NCBI GenBank assembly: GCA_007116495.1
Contig: SKIJ01000013.1
Span: forward strand, 1-59,363
From: Cryomorphaceae bacterium
Lineage (GTDB): Bacteria > Bacteroidota > Bacteroidia > Flavobacteriales > Schleiferiaceae
Direction of reading: 5' to 3'
Length of the DNA: 59,363 bases
Shown here: one piece after another, positions 1-59,363 of the stretch
How the letters are laid out: the number at the start of each line of letters is the position of its first letter
Numbering within the stretch: position 1 is the first letter of the stretch
Notes under the pieces: model-generated
What the model was told of the DNA's origin: nothing
What the model saw: the letters and a program-made list of their open reading frames with translations, nothing else
Database searches by the model: none
Program-made: the position numbers and the translations under genes

Positions 1-59
1 GATTCGAACTCCCATCAACGGTTTTGGAGACCGCTATTCTGCCATTGAACTACACCCGT
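1..59 (-). tRNA. tRNA-Trp (CCA), cut by the window edge
   Basis: On the minus strand the D arm, the anticodon arm with loop CTCCAAA (anticodon CCA) and the 5' part of the T arm (GTTCGAATC) are present. The 3' side of the T arm and the acceptor stem lie outside the window. It follows tuf in the same direction, the usual position ahead of secE-nusG-rpl genes. Confidence 0.93.
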
Positions 60-69
60 AATTTAGCGG

Positions 70-102
70 AAAAAGGCGCCCCGAAAAAACTGGGTTTTCG
101 GG
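70..102 (-). terminator. hairpin between tuf and tRNA-Trp
   Basis: An 8-bp stem (80-87 with 95-102, CCCGAAAA/TTTTCGGG) stands just after the tuf stop and is followed in the minus direction by a short T run. It may terminate tuf mRNA or mark an RNA processing point before tRNA-Trp. Confidence 0.5.
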
Positions 103-131
103 ACACCTATTAACCTAAATCGCAGTCGATT

Positions 132-1319
132 TTACTCGACAATTTCTGTTACCTGACCTGCACCAACGGTACGACCACCTTCGCGAATTGCGAAACGAAG
201 ACCTTTGTTGATGGCTACAGGAGTAATCAATTCTACGTTGATGGTGAGGTTGTCACCAGGCATTACCATTTCAACGCCATCAGGTAGAGAAATCTCTCCT
301 GTTACGTCAGTGGTACGCAAGTAGAACTGAGGACGGTATTTTTTGTGGAAAGGTGTGTGACGACCTCCTTCTTCTTTCTTCAAGATATAAACCTCAGCCT
401 TGAATTTGTGGTGAGGCTTGATGCTACCTGGCTTACAGATAACCATACCGCGACGGATATCGGTTTTCTCAATACCGCGGAGAAGGATACCTACGTTGTC
501 ACCAGCTTTACCAGTGTCTAGAATCTTACGGAACATCTCAACACCTGTTACGGTAGAAGTCAACTTCTCATCACCGTAACCGATGATTTCTACAGCATCG
601 CCAGTGTTTGCAACACCAGTTTCAATACGACCAGTAGCTACAGTACCACGACCAGTGATGGAGAATACGTCTTCGATCGGCATCAAGAAAGGCTTCTCTT
701 CGTCACGCTCGGGTATCTCGATGTAGTTATCTACTTCGTTCATCAAGCTGAGTACTGTATCAACCCACTTTTGCTCTCCGTTCAATGCACCAAGTGCAGA
801 ACCTTGAACTACAGGTGTGTTGTCACCGTCGTATTCGTAGAACGAAAGAAGTTCACGAACTTCCATTTCTACCAATTCAATTAATTCTTCATCGTCAACA
901 AGGTCTACTTTGTTGAGGAAACATACAATACGTGGAACACCAACCTGACGAGCAAGAAGGATGTGCTCACGCGTTTGAGGCATAGGGCCATCAGTTGCAG
1001 CTACTACAAGGATAGCACCGTCCATCTGAGCAGCACCGGTAACCATGTTTTTAACGTAGTCGGCGTGACCAGGACAGTCAACGTGTGCGTAGTGACGGTT
1101 CTGTGTTTGGTACTCTACGTGAGCAGAGTTAATAGTGATACCACGCTCTTTTTCCTCAGGTGCGTTGTCGATTGAGTCAAATGAACGGGCTTCTGAATGA
1201 CCAGCATCAGCCAAAACTTTGGTGATGGCTGCAGTCAAGGTGGTTTTACCGTGGTCAACGTGACCGATGGTGCCAATGTTAAGGTGCGGTTTGTTCCGCA
1301 CGAACGTTTCCTTTGCCAT
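132..1319 (-). CDS. tuf: elongation factor Tu
   Basis: EF-Tu, the GTPase that delivers aminoacyl-tRNA to the ribosome. The 395-residue length is normal. The G domain carries GHVDHGKT (19-26), DCPGH (81-85) and NKVD (136-139), followed by the two beta-barrel domains and the typical C-terminal [13 protein letters not shown]. The ATG start gives the canonical MAKETF N-terminus. It lies directly behind four tRNA genes (Thr, Tyr, Gly, Thr) and ahead of tRNA-Trp, the same order as the tufB operon of many bacteria. No TAnnTTTG element is seen between tRNA-Thr and tuf, so it is probably transcribed from the promoter before the tRNAs. Confidence 0.99.
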
Positions 1320-1389
1320 AGTGTAAATACTTAATAGGTTAATGAACTTTTCGTTGCCGTTGGAGACATCTTTACAGAAAAAAACGTTG

Positions 1390-1461
1390 AGCCAATGAGG
1401 GGAATTGAACCCCTGACCTTTTCCTTACCAAGGAAACGCTCTACCCCTGAGCTACATCGGC
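1390..1461 (-). tRNA. tRNA-Thr (GGT)
   Basis: 72-nt cloverleaf with acceptor GCCGATG/CATTGGC, anticodon loop CTTGGTA (GGT) and T loop TTCAATT. The discriminator is U and CCA is not encoded. It lies 70 bp upstream of tuf in the tRNA-tuf operon. Confidence 0.97.
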
Positions 1462-1495
1462 TTGGCCATGTCGCTTGATAAATAAACAAAAGATC

Positions 1496-1515
1496 AATAA
1501 CGGTTATACGTTATT
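1496..1515. repeat. inverted repeat in the tRNA operon spacer
   Basis: AATAACG (1496-1502) and CGTTATT (1509-1515) form a 7-bp stem with a 6-nt loop in the 130-bp spacer between tRNA-Gly and tRNA-Thr(GGT). It may be an RNA processing hairpin; this is inference only. Confidence 0.4.
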
Positions 1516-1552
1516 ACCCTATTGCATTGACTATGTATCACGGGCTGACGCC

Positions 1553-1574
1553 GGGGCGGGCCCCAATTTTTTTT
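1553..1574 (+). terminator. plus-strand terminator-like hairpin inside the tRNA operon
   Basis: GGGG-CGGG-CCCC is followed by AA and eight T on the plus strand, so it resembles an intrinsic terminator for transcripts running against the tRNA operon. No plus-strand gene is seen upstream. It could stop antisense transcription, or the similarity could be chance. Confidence 0.35.
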
Positions 1575-1593
1575 CTCACAAAGAACGTTTCCG

Positions 1594-1666
1594 AGCGGAA
1601 GACGGGATTCGAACCCGCGACATTCAGCTTGGAAGGCTGATGCTCTACCAACTGAGCTACTTCCGC
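1594..1666 (-). tRNA. tRNA-Gly (TCC)
   Basis: 73-nt cloverleaf with acceptor GCGGAAG/CTTCCGC, anticodon loop CTTCCAA (TCC) and T loop TTCGAAT. Discriminator U, no encoded CCA. Third gene of the tRNA-tuf operon. Confidence 0.97.
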
Positions 1667-1696
1667 AAATTTGATGACATTTCACCAAATCTATTG

Positions 1697-1778
1697 TGGG
1701 GGGAGCAGGATTCGAACCTGCGAAGGTAAAACCAACAGATTTACAGTCTGTCCTCGTTGGCCGCTTGAGTATCCCCCC
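1697..1778 (-). tRNA. tRNA-Tyr (GTA)
   Basis: 82-nt class II tRNA with a long variable arm, acceptor GGGGGGA/TCCCCCC, anticodon loop CTGTAAA (GTA) and discriminator A. No encoded CCA. Second gene of the operon. Confidence 0.97.
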
Positions 1779-1792
1779 AACATAAAAAAATG

Positions 1793-1865
1793 AGCCAGCA
1801 GAGGGACTCGAACCCCCGACCAGCTGATTACAAATCAGCTGCTCTACCAACTGAGCTATGCTGGC
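1793..1865 (-). tRNA. tRNA-Thr (TGT)
   Basis: 73-nt cloverleaf with acceptor GCCAGCA/TGCTGGC, anticodon loop TTTGTAA (TGT) and T loop TTCGAGT. Discriminator U. First gene of the tRNA-tuf operon. Confidence 0.97.
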
Positions 1866-1925
1866 TTTTTTATGTCCAAATGAGTCAATGAACAACCGTT
1901 TTAGGATTTTTGCTAAAACGGACTG

Positions 1926-1956
1926 CAAATGTAAGAACATTTACGTTGCACACAAA
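1926..1956 (-). promoter_or_regulatory. promoter of the tRNA-tuf operon
   Basis: On the minus strand TTTG (1956-1953) is followed after exactly 19 nt by TACATTTG (1933-1926), a full match to the Bacteroidota consensus TTTG-N19-TAnnTTTG. The predicted transcript start is near 1921, about 55 nt before tRNA-Thr(TGT). Confidence 0.85.
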
Positions 1957-2145
1957 TATTTTTTTAGAAAAAAAACAACTGATTAAAAAACCGCAAACAT
2001 AGCTTCGTAATGCGCTTATAATCATATATATAAGCTAAAATCAAAACACCGCAAAATCATCTTACGCAAGACTGTTTCACGGCCACGTGAGCATGAGTCG
2101 ATCTTTTTGTCAACAAAGCAGTGTTCATTTGCTCTCAAATCGTGT

Positions 2146-5100
2146 TTATTTTGTCAAAAGAATGCGTTGATTGAATGCTCCTATCCGCAATGTGTATGCA
2201 CCTGAAGCGAGAAAGCTTAAATCAACCTGCTGCTCTTCGAAAATCTCCTTAGTTGCGAAGACACGTTTACCGACAGCATCAAACAATTCGATCAATTCCG
2301 CAACTGCCGGATCAGGCAATACAATTGTTAATACTCCTTGGGTAGGATTGGGATAAAACTGAACCTTAGACAACCATTCATCTTCCGTGCTGAACGTTGG
2401 ACTGACAGTAACCACAAGTGTGGACTCGTCACACGTATCCACGGCCGTTGCCGTAACTGATAATTCATGAACACCTACTTGAGACCATTCAACGTCGACG
2501 GAGTTCGTGCCTTGCCCGGCGATGATGCTTCCTCCTTGTACCGTCCAATCGTATGCGGCTCCGGAGTGAGCCATAACGTCGTAGGACTCAACTTCCATTG
2601 GCCCGGTAAAATCAGAACCGTTTATCATACCTATGGGGAATGTGTTTGGCTCATTAATGAATCGTGATAATGTATCGGTACAACCATTGGCGTCGGTCAC
2701 GACAACTGTGTAGGTTCCTTCGGATAAACCAATTACGGTTGAGGTCGACGCACCGTGACTCCAATCGAAAGTCATCGGAGGAGTACCGCCACTCACATTT
2801 ATGTCTATTACGCCATCCTCTGCTCCGAAGCAACTCACATCGCTTTTACTGATCACCGACGCGTTTAACCTTGACGGCTCGGTAATGATAACAGTCAATG
2901 ATTGCGTACAAAGCTGGGAATCTGTAACCGTTACAACGTAACTACCGGCCGCCAAACCACCTAGCGAATCAGTATTCAGTGACGGATCATTATTCCATTC
3001 GTAGGTAAAAGGCGGGTGCCCACCCACTGCATCAACCACAATAAATCCATCGCTATCATTTCGACAGGATGCATTTTGCTGACTCACCACCGTAACAGCG
3101 ATCGAATCGGCGGGTTCAACAATCGTTACAGAAACGTCGGCCACACAGTTGTTGGCATCCGTTACCGTTGCAGTATACGCCCCAGCAGATAATCCAGTAG
3201 CAGAATCTGAGGTTTGTACGGGCGTGGTATTCCATTCAACATTGTAAGGTGGTGTTCCTCCGGATGCGTTTATCGATGCGCTTCCTTCATTTCCTCCAAA
3301 ACAACGGACATGATTTACAGACAATACATCAACTGTGATGCTGTCGGCTGGCTGATCGATGAATACATCTTTTGTTGCCGTACAATTATTGGCATCGGTA
3401 ACCGTCACCGTGTACGTTCCTTGTGGCAATCCGGTTATAGAATCGGATGCTTGCACCGGTGTGGTATTCCATTGATAACTGTACGGTGGGGTTCCACCAT
3501 TTACGTCTACAGAGGCGCTTCCATCACTCCCATCAAAGCAACTTACATCGGAAACTGTTGACACATCTACGGTGATGCTGTCGGAAGGTTCGTTGATGGA
3601 AACACTGGCAATAACAACACAGCTGTTGGCATCGGTAACGGTTAATGCATAGGTTCCTGCAACCAACCCATCAGCCGTATCCGACGTTTGGATAGGATTG
3701 GAGTCCCAGCTCAAAGCGTATGGCGGTGTACCACCCAACACCTCTGCACGTGCGCGTCCGTCATCTCCACCAAAGCAGGAAACGTGATCGACGACAATAG
3801 CGCTTGCTGTAAGCTCATCGGGTTGATTAATATTAAAGGTATCAAGGGCAACACAGCCGAGCGAATCAATCACCTCCACCGTGTAGGTTCCTTCAGGAAG
3901 ATCCTGTAGACTAGTTCCGTTCAATGACGGATCCTCGTTCCAAGTGAGAGAGTATGGTGGAACACCTCCACTAATACTGGCCGTTAGCGCTGCTGTTGAA
4001 TCGCCAAAACACAAAATGGAGTCGGTAAGTGTTAAATCCACAGACAATGAAGTAAACGCACAAACGCTGGTTACGACACCCGACGCTATGAGGGAAAAAG
4101 GCTGACTGGCTGTAGAAGATGACCCCAGCGATTGCAGTGATCCTTTATGTGTGACCACAATCTCGTACGCACCGGCCGGCAACACACCGGCAGGAATAAC
4201 CTCAACATTATCGCGAATATTATCGCCGCGTGTTGCCGCAGCAGACGGATTGGCTGGATTTAATATCCATGGCATTTCGTTAACGCTTGCATCGGTGGGA
4301 CTCACAATACGGACATCCAAATCGTTGATGAGCTTGATATTTGTTGGATTCAATGATGGCGTGTTTGCCGGCGCACTTGGATCCGTCCAACACAACGTAA
4401 CGTGAATGGGGTCAACACCATTGGATTCAAACGCATATCGAAATGTATCGCCCTGCACAAGCTCCTCCTCCATCACAAAAGACTGAACCGTATCCAGTAA
4501 GAGTTCAGCCGCCTTTTCTATGTTCAACAACCCCCACCCAAACATATAATCAGGTCCGGTATTGGGCCCGGATTCGTCAGCCGTATGAATAGCCAATCCA
4601 CGCAAACTTGCCGAACGCATGTATTGATTGTTGAGGGAATCGTGCAATTGCTGAAGCAATAATAAAGAACCCGAAACATTTGGCCCCGACATAGACGTTC
4701 CCGAAATGGTGGCGTATTGGGAATTATTTCCGGCATAGCTGGAAAAAACAGCAACACCATTACCAACAACATCCGGCTTTATACGCCCATCGTCGGTTGG
4801 CCCCCAAGAACTAAACGATGACATTTGAACGTCAGACGGTTGGCTATATCCGTTGGGAACATCAAATACAGCGCCTACTGTCAGAATGTTTTTGGCTGTT
4901 CCGTAGGTGGGAATGCAATCGAAGCCGTCTGAACCACCCATAACTTCTCGCGTCGTGGTTGATGTTTGCCAACCGTTATTCCAAACGTAATGAAATGTAT
5001 TGGGTCCCGGACCTCCGCCTCGATTATTTCCTGATGATTTTACGATTAGATAGTACGGTGCATTTTCCGCAATTTCATCCCACGTGCTGGTTTTTCCATC

Positions 5101-5823
5101 ATAAAAACCAAAGCTCCAATCTTCATTTTGACTGATGGATGGGGAACCCCACCAGTGCCAACCCTGATTACCAGACCAATTGCCATTTGCCCAGCCTGCA
5201 ATTTGCCCATAGGAATGCTGAGACACCAAAGCACCCATAGCTGCTTCACTTGCCATTTCGCTGTTATCGCTATTCCAGTCAAATGCACGCAAATCAGCTG
5301 CATGAGCCATGCCCTTTGCATCATTAATTGCACCCGCAGCCACCAACGTTCCGGCAACATGCGTTGCATGATTACTCAAACCTGATGGATTGTCAACCTG
5401 CGTAACTCTAGAACCAAACTCTTGATGGGTTGTCCGGGTTCCTCCACCATCCCACTCACGCATGGTCATGCCGCTTCCATCCAAATTAAGTCCGGCTCTA
5501 CCACCCGGCCACACGTGATTCGTGGATGTACTTGCCGCGGCTGTGATGTTTAGCGTTTGGTAGAATATGGGTGTGCCATTTTCCACTCTTATGAGCTCGT
5601 ATTCGGTGCTGTCTTGCCCTGTAAACGATATCGGCCAGCCGTTTTTCTCAGCTTCCCTCAACGCCTCGGCCTTTTCTTTTTCAAATTTGGCGTTTTCTCG
5701 TTCAACAATTTCCTGAAGTGCTTCGGAGTTGACTTGAACGGTTTGCGCATTAAGATGACAATGGACAAACACCATTAATAGCAGCAATGAAAGTAAACTC
5801 TTTTTAGGGACGAATCGAATCAT
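2146..5823 (-). CDS. secreted subtilisin-like protease with SprB repeats and T9SS sorting domain
   Basis: A 1225-residue exported serine protease. Signal peptide at 1-27 ends in LNAQ. The S8 peptidase domain covers about 100-440: Asp125 (REWDGG), His152 (NHATHVAG) and Ser377 (SGTSMSGP) form the triad, and Asn in SSGNNRG is the oxyanion residue. A jelly-roll-like P domain follows (about 440-590). Six SprB-type repeats of about 53 residues recur every ~78 residues (about 605-1048), each with a CFG start, GGTPPY-W core and VTDAxxC end. A PKD-like stretch and a type A T9SS sorting domain (FYPNPTQG, about 1150-1225) finish the protein. It is therefore probably moved over the outer membrane by T9SS and either anchored or released. 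Substrate unknown. Confidence 0.95.
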   Translation of the reverse strand: MIRFVPKKSLLSLLLLMVFVHCHLNAQTVQVNSEALQEIVERENAKFEKEKAEALREAEKNGWPISFTGQDSTEYELIRVENGTPIFYQTLNITAAASTSTNHVWPGGRAGLNLDGSGMTMREWDGGGTRTTHQEFGSRVTQVDNPSGLSNHATHVAGTLVAAGAINDAKGMAHAADLRAFDWNSDNSEMASEAAMGALVSQHSYGQIAGWANGNWSGNQGWHWWGSPSISQNEDWSFGFYDGKTSTWDEIAENAPYYLIVKSSGNNRGGGPGPNTFHYVWNNGWQTSTTTREVMGGSDGFDCIPTYGTAKNILTVGAVFDVPNGYSQPSDVQMSSFSSWGPTDDGRIKPDVVGNGVAVFSSYAGNNSQYATISGTSMSGPNVSGSLLLLQQLHDSLNNQYMRSASLRGLAIHTADESGPNTGPDYMFGWGLLNIEKAAELLLDTVQSFVMEEELVQGDTFRYAFESNGVDPIHVTLCWTDPSAPANTPSLNPTNIKLINDLDVRIVSPTDASVNEMPWILNPANPSAAATRGDNIRDNVEVIPAGVLPAGAYEIVVTHKGSLQSLGSSSTASQPFSLIASGVVTSVCAFTSLSVDLTLTDSILCFGDSTAALTASISGGVPPYSLTWNEDPSLNGTSLQDLPEGTYTVEVIDSLGCVALDTFNINQPDELTASAIVVDHVSCFGGDDGRARAEVLGGTPPYALSWDSNPIQTSDTADGLVAGTYALTVTDANSCVVIASVSINEPSDSITVDVSTVSDVSCFDGSDGSASVDVNGGTPPYSYQWNTTPVQASDSITGLPQGTYTVTVTDANNCTATKDVFIDQPADSITVDVLSVNHVRCFGGNEGSASINASGGTPPYNVEWNTTPVQTSDSATGLSAGAYTATVTDANNCVADVSVTIVEPADSIAVTVVSQQNASCRNDSDGFIVVDAVGGHPPFTYEWNNDPSLNTDSLGGLAAGSYVVTVTDSQLCTQSLTVIITEPSRLNASVISKSDVSCFGAEDGVIDINVSGGTPPMTFDWSHGASTSTVIGLSEGTYTVVVTDANGCTDTLSRFINEPNTFPIGMINGSDFTGPMEVESYDVMAHSGAAYDWTVQGGSIIAGQGTNSVDVEWSQVGVHELSVTATAVDTCDESTLVVTVSPTFSTEDEWLSKVQFYPNPTQGVLTIVLPDPAVAELIELFDAVGKRVFATKEIFEEQQVDLSFLASGAYTLRIGAFNQRILLTK

Positions 5824-5831
5824 AATTAATG

Positions 5832-5854
5832 TTTCTTGTTAGCATTACAAGAAA
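5832..5854 (-). promoter_or_regulatory. hairpin next to the protease start codon
   Basis: TTTCTTGT (5832-5839) and ACAAGAAA (5847-5854) form an 8-bp perfect stem with a 7-nt loop, ending 8 nt before the ATG at 5823. In the mRNA it would cover the ribosome landing site, so it may modulate translation. This is inference from position. Confidence 0.5.
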
Positions 5855-5956
5855 GCGGCTTACGCATTAATGACACACCATTGATTACTTTCAACGCCCA
5901 ATTTTCGCCTAATGGTTATCGGCAACCATAAGCTGTGAGGACATACCAATAGCTTA

Positions 5957-5987
5957 TGTTAAATGCTTTTATTAAAAGCATTTAACA
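5957..5987. repeat. 15-bp perfect inverted repeat in the protease leader
   Basis: TGTTAAATGCTTTTA and its exact reverse complement flank a single T (31 bp in all). It lies inside the predicted 5' leader of the protease (putative transcript start near 6018, ATG at 5823). It could be an operator or a strong RNA hairpin. Confidence 0.6.
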
Positions 5988-6024
5988 AAGCGAAAAAAAC
6001 GTACTTTCCTGTATTAATTGACGG

Positions 6025-6032
6025 CAAAGTTA
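6025..6032 (-). promoter_or_regulatory. putative -7 element for the protease
   Basis: TAACTTTG on the minus strand fits TAnnTTTG. No clear TTTG stands 17-23 nt upstream. If used, the leader is about 195 nt. Confidence 0.5.
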
Positions 6033-6088
6033 ATGAATAAAACCGCTACGGAATGACGTATTGTCAATCCGGTTAAAGCACAGAATCA

Positions 6089-6110
6089 CCCGGCAAAGGA
6101 AACTGCCGGG
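6089..6110 (-). terminator. hairpin after the nitroreductase
   Basis: CCCGGCA (6089-6095) pairs with TGCCGGG (6104-6110), loop 8 nt, starting about 12 nt after the nitroreductase stop. The T tract behind it is weak. Confidence 0.5.
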
Positions 6111-6121
6111 AATCAAATTTT

Positions 6122-6685
6122 TCATCCGTGCCACACGGAAATCTCGTCAACCGATAAGCGCTCTCGTGGGGGCAGCGGGAGGTTTCTAGGCATCCCTAAA
6201 AACAAAAAACCCAAAAGGCGATCGTCGCCCTGTAACCCAAAAAAGGGTTTAAACGTATGATAGAACGCATGCCCACCGGTGCTCCAATATCCTCCGGCGC
6301 CTAAATCCGATGCAGTAATCAACATGTTTTGCACGGCACAAGCAACAGCCGCTATTTCTTCAAATTCGGGAACAATGGGATTGCGCTTCATGCCAATGGC
6401 AATAACATGCGAACAGCTCATGGGCTTCTTGATAAACTTATCGTAGGTCGCCTGTTTGGCATTTTCTCCTTCATGCGTTTTGTACGCTTCAGCCCAAGCA
6501 CGCGCAAATGTTTCTCGAGCATCTCCGCTGAACACATTAAACCGCCACGGTTGAGTGAGTCTGTGTGTAGGGGCAAACCGTGCACTATCTAACATTGCAA
6601 TGATGGTTTCGCGTGGTATTTCGGCACCCGTAAACTGAGGCGGGTACGCACTTCGTCTATTTTGTATGATGTCTTTTGCACTCAT
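6122..6685 (-). CDS. nitroreductase family protein
   Basis: A 187-residue FMN-dependent nitroreductase-fold oxidoreductase of the small, cytoplasmic, homodimeric type. The start at 6685 gives MSAKDIIQNRRSAYPP, with the family's Arg-Arg-Ser N-terminal FMN contact; an upstream in-frame start would add 66 residues of unlikely sequence that overlaps the next gene. Further family landmarks are APTHRLTQPWRF, YWSTGGHAF and LLGFLFLGMP near the C-terminus. It stands 73 bp after the Lnt-like gene and may share its transcript. The electron acceptor cannot be read from sequence. Confidence 0.9.
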   Translation of the reverse strand: MSAKDIIQNRRSAYPPQFTGAEIPRETIIAMLDSARFAPTHRLTQPWRFNVFSGDARETFARAWAEAYKTHEGENAKQATYDKFIKKPMSCSHVIAIGMKRNPIVPEFEEIAAVACAVQNMLITASDLGAGGYWSTGGHAFYHTFKPFFGLQGDDRLLGFLFLGMPRNLPLPPRERLSVDEISVWHG

Positions 6686-6758
6686 GATTGTATGATTGTT
6701 TGGTATGAAAACATCGCAATCTCTAAAACGTTTACTGCTATATTTTGAGCAGTCGCCA

Positions 6759-7799
6759 CTACTTTTTGTGTAACGAAGCTCCCCGCAGCGAAAAGCTAAC
6801 GGTATACAGCAGCGTAAATATGGCCACGAACACGGCAATGCGAACCGGAAAACTTCCGGATCGTGAAACGTATGTTTTCTCATCCGACGTTTCCAACGCT
6901 AAGATATTTGCATCCGTATGAACATATCCCTTACGATCCACGGCACACAACACGCCATCGTTAACCCATACCACTGGGCGACGCACTTCCAGCGCTCTCG
7001 CTCTTAGAACGCGTTGCTGCATAGACAGCGGCATGTCATACGATTCTGCTTCCAATACCAAAGCGTCTTTCCAAACCGAATTGACAAAGTCGTACGGCGA
7101 ATAAATGGACGTCAATAAAGTGCTCACGTCTTTTTTTTGACCCACATCAAGCGTCATATCCGAGACCAGATCGTCGGTGCCCACCCGCACCTTTTTTACA
7201 GCACTTTCGGAAGCAGGCGTCGGCAACAGCCAAGCAGGCAGGAAAACAAGCATCAATACGGCAACAACACTCTGACCTACGAGGGGTTTCCATTGTTTGT
7301 GCCCCAGAAAGGATCGAACAATGGCAAATGCCACCAAATTAACCAACCAAATCCACAACGACCCGCCAAGAACGCTCATGTAGGCATACCAACCGGAAAT
7401 AGATGATGGCAAAGCATTTCCTAAAACAGCACTTCCAAAACTGTAGCGCAATTGAAGCCATTCGACTAACACCCAAAAAAACGGAAGCGAAATCATAGCG
7501 CGTTGAAGGCCGAGAATCGGTTGAATCATCCAAGGCAACGAGATTGCTATGGCAAGTAAAACGGAGAACAGCAGTACATAAATGAGATACGAAATTGGGA
7601 TGATGGCAGCAAAGTAACCATTCACCATTGCATAGAAGATTAGAATTGTGGCAAACGCGGCTACAAGGCGACGCAACGCCAACCGCGAACCCGATGCATT
7701 ATTTTGGTAAATCAATAACGGCACGAAAGCTACAAACAACAAAGGGTATGCAAACGCATACCCCAATACCAGTAACAATGCAGAAAAAATAATATGCAT
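6759..7799 (-). CDS. apolipoprotein N-acyltransferase-like membrane protein with reduced catalytic domain
   Basis: A 346-residue integral membrane protein. The first ~190 residues hold six or so membrane segments and the Lnt-type region FFWVLVEWLQ (108-117), LGNALP and YMSVLGGSLWIWLVNL (140-155). The periplasmic part, about 200-318, is only ~120 residues, whereas the nitrilase-fold domain of Lnt has about 270. It keeps a piece resembling the Glu loop (DALVLEAES, 245-253) and one resembling the post-Cys segment (RARALEVRRPVVWVNDG, 266-282), but the region that should carry the catalytic Lys and Cys is missing. A final TM (about 319-340) remains. Its ATG overlaps the stop of the upstream PorV/PorQ-like gene (TGATG). 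It may be inactive or have a new role. Confidence 0.75.
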   Translation of the reverse strand: MHIIFSALLLVLGYAFAYPLLFVAFVPLLIYQNNASGSRLALRRLVAAFATILIFYAMVNGYFAAIIPISYLIYVLLFSVLLAIAISLPWMIQPILGLQRAMISLPFFWVLVEWLQLRYSFGSAVLGNALPSSISGWYAYMSVLGGSLWIWLVNLVAFAIVRSFLGHKQWKPLVGQSVVAVLMLVFLPAWLLPTPASESAVKKVRVGTDDLVSDMTLDVGQKKDVSTLLTSIYSPYDFVNSVWKDALVLEAESYDMPLSMQQRVLRARALEVRRPVVWVNDGVLCAVDRKGYVHTDANILALETSDEKTYVSRSGSFPVRIAVFVAIFTLLYTVSFSLRGASLHKK

Positions 7800-8890
7800 C
7801 AGAATAACGTATTCTTGCCTCCAAACGAGGCACTAAGTGAAAAAATGTTTGAGTACATGGCAATCCCTTGATTACCGATGTCCGTAAGGGCGTAACTAAC
7901 GCGTATGCCGCGATAATCAAAACCGAGTCCCATAGTGGGTGTCCAAGCCGTTCGGTACGTATTGTTGAATTGGAGTTCGCGCTGAAGCTCACCCGCACCA
8001 ACACGTAGAAAAACAAAGTCTCGGTAACCAAACTCTGCACCGGCAGAAGGATACATGCTCACCCCCGATTCGCCACTTATCAAGGCGTTTCGTTGCCCGT
8101 CAAATGTGAACACGGCATTGACTTCGGTTAATAAAGAGAAGTCATCACCGAAAGAGAAAACACGACCGCCGCCAATAATAAACGTAGGCAAGGAAATTTC
8201 GTTGTTATTGTCGGGCATATCATTTCCCGTTTCCCGAAATACCTCTGCCAATTCGTTGTCTATGCGAATGTCCCAAGCTGTAAACGTTGACGTTACATCA
8301 CGTGCAACAGCACCAAAGCGCCAATCGCCTCTTTTGTATTGAGCACCTAAGTCAAAGCCAAAGCCGTACCCCTTCGCAAAGCGCCCTAATGAGCGGTAAA
8401 TAAACTTCATATTGGCACCGTAACTAAGCCCTTCAATCTTTTCCGACGCCCTTGCGTAAGACACCAACATGGCGTAATCCGCAGCAGAAAACCGCGTGAT
8501 GCGATCGTAATCAACATTGCCATCGGCATCTTGCAGCAGGGATGTATCGGGAATATCATCTACCCCAAAGCGAATGACGGACACACCTACTGTAGATGTA
8601 TTGTCTATGGGCACGGCTACGGCAGCATAATCGAAGTTCGCGATGCTGCCAAAGTACTCGGCGTGCATCAATGACGCGTCTAAGTAGGTTTCCATGTTGG
8701 CTAAACCCGCAGGATTCCAATAACCGGCATCTGCTCCTGAAACCGAGGACACCACCGACTTACCCATGGCCAATGCACGGGCATCGACGCCTATTTCTAA
8801 AAACTCGTTGGCGTACTTACGCGCCACCTGAGCCTGCAACTGCGTCGCGATAAACGTTATAAAAAACCCCAGACGCAAATACTTTATCAT
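7799..8890 (-). CDS. PorV/PorQ family outer membrane protein
   Basis: A 363-residue protein with a signal peptide ending in QLQAQ (start at 8890, MIKYLRLGFF). The N-terminal stretch KYANEFLEIGVDARALAMG followed by DAGYWNPAGLAN is the signature of the PorV/PorQ (FadL-like, UPF0164-type) barrels that work with type IX secretion or in outer membrane transport. The rest is alternating beta-strand sequence ending in FGGKNTLF. An upstream in-frame start would add 24 residues without a signal-like profile. It is the first gene of a unit with the Lnt-like protein. Whether it is PorV, PorQ or another paralog cannot be decided here. Confidence 0.85.
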   Translation of the reverse strand: MIKYLRLGFFITFIATQLQAQVARKYANEFLEIGVDARALAMGKSVVSSVSGADAGYWNPAGLANMETYLDASLMHAEYFGSIANFDYAAVAVPIDNTSTVGVSVIRFGVDDIPDTSLLQDADGNVDYDRITRFSAADYAMLVSYARASEKIEGLSYGANMKFIYRSLGRFAKGYGFGFDLGAQYKRGDWRFGAVARDVTSTFTAWDIRIDNELAEVFRETGNDMPDNNNEISLPTFIIGGGRVFSFGDDFSLLTEVNAVFTFDGQRNALISGESGVSMYPSAGAEFGYRDFVFLRVGAGELQRELQFNNTYRTAWTPTMGLGFDYRGIRVSYALTDIGNQGIAMYSNIFSLSASFGGKNTLF

Positions 8891-8943
8891 AATCTTAGCG
8901 CATACATATAATGAACGGATAATCACCCTAATTCTTGACGCCA

Positions 8944-8951
8944 CAAATATA
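8944..8951 (-). promoter_or_regulatory. putative -7 element for the PorV/PorQ-like gene
   Basis: TATATTTG on the minus strand, 53 nt before the ATG at 8890. The -33 box is not clear. Confidence 0.55.
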
Positions 8952-9105
8952 TGTGGTAACAAGGATAATGGTTAAACGTTTTTAAGCGGGATTATTGTTT
9001 GCGATGATATTTTTTCTGAAAATTTCCAAATGTCGTTTTAATGCAAACTCTTAAAAGAACACGTAAAATAGACACGCATTTAATATTCCCGTAACATTAC
9101 AATTC

Positions 9106-9113
9106 TACTTTTG
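9106..9113 (+). promoter_or_regulatory. putative -7 element for the lipoprotein-porin operon
   Basis: TACTTTTG lies 18 nt before the ATG at 9132. A TTG triplet read as a start at 9111 is part of this element, so translation is more likely to start at 9132. Confidence 0.55.
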
Positions 9114-9131
9114 TCGCGTAATAAAATCGAT

Positions 9132-9746
9132 ATGCGTTACTTAACCATCTGCTTGATTGTACTGGGGCTTACTAATTGCACCAAAGATCGCGAGTTCGAC
9201 GACATTCAACTATCTATCAATGGTGACCTGTCGGTTTTGCACCACTGGCACTTCAACAATGCAATTGACATAAACGATTTATTGGTTGCTGACTACAGTG
9301 TTGACTTTGCTTTTATTGAGGTGGAAGCCATTCGATGGGACGAAGATGACGATGGCACAGAACTGAACTTACTCGATGGTTTTGAAGCGGGAAATGTTTT
9401 ACGCATCAGAAACCCATCTCAACACATTGACTTGGTATTTCCCACCATAGGTTACGAAAGCATTTTCTTGAGTTTTGCCACCAGGCGAACCAACAACGGT
9501 GCGCAAAAACAACACATATCCTACGCCATAGATGGTAATTCATTTACCGAAATGGGCATTGAAGAGGTGACTAAAGACATCCAAACGGAATGGCACGTTC
9601 ACACATTTGATTTAAGTCACTTACCATCATTTAATAATCGAAATGAAGTTCGCATCCGCATCCGCTTTTCAGAAGGCAATAATGGCGACAGCGGCAACAA
9701 CCGATTCGACAACATCTCCATTCTCGGTTCGCCCATAACAGAATAA
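9132..9746 (+). CDS. lipoprotein with jelly-roll-like domain
   Basis: A 204-residue lipoprotein: the signal sequence MRYLTICLIVLGLTNC ends in lipobox LTNC (Cys16), so it is probably anchored in the membrane by a lipidated Cys. The mature part contains GNVLRIRNPS, YESIFLSFATRRTNNGAQ and WHVHTFDLSHLP, a pattern seen in beta-sandwich domains appended to secreted nucleases and other exported proteins of Bacteroidota. No catalytic residues are recognised. It lies 6 bp before the next gene and heads an operon with the propeller protein and the porin. The function is unknown; binding of a polymer at the cell surface is a guess. Confidence 0.75.
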   Translation: MRYLTICLIVLGLTNCTKDREFDDIQLSINGDLSVLHHWHFNNAIDINDLLVADYSVDFAFIEVEAIRWDEDDDGTELNLLDGFEAGNVLRIRNPSQHIDLVFPTIGYESIFLSFATRRTNNGAQKQHISYAIDGNSFTEMGIEEVTKDIQTEWHVHTFDLSHLPSFNNRNEVRIRIRFSEGNNGDSGNNRFDNISILGSPITE

Positions 9747-9752
9747 TCATTT

Positions 9753-10469
9753 ATGCGCTTATTATTCATCATTGTCATTGGGTTAAGTACATATACTTTA
9801 TCGGCGCAAAAACCACCCAAACTCAAACCATTCGGTTACATTCACATCGATGTCCCTGAACCCTCAGATATCATTGCAAACCCCTTCAAGCCCAATCACT
9901 TTTTTGTGGTTAGTGACGATGGGTTTCTCTTTGAAATGAATCGAGACGGGAAAATAACCCGCAAAGCTGATTTCACCGGAATCGATTGCGAAGGCGTTTA
10001 TGCCAACGACACTGCCATTTTTGTAGTGGAAGAATACACCCGAAAAATTCGCGTATTTGATTACGCAAGTTTATCGTTGCAGCAAACCGCCATCTTTCCC
10101 TACAGTGGTGGACGCAACAAGGGATACGAATCCATCACCTACAATGAAGTCCGGCAGCGCTTCTTAATGATCACCGAAAAAGACCCCATCTACTTGGTCG
10201 AACTCGACAAAGATCTTAACCGCGTCAACGAAGTATATCTGGAAGGCATTGCCAGAGATATTTCGGCCGCTACTTGGTACGACAATCATGTGTGGCTATT
10301 GAGCGATGAAGACATGGAGGTCATAAAGCTCAATCCCAACAACTATCAAGAAATCATGCGCTGGCGCATTCCAATCATCAATCCGGAAGGTATATGCTTC
10401 TACGACAACCGAATGTTCATCCTCTCCGACGATATGGAGCGACTGTATGAATTCCCCATTCCTCAATAA
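9753..10469 (+). CDS. SdiA-regulated-type beta-propeller protein
   Basis: A 238-residue exported protein with signal peptide MRLLFIIVIGLSTYTLSAQ. The repeated blades (EPSDIIANPFKPNHFFVVSDDG, DFTGIDCEGV, YESITYNEVRQRFLMITEKDP, WLLSDEDMEVIKL, INPEGICFYDNRMFILSDD) follow the SdiA-regulated/YjiK domain, a six-bladed propeller related to esterase-like phytases. A role in phosphate-ester chemistry or ligand binding is possible, but no activity can be assigned. It is separated from the following porin by one base, so the two are probably translationally coupled. Confidence 0.8.
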   Translation: MRLLFIIVIGLSTYTLSAQKPPKLKPFGYIHIDVPEPSDIIANPFKPNHFFVVSDDGFLFEMNRDGKITRKADFTGIDCEGVYANDTAIFVVEEYTRKIRVFDYASLSLQQTAIFPYSGGRNKGYESITYNEVRQRFLMITEKDPIYLVELDKDLNRVNEVYLEGIARDISAATWYDNHVWLLSDEDMEVIKLNPNNYQEIMRWRIPIINPEGICFYDNRMFILSDDMERLYEFPIPQ

Positions 10470-10470
10470 C

Positions 10471-11655
10471 ATGTCTGCATACAAACGCATTTCAATAACC
10501 ATTGCGCTGTTTTTTATCGGCGTCAACTTTGCTCATGCACAGGTAACCATCAGCGACGGTCGACACGTAATGGAGATTTCCGGTGGCATATCGACGTATT
10601 ACAACCAGCGCTTTCTTAAACCAACCAGCGACAACCGCAATAAGGATCGCTTTCGACTGAGGGATGCGCAAATTCAGATAGAGGGCCGTATTGGCAACCT
10701 ATACGAGTACGAATTACAGGTCGACTTTGTGGATTTGGCCTCGTTTGCCACCGGTGAAATAGACCCGGAAAATCCCGGATTGATGGACGCCTACATTCGC
10801 TACAAGGGACTTAAATTTGTTGATGTTCAAGTGGGATACGGAAAACTCTACTATTCCAGAAGCTCGTTGACACCTTTTACTCGTACCCCATACTGGCAAC
10901 GAGCACAAATTGTGAGAGGTAACATGTTTAGCCGCCGCGATGTGGGTATTACCTTGATGAAAAACGTTTGGCGACAACGCATCAACATGTACGCCGGGGT
11001 ATATACCGGTTTGGGAGAAATCACCCTTCGCGGCGACAACGATGCCAGTGGTGGATTGGAATACGTTGGTCGGGTTGACGTGGCCTATCCGACCCGCTTT
11101 CGCTACCGCGACATCGACGATCGCGTCACACCCATTCCTATGTTTAGCGTAGGATTTAATGGCCGTTATGCCGAGAAAAATTTACCCGATGGAAGAAGCT
11201 TTCCCGCGTTTTCCACCGGAGAATTTGGGCTGAAAGTTATTAATGGTGAACGCTACGCCTACGGGTTAGACGCCGCTTTTATGTACATGGGCTTTTCGGG
11301 CAGTTTTGAAATCCACCAAATGCGAATGATTCCTCAAAACGCAAACGACCCATTGTTTCAAGGCTTTTTACCGGAGCAAACCAACGGCTATATTCTCGCC
11401 GGAGGGAATGTCTCGCAACTCAACTATTTCTCCAAAAAGCTAAAATCCATTATTTCCGTCCGCTACGAAGAACTGGATCTAAGCGATCTTATTCCTGGTA
11501 AATCCCAACGATTATCTGCTGCATTGGCCTACCAAATACGTGGCTTCGACTCTATGATTAAGTTTCAATACTTCCAAATATTAGCCGAAGAAACCATTGA
11601 TCCCATCCGCTGGACCGAACAATTCCGCATTGGCTGGCAACTCAATTTCAAGTAA
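10471..11655 (+). CDS. OprO/OprP-like porin
   Basis: A 394-residue outer membrane barrel. Signal peptide MSAYKRISITIALFFIGVNFAHAQ (start 10471, directly after the previous stop). Early residues give RFRLRDAQIQIEGRIGNLYEYELQVDF, the phosphate-selective porin O/P family signature, followed by MDAYIRYKG, VQVGYGKLYYSRSSLTPFTRTPYWQRA and alternating strands to the C-terminal WQLNFK. Family members pass phosphate, polyphosphate or other anions through the outer membrane. Co-transcription with the propeller protein and proximity to a phospholipase D-type exoenzyme would fit uptake of released phosphate, but specificity is not readable. Confidence 0.88.
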   Translation: MSAYKRISITIALFFIGVNFAHAQVTISDGRHVMEISGGISTYYNQRFLKPTSDNRNKDRFRLRDAQIQIEGRIGNLYEYELQVDFVDLASFATGEIDPENPGLMDAYIRYKGLKFVDVQVGYGKLYYSRSSLTPFTRTPYWQRAQIVRGNMFSRRDVGITLMKNVWRQRINMYAGVYTGLGEITLRGDNDASGGLEYVGRVDVAYPTRFRYRDIDDRVTPIPMFSVGFNGRYAEKNLPDGRSFPAFSTGEFGLKVINGERYAYGLDAAFMYMGFSGSFEIHQMRMIPQNANDPLFQGFLPEQTNGYILAGGNVSQLNYFSKKLKSIISVRYEELDLSDLIPGKSQRLSAALAYQIRGFDSMIKFQYFQILAEETIDPIRWTEQFRIGWQLNFK

Positions 11656-11686
11656 AATAATCACACGAGCGTAACATTTCTTTCAC

Positions 11687-11694
11687 GAACTTTG
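11687..11694 (+). promoter_or_regulatory. weak -7-like element before the PLD gene
   Basis: GAACTTTG matches seven of eight positions of TAnnTTTG and lies 18 nt before the ATG at 11713. Low support. Confidence 0.3.
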
Positions 11695-11712
11695 CGGCCT
11701 AATAAATTCAAA

Positions 11713-13953
11713 ATGATGAAGAGAGCTTTCTTGGCGTTGAGCCTATTGTCGTTGGTTTTTACCACCCATACATTTGCCCAGCAAACCATCGCGCAAGCAC
11801 GTAACTTAGGCGTTGGCAATACCGTAACCGTTACAGGGATTGTCACTGCCGATAGCACCCTTTACCCCGGCAGCGGAGTCACCATTTACTTTCAAGACAA
11901 CACCGCCGGACTTTCAGCCTTTAATCCCGGCACACTACTAAGCGGCGTTCGTCAAGGGGATAGCATTGAAATCACCGGCGAACTGTCTCAGTTTAATCAA
12001 CTCCTGCAAATCAGTCCGGTTAATTCCGTGAATATTCTCAGCAGCAACAACGCGCTTCCGGCGCCCATAAGCGTTACCCTCAGCAACGGCTGGGTACAAC
12101 AATACGAATGCATGCTGGTGGAAGTGAGCGGCGTCACCGTCAGCGGCACGGGCACCTTCTCCGGCAACACCAACTACAACATCACCGATGGCAGCAATAC
12201 ACGCGAGATTCGCATCAACAACCGCACGCCGCTTGTAGGCACCCCCATCCCCGGATCACTGGTAAACATTACCGGGATTATGAGTCGCTTTATTGGCACC
12301 TACCAATTGCTGCCACGCTACACCACCGACATCAACCAAGGTGCCGGTCCGCAAATCATTTCCGATATTGAGCAGAGCAACATCGCTACCACCTCATTCG
12401 ATTTATCCTTTGAAACCCAAGACCCGGGCACAACCATTTTCTATTACGGTACCAACGCCTTAATGAATCAACCGCCCGTGGTCAACGCCAATCTAACCAC
12501 CTCACACAGCGAAACCCTCAGCGGATTGCAACCCGGACGCATTTACTTCGCCCAAGCCGCTTCCGTCGACGCGCAAGGCGACACCTCTCTTTCGCCCATG
12601 CGCGTGTTTGCTACCCAATCGCTTTCCAGCGGCGACATGAAGGCCTTCTTCATCACCGAGCCCGATACCTCTGTGGCGCGCTTTGGCAACGCCGTATACA
12701 CCGGTAGCTCGATCATCGACACGCTGATTGCTTACGTTGACAATGCACAAAGCACCATCGATATTGCCATTTACAACTGGAATAACAACGGAATTCCCGA
12801 CCTAGGCACCGCCCTCAACAATGCCGCCAATCGCGGGGTGCGCGTTCGCTTTATCACCGATGCGCAGACTGCTACCCTCGGGATGAATACGCTTTCTTCA
12901 TCCATACCCACGTTGCAAAGTCCTGTAGGCGCGGCATACGGGATCATGCACAACAAATTTGTGGTCATCGACGCTGAGTCTACCGACCCCAACCGCCCCA
13001 TCGTGTGGACCGGATCGACCAACTGGACCGTAGGACAACTTACCACCGACCCCAACAATACCGTGGTCATCCAAGACCAGTCCTTGGCACGCGCCTTCCA
13101 ATTGGAATTCCAAGAAATGTGGGGATCCAGTGGTAGTTTGCCCAATAGCATGAACAGCCGTTTTGGTCCCGACAAAAGCGATAACACCCCGCACTTGTTC
13201 AACATCAATGGCATTCGCGTGGAATTATATTTTAGTCCGACCGACAACGTCGAGGCCAACATCATCCGCGCTTTGGAAAGTGCCGATCAAGATTTACAGG
13301 TGGCTACGATGTTGATGACCAGAACGACTTTAGCAAACGCTCTGGCCGACAAACATAACGACGGTGTTTATACCGCAGCCATTCTCAACGACAACACCAC
13401 CACCGGCTCACAACCGGCGTGGAATATCCTCAGCTCAGAGCTGCCTTCCAGTCGTTTGTTTTTGAACAACCAGAACTACATCATGCACCACAAGTACGCC
13501 ATCGTGGATCAAAGCGCCCCACAAAGCGATCCGTTGGTAGTGACCGGGTCGCACAACTGGTCGAATGCAGCCAATCAGCGCAACGACGAAAACACCATCA
13601 TCATTTACGACGAGGTGATGGCCAATTTGTTCTTTCAAGACTGGGTGAAAATCTTCCGCGACAATGGCGGCACCGATATTTCGAATCTTTCCGGTGAGGA
13701 CTTTGGAATTAGCATTTCTCCCAATGTTCTTTACCCAAATCCAACCAGTGGTAATGCCACGTTGGACTTCACGGCTTATAACTCGGCGAGCATGCAGGTA
13801 TACGATCTTCAAGGGCGTATTCTCTATGCCCATCAACCGGGGAAAGGGGTGCAATCGATTGAGGTGCCTACGGCGCACTTACCGGCCGGGATGTACTTGG
13901 TGCGTTTGGAGACGGATGGGAAGGCAGAGGTGTTTCGGTTGGTGAAGAATTAA
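11713..13953 (+). CDS. secreted phospholipase D-type protein with T9SS sorting domain
   Basis: A 746-residue exported protein. Signal peptide MMKRAFLALSLLSLVFTTHTFAQ. Residues about 25-215 form two OB-fold-like units (VTVTGIVTAD, VEVSGVTVSG). A fibronectin-III-like stretch follows (about 225-310). The catalytic part has two HKD motifs, HNKFVVID at His413 and HHKYAIVD at His592, each with the downstream GSTNW or GSHNWS segment, so one chain carries a full PLD active site. The last ~75 residues (LYPNPTSGNATLDF) are a type A T9SS sorting domain. PLD-fold exoenzymes act on phospholipids or nucleic acids; the OB folds favour a nuclease, but this is inference. Codons are richer in GC than in its neighbours downstream. 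Confidence 0.92.
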   Translation: MMKRAFLALSLLSLVFTTHTFAQQTIAQARNLGVGNTVTVTGIVTADSTLYPGSGVTIYFQDNTAGLSAFNPGTLLSGVRQGDSIEITGELSQFNQLLQISPVNSVNILSSNNALPAPISVTLSNGWVQQYECMLVEVSGVTVSGTGTFSGNTNYNITDGSNTREIRINNRTPLVGTPIPGSLVNITGIMSRFIGTYQLLPRYTTDINQGAGPQIISDIEQSNIATTSFDLSFETQDPGTTIFYYGTNALMNQPPVVNANLTTSHSETLSGLQPGRIYFAQAASVDAQGDTSLSPMRVFATQSLSSGDMKAFFITEPDTSVARFGNAVYTGSSIIDTLIAYVDNAQSTIDIAIYNWNNNGIPDLGTALNNAANRGVRVRFITDAQTATLGMNTLSSSIPTLQSPVGAAYGIMHNKFVVIDAESTDPNRPIVWTGSTNWTVGQLTTDPNNTVVIQDQSLARAFQLEFQEMWGSSGSLPNSMNSRFGPDKSDNTPHLFNINGIRVELYFSPTDNVEANIIRALESADQDLQVATMLMTRTTLANALADKHNDGVYTAAILNDNTTTGSQPAWNILSSELPSSRLFLNNQNYIMHHKYAIVDQSAPQSDPLVVTGSHNWSNAANQRNDENTIIIYDEVMANLFFQDWVKIFRDNGGTDISNLSGEDFGISISPNVLYPNPTSGNATLDFTAYNSASMQVYDLQGRILYAHQPGKGVQSIEVPTAHLPAGMYLVRLETDGKAEVFRLVKN

Positions 13954-13961
13954 GGGGTGCA

Positions 13962-14452
13962 TAGAGGCACATATAAAGCATAGGGTTCGCTTCGCTCAGT
14001 TTTTTTTTGAACTACATAGGCACATAGAAGAACATAGAGCTCGCTGCGCTCACTTTTTAATACAAGGACACATAGAAAGTATAGTGTGTTCGCTGCGCTC
14101 AATTATTTTAGAATCACCAAGACACACATAGAACTACAAAGGCACACAAAGGTTTTCATGTAGTATTCTATGCTTCCTCATAATAGTTCTACATGTCCTT
14201 TTGATCTTCATCTTCTATGTGACCTAAAATAAACAGTGAGCGAAGCGAAATCTATGTGTACCTATGTGGTAAAAAACATAAGCGAAGCGAAATCTATGTG
14301 ACCTAAAATATACAATGAGCGAAGCGAAATCTATGTGTACCTATGTGCCTATGTGGTAAAAAACATAAGCGAAACAAAATCTATGTGACCTAAAATAAAC
14401 AATGAGCGAAGCGAAATCTATGTGTACCTATGTGCCTATGTGGTAAAAAAAA
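13962..14452. repeat. two-sided repeat cassette built on TGAGCGAAGCGAA
   Basis: A non-coding 490-bp block. The left half carries three copies of the reverse complement, TTCGC[T/G][T/G]CGCTCA-type 13-mers at 13986-13998, 14040-14052 and 14089-14101, each preceded by CATAGGCACATAG-like words. The right half carries the forward 13-mer TGAGCGAAGCGAA at 14237, 14316 and 14403, plus AAGCGAAGCGAA at about 14281. The two halves can pair with each other. No ORF with coding character runs through it. Confidence 0.85.
14214..14452 (+). repeat. three tandem units of 79, 87 and about 73 bp
   Basis: Units start at TCTATGTGACC at 14214, 14293 and 14380. Each reads CTATGTGACC-TAAAATAaACA-TGAGCGAAGCGAAA-TCTATGTGTACC-TATGTG-GTAAAAAA in order; unit 2 and 3 hold an additional CCTATGTG octamer. 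Differences between units are a few substitutions (for example GCGAAGC to GCGAAAC in unit 2). Confidence 0.9.
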
Positions 14453-14542
14453 ATGTATCTACCACATAAGCGCTTAGCTCCTATATCATCAAACATGACT
14501 ATATTGCACCTCCCTTATATCTCCAATCGCAAAACCATAGCA

Positions 14543-15298
14543 ATGAAGCAATTTTTTACTACCCTTATCTGTACATTTTCGTTTATCGCTTTCGCACAAC
14601 AAGACGTCGATACCTTCATTACGTATCCCGGCTGTGAGGATGCCAGCGACCTCGAAGACTGTTTTTTCGAGAAGGTTTATCTGCACATCGTTGATTCCTC
14701 TGAGTTGTTGAGCAATCTTGTTGAAAAGGACTCATTCACATTTGAAGCTGACGTTATTTTTGGCATTGACGGGTCGGTCTATGCCGTTGAGGTTGTCAAA
14801 CCAGTCGACCCGGCATTTGATGAAGAAGCTGTTCGCGTCATTGAATCGTTACCCCGTGTTCAACCCGCCGTAAAGGATGGAAAAAATATTTCTTTACAGG
14901 TTACCATCCCCATCCATTACAAAACAGACGACAAAGACAAGGTTTTGAAATACGCCTACGTAGAGAAAAAACCCGTTTTTCCCGGTTGTGAAGATGAGGA
15001 CTCGGAAGATGATAAATTAACGTGTTTTAACCAAAAAATGATGAGCCACGTTGCAAAAAACTTCAAGTTTCCCGACGAAGCAAGAAGAGACAAGGCCGAA
15101 GGTGTTACCGTGGCAACCTTCATCATTGAAAGAGACGGCTCCGTTTCCGGTGTCAGGATCTTACGCTCGGTACACCCGGCACTCGACGCAGAAACCATTC
15201 GCGTAATGGAGCTGCTCCCAACCTTTACCCCTGCTACGCAACGCGGAAAACCGGTGCGCATGCAGTACAACATGCCCATCAACGCGAAAATCAATTGA
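14543..15298 (+). CDS. exported protein with two TonB C-terminal-like domains
   Basis: A 251-residue protein with signal peptide MKQFFTTLICTFSFIAFAQQ (start 14543). Two similar units follow, each starting with a [YF]PGCED motif (about 29 and 147) and containing the TonB_C pattern of the type FEADVIFGIDGSVYAVEVVKPVDPAFDEEAVRVIESLP and TFIIERDGSVSGVRILRSVHPALDAETIRVMELLP. A normal TonB has an N-terminal membrane anchor and a Pro-rich linker; both are absent. So it is a soluble or loosely bound periplasmic protein rather than an energy transducer. It lies behind the repeat cassette and faces the HD gene. Its partner is unknown. Confidence 0.8.
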   Translation: MKQFFTTLICTFSFIAFAQQDVDTFITYPGCEDASDLEDCFFEKVYLHIVDSSELLSNLVEKDSFTFEADVIFGIDGSVYAVEVVKPVDPAFDEEAVRVIESLPRVQPAVKDGKNISLQVTIPIHYKTDDKDKVLKYAYVEKKPVFPGCEDEDSEDDKLTCFNQKMMSHVAKNFKFPDEARRDKAEGVTVATFIIERDGSVSGVRILRSVHPALDAETIRVMELLPTFTPATQRGKPVRMQYNMPINAKIN

Positions 15299-15458
15299 GA
15301 AAAATGCTGCCGGGTTTTGGCTTTTTAGATCTTAGCTATTTGCTTTGAGCGTTTACGTGTTGCGTGTTGGTTACGCTACAATCAAAGTGACAAATGTGGT
15401 TGATATGGGAGGGTTGTCGACGTTGAGAGTCATTGCCAAAATAAGAAAAAGGTGACCA

Positions 15459-15494
15459 AGCGAAGAAAACCTATTTAGCGAAGAAAACCTATTT
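15459..15494. repeat. tandem pair of an 18-bp direct repeat
   Basis: AGCGAAGAAAACCTATTT occurs twice without a spacer (15459-15476 and 15477-15494), between convergent genes. The unit resembles AGCGAAG-CGAAATCTATGT of the cassette 1 kb upstream, so it may be a diverged relative. Confidence 0.8.
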
Positions 15495-15502
15495 CATGAG
15501 GC

Positions 15503-16750
15503 TCATTTTACATTTTTCTTTCCACCAGCCGGATAACACAAATAATACTGCCTGAACGTCCGACTAAACGCCTGAATATCCATGATATGCGCGTCATCGG
15601 CGATGGGTGTAATGGAACCATCGGACTCCAATAGCGAAATGGAAACGGTTTCGGTGTTGTAGGCGCGGTTTTCAATGGCTCCGGAGAACACAACGTACGA
15701 CATGGCGACATCGGGTAGTCCCAAGGCCTTCTTTGCGCGTAGCTTGTAGGCGTCAACCTCCTCTAATGAAAACGGCTGGTCGCGAAGCCTTACCTTGAGT
15801 AAATCTCGGTCTATGAGTCGGCGCGACAGCTCGGCTAACATGGCATCGGAATGGGACATCCACCCCTTGATGGCCGACAGAATATCGACATCGTCTAAAC
15901 GGGCATATAAATCCAATTTACCGGACAACTGTTCTACAGACAGTCTATTATTGATCATATAGTGCAGCGCTTCCGAACAGGGCACCTCTTCGCCCGCCTC
16001 ACTTAAAAAGCGTGCACGTTCAAGGATACGCACCAGCAAATATTCTGCACTCAGCACTGTTTTGTGCAGATACACCTGCCAGTACATCAGTCGGCGCGCC
16101 ACCAAAAACTTTTCGATGGAATACACCGCTTTGGCGTCTACAACCAATTGTCCATTGGCCACATTCAACATAGAAATCAAACGCTCGGTATTGACCATCC
16201 CTTCGGAAACACCGGTGAAAAAACTATCGCGGCGCAGGTAATCGAGACGATCCATATCGAGCTGACTGCTCACCAGTTGGTGAAGAAAGGGCTTGTTGTA
16301 AGTATTGTTAAAAATGGAAATGGCCAAATCCAGTTTTCCGTTGTACTGTTGATTCAGTGCATGCATGAACAAAAGCGAAATGTCCTCGTGGTGCACATTA
16401 ATCAAGGTATGCTCCAGTGTATGGGAAAATGGTCCATGACCAATATCGTGAAGCATGATGGCAATAAGCACCCCTTCCTCTTCTTCTTCAGAGATATCGT
16501 GGCCCTTTTGGCGCAGAACGGAAATGGCTTGTCGGGTGATGTGGGTAGCACCAAGCGCATGGTGAAAACGGGTATGAGTAGCACCGGGATAGACCAAATA
16601 CGTCAGTGCTGTTTGGGAAATCCTCCGCAAACGCTGCATCCACGGGTGCTCCATTAGGTTGGCCAGAAGCCCCTCGGGAATGTGTACAAAGCCGTAAACC
16701 GGGTCGTTGAGCGTCTTAAATTTTTGGTAAGTTGACGAGCGGGCCTCCAT
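15503..16750 (-). CDS. HD superfamily phosphohydrolase
   Basis: A 415-residue protein of the COG1078/SAMHD1-like HD family, probable metal-dependent (d)NTP phosphohydrolase in the cytoplasm. The start at 16750 gives MEARSSTYQKFKTLNDPVYG, the usual N-terminus. The HD core is visible as THTRFHHALGATH (about 58-70) and IAIMLHDIGHGPFSHTLEH (about 97-115, His101-Asp102), with a later Asp in SQLDMDRLDYLRRDSFFTG. The protein runs divergently from porX with only 34 bp between the two start codons, so their promoters must overlap. Its natural substrate is not known. Confidence 0.92.
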   Translation of the reverse strand: MEARSSTYQKFKTLNDPVYGFVHIPEGLLANLMEHPWMQRLRRISQTALTYLVYPGATHTRFHHALGATHITRQAISVLRQKGHDISEEEEEGVLIAIMLHDIGHGPFSHTLEHTLINVHHEDISLLFMHALNQQYNGKLDLAISIFNNTYNKPFLHQLVSSQLDMDRLDYLRRDSFFTGVSEGMVNTERLISMLNVANGQLVVDAKAVYSIEKFLVARRLMYWQVYLHKTVLSAEYLLVRILERARFLSEAGEEVPCSEALHYMINNRLSVEQLSGKLDLYARLDDVDILSAIKGWMSHSDAMLAELSRRLIDRDLLKVRLRDQPFSLEEVDAYKLRAKKALGLPDVAMSYVVFSGAIENRAYNTETVSISLLESDGSITPIADDAHIMDIQAFSRTFRQYYLCYPAGGKKNVK

Positions 16751-16769
16751 ATCGAATCGTTTAAAATTG

Positions 16770-16777
16770 TATCTTCG
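16770..16777 (+). promoter_or_regulatory. putative -7 element of porX
   Basis: TATCTTCG differs from TAnnTTTG at one position, followed by CA as is usual, 7 nt before the ATG at 16785. The divergent HD gene may use TAATATTG on the other strand at 16778-16785, overlapping the porX start. Confidence 0.5.
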
Positions 16778-16784
16778 CAATATT

Positions 16785-18341
16785 ATGGAAAAAACGAGAA
16801 TATTATGGGTCGATGATGAAATCGATCTGTTAAAACCGCATGTCCTGTTCATTACCGAAAAAGGATACGATGTCGACACCGTCAACAACGGCGAAGATGC
16901 CTTAGAAATGATCGATGAAAACCGTTACGATTTGGTTTTTTTAGATGAAAATATGCCTGGAATAGGGGGCTTAGAAACCCTCCAGCAAATACGTGAAACC
17001 GACACCAACCTCCCCGTGGTAATGGTTACCAAAAGCGAGGAAGAGCACATTATGGAAGACGCCATTGGCGCTCAGATTGCGGATTACCTCATCAAGCCCG
17101 TTAATCCCAATCAGCTCTTGCTGAGCATTAAAAAGAACCTCGACAAAACGCGCTTGGTTTCCGAAAAAACCAGTTCCAGCTACCAACAAGAGTTTCGTAA
17201 AATTGGCATGGAGCTCAACGACGTCCGCGATGTTGATGGTTGGATCGACATGTACAAGCGTTTGGTTTACTGGGAAATGGAACTCGACAAACTCGATGAC
17301 GAGTCGATGAACGAAATTCTTAGCATGCAAAAAAACGAGGCCAATACCGTTTTTTGCAAATTCGTAGAAAAAAACTACATCAACTGGATGCAGGGCGACG
17401 AGGACGGCCCAATGTTCTCTCCATCCGTGTTTAAGAAAAACCTATTCCCACTGCTCAAAGAAGGAAAGAACGTAACGCTTTTATTGATCGATAACCTGCG
17501 CTACGATCAGTGGAAAGTGCTGCAACCAATCTTTCAGCAGTATTACAAAACCAACAGCGAGGGGATGTTTTTCAGCATTCTCCCCACAGCAACGCAGTAC
17601 GCGAGAAACAGTATGTTTGCCGGACTGATGCCCGCAGAAATCAAAAAGCGCTTCCCAAATCAGTGGTACGACGACACCGAAGAAGAAGGCAAGAATCTAC
17701 ACGAAGAGGACTTTTTGCGCGACAACCTCCGCAGGAATGGACTGGGTGACATCCGCATGTCGTACCACAAAATCACCAACCACGTGAATGCGAAAAAGCT
17801 TGCCGACAACTACAAGTCATTTGAACAGAATCAACTCAACGTAGTGGTGTACAACTTTGTAGATATGCTGTCGCACGCCAAAACAGACACCCGCTTAATT
17901 CAAGAGCTCGCCGACGATGACAAGGCGTATCGCAGCCTCACGCTCAGCTGGTTTAAAAACTCCCCCCTACTCGATCTGCTTCGAAAGCTCGCGAGCACCA
18001 ATACGGAGCTTTTGCTGACAACCGACCATGGGACCATCAACGTCGATACGCCCACAAAACTTGTAGGACTGCGGGAAATAACCACCAACCTTCGCTACAA
18101 GCAAGGGAAAAATATGAGTTACGAGAAAAAAGACGTGTTTGAAATCAACAAACCGGAATTGGTGCACCTGCCCAAAGTACACATCAGTGCCAATTACGTT
18201 TTTGCCCGTGAAAAGATGTTTTTTGCCTACCCGAACAACTACAATCATTTCGTGAAATACTACAAAAACACCTACCAGCACGGAGGAATTTCACTGGAAG
18301 AAATGGTCATTCCGATTGTTCAATTTTCACCAAAGCGCTAG
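16785..18341 (+). CDS. porX: T9SS response regulator PorX
   Basis: A 518-residue cytoplasmic two-domain regulator. The receiver domain (1-120) has the acidic pair Asp10-Asp11, phospho-acceptor Asp54 (VFLDENMPG), the switch Thr in MVTKSEEE and Lys in YLIKPV. The rest (about 200-518) is a PglZ/alkaline phosphatase-like domain with LLIDNLRYDQWK, LPTATQYARNSMFAG, YNFVDMLSHA and LLTTDHGT, which carry metal-binding and nucleophile positions. PorX is the known response regulator of type IX secretion, usually paired with PorY, which is not in this window. Length and architecture are normal. The downstream tsaE starts 5 bp after its TAG stop, suggesting one transcript porX-tsaE-ald. Confidence 0.95.
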   Translation: MEKTRILWVDDEIDLLKPHVLFITEKGYDVDTVNNGEDALEMIDENRYDLVFLDENMPGIGGLETLQQIRETDTNLPVVMVTKSEEEHIMEDAIGAQIADYLIKPVNPNQLLLSIKKNLDKTRLVSEKTSSSYQQEFRKIGMELNDVRDVDGWIDMYKRLVYWEMELDKLDDESMNEILSMQKNEANTVFCKFVEKNYINWMQGDEDGPMFSPSVFKKNLFPLLKEGKNVTLLLIDNLRYDQWKVLQPIFQQYYKTNSEGMFFSILPTATQYARNSMFAGLMPAEIKKRFPNQWYDDTEEEGKNLHEEDFLRDNLRRNGLGDIRMSYHKITNHVNAKKLADNYKSFEQNQLNVVVYNFVDMLSHAKTDTRLIQELADDDKAYRSLTLSWFKNSPLLDLLRKLASTNTELLLTTDHGTINVDTPTKLVGLREITTNLRYKQGKNMSYEKKDVFEINKPELVHLPKVHISANYVFAREKMFFAYPNNYNHFVKYYKNTYQHGGISLEEMVIPIVQFSPKR

Positions 18342-18346
18342 TAACG

Positions 18347-18772
18347 ATGGTGTACCGCAATGCCTTTACGGAAGATCAACTCTCAACCGTTGCTGAGGAG
18401 CTGCTGCGCTACTTTCCCGACACGAAGATTTTTTTATTTTCCGGAGATTTGGGCAGCGGCAAAACCACCCTCATCAAGCATCTATGCAAGGCGTTTGGCG
18501 TAACTGATCGGGTGAGCAGCCCTACCTACGGCTTGGTCAACACTTACGCGTCAAAGGAAAACGGTCGCATTTACCATTTTGACCTCTACCGCCTCAAAGA
18601 CGAAACCGAGGCGTTAGACATGGGTATAGAATCGTATTTGGATGAAAACGCCTACTGTTTTGTAGAATGGCCAAAATTAATCGTACCTTTCGTTCCCGAA
18701 ACACACGTTGATGTGCAATTGAAAATTGTTGACACACATCGATCCATCCATGCCCAAACGGCTTTTGTATGA
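18347..18772 (+). CDS. tsaE: tRNA threonylcarbamoyladenosine biosynthesis ATPase TsaE
   Basis: A 141-residue P-loop ATPase required with TsaB/C/D to make t6A37 in ANN-decoding tRNAs. Walker A GDLGSGKTT at 33-41, then VSSPTYGLVNTY (switch-like region) and YHFDLYRL with Walker B-type Asp. Length is typical. It begins 5 bp after porX and overlaps ald by four bases (ATGA), a sign of coupled translation. Confidence 0.95.
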   Translation: MVYRNAFTEDQLSTVAEELLRYFPDTKIFLFSGDLGSGKTTLIKHLCKAFGVTDRVSSPTYGLVNTYASKENGRIYHFDLYRLKDETEALDMGIESYLDENAYCFVEWPKLIVPFVPETHVDVQLKIVDTHRSIHAQTAFV

Positions 18773-19986
18773 ACCCTGAACATCCAACCACCCTCAGCTG
18801 GTCGCTGGGACAATACCTCCCTCAAGAAGAAACCTTGGAAATATCCAGGCGTCAAGAGCGACTGTTCATTGGTGTACCAAAGGAAACTAAGCTACAAGAA
18901 AAACGAGTAAGCCTAACCCCCGATGCCGTTGCTTTGCTCACAGCTCGCGGGCATCGTATTTTGGTAGAACGAGGCGCCGGAGAAGGCGCAAAATTTAGTG
19001 ATCACGAGTATTCTGAAGCGGGAGCTGAGTTGTCAAACAGCCGCAAAGACGTCTTCAAAGCCAATATCATTGTTAAGGTTGAACCTTTGAGCAGTGAGGA
19101 ACTGGAAATGCTCACCCACAAACAATTCATTTTCTCCGCCATCCAAATCAAAGCGCGCAACAAAGCATACTTTGAGAAAATGATGGCTAAGAAAGCCAGC
19201 GCCATTTCGTACGAAAGCTACATCGACGACCAAGGGCAATTTTCTGTAGTACGCGCCATGAGCGAAATAGCCGGCAACACCTCCATACTCATTGCCGCCG
19301 AATATTTGAGTAATGTCAATGAAGGCAAGGGATACATCATGGGCGGTGTATCGGGCATTCCACCCACTAAAATCGTGATATTAGGAGCCGGAACCGTTGG
19401 CAGTTATGCCGCGCGGGCAGCCTTGGGTTTAGGGGCATCGGTACAGGTATTTGATGAATCATTGCTCAAATTGCGGCGTTTGCAAGAAATGCTAAATATG
19501 CCGGTTTACACCAGTGTATTAAACCCGCGAAATTTATCCACAGCCATCGATCAATGCGACGTACTCATTGGAGCACTGCGTCCCGAGCAGGGCCGCTCGC
19601 CCTGTGTGGTAAGCGAAAACATGATCAAGCGGATGAGTCCGGGATCTGTTGTCATTGACGTTTCCATCGACAGTGGCGGCTGCGTTGAAACCTCGGAATT
19701 GTGCTCACACGACAAGCCCACCTGCATCAAGCACGGCGTTATCCATTACGGGGTTCCCAACATCCCCAGCCGCGTATCGCGTACGGCCTCCATCGCTTTG
19801 AGCAATATCCTAACCCCACTCCTTCTCGATGTTGCCGATCGCGGCGGCATTGAAGAAACGCTGCGCAATAAACCCAATCTGCAGCACAGTTTGTACATGT
19901 ACAACGGCGTACTCACCTCTAAATTCATTGGCGAATGGCATAATTTGCCATATAGCACCGCGAATTTGTTGCTGGGGGGGATATAA
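18769..19986 (+). CDS. ald: alanine dehydrogenase family protein
   Basis: A 405-residue NAD(H)-dependent L-alanine dehydrogenase (pyruvate + NH3 to alanine). A ~34-residue N-terminal extension comes before the conserved GVPKETKLQEKRVSLTPDAV. The Rossmann motif is VILGAGTVGSYAA (about 204-216); VVIDVSIDSGGCVETS holds the conserved Asp; VPNIPSRVSRTAS follows. The His of canonical Ald in FTYLHLA is not found: the same stretch reads FSAIQIK. Flavobacterial homologs share this form as far as I recall, so activity may still be Ald or a relative. Last gene of porX-tsaE-ald, ended by the hairpin at 20051. Confidence 0.88.
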   Translation: MNPEHPTTLSWSLGQYLPQEETLEISRRQERLFIGVPKETKLQEKRVSLTPDAVALLTARGHRILVERGAGEGAKFSDHEYSEAGAELSNSRKDVFKANIIVKVEPLSSEELEMLTHKQFIFSAIQIKARNKAYFEKMMAKKASAISYESYIDDQGQFSVVRAMSEIAGNTSILIAAEYLSNVNEGKGYIMGGVSGIPPTKIVILGAGTVGSYAARAALGLGASVQVFDESLLKLRRLQEMLNMPVYTSVLNPRNLSTAIDQCDVLIGALRPEQGRSPCVVSENMIKRMSPGSVVIDVSIDSGGCVETSELCSHDKPTCIKHGVIHYGVPNIPSRVSRTASIALSNILTPLLLDVADRGGIEETLRNKPNLQHSLYMYNGVLTSKFIGEWHNLPYSTANLLLGGI

Positions 19987-20045
19987 TGGACTACATTTAT
20001 ATGATGTGCAAAAAGTATCTATTCAATAGCAAAACATCACCAAAA

Positions 20046-20082
20046 ACAAAAAAACCGTCTCACATATGCAAGACGGTTTTTT
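20046..20082. terminator. bidirectional terminator between ald and tRNA-Phe
   Basis: AAAACCGTCT (20051-20060) pairs with AGACGGTTTT (20071-20080), 10-nt loop, with A run before and T run after. It serves both converging transcripts. Confidence 0.88.
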
Positions 20083-20085
20083 ATG

Positions 20086-20158
20086 TGGTGCCAGTTGGAA
20101 TCGAACCAACGACACAAGGATTTTCAGTCCTTTGCTCTACCAACTGAGCTATGGCACC
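20086..20158 (-). tRNA. tRNA-Phe (GAA)
   Basis: 73-nt cloverleaf, acceptor GGTGCCA/TGGCACC, anticodon loop CTGAAAA (GAA), T loop TTCGATT, discriminator A, CCA not encoded. Single gene unit convergent with ald and divergent from coaX. Confidence 0.97.
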
Positions 20159-20175
20159 GTTGTAATAACGGGCGG

Positions 20176-20208
20176 CAAAGGTAAACAAACATTTCGTACA
20201 CTTGCAAC
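20176..20208 (-). promoter_or_regulatory. promoter of tRNA-Phe
   Basis: TACCTTTG on the minus strand (20183-20176) with GTTG 21 nt upstream (20208-20205). It overlaps the coaX promoter region, so the two divergent units may influence each other. Confidence 0.7.
20197..20204 (+). promoter_or_regulatory. putative -7 element of coaX
   Basis: TACACTTG differs at one position from TAnnTTTG and ends 4 nt before the ATG at 20209, so the transcript would be leaderless or nearly so. Confidence 0.4.
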
Positions 20209-20949
20209 ATGAAACGCGAAAAAGATAAAAAAAAATTGAACCTCGCCATTGACATTGGAAATACGAATACCAAAATAGGTTTTGCCAACGACGAAACACT
20301 CACGGAATGCTCCACGGTTTCGGCACAATCACCGCTGCCTACTCTGCCCCAAAATGCACGTGTTATCGTGAGTAACGTACGCGAAGAAACACACCATCAC
20401 CTAATCGACTTACGCAAACAATACCCCGATGCCATTTGGCTCGATGAGAAAACACAGCTCTTTTTTCCAATCAAAACCGAACGACGAGATACCATTGGCA
20501 CCGATCGACTGGCCGCCTGTGCCGGTGCATTGTCCTTGGAAAAAAAAGGCGTAGACAAACTCGTTATAACCACCGGAACCTGCATCACCTTTAACTACAT
20601 TGACCGAGACAGAGCATTCATCGGAGGTGCCATATCGCCCGGCTACCAAATGCGCTTAGACGCCATGCATCACTTTACCGGAAAACTGCCCAAACTCTCC
20701 GCCGAAGACCAAATACCGCCCCACATTGGGAAGGACACCGACAACAATTTACACTCCGGTGTGTTTTTTGGCATCTGCGATGAAATAGATGGACGAATAT
20801 CACGTTTTATCGACGTTCATCGAGATTACGAGATTTTTATAACCGGTGGACATCATTTGCGGTTGGTAAATCAATCCAAATACAGCATATTTGCAAACTC
20901 AAATTTACAATTGATTGGCCTGCTCAAAATACTTGAATTTCAATCCTAA
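20209..20949 (+). CDS. coaX: type III pantothenate kinase
   Basis: A 246-residue CoaX-type pantothenate kinase, first step of coenzyme A synthesis, cytoplasmic. The phosphate-binding loop DIGNTNTKIGF (15-25), the GTDRLAACAGA motif with the catalytic Asp, TGTCITFNYID and GGAISPGYQMR are all present. The start MKREKDKKKLN adds a short basic tail before the usual NLAIDIGNT. It heads the set coaX-OMP-TPR-lptC; the next ATG is one base after its stop. Confidence 0.95.
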   Translation: MKREKDKKKLNLAIDIGNTNTKIGFANDETLTECSTVSAQSPLPTLPQNARVIVSNVREETHHHLIDLRKQYPDAIWLDEKTQLFFPIKTERRDTIGTDRLAACAGALSLEKKGVDKLVITTGTCITFNYIDRDRAFIGGAISPGYQMRLDAMHHFTGKLPKLSAEDQIPPHIGKDTDNNLHSGVFFGICDEIDGRISRFIDVHRDYEIFITGGHHLRLVNQSKYSIFANSNLQLIGLLKILEFQS

Positions 20950-20950
20950 T

Positions 20951-22270
20951 ATGCGCACATACATCGTCGCGTCGATTCTTTTGTTCAGCACGGGTTTGTC
21001 CGCGCAACTCGTTGGGGTTAGTCCCTATTCCGCACTCGGTCTTGGCGACCCGGTGAATGGCGATCCTTCGCGCAACTTTGCGTTGGGCGGTACCGTTGCA
21101 GCAGCCGCAGACGGATACAACATCAACATCGGCAACCCGGCGTCCTACGCCAAATTGAAGTACACCAACTTCGACCTTGGCGTGATGCATACGGAAATCA
21201 ATCAACAACAAGGCGATTTAACCATCGACAACGGATACACCAATTTCAACTACATCGTTACCAGTTTTCCCCTCTACGAAAACCTCGGTCTGGTTTTGAG
21301 CATTCGCCCACACACCACCCGCGGATTTAAAATTGAACGCGACGACATGTTAAGCGATGATCTTGGCCTAAGCAGAAGTACCTTTCAAGGTTCCGGAGGA
21401 ATTAACAACCTCACCATCGGAACGGGCTGGTCGCCCTTTAAAGGCTTTGCTGTAGGGTTGAATGCGCACTACTATTTTGGCAATAACGCCGACTTCATCA
21501 CCTCCGATTTAATCGATCAACAAAACACCGTCGCATCCCGTCGTGAAATTGAAACACGCATCAGTACATGGCAGTTTGAAACCGGTGTGCAGTATCACCA
21601 TCGCATTGGCAAATCCCTAGAGCTCGGGATTGGAGGCGTCTACCGCATCGGAAACACACTCAACCAATACGTCACCGAACAACTCTTTACCATCTTACCT
21701 TCGGCCAACCAAGCATTGCCCTTAGACACCGTATTCTCCTCGGTAGATGAACGAACCCCGGGGCAACTTGCCAGCGTTTACTCTGCGGGCATCAGCTTGG
21801 GGAAAATCAACGACGAACGTCCACAGCAATACGCTTGGTCGATAAGCGCCGATTTTAGACGCACCATGGGCAGCGAGTTTGACGGTGTTGTTACCCGCGG
21901 ACAATTCACCGATGCCAGCCGCATTTCCGCAGGAGCTACCGTGATCCCCGCGTTGACCTTTGAATCCCTACTGCGCTCAAAACGCTTTTGGAACCGCACC
22001 GAATACCGCTTGGGGTTATTTCAAGACGAAGGACATATCCTCATCGACAACACCAATATTTCAGCTCTTGGCATGAGCTTTGGGGTAGCTATTCCGTTAC
22101 GCATTCGCGGATTGGCTCCGGGTGAAGTTCGCAACAACATGTTAAACTTTACCGTGGCATACGGAAATCGCGGTACTACCGAAAACAATTTGGTTCGCGA
22201 ACGCTTTACCCAATTTCTGATTGGCATAACCCTAACCGAAAAATGGTTTGATAAATACAAATACCGTTAA
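20951..22270 (+). CDS. outer membrane beta-barrel protein of the coaX-lptC cluster
   Basis: A 439-residue protein with signal peptide MRTYIVASILLFSTGLSAQ (start 20951). The mature part begins LVGVSPYSALGLGDPVNGDPSRNFALGG and NIGNPASYAKLKYTNFDLGV, which resembles FadL/OmpP1-like barrels, then alternating strands to WFDKYKYR. I do not recognise a named family. It always seems placed, in my memory of flavobacterial genomes, between coaX and the TPR/lptC genes, so a link to the cell envelope is likely. Gap to the next gene is 2 bp. Confidence 0.78.
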   Translation: MRTYIVASILLFSTGLSAQLVGVSPYSALGLGDPVNGDPSRNFALGGTVAAAADGYNINIGNPASYAKLKYTNFDLGVMHTEINQQQGDLTIDNGYTNFNYIVTSFPLYENLGLVLSIRPHTTRGFKIERDDMLSDDLGLSRSTFQGSGGINNLTIGTGWSPFKGFAVGLNAHYYFGNNADFITSDLIDQQNTVASRREIETRISTWQFETGVQYHHRIGKSLELGIGGVYRIGNTLNQYVTEQLFTILPSANQALPLDTVFSSVDERTPGQLASVYSAGISLGKINDERPQQYAWSISADFRRTMGSEFDGVVTRGQFTDASRISAGATVIPALTFESLLRSKRFWNRTEYRLGLFQDEGHILIDNTNISALGMSFGVAIPLRIRGLAPGEVRNNMLNFTVAYGNRGTTENNLVRERFTQFLIGITLTEKWFDKYKYR

Positions 22271-22272
22271 TT

Positions 22273-23688
22273 ATGATCAAAAAGCAACTGATTGCATTTT
22301 CACTCATCGCCGGGATGTTGTTTCCCGTTCTGTCTTTCGCTCAAGAAAAAGAATGGAGCGAAGACTGTCAAAACAACTACTCTATTTTTTACGAGTTTTA
22401 CCGCAATAAAAGTTACTTAGACGCTTTTGAAGCGTGGAAGTACACCTATGACAATTGCGCCGAGCTCACTAAAAACATCTACATTTTTGGCCCGCCCATC
22501 ATCAAGGCAAAAATTAAAGCAACCGAAAACGAGGCGGAAAAAGAAACCTACACCACACTTTTATTGGAAATGTACGATCGCCGAAACGAGCTTTTTCCCG
22601 ATCGCATTGGATTTGTTGTGGGACTTAAAGCCATCGATAAGTTTACCTATTTTCCCGACAAAGTCACCGAAACCTACGCATTGTTTGAAAAAGCCATCGA
22701 AATTGACGGTTACGACCAAAGCGCAGCGTTTTTCAATTACTTTTTCAACGCCGGCATACGCATGTTTTCCGCTAAGGAATTTACCCTCGATGACGTGTTC
22801 AACAGCTACAACCTAGTGAGTGAAGCCATTGAATACAACAACAATCAATTAAACAACGAAATTGCCGAAATCCAAACTGTTATCGACTCCACAGACGTCA
22901 TGACGGCAGATCAGCAAAAAAAGCTCAACCGCGCAGAAAAAGAACTGGAACGCTACACCATTGTTGACCGCAACCTCGAGAAGCAGATTGTAAAAATTGC
23001 TACCTGCTCACGTTTAGAAAGCCTGTACAACGACGACACCTTTGAAGAACACAAAGACGACACCGTATGGTTGCGACGCGCGGCAAAACTCCTCCAAAAA
23101 GAGCGCACAAACGAAGAAGGCGAAATCGAGAGCTGTACCGATATGCCTGTTTTTGTAAAAATTTCGGAGCGTTTATACGAAATGGATCCGTCGTCTCCGG
23201 GTGCCCGTTCCATGGGATTACTCGCATTTCAATCTAAAGAGTACGCCAAGGCTTCCGATTACTTTGTACAGGCAGCTGAGCAAGAAGCAGACCCCATCAA
23301 AGCTGCACGCGACTACAACTTGGCAGCATCAGCCGACCTCCTCGCTAAGCAACCGCGTACAGCACGCGATCACGCGCGCAAAGCCATCAAGTTGCGCTCC
23401 GATTACGGCGACGCCTACATCAATTGGGCTAAAGCGTATGCTGCTGCCGATGGTGCTTGTGGCGACAACGTGTTTGAGAAAAAAGCCGTTTACTGGGCCG
23501 CCATCGACAAGTTGAACCGCGCCATTTCCGTGGATCCCGATGTACGTAAGAAAGCCAACAAGTACATCAGTAGTTTTAAAAATCAAATTCCCGACAAAAC
23601 CATTTCCTTTAACTTGGGCTGGAAAGAGGGCGACACCTATCAAATAGGATGTTGGGTTGGCGAAACCGTAACCGTCAAATTTTATTAA
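22273..23688 (+). CDS. exported TPR-containing protein
   Basis: A 471-residue protein with signal peptide MIKKQLIAFSLIAGMLFPVLSFAQ. Tetratricopeptide-like helix pairs occur at about 35-140 (FEAWKYTYDNCAEL, ETYALFEKAIEIDGYDQ) and 305-410 (SMGLLAFQSKEYAKASDYFVQAAEQ, DARDHARKAIKL-type and YINWAKAYAAADGACG), with a long coiled-coil-like stretch near 195-240. The C-terminus has NLGWKEGDTYQIGCWVGET. It probably acts as a scaffold in the periplasm; function unknown. Its TAA stop overlaps the lptC ATG (TAATG). Confidence 0.82.
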   Translation: MIKKQLIAFSLIAGMLFPVLSFAQEKEWSEDCQNNYSIFYEFYRNKSYLDAFEAWKYTYDNCAELTKNIYIFGPPIIKAKIKATENEAEKETYTTLLLEMYDRRNELFPDRIGFVVGLKAIDKFTYFPDKVTETYALFEKAIEIDGYDQSAAFFNYFFNAGIRMFSAKEFTLDDVFNSYNLVSEAIEYNNNQLNNEIAEIQTVIDSTDVMTADQQKKLNRAEKELERYTIVDRNLEKQIVKIATCSRLESLYNDDTFEEHKDDTVWLRRAAKLLQKERTNEEGEIESCTDMPVFVKISERLYEMDPSSPGARSMGLLAFQSKEYAKASDYFVQAAEQEADPIKAARDYNLAASADLLAKQPRTARDHARKAIKLRSDYGDAYINWAKAYAAADGACGDNVFEKKAVYWAAIDKLNRAISVDPDVRKKANKYISSFKNQIPDKTISFNLGWKEGDTYQIGCWVGETVTVKFY

Positions 23689-24284
23689 TGACATCCGTTA
23701 CACATCACAACAAAACAGCCATCGGAGCACTTGCTTTGATGGCTGTTTTATTTGGTGCATGTAAAAACGACCCCAACGCTGTAAGAGCGCTCAACGAGGT
23801 GGACGAAGACCCGATGGAATACCAAGAAAACATCGTTATGGTCTACACCGATAGCGCCCTCAAAAAGTTTGAACTCCGCGCACCCACAGCTGCAAACTAC
23901 CCCGAACGGGAAGAGCAAGAACCCTATTTGGAGTTTAAAGACGGAATCAACGTGTTGTTCTTTGACCCCGATGGTGAACAAGAATCAAGCATGCGGGGCG
24001 ATTACGCCATTCGCTACCCCAAACGCAATCTGTGGGAATCGCGGGGTAACGTGGAAGTGATTGGAAAAACCGGCGAAAAACTCAACACCGAACACCTCAT
24101 TTGGGACGAAATCGAAGAAACCATCTACTCCGATGAATTCGTTACCATCAACACCGGCAAGGAAATCTTTATGGGTGAAGGCTTCGAAGCCGATCAAGGC
24201 TTTACCGAATACACAATAAAAAAGCTGGTGGGTGAAATATCGTTGGAAGACGAAGAAAACACCGCACTTGGAGATACCTTGTGA
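23688..24284 (+). CDS. lptC: LPS export ABC transporter periplasmic protein LptC
   Basis: A 198-residue LptC-type lipoprotein. The start overlapping the TPR stop (TAATG, 23688) gives MTSVTHHNKTAIGALALMAVLFGAC, lipobox FGAC, so the anchor is a lipidated Cys in place of the TM of enterobacterial LptC. The beta-jellyroll (about 55-170) shows SSMRGDYAIRYPKRNLWESRGNVEVIGKTGEKLNTEHLIWDE and YSDEFVTINTG, the conserved LptC/OstA pattern. It would carry lipopolysaccharide from LptBFG to LptA. It is the last gene before a terminator at 24418. In related genomes a CBS-domain CorC-like gene often follows; here an A/T-rich stretch does. Confidence 0.88.
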   Translation: MTSVTHHNKTAIGALALMAVLFGACKNDPNAVRALNEVDEDPMEYQENIVMVYTDSALKKFELRAPTAANYPEREEQEPYLEFKDGINVLFFDPDGEQESSMRGDYAIRYPKRNLWESRGNVEVIGKTGEKLNTEHLIWDEIEETIYSDEFVTINTGKEIFMGEGFEADQGFTEYTIKKLVGEISLEDEENTALGDTL

Positions 24285-24417
24285 CGGTACTCCAAATGGA
24301 CGTTTCGGTTTTAATGCCTGCCTATGAAGCTCTTTAGCTACATAATATCCACCCTAAAAGATTGACTTATAGGTTAATAGTAAAATTGCACCTTACTTTA
24401 GCTTGAGGCAATACCAA

Positions 24418-24460
24418 ACCCGTTTATGATTACAAAAACTCATAACCGGGTTTTTTTTTA
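24418..24460 (+). terminator. terminator after lptC
   Basis: AACCCGTTTATGA (24418-24430) pairs with TCATAACCGGGTT (24441-24453) with one mismatch, 10-nt loop, followed by nine T. Confidence 0.85.
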
Positions 24461-24783
24461 ATCATTAGCTATTAAACGAAACAAGCGTTAAACATCACAT
24501 ATTGCTTCAAATAGACTCGTTTTTCTTTTTACAACAAACAGCTCAATCACACTCAAAACCAACGCGGTAAACCACTCGCACTCACAAAATCGCCTAACTT
24601 TACCACGTGTTCTGTATGCGCTAACTTTACGCGTTAAGAAATACCAAAACCGTTGTTTCAGAACAACTGCTCATTAACTCCTTTATGAATCAAATACTGC
24701 TATTCACTTTATCACTAATGGTATGTGCACTTTCCTCCTTCAGGTAGTACGATGAGCTGTTTTGTAACGTCAGTCTTATACAA
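24461..24783. other. A/T-rich intergenic stretch before the interrupted barrel gene
   Basis: No intact gene. Two CTAACTTTAC words (about 24593 and 24628) resemble -7 elements with A in place of G. A short ORF at 24685 (MNQILLFTLSLMVCALSSFR) ends at TAG 24745 and is in frame with the gene that follows. Confidence 0.6.
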
Positions 24784-25488
24784 ATGAAAACCATGCATTT
24801 TATTTTCAAGGCGATAAAAGTCAATAATATTTTAATTTTTCTCTTCTGCTTTTTTCTAAGTGATTTGAATGCCCAACCCAATCGACAAAAGTAGGCGATT
24901 AATTCCAATTTAGGAGTAGGTCATGGATTAAAGGGGGAAGTTTCATTATTTGGGTCACCAGAAGCTCCGGATCAGTTAAACTTTAATTACCTCTTCAATT
25001 TACAATTACAAAGATTCCTTTTAAACGGAAAATTAGCAATCTCACTTGATTTGCAACAAAGATTGTGGACCGAACATATAAGGATGTCAGATATTGAAGG
25101 AAATATTTTTGACGCAACAAGGCAGTTTTTATTTTCCGGATTAGGTGGAGGATTACAATTTAGAATTTAGCAAAGTCGCTCAAGAAAACACCGTTTATCT
25201 TTATTAACAGCCTATCATTTCAACAGGGTTTTTCGGGAAAGAGTTATTCATGAAACACTATCTAACCAATGGTTTTCATCTAGTAACTCAATTGACGCTA
25301 CGCTTCATACGTTGAGCTTGGGCGTCGATTACAGTCAGGTTTTTTGGCAGTCAACTCGAAAAGACAGGGCAATTGAGTGGAACTTTCAAATGCAAACTTT
25401 TGGAGGAAGGGTGACTTACAAATATTTTGGTGACTCCTCAGACATAATTTCAGTTAATATAAGTGCTGGTTTACGTTATTGTTTTTAG
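24784..25488 (+). pseudogene. outer membrane protein gene interrupted by two in-frame TAG codons
   Basis: Read from ATG 24784, one frame stays open for 234 codons except for TAG at 24892 and TAG at 25168, and it ends with TAG at 25486. There is no frameshift. The start encodes a signal peptide (NILIFLFCFFLSDLNAQ), followed by NSNLGVGHGLKGEVSLF, strand-like sequence and a C-terminal SVNISAGLRYCF, as in a small beta-barrel. I do not recognise the family. Since porX, sppA and the mgtC-upstream ORF end in TAG here, TAG is a stop in this organism, so a decayed gene is the simplest reading. Recoding is an unlikely alternative. Codons are richer in A/T than in the neighbours. Confidence 0.8.
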
Positions 25489-26136
25489 CTCTACTTTCAA
25501 GAAACCATTTATTTAAATCCATCATGAGATACATATTATTTTTAGTAGATTAAGTAGAAATTTTGAATCATTCAACCTTGTTTTATTCTGAGTAAATATC
25601 GGTTCAATCCCATAATATCTATTGGTGCATGCTGCTTTCTCATGAACGGAGGTTCAAAGTTTATCGGTGTTAACAGTATCTTTGATCGCACAGTTTTTTA
25701 GGCGTTAGCTTGCGGTGAACGGTGAGGAAGTTTGGGGGTTTGGCTTGACGAATGGTAAGTTGGAAGCATGGCAACTGGGAGCGATGAGCAAAGTGCAACA
25801 CATTTGTAAAATCGTGACCTTTTTATTTGCGAAGCAATGTTTCGTGATTGTCGTGATTTATCCATCTAACTCTTTTAGTAAAAAATTGATATTTACCGCA
25901 GAGGCGCAGAGTGCGCAGAGCATAATCCACAAAGCTCTGCGTTCTTTGCGCCTCTGCGGTGAGAAAACCGTATTTCAGCTTTAATCACGAAGCCATTCCT
26001 GTTTGCCTTAAAGTTAACATCTTTGTTTTACGTTATGAACGTATTGCAATCGTGGTTAAAAAAAGGCGATAGAGAAGATCGAATCGATTCGTAGAAATTC
26101 GCATCAATAAAGGGTTGAACTTTACATAACTCGCTC
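25489..26136. other. intergenic stretch without a gene
   Basis: Holds the long hairpin at 25895-25960. The reading frame at 25715-25984 runs through that hairpin and shows no protein character. A 19-codon frame from ATG 26036 (NVLQSWLKKGDREDRIDS) ends at TAG and may be a gene remnant. Confidence 0.6.
25895..25960. repeat. 66-nt imperfect GC-rich hairpin (CGCAGAGGCGCAGAG type)
   Basis: Left arm 25895-25921 and right arm 25934-25960 match at 24 of 27 positions as reverse complements, with a 12-nt loop. The right arm reads CTCTGCGTTCTTTGCGCCTC and ends CTGCGGT. From memory, this word is found between genes in many unrelated bacteria, so it is probably a dispersed non-autonomous hairpin element. 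Confidence 0.85.
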
Positions 26137-26949
26137 TCATTTGAGTAGTTTTCTGTTTTCAACTTCAAGCAGCACTTTCATCTGCTGAATCGCAATTTCA
26201 TTGAGTTTTACTAACCTTTCTTTTTGTGGCATTTTTTCACTAATAAATACCGCATTTAAATTTTCTAAGTTGGCTAAACAAATGAGTTCGTTCATGCTTG
26301 CATAATCACGCATATTACCTCTAAGTTCAGGATTGGCATCACGCCATTGTTTGGCCGTTTTTCCAAAAAGTGCAACATTCAACACATCTGCTTCGTTGGC
26401 ATAAATGATTGCAATTTGTGCTGGTGTGAGTTCTGCAGGAATTAAATTTTGCTTAATAGCATCTGTATGAATGTGATAATTGAGTTTAGCCAATTCACGT
26501 TTGGCAGTCCAGCCCAAGAGTTTTTGCTCTTCTTCTTTTAAGCGCTGAAATTCCGTAATGAGATAAATTTTGAATGGAACGCTAATGGCAGAGCCAAACT
26601 CAAAGGCAATATCTTTGTGGGCATACGTACCGCCATATTTGCCGCGCTTCACGACCATTCCGACTGCATTCGTTTTCTCGATCCATTCAGTAGCGCTTAG
26701 TACAAAATTGGGCAGACCTGCATGCATTTTAAAGTGGTCAGATTCCACCACTTTAAAATTTGGGTTATTGATTTGCTCCCAAACACTAAGGAATTCAACG
26801 GCATATCTTGTCCTTATCCAGTTTTTAATAACATCAGCAGCTCTACTCTCCCCTTCTTTAGCATTGGCCATATCCGTAAGCGAAATATAATCATTCTCTC
26901 CAATGGTTAAAACAGTGATTTCGGTATTTTCAACTTGTAGTTTTGCCAT
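26137..26949 (-). CDS. KilA-N domain protein
   Basis: A 270-residue protein with an N-terminal KilA-N-type DNA-binding region: ENDYISLTDMANAKEGESRAADVIKNWIRTRYAVEFLSVWEQ, then SATEWIEKTNAVGMVVKRGKYGGTYAHKDIAFEFGSAISVPFKIYLITEFQ (about 85-140), the usual continuation. The C-terminal ~110 residues (AKLNYHIHTDAIKQNLI, NVALFGKTAKQWRDANPE, ENLNAVFISEKMPQ) are shared by chromosomal KilA-N proteins. The family is common in phages and accessory DNA. It stands alone in an A/T-rich stretch, which fits acquisition by transfer. Whether it regulates, or takes part in defence, is unknown. Confidence 0.9.
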   Translation of the reverse strand: MAKLQVENTEITVLTIGENDYISLTDMANAKEGESRAADVIKNWIRTRYAVEFLSVWEQINNPNFKVVESDHFKMHAGLPNFVLSATEWIEKTNAVGMVVKRGKYGGTYAHKDIAFEFGSAISVPFKIYLITEFQRLKEEEQKLLGWTAKRELAKLNYHIHTDAIKQNLIPAELTPAQIAIIYANEADVLNVALFGKTAKQWRDANPELRGNMRDYASMNELICLANLENLNAVFISEKMPQKERLVKLNEIAIQQMKVLLEVENRKLLK

Positions 26950-26986
26950 TTTAATTCAATAACGAAATTTTGTTACACATACCCTA

Positions 26987-26994
26987 CAAAGTTA
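26987..26994 (-). promoter_or_regulatory. putative -7 element of the KilA-N gene
   Basis: TAACTTTG on the minus strand, 37 nt before the ATG at 26949. A TTTG lies 25 nt further upstream (27023-27020), a little distant. Confidence 0.55.
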
Positions 26995-27217
26995 AAATTA
27001 AATCTAATTTCTACTTGGCCAAATTTCGAGGAAGGTTACATGAGCGGGAGGAAGTTGATATGTTTAGGTGTTGAGACGTTTAGTCGTTTAGTCAGTCTAT
27101 AAGCAAGAACTATATCAAAACGAATGGCTCACCAATAGGTTATGAGTTATGGGTTATGAGTTGGTGACGAAACCAGAGTGGACACGATTAACATCGGTAT
27201 TTACGACGGTCATTACT

Positions 27218-27301
27218 AAACCCCGAAGGGGTGACATGATTATAGAAAAAAATCGTTTCAATGACCTCGCCCAAAACTCCGAAGGGGTGATATGATTATT
27301 G
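27218..27301. repeat. two copies of a 28-bp CCGAAGGGGT repeat, 56 bp apart
   Basis: Copies at 27218-27245 and 27274-27301 share AAAC[C/T]CCGAAGGGGTGA[C/T]ATGATTAT[A/T]G, three differences in 28. Each contains the small hairpin CCCC-GAA-GGGG. From memory, similar words recur between genes in other Bacteroidota. The surrounding 26950-27413 stretch holds no gene. Confidence 0.85.
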
Positions 27302-27413
27302 AATTCTGATGATACACGCATCTGACGCAACATTGGAAAATGTGGTTGATGAAACACAAACCACCAAGACCAGATGCCATTATCGTTTATGCGTTTGGTT
27401 TTAAGAACCCTGC

Positions 27414-27899
27414 CTACTTCTCTTCCTCTTCAAAACCCAAACTGACTCCATTGATGCAATAGCGCATACCGGTGGTTTCGCGTGGTCCGTCGGGAAAAAC
27501 GTGACCGAGATGACCGCCGCAATTGGCACAAACAATTTCTGTTCGCCGCATCCCGTGGCTGTTATCGGGGATTTCCACCACGGCCGAATCGGAAACCGGA
27601 CGATCAAAACTCGGCCAGCCACAGTGTGCATCAAACTTGTGATCGGATTTGAAAAGCGGAGCATTGCACCCCACACAGGTATATAATCCATCCTCATAAT
27701 GCATGTTGAATTCACTGGTATGCGGGCGCTCAGTGCCTTTTAAACGCAGAACGCGATACTGTTCCGAATCGAGAATTTGCTTCCATTCGCTTTCGGATTT
27801 TTCTACGGGAAATGATTGTGGCATATCTTGATTGTTATGTGGTTGTTGACAAAATGCCAAAAATGGCATCACGAATAATATGGCAATGTATGTTTTCAT
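27414..27899 (-). CDS. msrB: exported methionine-R-sulfoxide reductase
   Basis: A 161-residue MsrB with an N-terminal export signal [19 protein letters not shown], so repair of oxidised Met in envelope proteins is likely. The SelR domain starts at [19 protein letters not shown]; zinc ligands are CVGC and CANC; HCGWPSF and the catalytic Cys in RYCINGVSL are present. The start at 27899 is chosen because an upstream in-frame start would precede the signal peptide with 17 polar residues. It ends in an acidic FEEEEK. Confidence 0.93.
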
Positions 27900-28042
27900 A
27901 CGGTGGAAATTTTCACTGTTGCAATGGCGTGAACTATCTTTTGTACGCATAAAACGAAGATTTAGAAAACACCAACATGATCAAAACAACACATAAGCCA
28001 ATTGGTTTACATGTTTTACGTCAAAACTAATCTTTATTATCA

Positions 28043-28050
28043 TATATTTG
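28043..28050 (+). promoter_or_regulatory. -7 element before the cus genes
   Basis: TATATTTG, a full match, ends 4 nt before ATG 28055. Transcription from it would give a leaderless mRNA, or translation starts at the internal ATG 28085. Confidence 0.6.
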
Positions 28051-28054
28051 CGCT

Positions 28055-28414
28055 ATGTTTAAACGGTCGTTTTCTAATGCGTTGATGCTCTTTGCATTTG
28101 TCATTGTACAACTGCATGCGTGTTTGCCGCACGAACATGTACCGTTAACTCAGGTTGATTCCGCCATTGCTTCTGTCGAAGAACAAGACCCTTTATGGAA
28201 CAACCTATGGCACATCGACATGGGAGAAGACCACTTGGAGACGTTTCATAGCGACCCCAACCCACCGCTTGTAGATGTCTTCTTGTTGTACACTCATCCT
28301 CTACAACTCAATGTAGCACTTACACAAAGGTTTCTATTCCCCTGGACGTTCAGTCTGCATCCTCCGTCACACGGCGACCACTATAATCTCAGAGGACCTC
28401 CATTTTTCGCGTAA
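28055..28414 (+). CDS. small exported protein ahead of the metal pump
   Basis: A 119-residue protein with a signal-like N-terminus (MFKRSFSNALMLFAFVIVQLHAC) and several His/Asp/Pro words (CLPHEHVPL, WHIDMGEDHLETFHSDPNPP, LHPPSHGDHYNLRGPP). I do not recognise it. It lies 41 bp before the CusA-type pump and is probably co-transcribed; His-rich small proteins in this place may bind metal ions, which is inference. Confidence 0.7.
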   Translation: MFKRSFSNALMLFAFVIVQLHACLPHEHVPLTQVDSAIASVEEQDPLWNNLWHIDMGEDHLETFHSDPNPPLVDVFLLYTHPLQLNVALTQRFLFPWTFSLHPPSHGDHYNLRGPPFFA

Positions 28415-28455
28415 ACAAACGTTCACCCATTGTTTATTTCGCGAAAAACACACCC

Positions 28456-31400
28456 ATGTTTCCCTACATTATAAAACTGTCCTTACAGAACAAATTACTT
28501 GTTCTACTCGCCACATTAGCCATGATCATCTTAGGGGTTTACGCTCTGAGAAACATCACCATCGACGCTGTCCCCGACATCACCAACAACCAAGTGCAGG
28601 TGGTAACCACCTCATCATCGCTGGCGCCTCAAGAGGTTGAAGCGTTTATTACCTACCCCCTAGAAATAGCCATGGCCAATCTACCGGAAGTTGAAGAAAT
28701 TCGCTCCATATCGCGCTACGGCCTATCGGTGGTTACGGTTGTGTTCTCCGATGACGTTCCAACGTTAGATGCCCGACAATACGTAAAGGAAAAAATCGAC
28801 GACGTGAGAAACGACATCCCCGAAGCCTTTGGCACCCCGGAGTTAATGCCCATCACCACCGGACTTGGAGAAGTGTATCAATACGTGCTCAAAGTAGATA
28901 GTGCATACCGAGACCAATACGACATAATGGATTTGCGCACCATTCAAGACTGGATCGTGAAGCGTCAACTGGCGGGCATATCCGGTATTGTGGACGTAAG
29001 CAGTTTTGGAGGTTACCTCAAACAGTACGAAATCGCGGTAGATCCCCGGCGATTAGCCGCGCAAAACGTCACCCTATCGGATGTATTCACAGCCTTGGAA
29101 AACAACAACCAAAATACCGGCGGGAGCTACATCGAAAAGGGGCCTCGGGCGGTGTACATTCGTACCGAAGGACTGGTGCAGTCGCTGGAAGACATTGCAT
29201 CCATGCACGTGGCAAATAACGACGGCATACCCGTACACATGTCGGACATCGGAGAAGTACGCTACGGTGCACCTCCGCGTTACGGCGCCATGACCATGGA
29301 TGGAGAAGGTGAAACGGTTGGCGGCATCACGCTCATGCTCAAAGGCGAAAATGCGTATCAGGTGAACAAAGACGTTCAAGAGCGCGTAGCCGAAGTGCAG
29401 CGCACGCTCCCGAGAGGCATCCACCTTTACCCCTACCTGGAGCGCGCTTCACTGATCGACCGCACCATTGTTACCGTACGCAACAATCTACTCGAAGGCG
29501 GCATCATTGTCATCGTGGTTTTAGTTCTTCTGCTGGGAAACATCCGCGCTGGATTGGTGGTGGCCTCCATCATTCCCCTGTCCATGCTCTTCGCACTCAT
29601 CTGCATGTACTACACCGGAGTATCGGCCAATTTAATGTCGCTGGGAGCAATTGACTTCGGTATTGTGGTAGACAGTGCGGTAGTGATCGTGGAAAATCTG
29701 GTTGCGGTACTCACCGCAGGATTTGTGGGAAAAACCCTTTCTCAAGCACAGATGGATCGCGAAATAGAACAGTCGGCGTCCAACATCTACAAATCGGCTG
29801 CCTTTGGCGTACTTACCACCATTGTCGTATTCATCCCCATCCTTACGCTTTCGGGCATCGAAGGGAAAATGTTTCGTCCCATGGCCCAGACCCTCACATT
29901 TGCACTCGTGGGCACACTCTTTCTCTCACTCACCTACGTGCCGGTTATCAGTTCACTAGTGATGCGCAAAACCATTGTGGCTGAGCAAGGCATCTCCTAC
30001 CGAATCATGCAGCGAGCGGAACGCTTTTACCAGCGGGTGCTCGAATGGGCGCTGCCGCGCTGGCCGTTTGTTGTTGGCGGTGCTTTAACTCTTTTGATTA
30101 CCGCCATTATAGGATTCAACCGCATGGGCGCGGAGTTTCTGCCCGACCTCGAAGAAGGAGACTTAGCGGTGCAAGTAGCAATACAACCAGGCAGTTCACT
30201 TTCCGAGAGCATTGCTACAGCTACCAAGGTGGAAGCGCTGCTTAAAAAAACATTTCCCGAGGTCATTCACGTGGTATCGAAAATAGGTACAGCGGAAATC
30301 CCCACCGACCCCATGGCCATGGAAGACATGGACATCATGATCATTTTAAAGGAAAAATCGGAGTGGGTATCCGCATCATCGCGGGAAGAGCTGGTGGATA
30401 AAATGAAAGTCGCCTTAGACGACATTTTAGGTATATTCGTGGAATTTTCCCAACCCATACAACTGCGATTCAACGAATTAATGACGGGTGCAAAAACGGA
30501 TATAGCCGTTAAACTGTACGGAGAAGATTTAGATGTGCTGTACCAAAAAGCCAACCAGGCGGCTCGACTGATCGACGGTATACCCGGTGCCGACGACATC
30601 AAAGTGGAACAAACCGACGGACTGCCGCAGATGATATTGCGCATCGACCGCGAAGCATTGGCACGCTACGACATCAGCGTGGCCGCCGTAAACGATGTGG
30701 TTCGAACTGCCTTTGCGGGTACCGTAGCCGGAACGGTGTACGAAGGTCAGCGCCGTTTCGACATGGTGGTAAGGCTCGACGAAACAGCACGTGAAGAACT
30801 CAACATCAACGAATTATTTGTGAGCAATGCCCGTGGCGAGCGCATCCAGCTCGGCCAATTGGTCGATGTGCGCTACGAAGACGGCCCCATGCAAATCAGT
30901 CGCGATAACACCCAGCGCCGCATCAATATTGGGGTTAACGTTCGTAATCGCGATGTGGCAAGTTTGGTCGGCGACATCGAACAAACACTAAGAGCACAGC
31001 TATCGCTCCCTCCCGGCTACCGCATTGCTTACGGTGGTCAGTTTGAAAACCTCATCGAAGCAAAAAACCGCTTACAGGTTGCCGTACCCATAGCGCTAAC
31101 GATGATCTTCTTACTCCTCTACTTTGCATTTGGAAAAATTAAATACGCGCTTATGATTGGTTCATCGGTTCCTTTTTCTGCCATCGGCGGTGTGGCAGCA
31201 TTGTTCTTGCGGGGCATGCCCTTTTCCATATCCGCCGGCATTGGGTTCATTGCACTGTTTGGTGTTGCCGTTCTGAATGGCATCGTACTCATTTCGGCCA
31301 TCAACCAACTCCGAGACGACGATGGATTGTCGGTGGGAGAGGCCGTTATCCGCGGAGCGCGCTCACGTCTGCGCCCGGTACTAATGACCGGATTGGTGGC

Positions 31401-32751
31401 GGCGCTTGGCTTTATCCCCATGGCGTTTAGCACCTCCGCCGGTGCCGAGGTACAAAAACCCCTGGCCACGGTGGTGATTGGCGGCATCGTATCAGACACC
31501 ATCCTCACGCTATTACTGCTCCCCATCCTCTACCTGCGCTTTCCCAAGCGCAGTGCTCCAAAAGGAACTGCAGTGGTGATTTTACTCTTGATGCTACCCT
31601 TTGCAAGCAAGGCTCAACAATCCGTTAACTGGTCGCTTGAGACTGCTCGAGAGATGGCCGCTGAAGCGCATCCCATGGTGCAGAACGCGCGTCTTCGGGA
31701 ATTACAAGCTGCAGAAGAACGCAAGCGAGCTGTGCAAATGGATAACTTTGACGTCAGCTATCAGTACGGACAGTTTAACACCCGCGTTTACGACTATTAC
31801 GTGGAAGCAAACCAAAACTTTGGGAGCATCCTTCAACACATCAGGCGGGGTGCGTTTGCCCGCGATCTGCAAGATTTGCGCGCCTCTGAGCGACTGCTTT
31901 CTCAACGGCAGCTGAACCTCCTGGTTGAATCGGCCTGGTACGAATGGCTTACCCGCAAAGCCACCAAGCAGGCCGTAAAAAAAGAACTCGACCGACTGGA
32001 AAGCTACGCCAAGCGAGTAGACTTAATGGCCGCAGAAGGTGAAATCAGCACGTTGGAGCAACAGGTATTTCGTGCACGCTTAGCGAGCTACCGCAATTTA
32101 AGTGAACAACAAACCGTATTGTACACCCGTGCTGCCAATGAACTGAGTGTCATCACCGGATACGAGGGCAGCATGGAGATTGCAGACAGCCTCCTCCCCT
32201 TACCTCTGCCACAGCTATCCAGTCCACTTCACCCCGATTTATTGATGGTGGAAGAAGGGCAGTTGGCCGTGGAGCAACGCAACATGCAAATCGAACGCGC
32301 TGCCTTTTTCCCCGAGCTTACCGCCGGATACTTCAATCAAGAAATTGAGGCCATCCCCAACTTCCAAGGTGTGATGGTTGGATTGCAGTTTCCCTTGTGG
32401 TTTCGCCCACAACGGGCGCGGGTTCAGCAAGCAAAATTGCAGGTTGAAATGGCGCGTAATGAGTTTTCATTTGCACAAAAACAGCGCGAACGCGAACGAC
32501 AAAACGCCGCTGCCGAAGTTGTGGCTCAGCGAAATCAGTGGGAAAACTACGGTGTAATGGCCCGTGAACAAGTTGACAAGATGACCCGTGCCGCTTACCT
32601 GAGCTACGAGGCCGGCGAAATCAACTTTTTCCAATTTGCCGAAGCCCTGCGCACCGCTTTGGAACTCAACATTGAAACCCTGGAAATTCTGAACCGCTAC
32701 AATCAAGCTGTGCTGCGGTTTTCTTTTTTCACAAGTGAACGTAACGACTAA
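28456..32751 (+). CDS. heavy-metal RND efflux pump fused to a TolC-like protein (CusA/CzcA family)
   Basis: A 1431-residue fusion. Residues 1 to about 1035 form a CusA/CzcA-type heavy-metal RND pump: first TM at 13-32, periplasmic porter domains, and the TM4 signature SLGAIDFGIVVDSAVVIVEN with the proton-relay acidic residues; the second half repeats the plan from about 533. Then a second signal-peptide-like segment (AVVILLLMLPFASKAQQ, ending near residue 1055) leads into a TolC/CusC-like outer membrane factor (about 1056-1431) with long helices. The fusion is known in Bacteroidota. Cleavage at the internal signal would separate the two parts. The metal is not certain (Cu/Ag or Co/Zn/Cd). Its stop overlaps the first possible ATG of the adaptor gene. 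Confidence 0.93.
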   Translation: MFPYIIKLSLQNKLLVLLATLAMIILGVYALRNITIDAVPDITNNQVQVVTTSSSLAPQEVEAFITYPLEIAMANLPEVEEIRSISRYGLSVVTVVFSDDVPTLDARQYVKEKIDDVRNDIPEAFGTPELMPITTGLGEVYQYVLKVDSAYRDQYDIMDLRTIQDWIVKRQLAGISGIVDVSSFGGYLKQYEIAVDPRRLAAQNVTLSDVFTALENNNQNTGGSYIEKGPRAVYIRTEGLVQSLEDIASMHVANNDGIPVHMSDIGEVRYGAPPRYGAMTMDGEGETVGGITLMLKGENAYQVNKDVQERVAEVQRTLPRGIHLYPYLERASLIDRTIVTVRNNLLEGGIIVIVVLVLLLGNIRAGLVVASIIPLSMLFALICMYYTGVSANLMSLGAIDFGIVVDSAVVIVENLVAVLTAGFVGKTLSQAQMDREIEQSASNIYKSAAFGVLTTIVVFIPILTLSGIEGKMFRPMAQTLTFALVGTLFLSLTYVPVISSLVMRKTIVAEQGISYRIMQRAERFYQRVLEWALPRWPFVVGGALTLLITAIIGFNRMGAEFLPDLEEGDLAVQVAIQPGSSLSESIATATKVEALLKKTFPEVIHVVSKIGTAEIPTDPMAMEDMDIMIILKEKSEWVSASSREELVDKMKVALDDILGIFVEFSQPIQLRFNELMTGAKTDIAVKLYGEDLDVLYQKANQAARLIDGIPGADDIKVEQTDGLPQMILRIDREALARYDISVAAVNDVVRTAFAGTVAGTVYEGQRRFDMVVRLDETAREELNINELFVSNARGERIQLGQLVDVRYEDGPMQISRDNTQRRINIGVNVRNRDVASLVGDIEQTLRAQLSLPPGYRIAYGGQFENLIEAKNRLQVAVPIALTMIFLLLYFAFGKIKYALMIGSSVPFSAIGGVAALFLRGMPFSISAGIGFIALFGVAVLNGIVLISAINQLRDDDGLSVGEAVIRGARSRLRPVLMTGLVAALGFIPMAFSTSAGAEVQKPLATVVIGGIVSDTILTLLLLPILYLRFPKRSAPKGTAVVILLLMLPFASKAQQSVNWSLETAREMAAEAHPMVQNARLRELQAAEERKRAVQMDNFDVSYQYGQFNTRVYDYYVEANQNFGSILQHIRRGAFARDLQDLRASERLLSQRQLNLLVESAWYEWLTRKATKQAVKKELDRLESYAKRVDLMAAEGEISTLEQQVFRARLASYRNLSEQQTVLYTRAANELSVITGYEGSMEIADSLLPLPLPQLSSPLHPDLLMVEEGQLAVEQRNMQIERAAFFPELTAGYFNQEIEAIPNFQGVMVGLQFPLWFRPQRARVQQAKLQVEMARNEFSFAQKQRERERQNAAAEVVAQRNQWENYGVMAREQVDKMTRAAYLSYEAGEINFFQFAEALRTALELNIETLEILNRYNQAVLRFSFFTSERND

Positions 32752-32780
32752 TGCCTACCCCATTTACACATACCATCATC

Positions 32781-33896
32781 ATGCACAACATCTTAAAAAC
32801 CCTAACCCTAACCGTCGTTGTAGCGGCGTGCTCCAGCGCACATAATGAAGCCGAGGATCACCACCATCACCACAGCGACATCATCCACGTATCGGCGGCA
32901 CAAATGGCCAATGCCGACATTGAAACCGGATTACCGGAAACACGTCTAATGGGGCGGCAAATCCACTGTAGTGGCATGGCCGACGTACCGCCCAATAGCC
33001 GCGCCGATATCGCTGCACCGCTCGGTGGCTTCGTACGCAAAGCACCTCACTACGAGGGTGCGCAGGTAAAAAAAGGCGACGTATTGGTGTCGTTGACCCA
33101 CCCCAACTACATCCAAATGCAGCAAGACTACCTCGATGCGGAAAGCCAAATGGCGTTTCTTAAGCGCGATTACGAGCGCCAAGAACAGCTCAAAGAAGGC
33201 GAGGCTGCTTCGTCAAAACGCGTTCAAGAAACCAAGAGCAATTACATGACCATGAAGGCGCGCCGTAACGGGCTGCACAATCAACTGCTCATAGCCGGCT
33301 TGAACCCCGAGAAGATCAGTACTAACGGCATCGAACCCATGGTGCATTTGCGGGCACCGTTTGACGGCATCATCAGCAGTGAAACCGTAAACTACGGCAA
33401 GCAAGTTGGCCCCGAAGACGTACTCTACCAAATGTACGACCCCTCACACATGCACTTAGAGCTACAGGTTTTCCCTAAGGATTTGGCGTTGTTGGAAATT
33501 GGGCAACAGCTCCGGTACCGCATACAAGGCACCGACGAGTGGCGCAACGGTCATATCGTGTTACTGGGAGGTGGCGTAAACCCAACCACCCGAACCGTTC
33601 GCGTACACGCCCACCCCGACGAACATGATGCACGACTGCGTCCCGGGGTTTTCCTGCAAGCAGTCATCCATGTGGATACGGAAGAGGCAAGTACCTTACC
33701 GGAGTCGGCCTTTGAAGTGGAAGAAGGCGTATACTATGTATTCGTAGTTCACGAAGAGGGCTTCCGGCGCAAACCAATCAAAATCGGTAGGAAAAGCGAG
33801 GGATATGTGGAAATTCTCGAGCCACTCACCGAGGAAGTCGTTGTACGAGGGGCATACTATCTCACCGAGGTGGAAGAAAGCGACCACGACCATTGA
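32781..33896 (+). CDS. RND efflux periplasmic adaptor (CusB/CzcB family) lipoprotein
   Basis: A 371-residue membrane fusion protein. Signal MHNILKTLTLTVVVAAC ends in lipobox VAAC, followed by a His cluster (EDHHHHHSD) that could bind metal. HlyD-type features: lipoyl halves (ADIAAPLGGFVRKAPHYEGAQVKKGDVLVSL and VHLRAPFDGIISSETVNYGKQV), a helical hairpin between (QDYLDAESQMAFLKRDYERQ) and beta-barrel domains. It bridges the pump and the outer membrane factor. An upstream ATG at 32751 overlaps the pump stop (TAATG) and would add ten residues; the 32781 start gives the cleaner lipoprotein signal. Confidence 0.9.
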   Translation: MHNILKTLTLTVVVAACSSAHNEAEDHHHHHSDIIHVSAAQMANADIETGLPETRLMGRQIHCSGMADVPPNSRADIAAPLGGFVRKAPHYEGAQVKKGDVLVSLTHPNYIQMQQDYLDAESQMAFLKRDYERQEQLKEGEAASSKRVQETKSNYMTMKARRNGLHNQLLIAGLNPEKISTNGIEPMVHLRAPFDGIISSETVNYGKQVGPEDVLYQMYDPSHMHLELQVFPKDLALLEIGQQLRYRIQGTDEWRNGHIVLLGGGVNPTTRTVRVHAHPDEHDARLRPGVFLQAVIHVDTEEASTLPESAFEVEEGVYYVFVVHEEGFRRKPIKIGRKSEGYVEILEPLTEEVVVRGAYYLTEVEESDHDH

Positions 33897-33948
33897 GCCG
33901 TGGCTTTATCACACCCTAACAATTTTCGGTAAAGGCAGTCGACAGACA

Positions 33949-35190
33949 TTAATACTCGTCGGTGCGTTCCAAATAAACAATACGACTAAGCGCATCGGGC
34001 TCAAAAACCTCATTGGCGACATCCAAAATGGTATTGGCGTCAATGGCATCCAAGCGTTTTTCCAAATCGCTCCAGCTTTCCAGCGGCATGTCCATCAATA
34101 ACGCCTTGCCGAGGTTGAGCATTTTATTGAGGTGGTTGTCTTGTTGAAGATACTGCTGTCCGAGCCACTGCTTCTTTGCTCGATGGAGCTGCAAAGCGCC
34201 CATTTTCTTTTCCCGCAACTGTTTCAACTCCCGTTCTATGAGACGCACACTCTGGGCGATGTGTTTTCGATCGGTGCCCACGTACGCCCCAAACAAACCG
34301 CCATCGGAATAGGCGTTGTAATAACTTTCGAGGTGATAGGCAAAACCGTGCTTCTCGCGGATGTTGAGATTCAGGCGACTGTTGAGCCCCGGACCGCCCA
34401 ATACGTTATTTACCAAAGAAAAAGCCGTGCTCTTTGGGTGGTGTATGCCGTATGCTCTGCTCCCGAGAATCAGGTGTGTTTGGTGACTGTGATCTTCAAG
34501 CGCCAACGTAGACGGATGGTACTCCGTCATCGGTTGACGTTGATTGCGCTCGCTGTTCTCCGGCATATCCGGCAGAGCTTTTAGCAACAAACGCTCCAAG
34601 CGCTTAGCCGAAATATCACCAACCGATACGAAGACCATTTCATCCGGGCGATACCCGCGTTTGATAAACGCCAATATATCGTTGCGACTGAAGCGCTGCA
34701 CGCTGCTCGGTGTACCCAAACTATTTCGACCAATGGCGTGTCCGGCAAAAATCATTTCCTCAAAATCGTCAAAAATTTGCTCCGCCGGATTGTCCTTATA
34801 CGACGCAATTTCTTCCAAGACCACATCGCGCTCCACGCGCATTTCACGCTCCGGAAACGTGGAATGAAACGCAATATCGAAGATGAGATCCACTGCGCGG
34901 GGATAATACGAGCGCAAAAAGGACGCGTAAATACACGTATCTTCCTTAGCCGTAAACGCATTGATTTCGCCACCTACGCTATCGAGTCGCGATAAAATGT
35001 GATACGGCTTACGGTGACGGGTTCCCTTAAACAACATGTGTTCGACAAAATGAGCCAATCCCTGTTCGTGTTCCCGTTCATCGCGCGACCCGCAGCGAAT
35101 GTATAATCCACAGTGCGCCACCGGATTGTTGTTGCGAATATGTGCAACCCGAATCCCCCCGGGTAAACTAAATTGATGCAAATCGTCCAT
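33949..35190 (-). CDS. M16 family zinc metallopeptidase
   Basis: A 413-residue insulinase/processing-peptidase family protein without signal peptide. The inverted zinc motif HFVEH is at 47-51 (GLAHFVEHMLFKG), with the third ligand in VERDVVLEEIASYKDNP about 75 residues on. The C-terminal half contains GGPGLNSRLNLNIREKHGFAYHLESYY, the substrate-binding part of the family, and GGLFGAYVGTDR. Thus one chain has both halves of an M16B-type protomer. Convergent with cusB and divergent from trxA. Confidence 0.92.
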   Translation of the reverse strand: MDDLHQFSLPGGIRVAHIRNNNPVAHCGLYIRCGSRDEREHEQGLAHFVEHMLFKGTRHRKPYHILSRLDSVGGEINAFTAKEDTCIYASFLRSYYPRAVDLIFDIAFHSTFPEREMRVERDVVLEEIASYKDNPAEQIFDDFEEMIFAGHAIGRNSLGTPSSVQRFSRNDILAFIKRGYRPDEMVFVSVGDISAKRLERLLLKALPDMPENSERNQRQPMTEYHPSTLALEDHSHQTHLILGSRAYGIHHPKSTAFSLVNNVLGGPGLNSRLNLNIREKHGFAYHLESYYNAYSDGGLFGAYVGTDRKHIAQSVRLIERELKQLREKKMGALQLHRAKKQWLGQQYLQQDNHLNKMLNLGKALLMDMPLESWSDLEKRLDAIDANTILDVANEVFEPDALSRIVYLERTDEY

Positions 35191-35197
35191 AAGGCGG

Positions 35198-35205
35198 CAA
35201 AGGTA
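35198..35205 (-). promoter_or_regulatory. -7 element of the M16 peptidase
   Basis: TACCTTTG on the minus strand ends 7 nt before the ATG at 35190, so the mRNA leader would be very short or absent. Confidence 0.6.
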
Positions 35206-35260
35206 ATTCCGATAAGGCAGCCGTGAACATTTACCAGTTCCTCAGTTGTATTAAAATATG

Positions 35261-35268
35261 TATCTTTG
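35261..35268 (+). promoter_or_regulatory. -7 element of trxA
   Basis: TATCTTTG followed by CA, 29 nt before ATG 35298. It runs back to back with the M16 promoter. Confidence 0.7.
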
Positions 35269-35297
35269 CAACACAAATTTTAATACCGAAACACATC

Positions 35298-35615
35298 ATG
35301 GCAGTAGAACTGACAGATCAAAATTTTGATGAGCTCGTCATCAACAGCGATAAACCCGTATTGGTAGACTTTTGGGCGGCTTGGTGCGGCCCCTGCCGTA
35401 TGGTTGGCCCCATTGTAGAAGAATTGTCCAACGATTTCGACGGCAAAGCCGTTGTCGGAAAAGTAGACGTAGACGCCAACAATGAAGTAGCCGCAAAATA
35501 CGGCATTCGCAACATCCCAACGTTGTTGTTTTTCAAAAACGGCGAGGTTGTGGACAAGCAAGTAGGTGTGGTTCCCAAGCCCGCTTTAGCCGAAAAAATC
35601 AACGCTCTGTTGTAA
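35298..35615 (+). CDS. trxA: thioredoxin
   Basis: A 105-residue cytoplasmic thioredoxin: active site WCGPC at 29-33, cis-Pro in IRNIPTLLFFKNGE, conserved DVDANNEVAAKYGI. Reduces disulfides for ribonucleotide reductase, MsrA/B and others. The start at 35298 gives the family length; an upstream in-frame frame would add 25 residues across the promoter. Monocistronic with its own terminator. Confidence 0.97.
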   Translation: MAVELTDQNFDELVINSDKPVLVDFWAAWCGPCRMVGPIVEELSNDFDGKAVVGKVDVDANNEVAAKYGIRNIPTLLFFKNGEVVDKQVGVVPKPALAEKINALL

Positions 35616-35647
35616 ATTGCGTTCATCGCAATGCAATTGTAATATCA

Positions 35648-35681
35648 GCGTCGCCGTGCATGCATAGCGGCGCTTTTTTTT
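35648..35681 (+). terminator. terminator after trxA
   Basis: GCGTCGC (35648-35654) pairs with GCGGCGC (35667-35673, one G-T pair) and is followed by eight T. It ends 12 nt before the DUF58 ATG. Confidence 0.8.
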
Positions 35682-35692
35682 ATCTCACGCCC

Positions 35693-36622
35693 ATGTACAC
35701 CCTACCGGAAGAATACGCCTTTGGCAGCCTCGAATGGTTGTCTCGCCAAATGATGGACGGCTTCGTATCGGGCCTCCACAAGAGCCCCTACCACGGCTTT
35801 TCGGTGGAGTTTTCGGAACATAAAATGTACAATCCCGGTGAAAGCACCCGACACATCGACTGGAAGCTTTTCGCCAAAACCGATCGCCTGTACACGAAGC
35901 GCTACGAAGAAGAAACAAATCTCAAATGTCGCATTCTGATCGACACCAGCGGCTCGATGTTTTACCCCCGGCGCGACACCATCAATCCGTCAAAGCCCAA
36001 CAAGCTGCAATTTTCACTCCTCTCTGCCGCCATGCTTATGCAACTGTTCATGAAGCAACGCGATGCCATCGGACTTAGTCTATTCGACGAAAACACCCAC
36101 TACGAAAGCAACATGTCGGGAACGCGCACCCACCACCGCTTCCTCATGCGCGAAATGGAACAGTGGCTCAAGCTCTCTACCAACACACGTCCCACGGCGC
36201 GATTAGCCGATGGACTGCACCGCGTGGCCGAAACCCAATCCAAGCGGTCATTGATCATAGTGTTTTCGGATTTCTTCTGTGCGGATGAGGAAGAAGAACA
36301 CTCCTTATTCGATGCCTTCCAGCACATTGCGTACAACAATCACGATTTAGTACTGTACCAAACCCGCGACTGGGAAACGGAAGGCGACTTTGCGGTCGGT
36401 AACAATCCCCTAAAGGTTATCGGTATGGAAGGCGAAGGGGAGATAAAATTGTCGCCGGCAGACATCCAGCAAGCCTATCAAAAGCGTTCCAAGGCGTTTC
36501 AAAGCGAATTTATCTCCCACTGTTTGCGCTACGGCATCGACCTAGTAGACGCTGATATTCAACAAGATTACCTAAAGGTTCTGCAGCGCATGCTGGTAAA
36601 GCGTCAAAAAATTTCAGTTTGA
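35693..36622 (+). CDS. DUF58 domain protein
   Basis: A 309-residue DUF58 protein with the typical FSEHKMYNPGESTRHIDWKLFAKTDRLYTKRYEEETN block (about 40-80), where the R-x-IDWK motif is diagnostic, and a VWA-like MIDAS motif LIDTSGSM. In many Bacteroidota DUF58 goes with a MoxR ATPase and BatA/B proteins (aerotolerance operons); none of them is near here, so this copy stands alone. Function unknown, probably protein-protein interaction at the membrane face. Start 35693 chosen because the in-frame ATG at 35660 lies inside the trxA terminator. Confidence 0.88.
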   Translation: MYTLPEEYAFGSLEWLSRQMMDGFVSGLHKSPYHGFSVEFSEHKMYNPGESTRHIDWKLFAKTDRLYTKRYEEETNLKCRILIDTSGSMFYPRRDTINPSKPNKLQFSLLSAAMLMQLFMKQRDAIGLSLFDENTHYESNMSGTRTHHRFLMREMEQWLKLSTNTRPTARLADGLHRVAETQSKRSLIIVFSDFFCADEEEEHSLFDAFQHIAYNNHDLVLYQTRDWETEGDFAVGNNPLKVIGMEGEGEIKLSPADIQQAYQKRSKAFQSEFISHCLRYGIDLVDADIQQDYLKVLQRMLVKRQKISV

Positions 36623-36635
36623 AGCAAAAAAATGT

Positions 36636-36665
36636 TTTGGCAAATGAAAATTCGCAATATATTTG
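36636..36665 (+). promoter_or_regulatory. promoter of tRNA-Asp
   Basis: TTTG (36636-36639), 18-nt spacer, TATATTTG (36658-36665): a full match on both boxes. Transcript start near 36672. Confidence 0.85.
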
Positions 36666-36722
36666 CAGCCCCAAATGAGGGAGAGCATTTAATTCTTGTA
36701 TAAAACGCTCACACTTTTTTTT

Positions 36723-36799
36723 GGTCCGGTAGTTCAGTTGGTTAGAATACATGCCTGTCACGCATGGGGTCGCGAGTTCGAGTCTCGTCCGGACCGCCA
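36723..36799 (+). tRNA. tRNA-Asp (GTC)
   Basis: 77 nt including encoded CCA. Acceptor GGTCCGG/CCGGACC, anticodon loop CTGTCAC (GTC), T loop TTCGAGT, discriminator G. Unlike the other tRNAs of this window it encodes its CCA end (36797-36799). Confidence 0.97.
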
Positions 36800-36806
36800 A
36801 CATTAG

Positions 36807-36840
36807 AGCCTCAAGGTTATGCCTTGAGGCTTTTTTTTTG
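36807..36840 (+). terminator. terminator after tRNA-Asp
   Basis: AGCCTCAAGG (36807-36816) pairs with CCTTGAGGCT (36822-36831), 5-nt loop, followed by a run of T. Confidence 0.9.
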
Positions 36841-37293
36841 GTGTGGGTTGATGGGAGCAACAATTACCATCAATTCCATTTCAAAAAATAATTATTAGAT
36901 CTTTTTAGGATCTTCACCGCAACAACTCTCCTCCTGTTTAGCATCAATCACAAAACCACGTTCTCAATTGCATTTAGATTAAATGTCGTGAACGAAGCGA
37001 CCATTTTTAAACTGAGCCCCACCCCCAAAAAAGAAAAGACATCTCAATAGTGCGCTATAGAATTAACTGCATAACTTTTCTGAACTCTTTACACGTAACA
37101 AAATGCACTATACACTAAAATTCATTATATTCTAAAATATTTTTTTAATAAAACGTGCAATATTTAAAAGTAATGTTATACATTAGCGGCGTGTAATTTA
37201 ATTCATACATTAATCATGTCAATGCAAACGTGCAAGTGTGATGTAACGAACTCTATTGCTCGTTTTTATTTGACAATTAAAAACTCTCTAACT
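36841..37293. other. A/T-rich intergenic stretch
   Basis: No gene recognised on either strand. Only short A/T-rich words and no clear TAnnTTTG element; TTTTATTTG at about 37264-37272 is the nearest candidate before the lipoprotein at 37294. Confidence 0.6.
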
Positions 37294-37563
37294 ATGAAAA
37301 ATGTAATTATCGCCGTTTCAATCACAGGTCTTGCAGCATTGACCTCTTGCAGTTCAGAAATCGAATGCGAATGCACGTTAAACGCAGAGTATTCACAAAT
37401 CATGAATTTTGAAGCAAACTTTGAAACCAAAGAAAGCAACTGCTACGAAGGACTCGTTGAATACCTAAGAGATAAATACAAGGACGAATTGGATGAAGAG
37501 GAATTAAATGAAGATGTTGATATGAGTGAAGTGCGCAGTGCTTATAACTGCAATCAGCTCTAA
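37294..37563 (+). CDS. small Cys-rich lipoprotein, copy 1
   Basis: An 89-residue lipoprotein. MKNVIIAVSITGLAALTSC ends in lipobox LTSC (Cys19). The mature part has a CxC pair (Cys25, Cys27 in ECECT), a later NC (SNCYEG) and a C-terminal NCNQL, and is strongly acidic. The same arrangement recurs in the gene at 37958: TSCSSE-x2-CxCT, [ED]xNCxxGxxE[YF], and xxCN at the end. The even number of non-lipid Cys suggests two disulfides. Function unknown. Start 37294 chosen over the in-frame ATG at 37216 because only it opens with a signal peptide. Confidence 0.8.
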   Translation: MKNVIIAVSITGLAALTSCSSEIECECTLNAEYSQIMNFEANFETKESNCYEGLVEYLRDKYKDELDEEELNEDVDMSEVRSAYNCNQL

Positions 37564-37673
37564 CACGTTCAAAAATGTAAAACCCAAAGCCGCAGTAAGG
37601 ACCTGTCACTCATGCGTCCTCTGCAAAAATGTGGTTTGGTATTCATCCTCATCTACTGGGTAATGCCCCAGCT

Positions 37674-37700
37674 AAAACCGGTCAAAAGGCCGGTTTTTTT
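37674..37700 (+). terminator. terminator after lipoprotein copy 1
   Basis: AAAACCGG (37674-37681), 8-nt loop, CCGGTTTT followed by more T. It stands 110 nt after the stop at 37563, so the transcript has a long 3' end. Confidence 0.82.
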
Positions 37701-37865
37701 AGTTTTACAGCGAACAATGCCATTTATGCAGACCAAACAATTTTGGTGTTTAACCGGAATCACATCCAAAAACTTAACGTAAAAAAATTGCGCGTCATAA
37801 AGAGAAATCAGGGTGTAAAGCAAAAAAAAAATAAAAACGCAACCCGACATACCAAAAAAAAACGC

Positions 37866-37880
37866 AACATGTAGCATGTT
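37866..37880. promoter_or_regulatory. palindrome upstream of lipoprotein copy 2
   Basis: AACATG-TAG-CATGTT, 6-bp arms, 78 nt before ATG 37958. Possible operator; TATCTTG at 37925-37931 is a short form of the -7 element between the two. Confidence 0.35.
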
Positions 37881-37957
37881 AAATATGTATTTCGAAAAAT
37901 TCCCATTTATTATAATTCATATACTATCTTGCGATTTCTAATTTTAAATTCACCATT

Positions 37958-38218
37958 ATGAAAAAAGTAGTATTGTCAGCAGCCGTACTTGTACTTCTCG
38001 CTGTTACCTCGTGCAGCTCTGAAAAAGATTGTCGATGCACGGCCATTGAACAAGAGGGTATAGAATTTGACGATCAAACAGAATACGCATTCACCACCGA
38101 AGAAGACAATTGCACCAAAGGATTTATCGAATTCGCCATTGGTGAGTTTGATATCCCAGACGATGAAATTCCAAGCGAATCTTTCGTAAGACAAATTTGG
38201 GATTGCAACGAAGAGTAA
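37958..38218 (+). CDS. small Cys-rich lipoprotein, copy 2
   Basis: An 86-residue lipoprotein paralogous to the gene at 37294. MKKVVLSAAVLVLLAVTSC, lipobox VTSC (Cys19); then SSEKDCRCTAIEQ (CxC), EEDNCTKGFIEFA and a final WDCNEE. Acidic overall. It has its own terminator, so the two paralogs are separate transcription units. I do not recognise the family, and see no catalytic motif. Confidence 0.8.
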   Translation: MKKVVLSAAVLVLLAVTSCSSEKDCRCTAIEQEGIEFDDQTEYAFTTEEDNCTKGFIEFAIGEFDIPDDEIPSESFVRQIWDCNEE

Positions 38219-38227
38219 TCAACCAAT

Positions 38228-38259
38228 AAAAAAACCCGGTCAAATGGCCGGGTTTTTTT
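38228..38259. terminator. bidirectional terminator
   Basis: AAAAAAACCCGG and CCGGGTTTTTTT around an 8-nt loop, between the lipoprotein (+) and the barrel gene (-). Confidence 0.9.
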
Positions 38260-38275
38260 ATGTATGTGGTTGTCT

Positions 38276-39742
38276 TTAGAATATGTGGTTGAATCCAAAG
38301 AACACTTGTGAGCCTTCTGGACTCTGCGCATAGTCTAAGCGCACGATGGTGGATTGGTTCCATGCCATACGCGCTCCGATGCCCGGCGCACCACGCCAGC
38401 GCCTGAAAGACATTTTGTCTAAACCGTCAAATACATTTCCAAAGTCGAAGAATGGGGTCAATCCAACATTGAAGTTTTGATTGAGAAGTTTGAAATCATA
38501 TAAGCGCGAACGCATTTCTAAGTTGACTAAGGCCACTGTAGGTGCCATAAAGCGTGCTTCGCGATAACCACGGAGTGAACGCTCACCACCGAGCACAAGA
38601 ATACCACCGGCCTCTGCTTGACTCGACAAGTCCCACATTTCAATGAAGTTGATGTTTGGCCCCCAAATATGACCAAGCGCCGCCAATCCGGCAAAGGTGA
38701 TGCGGTTCTTATTGTTTTTCCAGCGGTGTAGGGTTTTGATGTATTGACCTTGCAACATAAACTTGTTGAAGTCAAACATAGAACCCAGCCATGGAGCAGA
38801 ATACTCATGAGAATACTCTATAAACAAACCCTTTGAAGGATCCGGTTCAAAATCACGGGTGTCGTAAATCAAAGCAGCAGCAAGCATACTGGTGAAATTA
38901 TACCCGCCATTTGAAAGTAGATCAAATCCTGATAAATTAAAGCGATCCCAGGTTCCATCGCGTTTTTGTTGCTCAATCAACGTCTCATTATTTATGGCCG
39001 GAACTTTATCGCCATTTACATCAAATGCCTCTTCTGCAGTTTGACCGCCATAACTTTCAAAACTGGTAAACAAGGCTTCATAACCAAACATAAATCGCAA
39101 TTTACCCCCCATCATCACGCGTTCTCCGAGAAAATTATACAACTGTTCTCGCTGAATAAACTGATTGAAGTGATGATCGGTTGTCCATAACCCATCAGCC
39201 CCTTGTTCTGCTATGGATAGATTGTCCTCATAATCACTTACACGACTAAATGTTCTATCGCCAGCACCCGGATTACTCTTGTCTCGAAAGCTCAATCGGC
39301 GATTGGACGAATTTCTCCCTATACCCCAGTACTGTGCATTGGGATCTTCCCAGTACACCGCATCGGCGCGCAAACGCCACTTGGAGTTGAAAATGTACGG
39401 CGCATCATATTTAAACTCATAGCGAATGCGGCCATTTTCAAACACAAAGAACTCCCCGGATACGCGATGACGGTAGGGCGTGTATTCAAAAAACGGATCG
39501 CTTTTATCGCCGTTAAAAAACAAGAATATGTTACCCCCGGCGCCAAAACCGCGAATGGGATCAAATTCAAAGCGCGGCAAACCGGTAATGAATGCCCCTT
39601 CTTTTTTGTCTTCCAGTTCAAAGGCGGGAAGTTTTTTTATGGGGTCAATGAAAAACGGCAGCTCCGTAGTTCCTCCCCCATCTTGGGCGTTGAGCGCGAG
39701 AGACACGCTCAATGCAAGAATGTAAAAAAATGACTTGTTCAT
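38276..39742 (-). CDS. BamA/TamA-family outer membrane protein
   Basis: A 488-residue protein with signal peptide MNKSFFYILALSVSLALNAQ. No POTRA domains: after a short N-terminal section (PAFELEDKKEGAFITGLPRFEFDPIRGFGAGG) the 16-strand bacterial surface antigen barrel begins. The loop-6 signature appears as GGERSLRGYREARF, near the start of the last strands, and the C-terminus ends in an aromatic (FFGFNHIF). Similar POTRA-less proteins are common in Bacteroidota and of unknown role. It starts 27 bp after mgtE in the same direction, so it is likely part of the mgtC-mgtE transcript. Confidence 0.88.
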   Translation of the reverse strand: MNKSFFYILALSVSLALNAQDGGGTTELPFFIDPIKKLPAFELEDKKEGAFITGLPRFEFDPIRGFGAGGNIFLFFNGDKSDPFFEYTPYRHRVSGEFFVFENGRIRYEFKYDAPYIFNSKWRLRADAVYWEDPNAQYWGIGRNSSNRRLSFRDKSNPGAGDRTFSRVSDYEDNLSIAEQGADGLWTTDHHFNQFIQREQLYNFLGERVMMGGKLRFMFGYEALFTSFESYGGQTAEEAFDVNGDKVPAINNETLIEQQKRDGTWDRFNLSGFDLLSNGGYNFTSMLAAALIYDTRDFEPDPSKGLFIEYSHEYSAPWLGSMFDFNKFMLQGQYIKTLHRWKNNKNRITFAGLAALGHIWGPNINFIEMWDLSSQAEAGGILVLGGERSLRGYREARFMAPTVALVNLEMRSRLYDFKLLNQNFNVGLTPFFDFGNVFDGLDKMSFRRWRGAPGIGARMAWNQSTIVRLDYAQSPEGSQVFFGFNHIF

Positions 39743-39769
39743 GATTAAAAATTGAAAAATTAAAAAAAA

Positions 39770-41149
39770 TTAAAGTGTAAAAAACAACGTGGCTATTCCG
39801 AAGTAGATGAGCAATCCGGTGATGTCCACTACCGTAGTAATGGCCGGACTGGCAGCTACTGCGGGGTCGCCACCAAAGCGTTTCACCAACATGGGAAGCC
39901 CTGCGCCAATCACCGTGGCAGTGATGACTTGCAGAGCCAACGCCAAGGAAATGACAAAGGCGATCCCACTCAGTGTATATTCGTTGGGAATGTCGGTCTC
40001 CCAACTCAAAAACAGTATTTTTCCGTAGGCAAGTACGCCCAAACAAATGGACAACAACACGGCAACTTTGGCCTCTTTCCACAAAATTTTTAGCCAATTG
40101 GAGAGGTTTATTTGTCCCAAAGCCAATGCGCGAACCACCACGGTAGCCGCCTGACTGCCCGAATTGCCACCCGTATCCGCCACCATCGGCATGTAAAGTG
40201 CAAGTATTAGGAGCGTTTCCAAGGCATTTTCGTAACTGTGAATGATCAATCCCGAAATGATGCCGAAGGCCGCCAAGGACACAATCCACACCACGCGCTT
40301 TTTAAAGTGCCCCCAGCTGCTGGTTTCTGCGTAGTTGGCTTCTTTAGCATCGCTTACGATGCCCATAAAGCGCTCCATGTCTTCGGTCTGCTCGGCACGA
40401 ATAACATCCAAAGCGTCATCGTGGGTAACAATACCCACCAGTTGCTCTTTTCGGTTGAGAATGGGAATGGCTAACAGATCGTATTTCTCCACTTTTCGCG
40501 CCACCTCTTCTCTATCTTCATCCACATAAGCGGCTACGAACTCCGTAAACATAATTTGATTTATTTCTGTACTAGCCGAGGCTAAAATCAAATCTTTTAG
40601 CGTAACAAACCCCAGCAGTTGGCGCTCTTCATCAATCACGTATATGTAGTAAACGGTGCTCTTTTTAGGCGCATCCTTACGAATTTGGTCGATGGCCTCT
40701 TGCGCCGTCATATTAGCCCGAATGATGGCGACGTCGGTACTCATAATTCCACCGGCTGTATCGGGTGGATAAGCACTCAACGACACAACGTCTTCTCTAA
40801 TGGCCTTGCGCAAAAATGGCAACAACTCCGTTTGCTCGCGCTGTGTTAGGTGTTGAAAAAAATCGGCACGCTCATCCGAAGGCATTTCCTCAAAAATGCT
40901 GGCAAACCGCTTCTTTGAGATGTTTTGAAAAAAGTTGAGCTGCTGTACCATCGGAAACTCAGCCACGATTAGCCCTTGCTGTTTTTCCGAGAAGCGATCG
41001 AGTATGTCCAACAAGTAGTCGACATCCACATCGGCCAGTATTTCTCCGACCTCCACTACCGGCATTTTTTTCATTACCGGTACGGCTTCGAGCAACTGAT
41101 TAACGTTCTCAAAGTTGTGGGCGATGTTTTTTATTTCGTCAAACGTCAT
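39770..41149 (-). CDS. mgtE: magnesium transporter MgtE
   Basis: A 459-residue MgtE-type Mg2+ channel, normal length. Order: superhelical N domain (about 1-130, with MPSDERADFFQHL), two CBS domains (about 135-255, PPDTAGGIMSTDVAIIRANMTAQEAID and GIVTHDDALDVI), a connecting helix, and five TM segments (about 285-458) with the pore motif MVADTGGNSGSQAATVVVRALALG. The N and CBS parts sense cytoplasmic Mg2+ and close the channel. It begins 3 bp after mgtC. Confidence 0.96.
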   Translation of the reverse strand: MTFDEIKNIAHNFENVNQLLEAVPVMKKMPVVEVGEILADVDVDYLLDILDRFSEKQQGLIVAEFPMVQQLNFFQNISKKRFASIFEEMPSDERADFFQHLTQREQTELLPFLRKAIREDVVSLSAYPPDTAGGIMSTDVAIIRANMTAQEAIDQIRKDAPKKSTVYYIYVIDEERQLLGFVTLKDLILASASTEINQIMFTEFVAAYVDEDREEVARKVEKYDLLAIPILNRKEQLVGIVTHDDALDVIRAEQTEDMERFMGIVSDAKEANYAETSSWGHFKKRVVWIVSLAAFGIISGLIIHSYENALETLLILALYMPMVADTGGNSGSQAATVVVRALALGQINLSNWLKILWKEAKVAVLLSICLGVLAYGKILFLSWETDIPNEYTLSGIAFVISLALALQVITATVIGAGLPMLVKRFGGDPAVAASPAITTVVDITGLLIYFGIATLFFTL

Positions 41150-41152
41150 AGC

Positions 41153-41863
41153 TTAATCATTTATGTAATCCACAACTTCCCAGGTAACTTCTACCACGCC
41201 GTATTCAATGGTGATGTTGCCTACCAAACTCTCCATAGACGGATCTTGATTGCCATTGGCTAAAATATCGGCATCGATGATGCTCAAGTTCCTTTCTGTA
41301 TCGTCGCTACTTTTGAGAGAGCGCAACTGAAAATCTGCATTCTTTTTGACCTCGTTTAAAATCAGTACACGAAGGTGGTTTTCGACCTGTTCTTTGCAGT
41401 GAATGGTGATGCGGTACATGGGCGTTGAATTGCCCTCTGAGACCGAAAACGTGAACCGGTTGAGAAAAACACCGATGGGTCGCAACGCAACATGAATAAA
41501 GGAGACGGCAACGGCTGTCACCAATGCCTCTACCAACAATCCCGACCCTGCCAACGAACCTACAGCGGCGGAGCACCAAATGATCGCTGCGGTGTTCAGG
41601 CCCTGAACATTCAGTCCGGTTTTCATAATCACACCCGCACCGAGAAAACCGATACCGGTAACGATTTGACCGGCCACTCTTGATGGATCGCCCCAACCTT
41701 CGGTAAGGCTTTCCGACAAAAGTATAAATGACGCGGCCCCCACAGACACCAGCGTATTGGTACGCAAACCGGCGCTTTTTTGGCGGTACTGTCGTTCCAG
41801 TCCTACCAAAGCACCCAGCGCCAACGCTGCAGCCAATCGCATGATGTATATGGAGATGGTCAT
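41153..41863 (-). CDS. mgtC: MgtC/SapB family protein
   Basis: A 236-residue MgtC-family inner membrane protein. Four or five TM segments in 1-130 carry the family core LGALVGLERQYRQKSAGLRTNTLVSVGAA, DPSRVAGQIVTGIGFLGAGVI and GLNTAAIIWCSAAVG; the conserved Asp and Arg are present. The C-terminal ~100 residues form an ACT-like soluble domain. MgtC proteins help survival at low Mg2+ and act on ATP synthase or phosphate uptake in other bacteria. Co-transcribed with mgtE, in agreement with Mg2+ homeostasis. Confidence 0.94.
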   Translation of the reverse strand: MTISIYIMRLAAALALGALVGLERQYRQKSAGLRTNTLVSVGAASFILLSESLTEGWGDPSRVAGQIVTGIGFLGAGVIMKTGLNVQGLNTAAIIWCSAAVGSLAGSGLLVEALVTAVAVSFIHVALRPIGVFLNRFTFSVSEGNSTPMYRITIHCKEQVENHLRVLILNEVKKNADFQLRSLKSSDDTERNLSIIDADILANGNQDPSMESLVGNITIEYGVVEVTWEVVDYIND

Positions 41864-41885
41864 CGTGAGTGGAGTAGATTTTTAC

Positions 41886-42125
41886 CTACATGAACACGGC
41901 CGTATAGGCCATGCGCAGCATGGTTTTTAGGTTTTGAATTTTACGTGTTGAAATGGTAGGCACCGACTTATCAATCTGTTTGATTTGTTCTTCAAAAAAA
42001 TCATCACTGGATTGTTTGACCGATTGATAGTTTATCTGTGTACCTTTGTAGTCGTTGCTCGATACGAAGGGCATGGTTTCTCCGCCCAACTCGTAGTAAT
42101 CGACATGTGTTTTTGTTGTTTTCAT
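41886..42125 (-). CDS. small protein at the head of the mgtC operon
   Basis: A 79-residue predicted product (MKTTKTHVDYYELGGETMPF start) ending in TAG 22 bp before mgtC. No signal peptide or membrane segment. I do not recognise it. Its place between the promoter-leader hairpin and mgtC could mean a leader ORF that senses conditions, or a small cytoplasmic partner. An in-frame ATG at 42161 would start inside the leader hairpin region and is less likely. Confidence 0.6.
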   Translation of the reverse strand: MKTTKTHVDYYELGGETMPFVSSNDYKGTQINYQSVKQSSDDFFEEQIKQIDKSVPTISTRKIQNLKTMLRMAYTAVFM

Positions 42126-42145
42126 AACAAATAGGTTTTTGTGGC

Positions 42146-42175
42146 GCGTAGCCAAACCCATTTGCTTAGCTACGC
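42146..42175 (-). promoter_or_regulatory. leader hairpin of the mgtC operon
   Basis: GCGTAGC (42146-42152) and GCTACGC (42169-42175) form a perfect 7-bp stem with a 16-nt loop in the ~95-nt leader, ending 20 nt before the first ATG. It does not resemble a known Mg riboswitch class that I can recognise. Confidence 0.45.
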
Positions 42176-42225
42176 ATGATTATCGGAATGTTCGAATCTG
42201 GGTCCATAGTTGTTTTTTAACGCCG

Positions 42226-42233
42226 CAAAACTA
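42226..42233 (-). promoter_or_regulatory. -7 element of the mgtC operon
   Basis: TAGTTTTG on the minus strand, full match to TAnnTTTG. Transcript start near 42220. The CCATTAGAA direct repeats lie 43-62 bp upstream of it. Confidence 0.6.
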
Positions 42234-42275
42234 CGCTCATCCGTTGTGGGCGGGGATTAGAGCTTACTTAAGAAA

Positions 42276-42295
42276 CCATTAGAAACCCATTAGAA
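42276..42295. promoter_or_regulatory. direct repeat with 11-bp period, possible response regulator site
   Basis: CCATTAGAA at 42276-42284 and again at 42287-42295. OmpR/PhoB-type regulators typically bind two half-sites in direct repeat about 11 bp apart, and such a regulator starts at 42496. The site is about 55-75 bp upstream of the predicted mgtC operon start. Confidence 0.45.
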
Positions 42296-42312
42296 TGACT
42301 GTCTATAAAGTC

Positions 42313-42458
42313 CGATAGCTGCGTTATGCTCAGCCCAAAATTTAGTCATTTACTAACAACTCCTAAATTTTAGACTATCGCAAGCCTTGCTCTCGAACTT
42401 TCTAGAGCAGCCATTTCAAATACTTACATACATATTATTTTTTGCGATAACTGCGTTA
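42313..42458. repeat. separated direct repeat CGATA[G/A]CTGCGTTA
   Basis: 14-mers at 42313-42326 and 42445-42458 differ at one base and are 132 bp apart. The word GCGTTATGCTCA that begins in the first copy reappears inverted at 45577-45588. Confidence 0.6.
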
Positions 42459-42482
42459 GACACATCATTAAAAAAAGACAGC

Positions 42483-42490
42483 TACTTTTG
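42483..42490 (+). promoter_or_regulatory. -7 element of the response regulator gene
   Basis: TACTTTTG, full match, ends only 5 nt before ATG 42496, so the mRNA is probably leaderless. Confidence 0.65.
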
Positions 42491-42495
42491 CAAAC

Positions 42496-43188
42496 ATGAA
42501 ACATCACATTCTCATCGTTGAAGACGACCTCCGCATTTCCGATATTTTGAGTCGGGGACTGAGCGAGAACGGATTCGCCGTAACCCCGGCTGATTCCGCG
42601 GAAATGGCACGCGAACTGGTGCAAGATGAATCCATTGCGCTGGTGGTTACCGATATCATGTTGCCCGGAGAGGATGGCATTTCGTTTTGTCAGTGGTTGA
42701 GAAAGACATACCCCAACCTACCCGTCATTATGTTGACCGCGCTGGGCACCACCGACGATAAAGTGGAAGGATTTGACGCCGGTGCCGACGATTATCTCGT
42801 AAAGCCCTTCGAAATGCGTGAACTGATTGCGCGCATCAAGCGACTTCTTCGCCAATACGGCGCTAAAGTCAAAACATCTCCGGTATTATCGTTTGCGGAC
42901 TTGGAGCTCAATTGGCAAACAAAATCGCTTACCCGCCAAGGACAAAACATCGACCTCACACCGCGCGAATTTCAATTATTGGAATACATGCTCAAACATC
43001 AAGACCGGGTCATCACCCGCGACGAAATTGCCGAAAAAGTATGGGGATTAACCTTTGACACCGGCACAAACTTCATCGATGTTTACATCAATTATTTGCG
43101 AAAAAAAATCGACAAACCCTTCTCCTCTACGCTCATTCAAACCAAGCCCGGCATGGGTTTTTTATTGGAAGTGAGAGACGGGAAATGA
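42496..43188 (+). CDS. OmpR/PhoB-family response regulator
   Basis: A 230-residue two-domain regulator. Receiver 1-120: acidic pair in VEDDLRIS, phospho-acceptor Asp53 (VVTDIMLPGEDG), switch Thr in MLTALG, Lys in YLVKPF. C-terminal winged helix (about 135-226) with DLTPREFQLLEYMLKHQDRVITRDEI, VDVYINYLRKKID and TKPGMGFLLE. No histidine kinase is adjacent, which is unusual; the kinase gene at 50491 is also without a regulator. It is divergent from the mgtC operon. Confidence 0.94.
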   Translation: MKHHILIVEDDLRISDILSRGLSENGFAVTPADSAEMARELVQDESIALVVTDIMLPGEDGISFCQWLRKTYPNLPVIMLTALGTTDDKVEGFDAGADDYLVKPFEMRELIARIKRLLRQYGAKVKTSPVLSFADLELNWQTKSLTRQGQNIDLTPREFQLLEYMLKHQDRVITRDEIAEKVWGLTFDTGTNFIDVYINYLRKKIDKPFSSTLIQTKPGMGFLLEVRDGK

Positions 43189-43312
43189 TGTTGAGACGCT
43201 GAGGGCTTGAAGCGTTTGGTGAATTTAATGTTTCCATCCTTTTCTCAATTCTCAATTTTTCACCCTTCATTTCTTCACCCATCATTAAACAACATTATCC
43301 CTTAACTCGTGT

Positions 43313-43320
43313 TACTTTTG
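43313..43320 (+). promoter_or_regulatory. -7 element of ribE
   Basis: TACTTTTG followed by CC, 23 nt before ATG 43344. No FMN riboswitch-like sequence is recognised in the short leader. Confidence 0.65.
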
Positions 43321-43343
43321 CCAAATCATTATTATAACATCTT

Positions 43344-43937
43344 ATGTTTACCGGAATCATTGAATCTGTAGGGACTATAGCCACACTCCAACCCGAAGGC
43401 ACCAACGTTCATATACACGTTGACTCTAGCATTACCGATGAATTAAAAATCGACCAAAGCATTGCCCACAACGGGGTTTGCCTAACCGTGGTCGATTTCC
43501 CTCAACCGGGACGCTACGTGGTAACTGCCATTCGGGAAACATTGGATAAAAGCAACTTAGGCGACCTCAAAGACGGTGACACCGTAAACCTAGAACGTTG
43601 TTTGAAGGCCGGCGACCGCTTAGATGGACATATGGTACAAGGTCACGTAGATACCACCGCCGTATGCGAGGAAATACGCGAGGAAAACGGCAGCTGGTAC
43701 TTTCGTTTTTCTCACGAGGAAGGCCCGCATTTCATCACCGTTGAAAAAGGATCGGTATGTGTGAACGGAATCAGCTTGACCGTCGTGGACGCCCACCCCA
43801 AAGGCTTTTCGGTGGCGATCATTCCCTATACCTACGAACATACCAACCTCAAAGAGTTATTGGTTGGCGACCGCATCAATGTGGAGTTTGATATTCTCGG
43901 GAAGTATATAGCGCGATTAACCAATAAGCCACAATAA
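43344..43937 (+). CDS. ribE: riboflavin synthase alpha subunit
   Basis: A 197-residue riboflavin synthase (2 lumazine to riboflavin + pyrimidine). MFTGIIESVG is the diagnostic N-terminus. Two lumazine-binding barrels repeat the motif: HNGVCLTVV (about 42-50) and VNGISLTVVD (about 138-147), each before a strand with Thr/Ser contacts; LDGHMVQGHVDTTA links them. Single-gene unit upstream of tRNA-Leu. Confidence 0.97.
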   Translation: MFTGIIESVGTIATLQPEGTNVHIHVDSSITDELKIDQSIAHNGVCLTVVDFPQPGRYVVTAIRETLDKSNLGDLKDGDTVNLERCLKAGDRLDGHMVQGHVDTTAVCEEIREENGSWYFRFSHEEGPHFITVEKGSVCVNGISLTVVDAHPKGFSVAIIPYTYEHTNLKELLVGDRINVEFDILGKYIARLTNKPQ

Positions 43938-43993
43938 CACAAAGATCAGGAAATCAACCGCTTGCGAAATACTGCAATTATTGCGATTTATTA

Positions 43994-44024
43994 TTTCACA
44001 GCAAAAAAATTAGTCATACTTTTG
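43994..44024 (+). promoter_or_regulatory. promoter of tRNA-Leu
   Basis: TTTC (43994-43997), 19-nt spacer, TACTTTTG (44017-44024), 13 nt before the tRNA. Confidence 0.75.
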
Positions 44025-44037
44025 CGGCACATTAATA

Positions 44038-44119
44038 GCGGGCGTGGCGAAATTGGTAGACGCACTAGACTTAGGATCTAGCGCCGCAAGGTGTGGGAGT
44101 TCGAGTCTCCCCGCCCGCA
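44038..44119 (+). tRNA. tRNA-Leu (TAG)
   Basis: 82-nt class II tRNA, acceptor GCGGGCG/CGCCCGC, anticodon loop ACTTAGGAT region (TAG), variable arm GCGCCGCAAGGTGT, T loop TTCGAGT, discriminator A. CCA not encoded. Confidence 0.96.
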
Positions 44120-44123
44120 CAAC

Positions 44124-44157
44124 AAAACGGATGGCAGCCCCATCCGTTTTTTTTTTT
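44124..44157 (+). terminator. terminator after tRNA-Leu
   Basis: ACGGATGG (44127-44134) pairs with CCATCCGT (44140-44147), 5-nt loop, followed by eleven T. Confidence 0.9.
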
Positions 44158-44279
44158 GCTTCAATGTGTATGATGGGTAAAAACGCAACGGTTAGCACAA
44201 GTCTACCCTGAATGCTATACTTCGAGTTTCACCAATACATAAAAGACGTTAAAAGGCACCGTTCAAATGGTTTCTCAAA

Positions 44280-44287
44280 TATATTTG
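44280..44287 (+). promoter_or_regulatory. -7 element of the FAD oxidoreductase gene
   Basis: TATATTTG followed by CA, 16 nt before ATG 44304. Confidence 0.65.
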
Positions 44288-44303
44288 CAAAAAACTAACG
44301 TTT

Positions 44304-45533
44304 ATGGCTTCAAGTGATCCTATTGTTATTATTGGCGCCGGGATGGCCGGACTAACTGCTGCTTGGTATTTGAAAAAAAACGGTCGCAACGTTCGCATAC
44401 TGGAAGCAAAAAAACACATCGGAGGGCGTGTCCACACCGAATTTAAAAACGGATTCACCCTCGACCGCGGTTTTCAGGTATTGCTCACCGCCTACCCGGA
44501 AGCACAACGCGTTCTCGATTACGAGGCATTAAAACTAAACACATTTGAACCGGGCGCTGTCATTTTTGGCGATAAGGGGCGCACCTTCCTCGGCGACCCA
44601 ATTCGCTACCCCAAAGGCGCTATCCAGTCCGCATTTTCTTGGGCCGCGTCACTTAAAGACAAACTATTGGTGAGGCGGCTTACCAACGACGTGAAGGCAA
44701 TGGACATCGACGAGATCTTCGCGTTGAAAACACAGATTACAACCATTAAATACTTGGTTGAATACGGATTTTCCGATAAAATCATTACTCATTTCTTCCG
44801 ACCGTTTTTTGGCGGTATTTTTCTCGAGCGCTCCTTAGACACGCTACACCCGATGTTCCTGTTCGTTATGAAGATGTTTGCCGAAGGAGACGCCGTCATA
44901 CCCGAAGGTGGCATGACCGAAATCCCAAAGCAAATTGCCTCCGTTCTTCCAAAAGAAGACATTTTACTCAACACCAAAGTTGTACACTACAACGACAAAT
45001 ACGTCGAAGATGACAACAACAACAAATACAACTTTTCACACCTCATCATAGCCACCCCGGCATTATTGGAAAATGGAAAACCGGAGTACCAAAAAACAAC
45101 ACAGCTGTATTTTTCATCAAAACTCAAGCCCTACAACCGCAATGCTATCGGTCTCAACGGAATGCCCAACAATGCATTTAACAATCTTGCGGTAATGACA
45201 AACCTCCACAGTGGTTTTGCTCCCGAAGGTCAAGAACTAATCTCCGTTTCCGTTCCCGGCAAAATCTCCTTTGGTGGCTTGAAAATAAAAGATCAAGTAA
45301 TCCAAGAAGCATTGGCGTATTGTCGAAATACGCACGATTGGACATTGATCGATAAGTACACGATTAAAGAGGCATTGCCAAAACTCGATAGGCTGCGCAA
45401 CACCTTGGATCCCGACGACTTCACGATAGGCAAAAACACGTATCGATGCGGTGATTACCTGCTCAACGGCTCCCTGAACGCAGCCATGAAAACAGGACGC
45501 CTGGTAGCGGAAGAAATCATTCGCAAGGGTTGA
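44304..45533 (+). CDS. FAD-dependent amine oxidase/desaturase-like oxidoreductase
   Basis: A 409-residue flavoprotein. The N-terminal dinucleotide fold VIIGAGMAGLTAAWYLKK has G11-x-G13-x2-G16, followed by LEAKKHIGGRVHTE, the second FAD contact of the amine oxidase/phytoene desaturase superfamily. FFRPFFGGIFLERSLDT lies in the middle and the C-terminal FAD motif CGDYLLNGSLNAAMKTGRLVAEEI closes the fold. The substrate could be a carotenoid, protoporphyrinogen-like or amine compound; neighbours (tRNA-Leu, yhhQ) do not help. Confidence 0.88.
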   Translation: MASSDPIVIIGAGMAGLTAAWYLKKNGRNVRILEAKKHIGGRVHTEFKNGFTLDRGFQVLLTAYPEAQRVLDYEALKLNTFEPGAVIFGDKGRTFLGDPIRYPKGAIQSAFSWAASLKDKLLVRRLTNDVKAMDIDEIFALKTQITTIKYLVEYGFSDKIITHFFRPFFGGIFLERSLDTLHPMFLFVMKMFAEGDAVIPEGGMTEIPKQIASVLPKEDILLNTKVVHYNDKYVEDDNNNKYNFSHLIIATPALLENGKPEYQKTTQLYFSSKLKPYNRNAIGLNGMPNNAFNNLAVMTNLHSGFAPEGQELISVSVPGKISFGGLKIKDQVIQEALAYCRNTHDWTLIDKYTIKEALPKLDRLRNTLDPDDFTIGKNTYRCGDYLLNGSLNAAMKTGRLVAEEIIRKG

Positions 45534-45571
45534 TGCGTATCGTTTACGGTAGTGGACTTGGCAGATGCCTA

Positions 45572-45589
45572 AGCGTTGAGCATAACGCT
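45572..45589. terminator. small hairpin between convergent genes
   Basis: AGCGTT-GAGCAT-AACGCT, 6-bp arms, between the oxidoreductase (+) and yhhQ (-). No T tract. It shares TGAGCATAACGC with an inverted copy at 42321-42332. Confidence 0.35.
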
Positions 45590-45605
45590 GAAAGCTGAGA
45601 ACAAA

Positions 45606-46328
45606 CTACATTTCCACCTTCGAAACCTGAGCGTTATCGCCTATGCGAAAGCGCCGTTTGTACCACCAAGACAACAGGTAAAATACCGGGGTATCGATGG
45701 CAGCCCACATGACCTTGAAGAGCCAACCGTCGAAAATCAACATTCCAAATGAGGTCCAGCCGTACTTAGGCACCAACTGACCGTCTTTGAAATCAAGAAA
45801 AATAACACTCACCACCATAGTCGTATCGATCAACTGCGAAAACATGGTGGAGAAATTATTGCGCACCCAAAGCATTTTACCTTTGGTTAGTCGCTTCCAA
45901 AAGTGGAATACCCTGACATCGATGAACTGCGCCGCCAAATAAGCAACCATGGACGCGGCTATGAGGCGTGGGGAGTTTTTAAACACCGTTTCAAAGATGT
46001 CGTCGGAAATGGGTGAATTACCACTCGCCGAGTAATGACCACCTAAAAACAGTATCCCCAGCGTAAAGACAGTTGCGCCAAACCCCACCCATACGACGTT
46101 TTGCGTGCGCCGTTTTCCAAAGATCTCACTGAGCACATCCGTAATGAGAAACGTGACCGGATAGGCCAAAATACCGGCGGATAAGGTAAACTCCTTAAAC
46201 CCCATATTGACAACCACAAACTTGTTGGCCACCAAATTACAGGTAATCAGTGCGGCTACAAACAAAGCGGCCAGCATCAAATAATGCATGCCGGCCACTT
46301 TAGATATGTTGCGTTGTGTCTTCGCCAC
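45606..46328 (-). CDS. yhhQ: queuosine precursor transporter YhhQ
   Basis: A 240-residue inner membrane protein with about six TM segments. Family marks of the VUT/YhhQ type: LITCNLVANKFVVV near the start, AGILAYPVTFLITDVLSEIFGKRRTQNVVWVGF, and WVRNNFSTMFSQLIDTTMVV. It imports preQ0/preQ1 or another queuosine precursor. The listed start is GTG, overlapping the sppA TAG stop by one base (TAGTG); ATG at 46289 is the alternative and would drop 13 residues. With queD at 55694 it points to queuosine synthesis or salvage. Confidence 0.9.
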   Translation of the reverse strand: MAKTQRNISKVAGMHYLMLAALFVAALITCNLVANKFVVVNMGFKEFTLSAGILAYPVTFLITDVLSEIFGKRRTQNVVWVGFGATVFTLGILFLGGHYSASGNSPISDDIFETVFKNSPRLIAASMVAYLAAQFIDVRVFHFWKRLTKGKMLWVRNNFSTMFSQLIDTTMVVSVIFLDFKDGQLVPKYGWTSFGMLIFDGWLFKVMWAAIDTPVFYLLSWWYKRRFRIGDNAQVSKVEM

Positions 46329-48094
46329 TATTCAATCATCAAGTCAAAACCAATGTGACTTTGTAATCCCACGTGCGACTCCATTTCCTTCCACTTTTTG
46401 TAGAGCGGATAGAAGGAACCCAATTCTTTTTTCATACGCGACTGCTCATCCATACCCAAAGACTTCAGTATTTCCTGGAAAGGATCTTGCTTTTTGGGGT
46501 ACTGTACCAAGCGTACATCGTCGTCGAGGTCTGCCATATTTCTTGCGATTGCAATTGCCGACTGTAAGCCACCTAATGTATCAACCAAGCCATTTTCCAA
46601 AGCCTGAATGCCCGTCCACACGCGTCCTTGACCAATTTCGTCAACGTACGAGGAATCCAAATCGCGTCCTTCAGCCACAAGCGACAAAAAGCGACCGTAG
46701 AAATAATCGACCATGTTTTGCATATATGCTTTTTCTTCGGGACGCATATCGCGATCGAGCGAACCCAAATCGGCAAATTCCGCAGTTTTTACGCGATCAT
46801 ACCGAATACCAATTTTGTCATTGAGAAGTTCCTCACCGGTAAAAAAGAGACCGAATACACCAATGGAACCGGTAATGGTTGACGGTTGAGCAACAATCTT
46901 GTCTGCCGTACAGGAGATATAGTACCCCCCGGATGCTGCCAAATCACCGTAACTCGCAACGATTGGCTTACCGGCTTCGCGAATGAGTTCAATCTCTCTG
47001 AGAATAATATCGGAGGCCAACGTACTTCCTCCGGGCGAGTTGATACGCAACACAACCGCTTTTACCTTATCGTCTTTACGCACTTTGCGCAGTGCTTTTG
47101 CCAAGCGATCGGAGCCAATGGTCAAATCATCACCGGTACCGGAATTAATAGACCCTTGTGCAAACACCACCGCTACTCTATCGCCGGTGTATTTACCTTT
47201 TTGGGTTTTTGATTTATTGACGGTACTCACCGATGCATAATTGATGTCGTCGTCCTCGTCAATCTCCAACATGTTGCGCAATACTGTGTGTACCTCGTCG
47301 ACATACGTTGTACGAGACACCAACCCAAAATCTGCTGCTACCTGCGGATTGGCAATGCTAAGACTATCGGCCCAAACCTGTAAATCTGCGGGGTTTAGGT
47401 TGCGGCTTTCGGCTATTTCATTGCACATCAACGTCCACATATCGCCGAGCAGGAGTGTGAGTTGTTCTCGATTTGCCGGTGAAATGGAATCCTGTAAAAA
47501 CGGCTCAACCGCCGACTTAAACTGGTTGTTGCTGCCGCGAATTACCTGGGGCTTTACCCCGGCTTTTTCTAATGCACGCAGATAGAACGGTATGGTAGAA
47601 GACAAGCCGGTCCATTCGACACCGCCTTCGGGAGCAACAAATATGGAATCGGCTACAGAGCTGATATACAACCCTTTTTGCGAGTAGATTTCGCTGTAAC
47701 TAATGATGAACTTACCGCTTTCTTTAAAATCAACCAACGCATCGCGAATCTCTTTAAGTGCGCCCATACCGGCAAACGACAGTCCACTTTGCAGATATAT
47801 TCCCTTGATGCGATCATCCGCCTTGGCCTTACCAATGGCATCAATGATTTCGTAAAGGCCGCCACTGCTTTGTGATTCCCCACTAAACGGGTCAAAGTTT
47901 GCAAAGGGATTATCAACAGCGCGTTCGTTGATGATCATATTGAGGTTGAGACGCATAACGGAATTGTCTTCAACCTTGGGCTCACTCTTGGACGACAGCG
48001 ATGCAACGATGCCAACAAAAATGAGAAATACAACACCGAATAAAAGCACCCCTGCGAGGAGGGAGGCAAACAGCATTTTGAAAAATTGTTTCAT
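46328..48094 (-). CDS. sppA: signal peptide peptidase SppA (67K type)
   Basis: A 588-residue membrane-anchored serine protease with an N-terminal TM (MLFASLLAGVLLFGVVFLIFVG). Two ClpP-like repeats, as in the long SppA of Gram-negatives: KGIYLQSGLSFAGMGALKEIRDALVDF in the first and VKAVVLRINSPGGSTLASDIILREIELIREAGKPIVASYGDLAASGGYYISC in the second, where the Ser of ASGGYY is the nucleophile; the general-base Lys lies in the first repeat. It degrades remnant signal peptides. ATG 48094 is preferred to the upstream in-frame start. yhhQ follows without gap. Confidence 0.95.
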   Translation of the reverse strand: MKQFFKMLFASLLAGVLLFGVVFLIFVGIVASLSSKSEPKVEDNSVMRLNLNMIINERAVDNPFANFDPFSGESQSSGGLYEIIDAIGKAKADDRIKGIYLQSGLSFAGMGALKEIRDALVDFKESGKFIISYSEIYSQKGLYISSVADSIFVAPEGGVEWTGLSSTIPFYLRALEKAGVKPQVIRGSNNQFKSAVEPFLQDSISPANREQLTLLLGDMWTLMCNEIAESRNLNPADLQVWADSLSIANPQVAADFGLVSRTTYVDEVHTVLRNMLEIDEDDDINYASVSTVNKSKTQKGKYTGDRVAVVFAQGSINSGTGDDLTIGSDRLAKALRKVRKDDKVKAVVLRINSPGGSTLASDIILREIELIREAGKPIVASYGDLAASGGYYISCTADKIVAQPSTITGSIGVFGLFFTGEELLNDKIGIRYDRVKTAEFADLGSLDRDMRPEEKAYMQNMVDYFYGRFLSLVAEGRDLDSSYVDEIGQGRVWTGIQALENGLVDTLGGLQSAIAIARNMADLDDDVRLVQYPKKQDPFQEILKSLGMDEQSRMKKELGSFYPLYKKWKEMESHVGLQSHIGFDLMIE

Positions 48095-48343
48095 GTGATT
48101 GTTTGTTAAATAAAGACAACCCATCATCCATTACAATGCACTTTGAATGAGGATTAACGTGATATTTGATGTTACAAATTATGTTAAAACCGCAGCGTTT
48201 TTCCGCTTTGATTTTTTCTAGTTTACGATAAAAATCAATCATTAGATGCACGCTGCGTCTAAAGGGTTGCAAGGTAAATAAAAAAAGACAAACAGAAGCG
48301 TCTTTGAAAGTGGATTACGACCAGCTCATTCAGGTTAATGCCT

Positions 48344-48351
48344 TAGCTTTG
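48344..48351 (+). promoter_or_regulatory. -7 element of glyS
   Basis: TAGCTTTG followed by CA, 22 nt before ATG 48374. On the opposite strand TACCTTG at 48276-48270 is a possible weak element for sppA. Confidence 0.65.
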
Positions 48352-48373
48352 CAGCCCGAAACAAATTCATACT

Positions 48374-49918
48374 ATGAACGCCAACGACGCAACGTTTAAA
48401 GAGATCATTTCCCATAGCAAAGAATACGGCTTCATTTATCCCGGAAGCGAATTGTACGACGGTTTAGGTGCTGTTTACGATTACGGCCCTTTGGGTGTTG
48501 AGCTTAAAAACCGCATCAAGGCGCACTGGTACGAATGGATGACCCGCGTTAACGACAACATCGTAGGCATCGATACGGCCATATTCATGCACCCTACGGT
48601 ATGGAAAGCAAGTGGACACGTTGATGCCTTCAATGACCCGTTGATCGACAACAAAGACTCCAAAAAGCGCTACCGTGCCGACGTACTTATCGAAGATCAA
48701 ATCGAAAAGCACCTCGAAAAGGCCAATAAGGAAGTAACCAAAGCCGCTAAGCGGTTTGGCAGTGATTTCGACGAAGCGTTGTATCGGGAAACCAACCCAC
48801 GGGTAAAAAAATACATCGACAAGGCAAGCGCCTTACGTCAGCGTTTTGCAGGTGCTGCCGAAGCCAACAACATGGCGGAACTCAAACAAATCATTGAAGA
48901 CGAAAAAATAGCTTGTCCGGTAAGCGGAAGCCGAAACTGGACCGACGTGCGTCAATTCAACCTGATGTTTTCCACACAAATGGGTAGTGTTGCCGAAGGT
49001 GCTTCCGAGCTCTACCTTCGTCCGGAAACCGCCCAAGGCATATTTGTTAACATGCTGAACGTGGCGAAATCGAGCCGTTTGAAGGTACCGTTTGGCATCG
49101 CACAGGTAGGCAAGGCATTTCGCAACGAAATCATCGCACGCCAGTTTATTTTTCGCATGCGCGAATTTGAACAGATGGAAATGCAGTTTTTTGTTCGTCC
49201 CGGAGAAGAACTCAAGTGGTATGAATACTGGAAAGAACGCCGTATGCAGTGGCATAATTCTTTGGGATTGGGGGACGACAACTACCGTTTTCACGACCAC
49301 GATAAACTGGCACACTACGCCAATGCCGCAGCCGACATCGAATACCGATTCCCATTTGGATTTAAAGAACTTGAAGGCATCCACAGCCGTACCGACTTTG
49401 ACCTTGTGCAACACGAAACGTTTAGCGGTCGTAAGCTGCAGTATTTCGACCCGGAAACCCAAGAGAAGTACACGCCCTATGTGGTTGAAACATCCATTGG
49501 CCTCGATCGCATGTTTTTAGCCGTCATTTCTTCAGCATTGCGCGAGGAAACACTGGAAGACGGCTCCACCCGTACCGTAATGGCACTGCCGTATTTCCTT
49601 GCGCCTGTCCAGGTAGTCATTCTACCCCTCATTAAGAAAGACGGGTTACCGGAAATTGCATCGGACATTCGTCAACAATTGGCGTACGACTTCGCTGTTC
49701 AATACGACGAAAAAGATTCGGTTGGTCGACGTTATCGCCGACAAGACGCCATCGGGACGCCCTTCTGTATAACCGTAGACCACCAAACGGCTGAAGATGA
49801 TGCTGTAACCGTTCGCGATCGCAACAGCATGACCCAACAGCGCGTACCCATCGGCCAGCTGACCGCATATCTACAGCCCAAGCTAAGTATGGTAGACGCG
49901 TGGAAACAAATTAAATAA
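48374..49918 (+). CDS. glyS: glycine--tRNA ligase (homodimeric type)
   Basis: A 514-residue class II glycyl-tRNA synthetase of the alpha2 type (glyQS), not the alpha2beta2 form. N-terminus SHSKEYGFIYPGSELYDGLGAVYDYGPLG is typical. Motif 2: FRNEIIARQFIFRMREFEQMEMQFF; motif 3: ETSIGLDRMFLAV. RPETAQGIFVNM binds glycine/ATP region. C-terminal anticodon-binding domain starts near LAPVQVVILPLIKKDG. A helical insertion at about 115-175 is as in other Bacteroidota. Monocistronic. Confidence 0.96.
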   Translation: MNANDATFKEIISHSKEYGFIYPGSELYDGLGAVYDYGPLGVELKNRIKAHWYEWMTRVNDNIVGIDTAIFMHPTVWKASGHVDAFNDPLIDNKDSKKRYRADVLIEDQIEKHLEKANKEVTKAAKRFGSDFDEALYRETNPRVKKYIDKASALRQRFAGAAEANNMAELKQIIEDEKIACPVSGSRNWTDVRQFNLMFSTQMGSVAEGASELYLRPETAQGIFVNMLNVAKSSRLKVPFGIAQVGKAFRNEIIARQFIFRMREFEQMEMQFFVRPGEELKWYEYWKERRMQWHNSLGLGDDNYRFHDHDKLAHYANAAADIEYRFPFGFKELEGIHSRTDFDLVQHETFSGRKLQYFDPETQEKYTPYVVETSIGLDRMFLAVISSALREETLEDGSTRTVMALPYFLAPVQVVILPLIKKDGLPEIASDIRQQLAYDFAVQYDEKDSVGRRYRRQDAIGTPFCITVDHQTAEDDAVTVRDRNSMTQQRVPIGQLTAYLQPKLSMVDAWKQIK

Positions 49919-50049
49919 TGCCTGCCTGGTGCGTCATATAGCTGTATCATGCCCATTCTAAACCTCATTTTTTTCCATATCGTCTATAGATGCTAGAAAA
50001 AAGTGTTTTGGGCAAATTTCAACCACTGCAAAATAAAAAAGAATAGGAT

Positions 50050-50081
50050 TTTGTTAACTTAATGCTGTGTGCGTATATTTG
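50050..50081 (+). promoter_or_regulatory. promoter of the acidic lipoprotein
   Basis: TTTG (50050-50053), 20-nt spacer, TATATTTG (50074-50081). Both boxes match in full. About 27 nt of leader. Confidence 0.8.
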
Positions 50082-50114
50082 GCACTTGTTAATAAACCCT
50101 AAATCATCCAATTT

Positions 50115-50402
50115 ATGAAACGCATTAATTTTTTTATGATGGCTTTGGCCATGACTGCATTCATCGCCTGTTCAGGTGGTGGTGAGTCTAGCAGCGACGT
50201 TGAAGAGAAAGTAGAGGAAGTTGTAGACGATGTTACCGAAACTGTTGAAGAGGTCGTTGAAGATGTTGAAGACGCCTTTGAAGAAGCAGAAGAGGAAGCA
50301 GAAGACATGATGGAAGATGCTGAAGACGCTGCTGACGAGGCTGAAGAAGTAGTTGAAGAAGCAACTGAAGATGCAGAAATGACTTTAGAAGAAGGCATGT
50401 AA
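50115..50402 (+). CDS. very acidic small lipoprotein
   Basis: A 95-residue lipoprotein: MKRINFFMMALAMTAFIAC, lipobox FIAC (Cys19), a short GGGESSS linker, then ~65 residues composed almost only of Glu, Asp, Val, Ala, Thr and Met (EEVVDDVTETVEEVVEDVED and on). There is one Lys in the mature part (EEKVEE). The pattern fits a long amphipathic helix or coiled coil with negative surface. Strong consensus promoter and a strong terminator suggest high expression. Not a recognised family; a Ca2+ or cation-binding surface is speculation. Confidence 0.82.
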   Translation: MKRINFFMMALAMTAFIACSGGGESSSDVEEKVEEVVDDVTETVEEVVEDVEDAFEEAEEEAEDMMEDAEDAADEAEEVVEEATEDAEMTLEEGM

Positions 50403-50423
50403 TTTCTTCTTCTAATCGATTAC

Positions 50424-50455
50424 AAAAAAAGCCACCGTTTGGTGGTTTTTTTTTT
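50424..50455. terminator. bidirectional terminator after the acidic lipoprotein
   Basis: CCACC-GTTT-GGTGG with seven A before and ten T after; also in place to stop the histidine kinase transcript from the other side. Confidence 0.9.
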
Positions 50456-50490
50456 CTCTAAGCCAAACGATCAGAACGCTTACTAAAAAC

Positions 50491-51867
50491 TTAAGTCTTG
50501 CTTAGCTCAATTGTAAACCTTGATCCATCGTCGCTGCTGGTATTTAAAAATAACCGACCATTGTGTTGCTCTACGATTCGCTTCGACAAAGAAAGACCTA
50601 CACCCATACCGGGCAGCTTTCGTTGTTGCCTTCCACGAAAGAAAGGTGTAAACAAATCACGTTGATCGTCTTCCGAAATTCCCGGACCGCGATCGTCGAA
50701 GTGAATGCATATCCCCCCGCCTCCTGAAGTTGCAGGCGCAATATTTATCTCAACCGGTTTTCCCAATGAGTATTTACACGCATTTTCTAACACGTTCACA
50801 AAAGCGACTTTGAGCAAGTACGCGTTGCCCTGCATCTGCAAATCATTTTCTATATCAATACCATCAGAAAACACGACATTCATCTTGGTATTAGGGTAAT
50901 CGACTTGCACTTCCTTTAATGCGTCAATTAGCACCTCATCGATGCGCAAATGACTGTAAGTAATGGCCGAGGAATCGTAACCGGCCTTGGCCAAGTCAAG
51001 TAAATTGGCTGTTAACCGCGTTAAGTGACGTGCATCCTTGGCGGACGCCTTGAGAACCTCTTGATAATAGGCTTCGCTGCGGGGCTTTTCCAGAGCAAGA
51101 TCAATGTCTGCTAAAAGTGCCGCCATAGGCGTTCGCAGTTCGTGAGCCACGTTAGACACAAAACTTTGCTGGCTGCTGAAGGCATTTTCCAAACGTTCGA
51201 GCATGTGGTTAAAGGAACGCGCTAATTGTGCCAACTCATCCTTACCACGTGTGCCGGGGAGTCGTCTATGCAAATTACGGGCACTTATCCGCTTAATTTC
51301 ATCGAGCATATCCTGCAACGGACGCAAAATTTTTCGCGCAAAAAAGAGACCAGCGAAATACAATAACCCCAACATCAGTACAAAACTCAACGCCATGTTT
51401 CGACGTTGCTTAAAAAGCTTATCGTAACCGTATGCATCGTAAGCGGCTGCCGTTACCAAGAAGTAATCATCGCCCTCGCCTAAGCGAAGCCCCACCACCT
51501 GCCAGTCATCTTGCTCAAAGCGAATGATGCGGTTTTGCGCAATATCCGTAAGCATTTCCGGGGTTTCCTTAACAAAATCAATGTCGATGTCGTCGTGATA
51601 AAGCAATTGAAAGTCTTTGTTGTACACCGCAACCTCAACTTCGTTGAGCACCGCGCGGTTTTTTCGATAAATGGTTTGCAGTGTTTGGGTATCAATATCT
51701 GTTTGGGTAACTAGGTTAAACTTCGTTACCGCTTCCTTTTCCAATACACCGTAAAAGGCTTCTAAACGAGAGCGCGACGCACCGTAGTCTATGAGTAACG
51801 AAAACAATAAGAGCAAGCACCCGGTAAGTAGGGTAAAGAGTAAGCTTTGACGAATGGTAAGACTCAT
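50491..51867 (-). CDS. sensor histidine kinase
   Basis: A 458-residue membrane kinase. TM1 about 8-27, periplasmic sensor about 28-158, TM2 about 160-177, HAMP about 178-230 (RKILRPLQDMLDEI), HisKA with phospho-acceptor His242 in FVSNVAHELRTPMAAL, and the ATPase domain with N box NVLENACKYS, G1 DDRGPGIS, F box FTPFFRG and G2 GMGVGLSLSKRIVEQHNG. All catalytic boxes are intact. It starts 10 bp after ubiA and is therefore the last gene of the queD-fabD-mvaD-kinase-ubiA unit. No response regulator adjoins it; the orphan regulator at 42496 is a candidate partner. Confidence 0.93.
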   Translation of the reverse strand: MSLTIRQSLLFTLLTGCLLLLFSLLIDYGASRSRLEAFYGVLEKEAVTKFNLVTQTDIDTQTLQTIYRKNRAVLNEVEVAVYNKDFQLLYHDDIDIDFVKETPEMLTDIAQNRIIRFEQDDWQVVGLRLGEGDDYFLVTAAAYDAYGYDKLFKQRRNMALSFVLMLGLLYFAGLFFARKILRPLQDMLDEIKRISARNLHRRLPGTRGKDELAQLARSFNHMLERLENAFSSQQSFVSNVAHELRTPMAALLADIDLALEKPRSEAYYQEVLKASAKDARHLTRLTANLLDLAKAGYDSSAITYSHLRIDEVLIDALKEVQVDYPNTKMNVVFSDGIDIENDLQMQGNAYLLKVAFVNVLENACKYSLGKPVEINIAPATSGGGGICIHFDDRGPGISEDDQRDLFTPFFRGRQQRKLPGMGVGLSLSKRIVEQHNGRLFLNTSSDDGSRFTIELSKT

Positions 51868-51877
51868 AATGGCAAAT

Positions 51878-52774
51878 TTACCGTAAAAGCGGTAACACCA
51901 ATATACCCAATATCAAAAACACCCTCAGAACTGTATGGATTGACGGCGCCCATTTAACGGCTCGAGATCCTCTAAAGCGAAACCAAATAACGACGAAAAA
52001 GACAAATATCAGCAATGCAAAAGCCGAGAGCACATCGTGAACAGACAGCGCAAACAGTCCAAGACTGATGAGCATTCCCACAAAGGCGTAGGCACGTAAA
52101 AATGCAATGGCACGGCGCAATCCAAATACAACAGGTACGGTTTGGTATGTGAGCAACATATCGCCTTTGTAGTAGCGTATGTCTTTTACCGATTCGCGCA
52201 TAAAAAACAACCACGAGTAAAAAAAACCGTAGTACACGACAACGGGTCGTTGTACGTGGTAATACAGGAGCAACCCAAAAAACGGCACAACCACCAATAA
52301 CGTAGCAACTAGGTTACCCAGTAAGGTAATACGCTTAAACTTGTGCGAATAGGCCCAAAGGAGAAATGCGTATGCGCTGTAGTATAAAAATGCACGCCCA
52401 CTGACCAAAAGCGCAAGCAATGAACCTGTTAAGGTAAACGCTAGGTAACCGTAGAGCACAGACGATTTCCGAATATTAGATTCAATGGCGGTACGTATAG
52501 GTCGATTGATGCGGTCTTTCTCGCGATCATAAAAATTATTAATGAGATATCCTCCGGCAACCAAAAACGCAACGGAAAAAATCAAACCGTGTAATTTCCC
52601 CTCACTCAACGTTTGTTGCCATTCCGATACGTCGTTAAACAGCATGACGGCAGCGACGTACTGCGAAATTGCCAGCCCCACCACGTTTTGCCAACGCACA
52701 TGAAGCATAAGGGCTACGATTTTAACCCGCAGTCCCTGCGATGAACGCGCATCGGAAATTGATGAATGCGCCAT
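51878..52774 (-). CDS. UbiA-family prenyltransferase
   Basis: A 298-residue integral membrane prenyltransferase with about eight TM segments. First Asp-rich motif NNFYDREKDRINRPIRT (about 80-96), second DIRYYKGDMLLTYQTVPV, both binding the diphosphate of an isoprenyl donor via Mg2+. Placed downstream of the mevalonate genes, it may add a polyprenyl or geranylgeranyl group to an acceptor that sequence does not reveal (quinone, glycerol phosphate or protoheme types are alternatives). Confidence 0.9.
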   Translation of the reverse strand: MAHSSISDARSSQGLRVKIVALMLHVRWQNVVGLAISQYVAAVMLFNDVSEWQQTLSEGKLHGLIFSVAFLVAGGYLINNFYDREKDRINRPIRTAIESNIRKSSVLYGYLAFTLTGSLLALLVSGRAFLYYSAYAFLLWAYSHKFKRITLLGNLVATLLVVVPFFGLLLYYHVQRPVVVYYGFFYSWLFFMRESVKDIRYYKGDMLLTYQTVPVVFGLRRAIAFLRAYAFVGMLISLGLFALSVHDVLSAFALLIFVFFVVIWFRFRGSRAVKWAPSIHTVLRVFLILGILVLPLLR

Positions 52775-52800
52775 GGGCTGTAACTGAATTATGATTTAAC

Positions 52801-53730
52801 CTAGAAGCGATAGATCACCTCGGGCTGGTGCGATGCCAAATGGGGAAGTGCTTTATCGTAATCGGGTGTAAACCCGAGCACGTATCCGCCACCACCTGAA
52901 CCGCATAGTTTGAGATAGTACAATCCGGAATCGATACCTTTCTGCCACGTACCGTGAAATTTCTCAGGAATCATGGGATTGAAGTGGTTTAGAACGAGAT
53001 TGCTCAACTCTTTAATGCTGCCCAGCATCTGTTTAAATTCACCTTTTAAAAACGATTTTATACTGGCGTCGTTGTAGCGCTTAAACTGCTGTTTGAGCAT
53101 TTTGCGAAACCCTTCTTGCTTCATTTTCTCCATGAAGATGTTTACCATAGGTTCCGTTTCGCCGGGCTGCCCGCTATTTAAGAGAAAAATAGCTCCCTTT
53201 CCTTCTAATGCCTGCTTAGGTAAATCAACCGCACCTAAGTCGTCTTTAGAACGTATAAGAATAGGTAAATTGAGGTAACATATCAAAGGATCCAAACCCG
53301 AACTCTTGCCGTGAAAGTACGACTCCATGGCGGAAAACATTGTTTTGAGGCGAAGAATGTTGTTCTTATCGGGATCGCTTTCTACGGGGATTTTATCCGT
53401 TGCGTAGCGGTCGTAAATGGCCGCACAGAGAGCGCCACTACTACCAACACCAAAGCCCTGTGGAATGGAGGAATCAAAATACATACCTGCATCGAGATCT
53501 GTTTCCATGGCGTCCAAATCGAGTGGCTCCGGAATGGCACCATCGGCAGAGCGCTTGCGCAAATCCTCTAAAAACGCACGAATGGGTTCGGATTTTTGCT
53601 TGCTTTCATCGGAAAACTTGAGGGTTCCCTTGTAAAAATTAAACGGTATGGAAAGCCCCATACTCTCATCGATGATACCGTATTCTCCGAAGAGCAGTAT
53701 TTTGGCGTAGAAAAGTGGATCGTTGGTCAT
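52801..53730 (-). CDS. GHMP kinase, mevalonate kinase-like
   Basis: A 309-residue GHMP-family kinase. N-terminal FYAKILLFGEYGII is the family's motif 1, motif 2 is IPQGFGVGSSGALCAAIYD (ATP loop), and motif 3 is KLCGSGGGGYVLGF. Situated directly after mvaD (TGATG overlap at 53730), so mevalonate kinase or phosphomevalonate kinase is likely. Only one such kinase is present in this cluster; the second required kinase must be elsewhere or this enzyme has the other role. Confidence 0.87.
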   Translation of the reverse strand: MTNDPLFYAKILLFGEYGIIDESMGLSIPFNFYKGTLKFSDESKQKSEPIRAFLEDLRKRSADGAIPEPLDLDAMETDLDAGMYFDSSIPQGFGVGSSGALCAAIYDRYATDKIPVESDPDKNNILRLKTMFSAMESYFHGKSSGLDPLICYLNLPILIRSKDDLGAVDLPKQALEGKGAIFLLNSGQPGETEPMVNIFMEKMKQEGFRKMLKQQFKRYNDASIKSFLKGEFKQMLGSIKELSNLVLNHFNPMIPEKFHGTWQKGIDSGLYYLKLCGSGGGGYVLGFTPDYDKALPHLASHQPEVIYRF

Positions 53731-54773
53731 CAGGTAATTGATTTAGGTCCAGTGCCCATTTGGTCGCAAATATACATATCATTTGCACACAAAGACTTCA
53801 ATTCACTTTTAACGAATTCATCCACGGTTTGTTTAGCCTCTGTCAGAGAAATGACGTGAACATTTGCTCCGGCATCGAGTGTAAAACCAACGGGAATGTG
53901 ATCGACGATGCGCGCGTGGCGAATGCGTTCAATGGCCGCTAGGGTATTGGGGCGCATGAGAATGTAATTGGGCTGAGACGACATCATCAGTGCGTGCAGT
54001 CCGAGAGCTTCTTCTTCCAAGAGATCAAAAAACCGCTGTTGATCGCCGGAACGCATCGCGGTAATCATGCTGTGAAGATTGTCTGACGCACGCTGAAAAC
54101 GAGCTTCTGCATACGGGTGATTGTTCATCAATGCGTGTCCCGCAGTACTAGACACCGATTTTTGTCCACGGTCTATAAGGAGAATATGGTCCGACAACCG
54201 CGCAAAATCATCGTCCATTGGGTCATCCAGTGGCACCGCGTAGCCGTTGTTGCTGCCCACTACGCACTTATCCTTTCCCCACACGGTGTATCCGCCGAAA
54301 ACAGAACGTGCGGCACTACCACTTCCCAGTCTTGCCCGGTGGGAAGCGGTACGGAAAAACCGGCCTTTGTCAGCGGAATTGTTCCATTGCGATTCAATAT
54401 CGGTAAGACAAAGCGCTAAGGCGGCGAAGGCGGATGCCGAGGAGGCTATACCGCTGGAGTGCGGAAAGGTATTACTCGATGAAATGCGCAAGCGACATTC
54501 GATTAACCACGGCATTTCGGGCAAAATAGCGCGAATGAAGTGTTCTATTTTTGGTAAAAAATCCGGTTTTTCTTCCCCTTCGAAGGTAAAATTAATATCC
54601 GGAAAATCTTTGAAAGGCATGCGTTCGGCCGTTACTTCGGTACGCGTGGTGCACGCATCCAAACTCATGCTCAAACTGGCGTTTGCGGGAATTTGACCAG
54701 CGTATTTACCCCAGTATTTAATGAAGGCAATGTTGGAAGGTGCCGACCAAGCGGCGTGGTAGGAAGTGCTCAT
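53730..54773 (-). CDS. mvaD: diphosphomevalonate decarboxylase
   Basis: A 347-residue GHMP-fold decarboxylase making isopentenyl diphosphate from mevalonate diphosphate with ATP. SAPSNIAFIKYWGKYAGQIPANASLSMSL is the unmistakable N-terminal region; the ATP loop reads FPHSSGIASSASAFAALAL; RLGSGSAARSVFGGYTVW follows; and the catalytic Asp is in GFTLDAGANVHVISL. The mevalonate route is known in Flavobacteria, whereas many other Bacteroidota use the MEP route. It starts 8 bp after fabD. Confidence 0.94.
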   Translation of the reverse strand: MSTSYHAAWSAPSNIAFIKYWGKYAGQIPANASLSMSLDACTTRTEVTAERMPFKDFPDINFTFEGEEKPDFLPKIEHFIRAILPEMPWLIECRLRISSSNTFPHSSGIASSASAFAALALCLTDIESQWNNSADKGRFFRTASHRARLGSGSAARSVFGGYTVWGKDKCVVGSNNGYAVPLDDPMDDDFARLSDHILLIDRGQKSVSSTAGHALMNNHPYAEARFQRASDNLHSMITAMRSGDQQRFFDLLEEEALGLHALMMSSQPNYILMRPNTLAAIERIRHARIVDHIPVGFTLDAGANVHVISLTEAKQTVDEFVKSELKSLCANDMYICDQMGTGPKSIT

Positions 54774-54781
54774 TCTGTTGA

Positions 54782-55657
54782 TTATTGGATTCCGTTGACC
54801 TCAACGTTGCGGTCGATTTTACGCACTAGACCCTGCAATACTTTGCCCGGACCAAACTCCGTAAACGAGGTAGCGCCGTCGGCAATCATTGCGCGTACAC
54901 TCTGCGTCCACCGCACAGCACCGGTGAGCTGAGCATTGAGATTTTTTACAATCTCGTCGGGGTCACTTACGGCAGCAGCGACAACATTTTGGTAGATCGG
55001 GCACTTTGGTGTATGGAACGTCGTATTGGCAATCTTTTCCGCCAACTCTTCGCCGGCAGAGGCCATCAAGGGCGAATGGAAAGCACCGCCAACGGGAAGC
55101 AGCATTGCCCTGCGCGCACCTGCTTCGGTGAGATTTTCACAGGCTGCCTTAACCGCATCTACGGCACCGGAAATCACCAATTGACCGGGGCAATTGTAAT
55201 TGGCGGCAGCCACCACACCTTCGGTTTCGGCGCACACATCTTCTACAACCTTGTCTTCCAAACCAAGAACAGCGGCCATGGTAGACGGTTCGGCGTCGCA
55301 AGCCTTTTGCATGGCACCCGCACGAACGGCTACCAACGACAAAGCATCTTCAAAGGTCAATGTACCGTTGATGACCAACGCGGAAAACTCGCCGAGCGAG
55401 TGGCCAGCCACCATGTCGGGCGCATCGCCCTCGTAACAACTTGCAGCAACCACCGAGTGGATAAACACCGCCGGCTGCGTAACGTTGGTTTGGCGCAACG
55501 CTTCATCACTGCCTTCAAACATGATATCGGTGATGCGGAAACCCAACACCTCATTGGCCTTTTCAAACATAGCTCGAGCAGCGTCGTTGCTATCGTATAA
55601 GTCTTTGCCCATACCGGAAAACTGAGCGCCTTGTCCGGGAAAAATAAATGCCTTCAT
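54782..55657 (-). CDS. fabD: malonyl-CoA:ACP transacylase
   Basis: A 291-residue FabD, loading malonate on ACP for fatty acid synthesis. MKAFIFPGQGAQFSGMGKDL is the family N-terminus, the nucleophile Ser87 sits in VAGHSLGEFSAL, the catalytic His in PVGGAFHSPLM, and FTEFGPGKVLQGL near the end. Length normal. Lies between queD (36-bp gap) and mvaD (8-bp gap), joining fatty acid and isoprenoid synthesis in a single transcript. Confidence 0.97.
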   Translation of the reverse strand: MKAFIFPGQGAQFSGMGKDLYDSNDAARAMFEKANEVLGFRITDIMFEGSDEALRQTNVTQPAVFIHSVVAASCYEGDAPDMVAGHSLGEFSALVINGTLTFEDALSLVAVRAGAMQKACDAEPSTMAAVLGLEDKVVEDVCAETEGVVAAANYNCPGQLVISGAVDAVKAACENLTEAGARRAMLLPVGGAFHSPLMASAGEELAEKIANTTFHTPKCPIYQNVVAAAVSDPDEIVKNLNAQLTGAVRWTQSVRAMIADGATSFTEFGPGKVLQGLVRKIDRNVEVNGIQ

Positions 55658-55693
55658 AAAATTTAAATTTTGCGTGATTGATTGATAATGCGT

Positions 55694-56107
55694 TTAGTCG
55701 CCAAAGTATTCCACTGAATTGTTTAAGGTTTCATCCAAGCGCACACAGTGCAATTGTGCGCCGTGTTCGGCTACGAGTGGTTGAAGAATCTTCCAAATTT
55801 CCATTGCCAGCACCTCGGTTGACGTAAATTTACCCTTCATAAACGGAACGTCGATGTTAAGGTTGCGGTGATCCACCTGTTCGATGACGTTTTCTTTTAT
55901 GATGTGCTTGAGATCAACCAAGTTCATCACAAATCCGGTATCGGGATTGATGTTGCCTTTAACCGTAACGGTAAGGGTAAAGTTGTGACCGTGGAAATTT
56001 CGGTTGGCACACATACCGAAAACCTCGTTGTTTTTATCCTCACTCCAATTGGGATTGTACAGTTGGTGTGCCGCGCTAAAGCGTTCTTTTCGCTGAATGT
56101 AAATCAT
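55694..56107 (-). CDS. queD: 6-carboxytetrahydropterin synthase QueD
   Basis: A 137-residue tunnelling-fold enzyme of the QueD/PTPS family. Zinc ligands His14 (FSAAHQL), His39 and His41 (FHGHNF), catalytic Cys33 in GMCANRNFHGH, the DHRNLN motif and the pterin-binding Glu in RLDETLNNSVEYF. It makes 6-carboxytetrahydropterin for preQ0. PTPS proper is a possible alternative activity. First gene of the minus-strand operon reaching to 50491. Confidence 0.92.
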   Translation of the reverse strand: MIYIQRKERFSAAHQLYNPNWSEDKNNEVFGMCANRNFHGHNFTLTVTVKGNINPDTGFVMNLVDLKHIIKENVIEQVDHRNLNIDVPFMKGKFTSTEVLAMEIWKILQPLVAEHGAQLHCVRLDETLNNSVEYFGD

Positions 56108-56130
56108 ATCGACGATTGTAATTACGGGCG

Positions 56131-56138
56131 CAAAGATA
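56131..56138 (-). promoter_or_regulatory. -7 element of the queD operon
   Basis: TATCTTTG on the minus strand, 23 nt before ATG 56107. A TTG lies about 17 nt further upstream. It is back to back with the regulator promoter at 56164. Confidence 0.65.
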
Positions 56139-56163
56139 AGGTGAAGCAGCGAAGCAATACGCC

Positions 56164-56194
56164 ATTGACGTGTGATGGATTAACCGTATTTTTG
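56164..56194 (+). promoter_or_regulatory. promoter of the XRE/S24 regulator
   Basis: ATTG (56164-56167), 19-nt spacer, TATTTTTG (56187-56194). The element ends 8 nt before ATG 56203 and includes the GTG at 56194, which therefore cannot be the start. Confidence 0.7.
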
Positions 56195-56202
56195 TGCACA
56201 GA

Positions 56203-57012
56203 ATGACAACAAACTACATTTCCCGCAACATTAAGCACCTTCGCAAGCACAACGGGTGGTCGCAAGACGACCTGGCCAAGCGTTTGCAGATAAGCCGATC
56301 GGCAATCAGCGCCTACGAAATTGGCACAACGGAACCCAACATTGCGTTGCTCATTCAACTCTCAGACGATTTTCAATTACCCATCGACGACCTCATTAGG
56401 CATCCACTGTTTAAATTGTCGGCAAACGAGATTGCTCAACGTCAAAACGGTCCCGACGTAGATGTAACAGGCACGCACTTACGGGTACTTGCCACAACGG
56501 TAAACGACGACGACGAACCGCGCATAGAGTTGGTTCCGGAACGCGCCCGGGCAGGCTATACCAGCGGTTACGCCGATCCGGATTTTTTGCGCGAACTACC
56601 TCGGTTGGAGCTTCCGTTTTTACCCCGCAACCGCACCCACCGCGCCTTCTACATCCACGGCGACTCCATGCCTCCCATACCCGATGGCGCCTTGGTGGTA
56701 GGAGAATACGTCGACGACTGGACGCACATTAAGGAGACCGAACGCTACGTCGTTGTGAGCCGCGACGACGGCATTGTACTCAAATACATCTCGGGGAATT
56801 GGCAAACAAGCAAACAGTTTACCCTGTCGTCGTCCAACCCATCGTATGAGCCCTACACCATAGATGTGCGTGATGTATTGGAGGTTTGGCGCTTCACACA
56901 TCTTATTTCCAACGGGGAAGCTCCCGAAACCGAGGCAAACTGGAACGACGCATTTCGCCACATCAAGGCTGAGCTCAGCGACCTCCGACGAATAATCGAC
57001 AAAAACGTATGA
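56203..57012 (+). CDS. XRE-family regulator with S24 peptidase domain
   Basis: A 269-residue LexA/CI-like regulator. Helix-turn-helix at about 7-62 (WSQDDLAKRLQISRSAISAYEIG). S24 domain at about 115-240 with an Ala-Gly cleavage candidate in ERARAGYTSGY (about 117-118), nucleophile Ser155 in YIHGDSMPPIPDG and base Lys194 in GIVLKYISG. A polar C-terminal helix follows. Such proteins cleave themselves under RecA-type stress or bind ligands without cleavage. It is not near phage genes; it overlaps the next gene by four bases (ATGA). Targets unknown. Confidence 0.9.
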   Translation: MTTNYISRNIKHLRKHNGWSQDDLAKRLQISRSAISAYEIGTTEPNIALLIQLSDDFQLPIDDLIRHPLFKLSANEIAQRQNGPDVDVTGTHLRVLATTVNDDDEPRIELVPERARAGYTSGYADPDFLRELPRLELPFLPRNRTHRAFYIHGDSMPPIPDGALVVGEYVDDWTHIKETERYVVVSRDDGIVLKYISGNWQTSKQFTLSSSNPSYEPYTIDVRDVLEVWRFTHLISNGEAPETEANWNDAFRHIKAELSDLRRIIDKNV

Positions 57013-58445
57013 ACCGCTTAGGGCAGTTTGCACTGGCACTGGTGCTCACCCTCATTTCTCTACAGGCATCGTTTAGCTCTAGGCCATGGGACACCCGCTC
57101 CCCGATCGCGTGGGATGTATGCACCTATTACAGTTATCTGCCCATGGGCTTTGTGCATCATCGTTACGAGAAAAAAGTTTGGAACTTAGAAGAAGACCAC
57201 AAACAGATTGGCTATTACACCGATTCTCTTCCGCCAAAAATGACCATGGGAATGGCCATCAGTTGGTTTCCGGCGTTTATGGTTGCGCATACCACGGCCG
57301 AGTCGCTTGGTCACAAACCGGATGGAATAAGCTTACCTTATAAAGTAGCCATTCACTTTTCCCTCTATCTCTACTTGTTTTGGGGTTGGTGGGCATTGAT
57401 TGGTGTTTGGAACGGCTTCCGATTTGGTCCGGCGGTTCAAATGACCGGTGCGGCTCTGCTGCTGCTGGGCACCAACCTACTCTATTATACTGCCGACGAA
57501 ACCGCACTTTCGCACGGCCTCAATTTCGTGCTGGTTTCAATGTTACTTCACCAAAGCATGCGTTGGTGGGAGCGGCTTAAGACACGCCATCTTTACGCCA
57601 TCGCTGCACTGCTGGGCTACATCGTACTGATTCGACCATCAAACGCCATATTCGCTGCCATACCTTTGATTATGGGGCTCAACTATTATCCTCCGGCCAA
57701 ATTACTGACCAAAATCCCCTTACGTCCATTACTCATTGCCGTGGTCATCGGCTTGCTTATGCTCACGCCTCAGTTGATCTTTTGGAAAATATTCCATGGC
57801 GAATGGTTGGTGTACAGCTACGGCGAAGAAGGGTTCTTTTGGAGTGACCCACAGATTTTAAACGGATTGTTTTCCTACCGAAAAGGCTGGTTTCTCTACA
57901 CCCCACTGGGACTGTTTATGCTGATAGGTATGGTGTTTTTTGCCCGGAAGCATCCGCGCATGGGCGTGTGGTTGGCTGTTTTTATAATGCTCTTTATTTA
58001 CGTTGTTTTCAGTTGGTGGTGTTGGTGGTACGGCGGTTCGTTTGGTCAGCGGGTAATGATTGACCTCTACCCGGTTTTGAGTTTGGGCTTACTCTCACTT
58101 ATCACTTGGGCATTTGCACGACTCTTCCGCGCCATCGTTGCCGTTGCCGTTGCCAGCATAATCATTTGCTTCAGCGCCCTGCAAACCTTCCAATACCGCG
58201 ACGGACTCATCCACAACGACGGCATGTCGAAATGCAGTTATGCCGCCCACTTTATGCAGTGGAAAGCCCCCAAACAATATTGGTGGCACACCCTTTATAT
58301 GCCCGATTATGAGGCGGCAAAAAAGGGCAAAGACGTTTATCCGCCTGAGAAGGGGTGGGAGGAATATTGCAACGATAATATTTTGGTACAGAACAATGCA
58401 GTACAACAATGTTGTCGTTTACAAAGATTATACAGAAAACAATAA
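57009..58445 (+). CDS. polytopic membrane protein, possible GT-C glycosyltransferase
   Basis: A 478-residue protein with about ten to eleven TM segments. After TM1 comes WDVCTYYSYLPMGFVHHRY, with an Asp and a YY-x-YLP motif, the position where GT-C enzymes keep their catalytic Asp. A later YADETALSHGLNFVL-like luminal segment (TADETALSHG) and FSYRKGWFLYTPLG are further features of this Bacteroidota family. Its C-terminal tail (about 400-478) is soluble and holds several Cys (CSYAAH, EYCND, QQCCRL). Substrate unknown; a lipid-linked sugar transferase is the best guess. It is coupled to the S24 regulator by an ATGA overlap. Confidence 0.75.
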   Translation: MNRLGQFALALVLTLISLQASFSSRPWDTRSPIAWDVCTYYSYLPMGFVHHRYEKKVWNLEEDHKQIGYYTDSLPPKMTMGMAISWFPAFMVAHTTAESLGHKPDGISLPYKVAIHFSLYLYLFWGWWALIGVWNGFRFGPAVQMTGAALLLLGTNLLYYTADETALSHGLNFVLVSMLLHQSMRWWERLKTRHLYAIAALLGYIVLIRPSNAIFAAIPLIMGLNYYPPAKLLTKIPLRPLLIAVVIGLLMLTPQLIFWKIFHGEWLVYSYGEEGFFWSDPQILNGLFSYRKGWFLYTPLGLFMLIGMVFFARKHPRMGVWLAVFIMLFIYVVFSWWCWWYGGSFGQRVMIDLYPVLSLGLLSLITWAFARLFRAIVAVAVASIIICFSALQTFQYRDGLIHNDGMSKCSYAAHFMQWKAPKQYWWHTLYMPDYEAAKKGKDVYPPEKGWEEYCNDNILVQNNAVQQCCRLQRLYRKQ

Positions 58446-58479
58446 TGGATTTTGTGTGCGGTGCATCAAAGAGGATTGA

Positions 58480-58514
58480 TTTGACTAAAGGTTTAAAACA
58501 ATGCCCTAGCTTTG
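58480..58514 (+). promoter_or_regulatory. promoter of the last T9SS cargo gene
   Basis: TTTG (58480-58483), 23-nt spacer, TAGCTTTG (58507-58514), 37 nt before ATG 58552. Confidence 0.6.
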
Positions 58515-58551
58515 CGTCACATGCATTCATTATTTCCAATAAGCCATCCTT

Positions 58552-59363
58552 ATGAAAAACATATACACACTCTCTTTCTTAATCATCAACATGCTGATGG
58601 TGTCGGCGCAAACCACCTATCACCCTTTGCCCGAAAGCGATGCCACTTGGGTTTTTGGTGTGCGATCCATGTGTTTTGGGTACTCTTCTATCAACGAAAT
58701 ATATGATGTACGCATAACCGGTGATACGGTCATTGGCAATCAAACCTATCATCAACTGAGGTCGCGTTTTATGAGAAAAAACTCCGGAAGTGAATGTCCA
58801 GCATGGATACACGGTTACATTGGAAGTTTTAGACAGAACGTCAATGAGCAAAAGGTGTACTTTATTGCGCCCGATTCAACGGATGAAAAACTTCTTTACG
58901 ATTTTACCTTGCAAGTTGGCGATACACTTAAAGGTTATCTCAGCGAAATGACTACGTGGCAAAACACGCCTCAGCCATTCATCATTTCCTCTATAGATAC
59001 GGTAATGGTTGGCGGTTCGCAGAGAAGGCGTTGGAATTTTTCAACAGGTTATAATTTGAGCATCATAGAAGGAATAGGATCCTCTTACGGGTTGGTTCGC
59101 ATTTTTCCCGTATTTAATGATTTTGATGAAATTGAAATCATGTGTTTTGAGCAAAACAACACCTCGCTTTATCCCGATACGTCTCTAATTTGTCAAACAA
59201 TAAACACGGAACGTTTTAAATCAGAGGAAAACGAAATACGGGTTTACCCCAACCCATTTTCAGAATTGACACAAATTGAAAATTTACCAAAAAACGCCAC
59301 GGTCAAAATTATTAAACCCACCGGTGAACTTGTCTTTCAAGACATCGTCGAATCATCAGGAAA
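58552..59363 (+). CDS. exported protein with T9SS sorting domain, cut by the window edge
   Basis: At least 270 codons, open to the end of the window. Signal peptide MKNIYTLSFLIINMLMVSAQ. The body has WVFGVRSMCFGYSSINEIYDVRITGDTVIGNQTYHQL, followed by YDFTLQVGDTLKGYL and IEGIGSSYGLVRIF, a layout common in Bacteroidota exported proteins with no assigned function. The last ~45 residues seen (EEN-EIRVYPNPFSELTQIENLP) are the start of a type A T9SS sorting domain, so only about 25-30 residues are probably missing. Confidence 0.88.
   Translation, partial: MKNIYTLSFLIINMLMVSAQTTYHPLPESDATWVFGVRSMCFGYSSINEIYDVRITGDTVIGNQTYHQLRSRFMRKNSGSECPAWIHGYIGSFRQNVNEQKVYFIAPDSTDEKLLYDFTLQVGDTLKGYLSEMTTWQNTPQPFIISSIDTVMVGGSQRRRWNFSTGYNLSIIEGIGSSYGLVRIFPVFNDFDEIEIMCFEQNNTSLYPDTSLICQTINTERFKSEENEIRVYPNPFSELTQIENLPKNATVKIIKPTGELVFQDIVESSG

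Follow-up and report, generated by a model that had tools for sequence, protein, structure and literature searches.

A two-sided octamer-array element in a Cryomorphaceae genome, probably a gene-less member of a GxxExxY-linked family of dispersed repeats

The closest described counterparts of the element reported here are the REP/BIME sequences and their RAYT genes (PMC2817692), which form extragenic, palindromic, mosaic arrays with inverted repeats on either side of a small gene, a pairing of repeat and protein, and gene-less copies that exceed the gene in number. Our family is alike in each of these respects. By contrast, its repeat is a direct array of 8-10-bp words rather than one hairpin, and its gene encodes a PD-(D/E)XK protein, GxxExxY, rather than a Y1 transposase; because it has no Y1 gene and Y1 loci lack octamer arrays, it falls outside REP/RAYT as defined. 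MITEs are short, carry no ORF and share inverted ends with a gene-bearing element, all of which holds for our element; unlike MITEs, it has ends made of octamer arrays of variable number, no target duplication was recognised, and its putative enzyme does not belong to the DDE transposases. The TAACTGA heptamers of Beggiatoaceae, Cyanobacteria and some Bacteroidetes likewise occur between genes as sets of direct repeats some seven bases long (PMC4679880), yet only the repeat length is shared: they consist of one fixed word in direct rather than two-sided inverted arrays, lie mostly just upstream of start codons, and have no associated gene named in the abstract. The multicopy nucleotide sequences of Geobacter (PMC2996986, PMC2700814), compared here by description, also comprise families of intergenic direct repeats and palindromes, but are catalogues in which we saw no link to GxxExxY. 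Our literature search on the GxxExxY family and such repeat words, with most subscription journals outside its scope, found no description of their association.

We analysed a 59,363-nucleotide stretch of DNA (the window), in which the element takes up the whole interval from the stop codon of a PLD-like gene (13953) to the leader region of a gene for a TonB-domain protein (14543). A first-pass annotation had located it correctly but began it at 13962; its first base is 13954, directly 3' of the upstream stop codon. The features are as follows.

11692 to 13953, plus strand: upstream gene (PLDc_2, DUF5689, Por secretion tail; secreted PLD-like)
13954 to 14452, no strand: whole two-sided gene-less octamer-array element, from sequence reading and full-length copies in G009 contigs C98 and C49
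13960 to 14152, minus strand: left half, CACATAG-type octamers and three reversed 13-mers, orthologous in G009:C58
13986 to 13998, minus strand: 13-mer TGAGCGAAGCGAA, exact
14040 to 14052, minus strand: 13-mer variant TGAGCGCAGCGAG, 2 mismatches
14089 to 14101, minus strand: 13-mer variant TGAGCGCAGCGAA, 1 mismatch
14108 to 14213, no strand: central core between the halves, without ORF, partly conserved in two G009 copies
14214 to 14452, plus strand: right half, CTATGTG octamers in tandem units
14214 to 14292, plus strand: first right-half unit (79 bp)
14237 to 14249, plus strand: 13-mer TGAGCGAAGCGAA, exact
14279 to 14291, plus strand: 13-mer, 1 mismatch to TGAGCGAAGCGAA
14293 to 14379, plus strand: second right-half unit (87 bp)
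14316 to 14328, plus strand: 13-mer TGAGCGAAGCGAA, exact
14341 to 14355, minus strand: octamer pair CACATAGGCACATAG, step 8
14380 to 14452, plus strand: third right-half unit (73 bp)
14403 to 14415, plus strand: 13-mer TGAGCGAAGCGAA, exact
14428 to 14442, minus strand: octamer pair CACATAGGCACATAG, step 8
14543 to 15298, plus strand: downstream gene (TonB_C)

Direct reading confirmed a two-sided inverted cassette with tandem units, whose 58-nt arms (14002-14059 and 14396-14453) are 79% complementary, and the growth from 79 to 87 bp amounts to one CCTATGTG octamer. The 13-mer matches the window eight times, compared with 1.58 expected (0/100 shuffles), and seven of the eight matches lie inside the element. 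Three copies are reversed on the left, as first noted; all three had been called diverged, which is true of two but not of the exact copy at 13986-13998, and the right half carries four forward copies, the one at 14279 (one mismatch) having been overlooked. The proposed ability of the cassette to fold back on itself was upheld far beyond chance (z = -11.3 as RNA and -12.0 as DNA against dinucleotide shuffles). In contrast to a CRISPR array, the units run head to tail and are alike throughout, without unique spacers, and no ORF of at least 80 aa, and no transposase or GxxExxY gene, lies within 13954-14452 as an insertion sequence would have between its ends; both exclusions made in the first-pass annotation therefore stand. 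The 13-mer contains GCGAAGC, a known DNA mini-hairpin of very high stability. The linkers that separate octamer blocks are frequently hairpins with a GAA loop and differing stems (AACCACgaaGTGGTT, GTCGCCgaaGGCGAC, TATGCCTGAAGGCATA), as seen at L051, L053, L055, L056, L063 and L066 and in the window 13-mers, and variants such as GAGCATCGCGAA depart from this pattern.

The cassette had been proposed to be a dispersed non-coding element and a search of the genome and its relatives suggested; that search turned up numerous copies in a genus-mate, and the window's own genome (G000) contains related arrays. Within G000, the 13-mer and the 249-bp right half were found at this locus only, and an octamer-pair pattern gave 17 matches, 12 of them elsewhere. 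Contig C65 holds GAGCAACGCGAA words with CTATGTG beside CTCTGCG octamers, and contigs C61 and C165 hold CACAAAG arrays. The genus-mate G009, a Cryomorphaceae MAG matching records PXCF01, carries the 13-mer paired with the CTATGTG word at seven or more loci, among them a full copy with both halves and the core on C98 (77% over 500 bp) and a second copy with both halves and the core on C49. The pattern CACATAG-R-N0-3-CACATAG gave 68 matches in G009, 107 in another genus-mate, G011, and none in the reversed-pattern control. Because many G009 arrays sit at contig ends, copy counts in these draft genomes are lower bounds. The G009 copies vary by whole octamers and whole units, which bears out the length change by octamers read from the window alone.

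The link to GxxExxY, a small Cas4/RecB-like PD-(D/E)XK protein (TIGR04256/PF13366), was absent from the first-pass annotation. In genus-mates, most GxxExxY genes have arrays of like construction but different words at their borders, and at L037, in the window's genus, TGAGCGAAGCGAA itself lies in an array linker beside a GxxExxY gene. Across 35 GxxExxY loci of the same order we counted 131 octamer pairs versus 2.05 in shuffles, with at least two pairs at 23 loci. By contrast, 30 control Y1_Tnp loci held 1 pair versus 1.5 in shuffles, and a second control of nine other loci held 1 versus 1.0. Among 112 parsed GxxExxY loci, inward-pointing pairs lay within 250 bp at 61 (171 pairs inward versus 35 outward), the remaining 51 having no array under the motif used. 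This motif, together with a word-free comparison of left and right flanks, replaced a single-word array score, which lacked sensitivity, as related words are mixed within elements. In the word-free comparison, an inverted score of at least 15 was reached at 66/121 GxxExxY loci, compared with 0 in the reversed control, 29/121 in the direct-orientation control, and 10/28 Y1 loci, the last as expected for REP-flanked RAYTs. The class we propose consists of inward-pointing inverted arrays of 8-10-bp direct repeats, and its gene-bearing members enclose one small GxxExxY gene. Units of gene and array at L074, L081, L082, L088 and L098, in two genera, seemingly occupy the same place beside a gene beginning MKKLFKLVLN, reflecting common ancestry or a preferred site.

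G212, of another genus in the same order, connects the window element directly with the gene-bearing class: an intact 137-aa GxxExxY gene (L239) lies there between CACATAG-A-CACATAG and CTATGTG-TCTC-CTATGTG, and, in this genome and in related ones, gene-less elements of about 130-160 bp carry the same inverted CACATAG ends (L240, L242-L245). Visual inspection of the sequences flanking L239-L245 revealed no target-site duplication. The CACATAG pairs of G258 (L246, L247) and G172 (L248) do not resemble arrays and seem to be coincidental; they were set aside. The window element has inward inverted 8-10-bp arrays, with octamer steps of 8 and 10 that fall inside the range of gene-bearing loci (mostly 9-10 bp), and its word surrounds a GxxExxY gene at L239. 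Since no GxxExxY ORF was found in 13954-14452 or elsewhere in the genome, we consider it probably a gene-less, that is, non-autonomous and REP/MITE-like, member of the GxxExxY-linked dispersed family.

Words match within elements and follow the protein. Left and right words of one element lay at a distance of 0.51, compared with 1.34 for other elements (0/10000 permutations). Protein likeness correlated with word likeness (Mantel rho 0.54 overall), also for pairs from different genera (0.48; 0/1000), for such pairs with proteins differing by more than 40% (0.39) and for pairs inside single genomes (0.57). Different GxxExxY genes of one genome usually have different words, and together with these correlations this indicates that the word goes with the protein rather than with the host genome. 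The correlation partly reflects common inheritance of gene and array as a linked unit; the persistence of the match for a seven-base word between proteins more than 40% divergent points to probable recognition by GxxExxY. The protein itself keeps D67, E77, K79, Q91 and Y95 invariant (D, E-x-K, Q-xxx-Y) and matches Cas4 weakly, on which grounds it is likely a RecB/Cas4-like nuclease, and the features would fit an active one; a PDB search by sequence and profile returned no credible relative.

We favour a model, drawn from sequence comparison, in which mobility would be nuclease-driven. No empty site or target duplication was detected, a point against it. GxxExxY may bind and then cut or nick its cognate octamer arrays, and break repair would copy the element, with or without the gene, to other sites, so that gene-less copies would spread in trans. 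Meanwhile, slippage or unequal recombination would change array length by one octamer or one unit of about 80-98 bp at a time. A nuclease acting on its own repeat arrays, coupled to break-repair copying, appears to be the most economical model.

The main rival, which we regard as unlikely although better placed than the others, holds that GxxExxY is a passenger or homing-type nuclease on pre-existing octamer arrays, which would spread otherwise (by another transposase, recombination or slippage), the gene merely inserting into or living off them. It would fit the excess of gene-less arrays over genes, the alternating arrays with several centres that we observed at some loci, and G009, which holds 89 octamer pairs and no detectable GxxExxY gene. 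However, the arrays are symmetric at both gene borders and point inward, and each gene has its own word, even inside one genome. At the genome level, at least five octamer pairs were present in 35/91 genomes with GxxExxY and in 4/205 without (OR 31), an enrichment confounded by lineage and genome size and seen more weakly for Y1_Tnp. G000 and G009 are exceptions to it: neither has a detectable GxxExxY gene, both being drafts that break at repeats. These absences, in the window's own genome and in the word-rich G009, as well as the missing gene in the window copy, count against membership of the GxxExxY-linked family, which we nevertheless prefer; as no GxxExxY was found there, the G000 and G009 copies probably represent orphans whose mobilisation was either past or in trans.

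An improbable reading is that the element is a host-function site (a transcription end, an mRNA stabiliser or a nucleoid-protein site) kept under selection and without mobility of its own. Its strong fold would agree with this, as would its start at the base after the stop codon, which it shares with an orthologous element in G009 (G009:C58; L046) at the same site, directly 3' of the same stop codon. Because both species hold it in the same place, the window copy is older than their split. Against G009:C58, the element, compared from 13954 to 14110, is 89.6% identical over 125 ungapped aligned bases, with indels besides, while the neighbouring coding sequence is 88.6% identical and its third positions 71%. 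Slow change under constraint and gene conversion would both explain a likeness above that of silent sites, and the latter would weaken the case for selection. The link to GxxExxY also speaks against a host site, as does a copy number that is very uneven between the sister species. Scans of the element for terminators and promoters found nothing, and Rfam 15 gave one chance match (19.4 bits against a gathering score of 211), so that the earlier suggestion of a chromosome-structure site or structured RNA gained no positive support. In an empty-site comparison for the window locus, the G009 ortholog was occupied and the TonB relatives of other genus members lay in other contexts. Nearby, synteny breaks: window 8844-11609 (about 2.8 kb, two genes) corresponds to about 0.3 kb in G009 (L046).

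Mobilisation of a REP/BIME-type element by a RAYT (Y1_Tnp) transposase is very unlikely, and we rejected RAYT as the mobiliser. The style is the same (palindromic, inverted, mosaic, extragenic), and the single Y1_Tnp of G011, a pseudogene, adjoins a CACATAG array; however, neither G000 nor G009 has a Y1_Tnp gene, the 30 Y1_Tnp loci carry no octamer pairs beyond chance, and the G011 pseudogene is preceded by different palindromes of its own. The first-pass verdict that this is no known REP element thus holds by family, there being no Y1/RAYT gene in the genome, but not by design, since the element is built, and probably spread, like REP/BIME. At that G011 locus (L054; G011:C99:38083-38376), the palindromes before the abutting pseudogene are REP-like GCTCCGTAGGAGC sequences. 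Were the cassette just a local tandem duplication expanded by slippage, length changes by whole octamers and whole units would be accounted for, but this reading is refuted by the dispersed and full-length copies in the genus-mate and the related arrays in the own genome; the lack of other copies on which the refutation named in the first-pass annotation depended was not borne out.

Beyond this order, and also in other phyla, clear octamer arrays were recognised by eye at one viral-contig GxxExxY gene and at plasmid-borne ones from Gemmatirosa, Bernardetia and Bacteroides. Arrays in Sphingomonas, Treponema, Fusobacteria and a second viral contig were, also by eye, shorter, one-sided or differently worded, and the flanks in Persicobacter and Prevotella allowed no clear-cut array reading. 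We give roughly even chances to the broader reading that GxxExxY proteins are the enzymes of an as yet undescribed family of small mobile elements across phyla, recognising element-specific octamer arrays, with many intergenic repeats of the CACAGAG, CACAAAG, CACGAAT and CACATAG types in environmental bacteria as their non-autonomous progeny; if true, this would be a nuclease-based counterpart of the RAYT/REP system. The family suggests an undescribed kind of selfish DNA. GxxExxY, a widespread orphan protein family of unassigned role, would gain a testable job, and a likely source would be in sight for a large class of intergenic repeats now without explanation. If the model is right, bacterial intergenic DNA is shaped by a very small gene and its repeats in a second system beside RAYT/REP, built independently of it and using an unusual repeat code that appears to vary together with the protein. 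Some GxxExxY genes lie inside intact housekeeping rows, in Sphingomonas between fabD and fabG genes (L255, fabD/fabG) and in Bacteroides next to radA (L258), as expected for insertion into short intergenic gaps.
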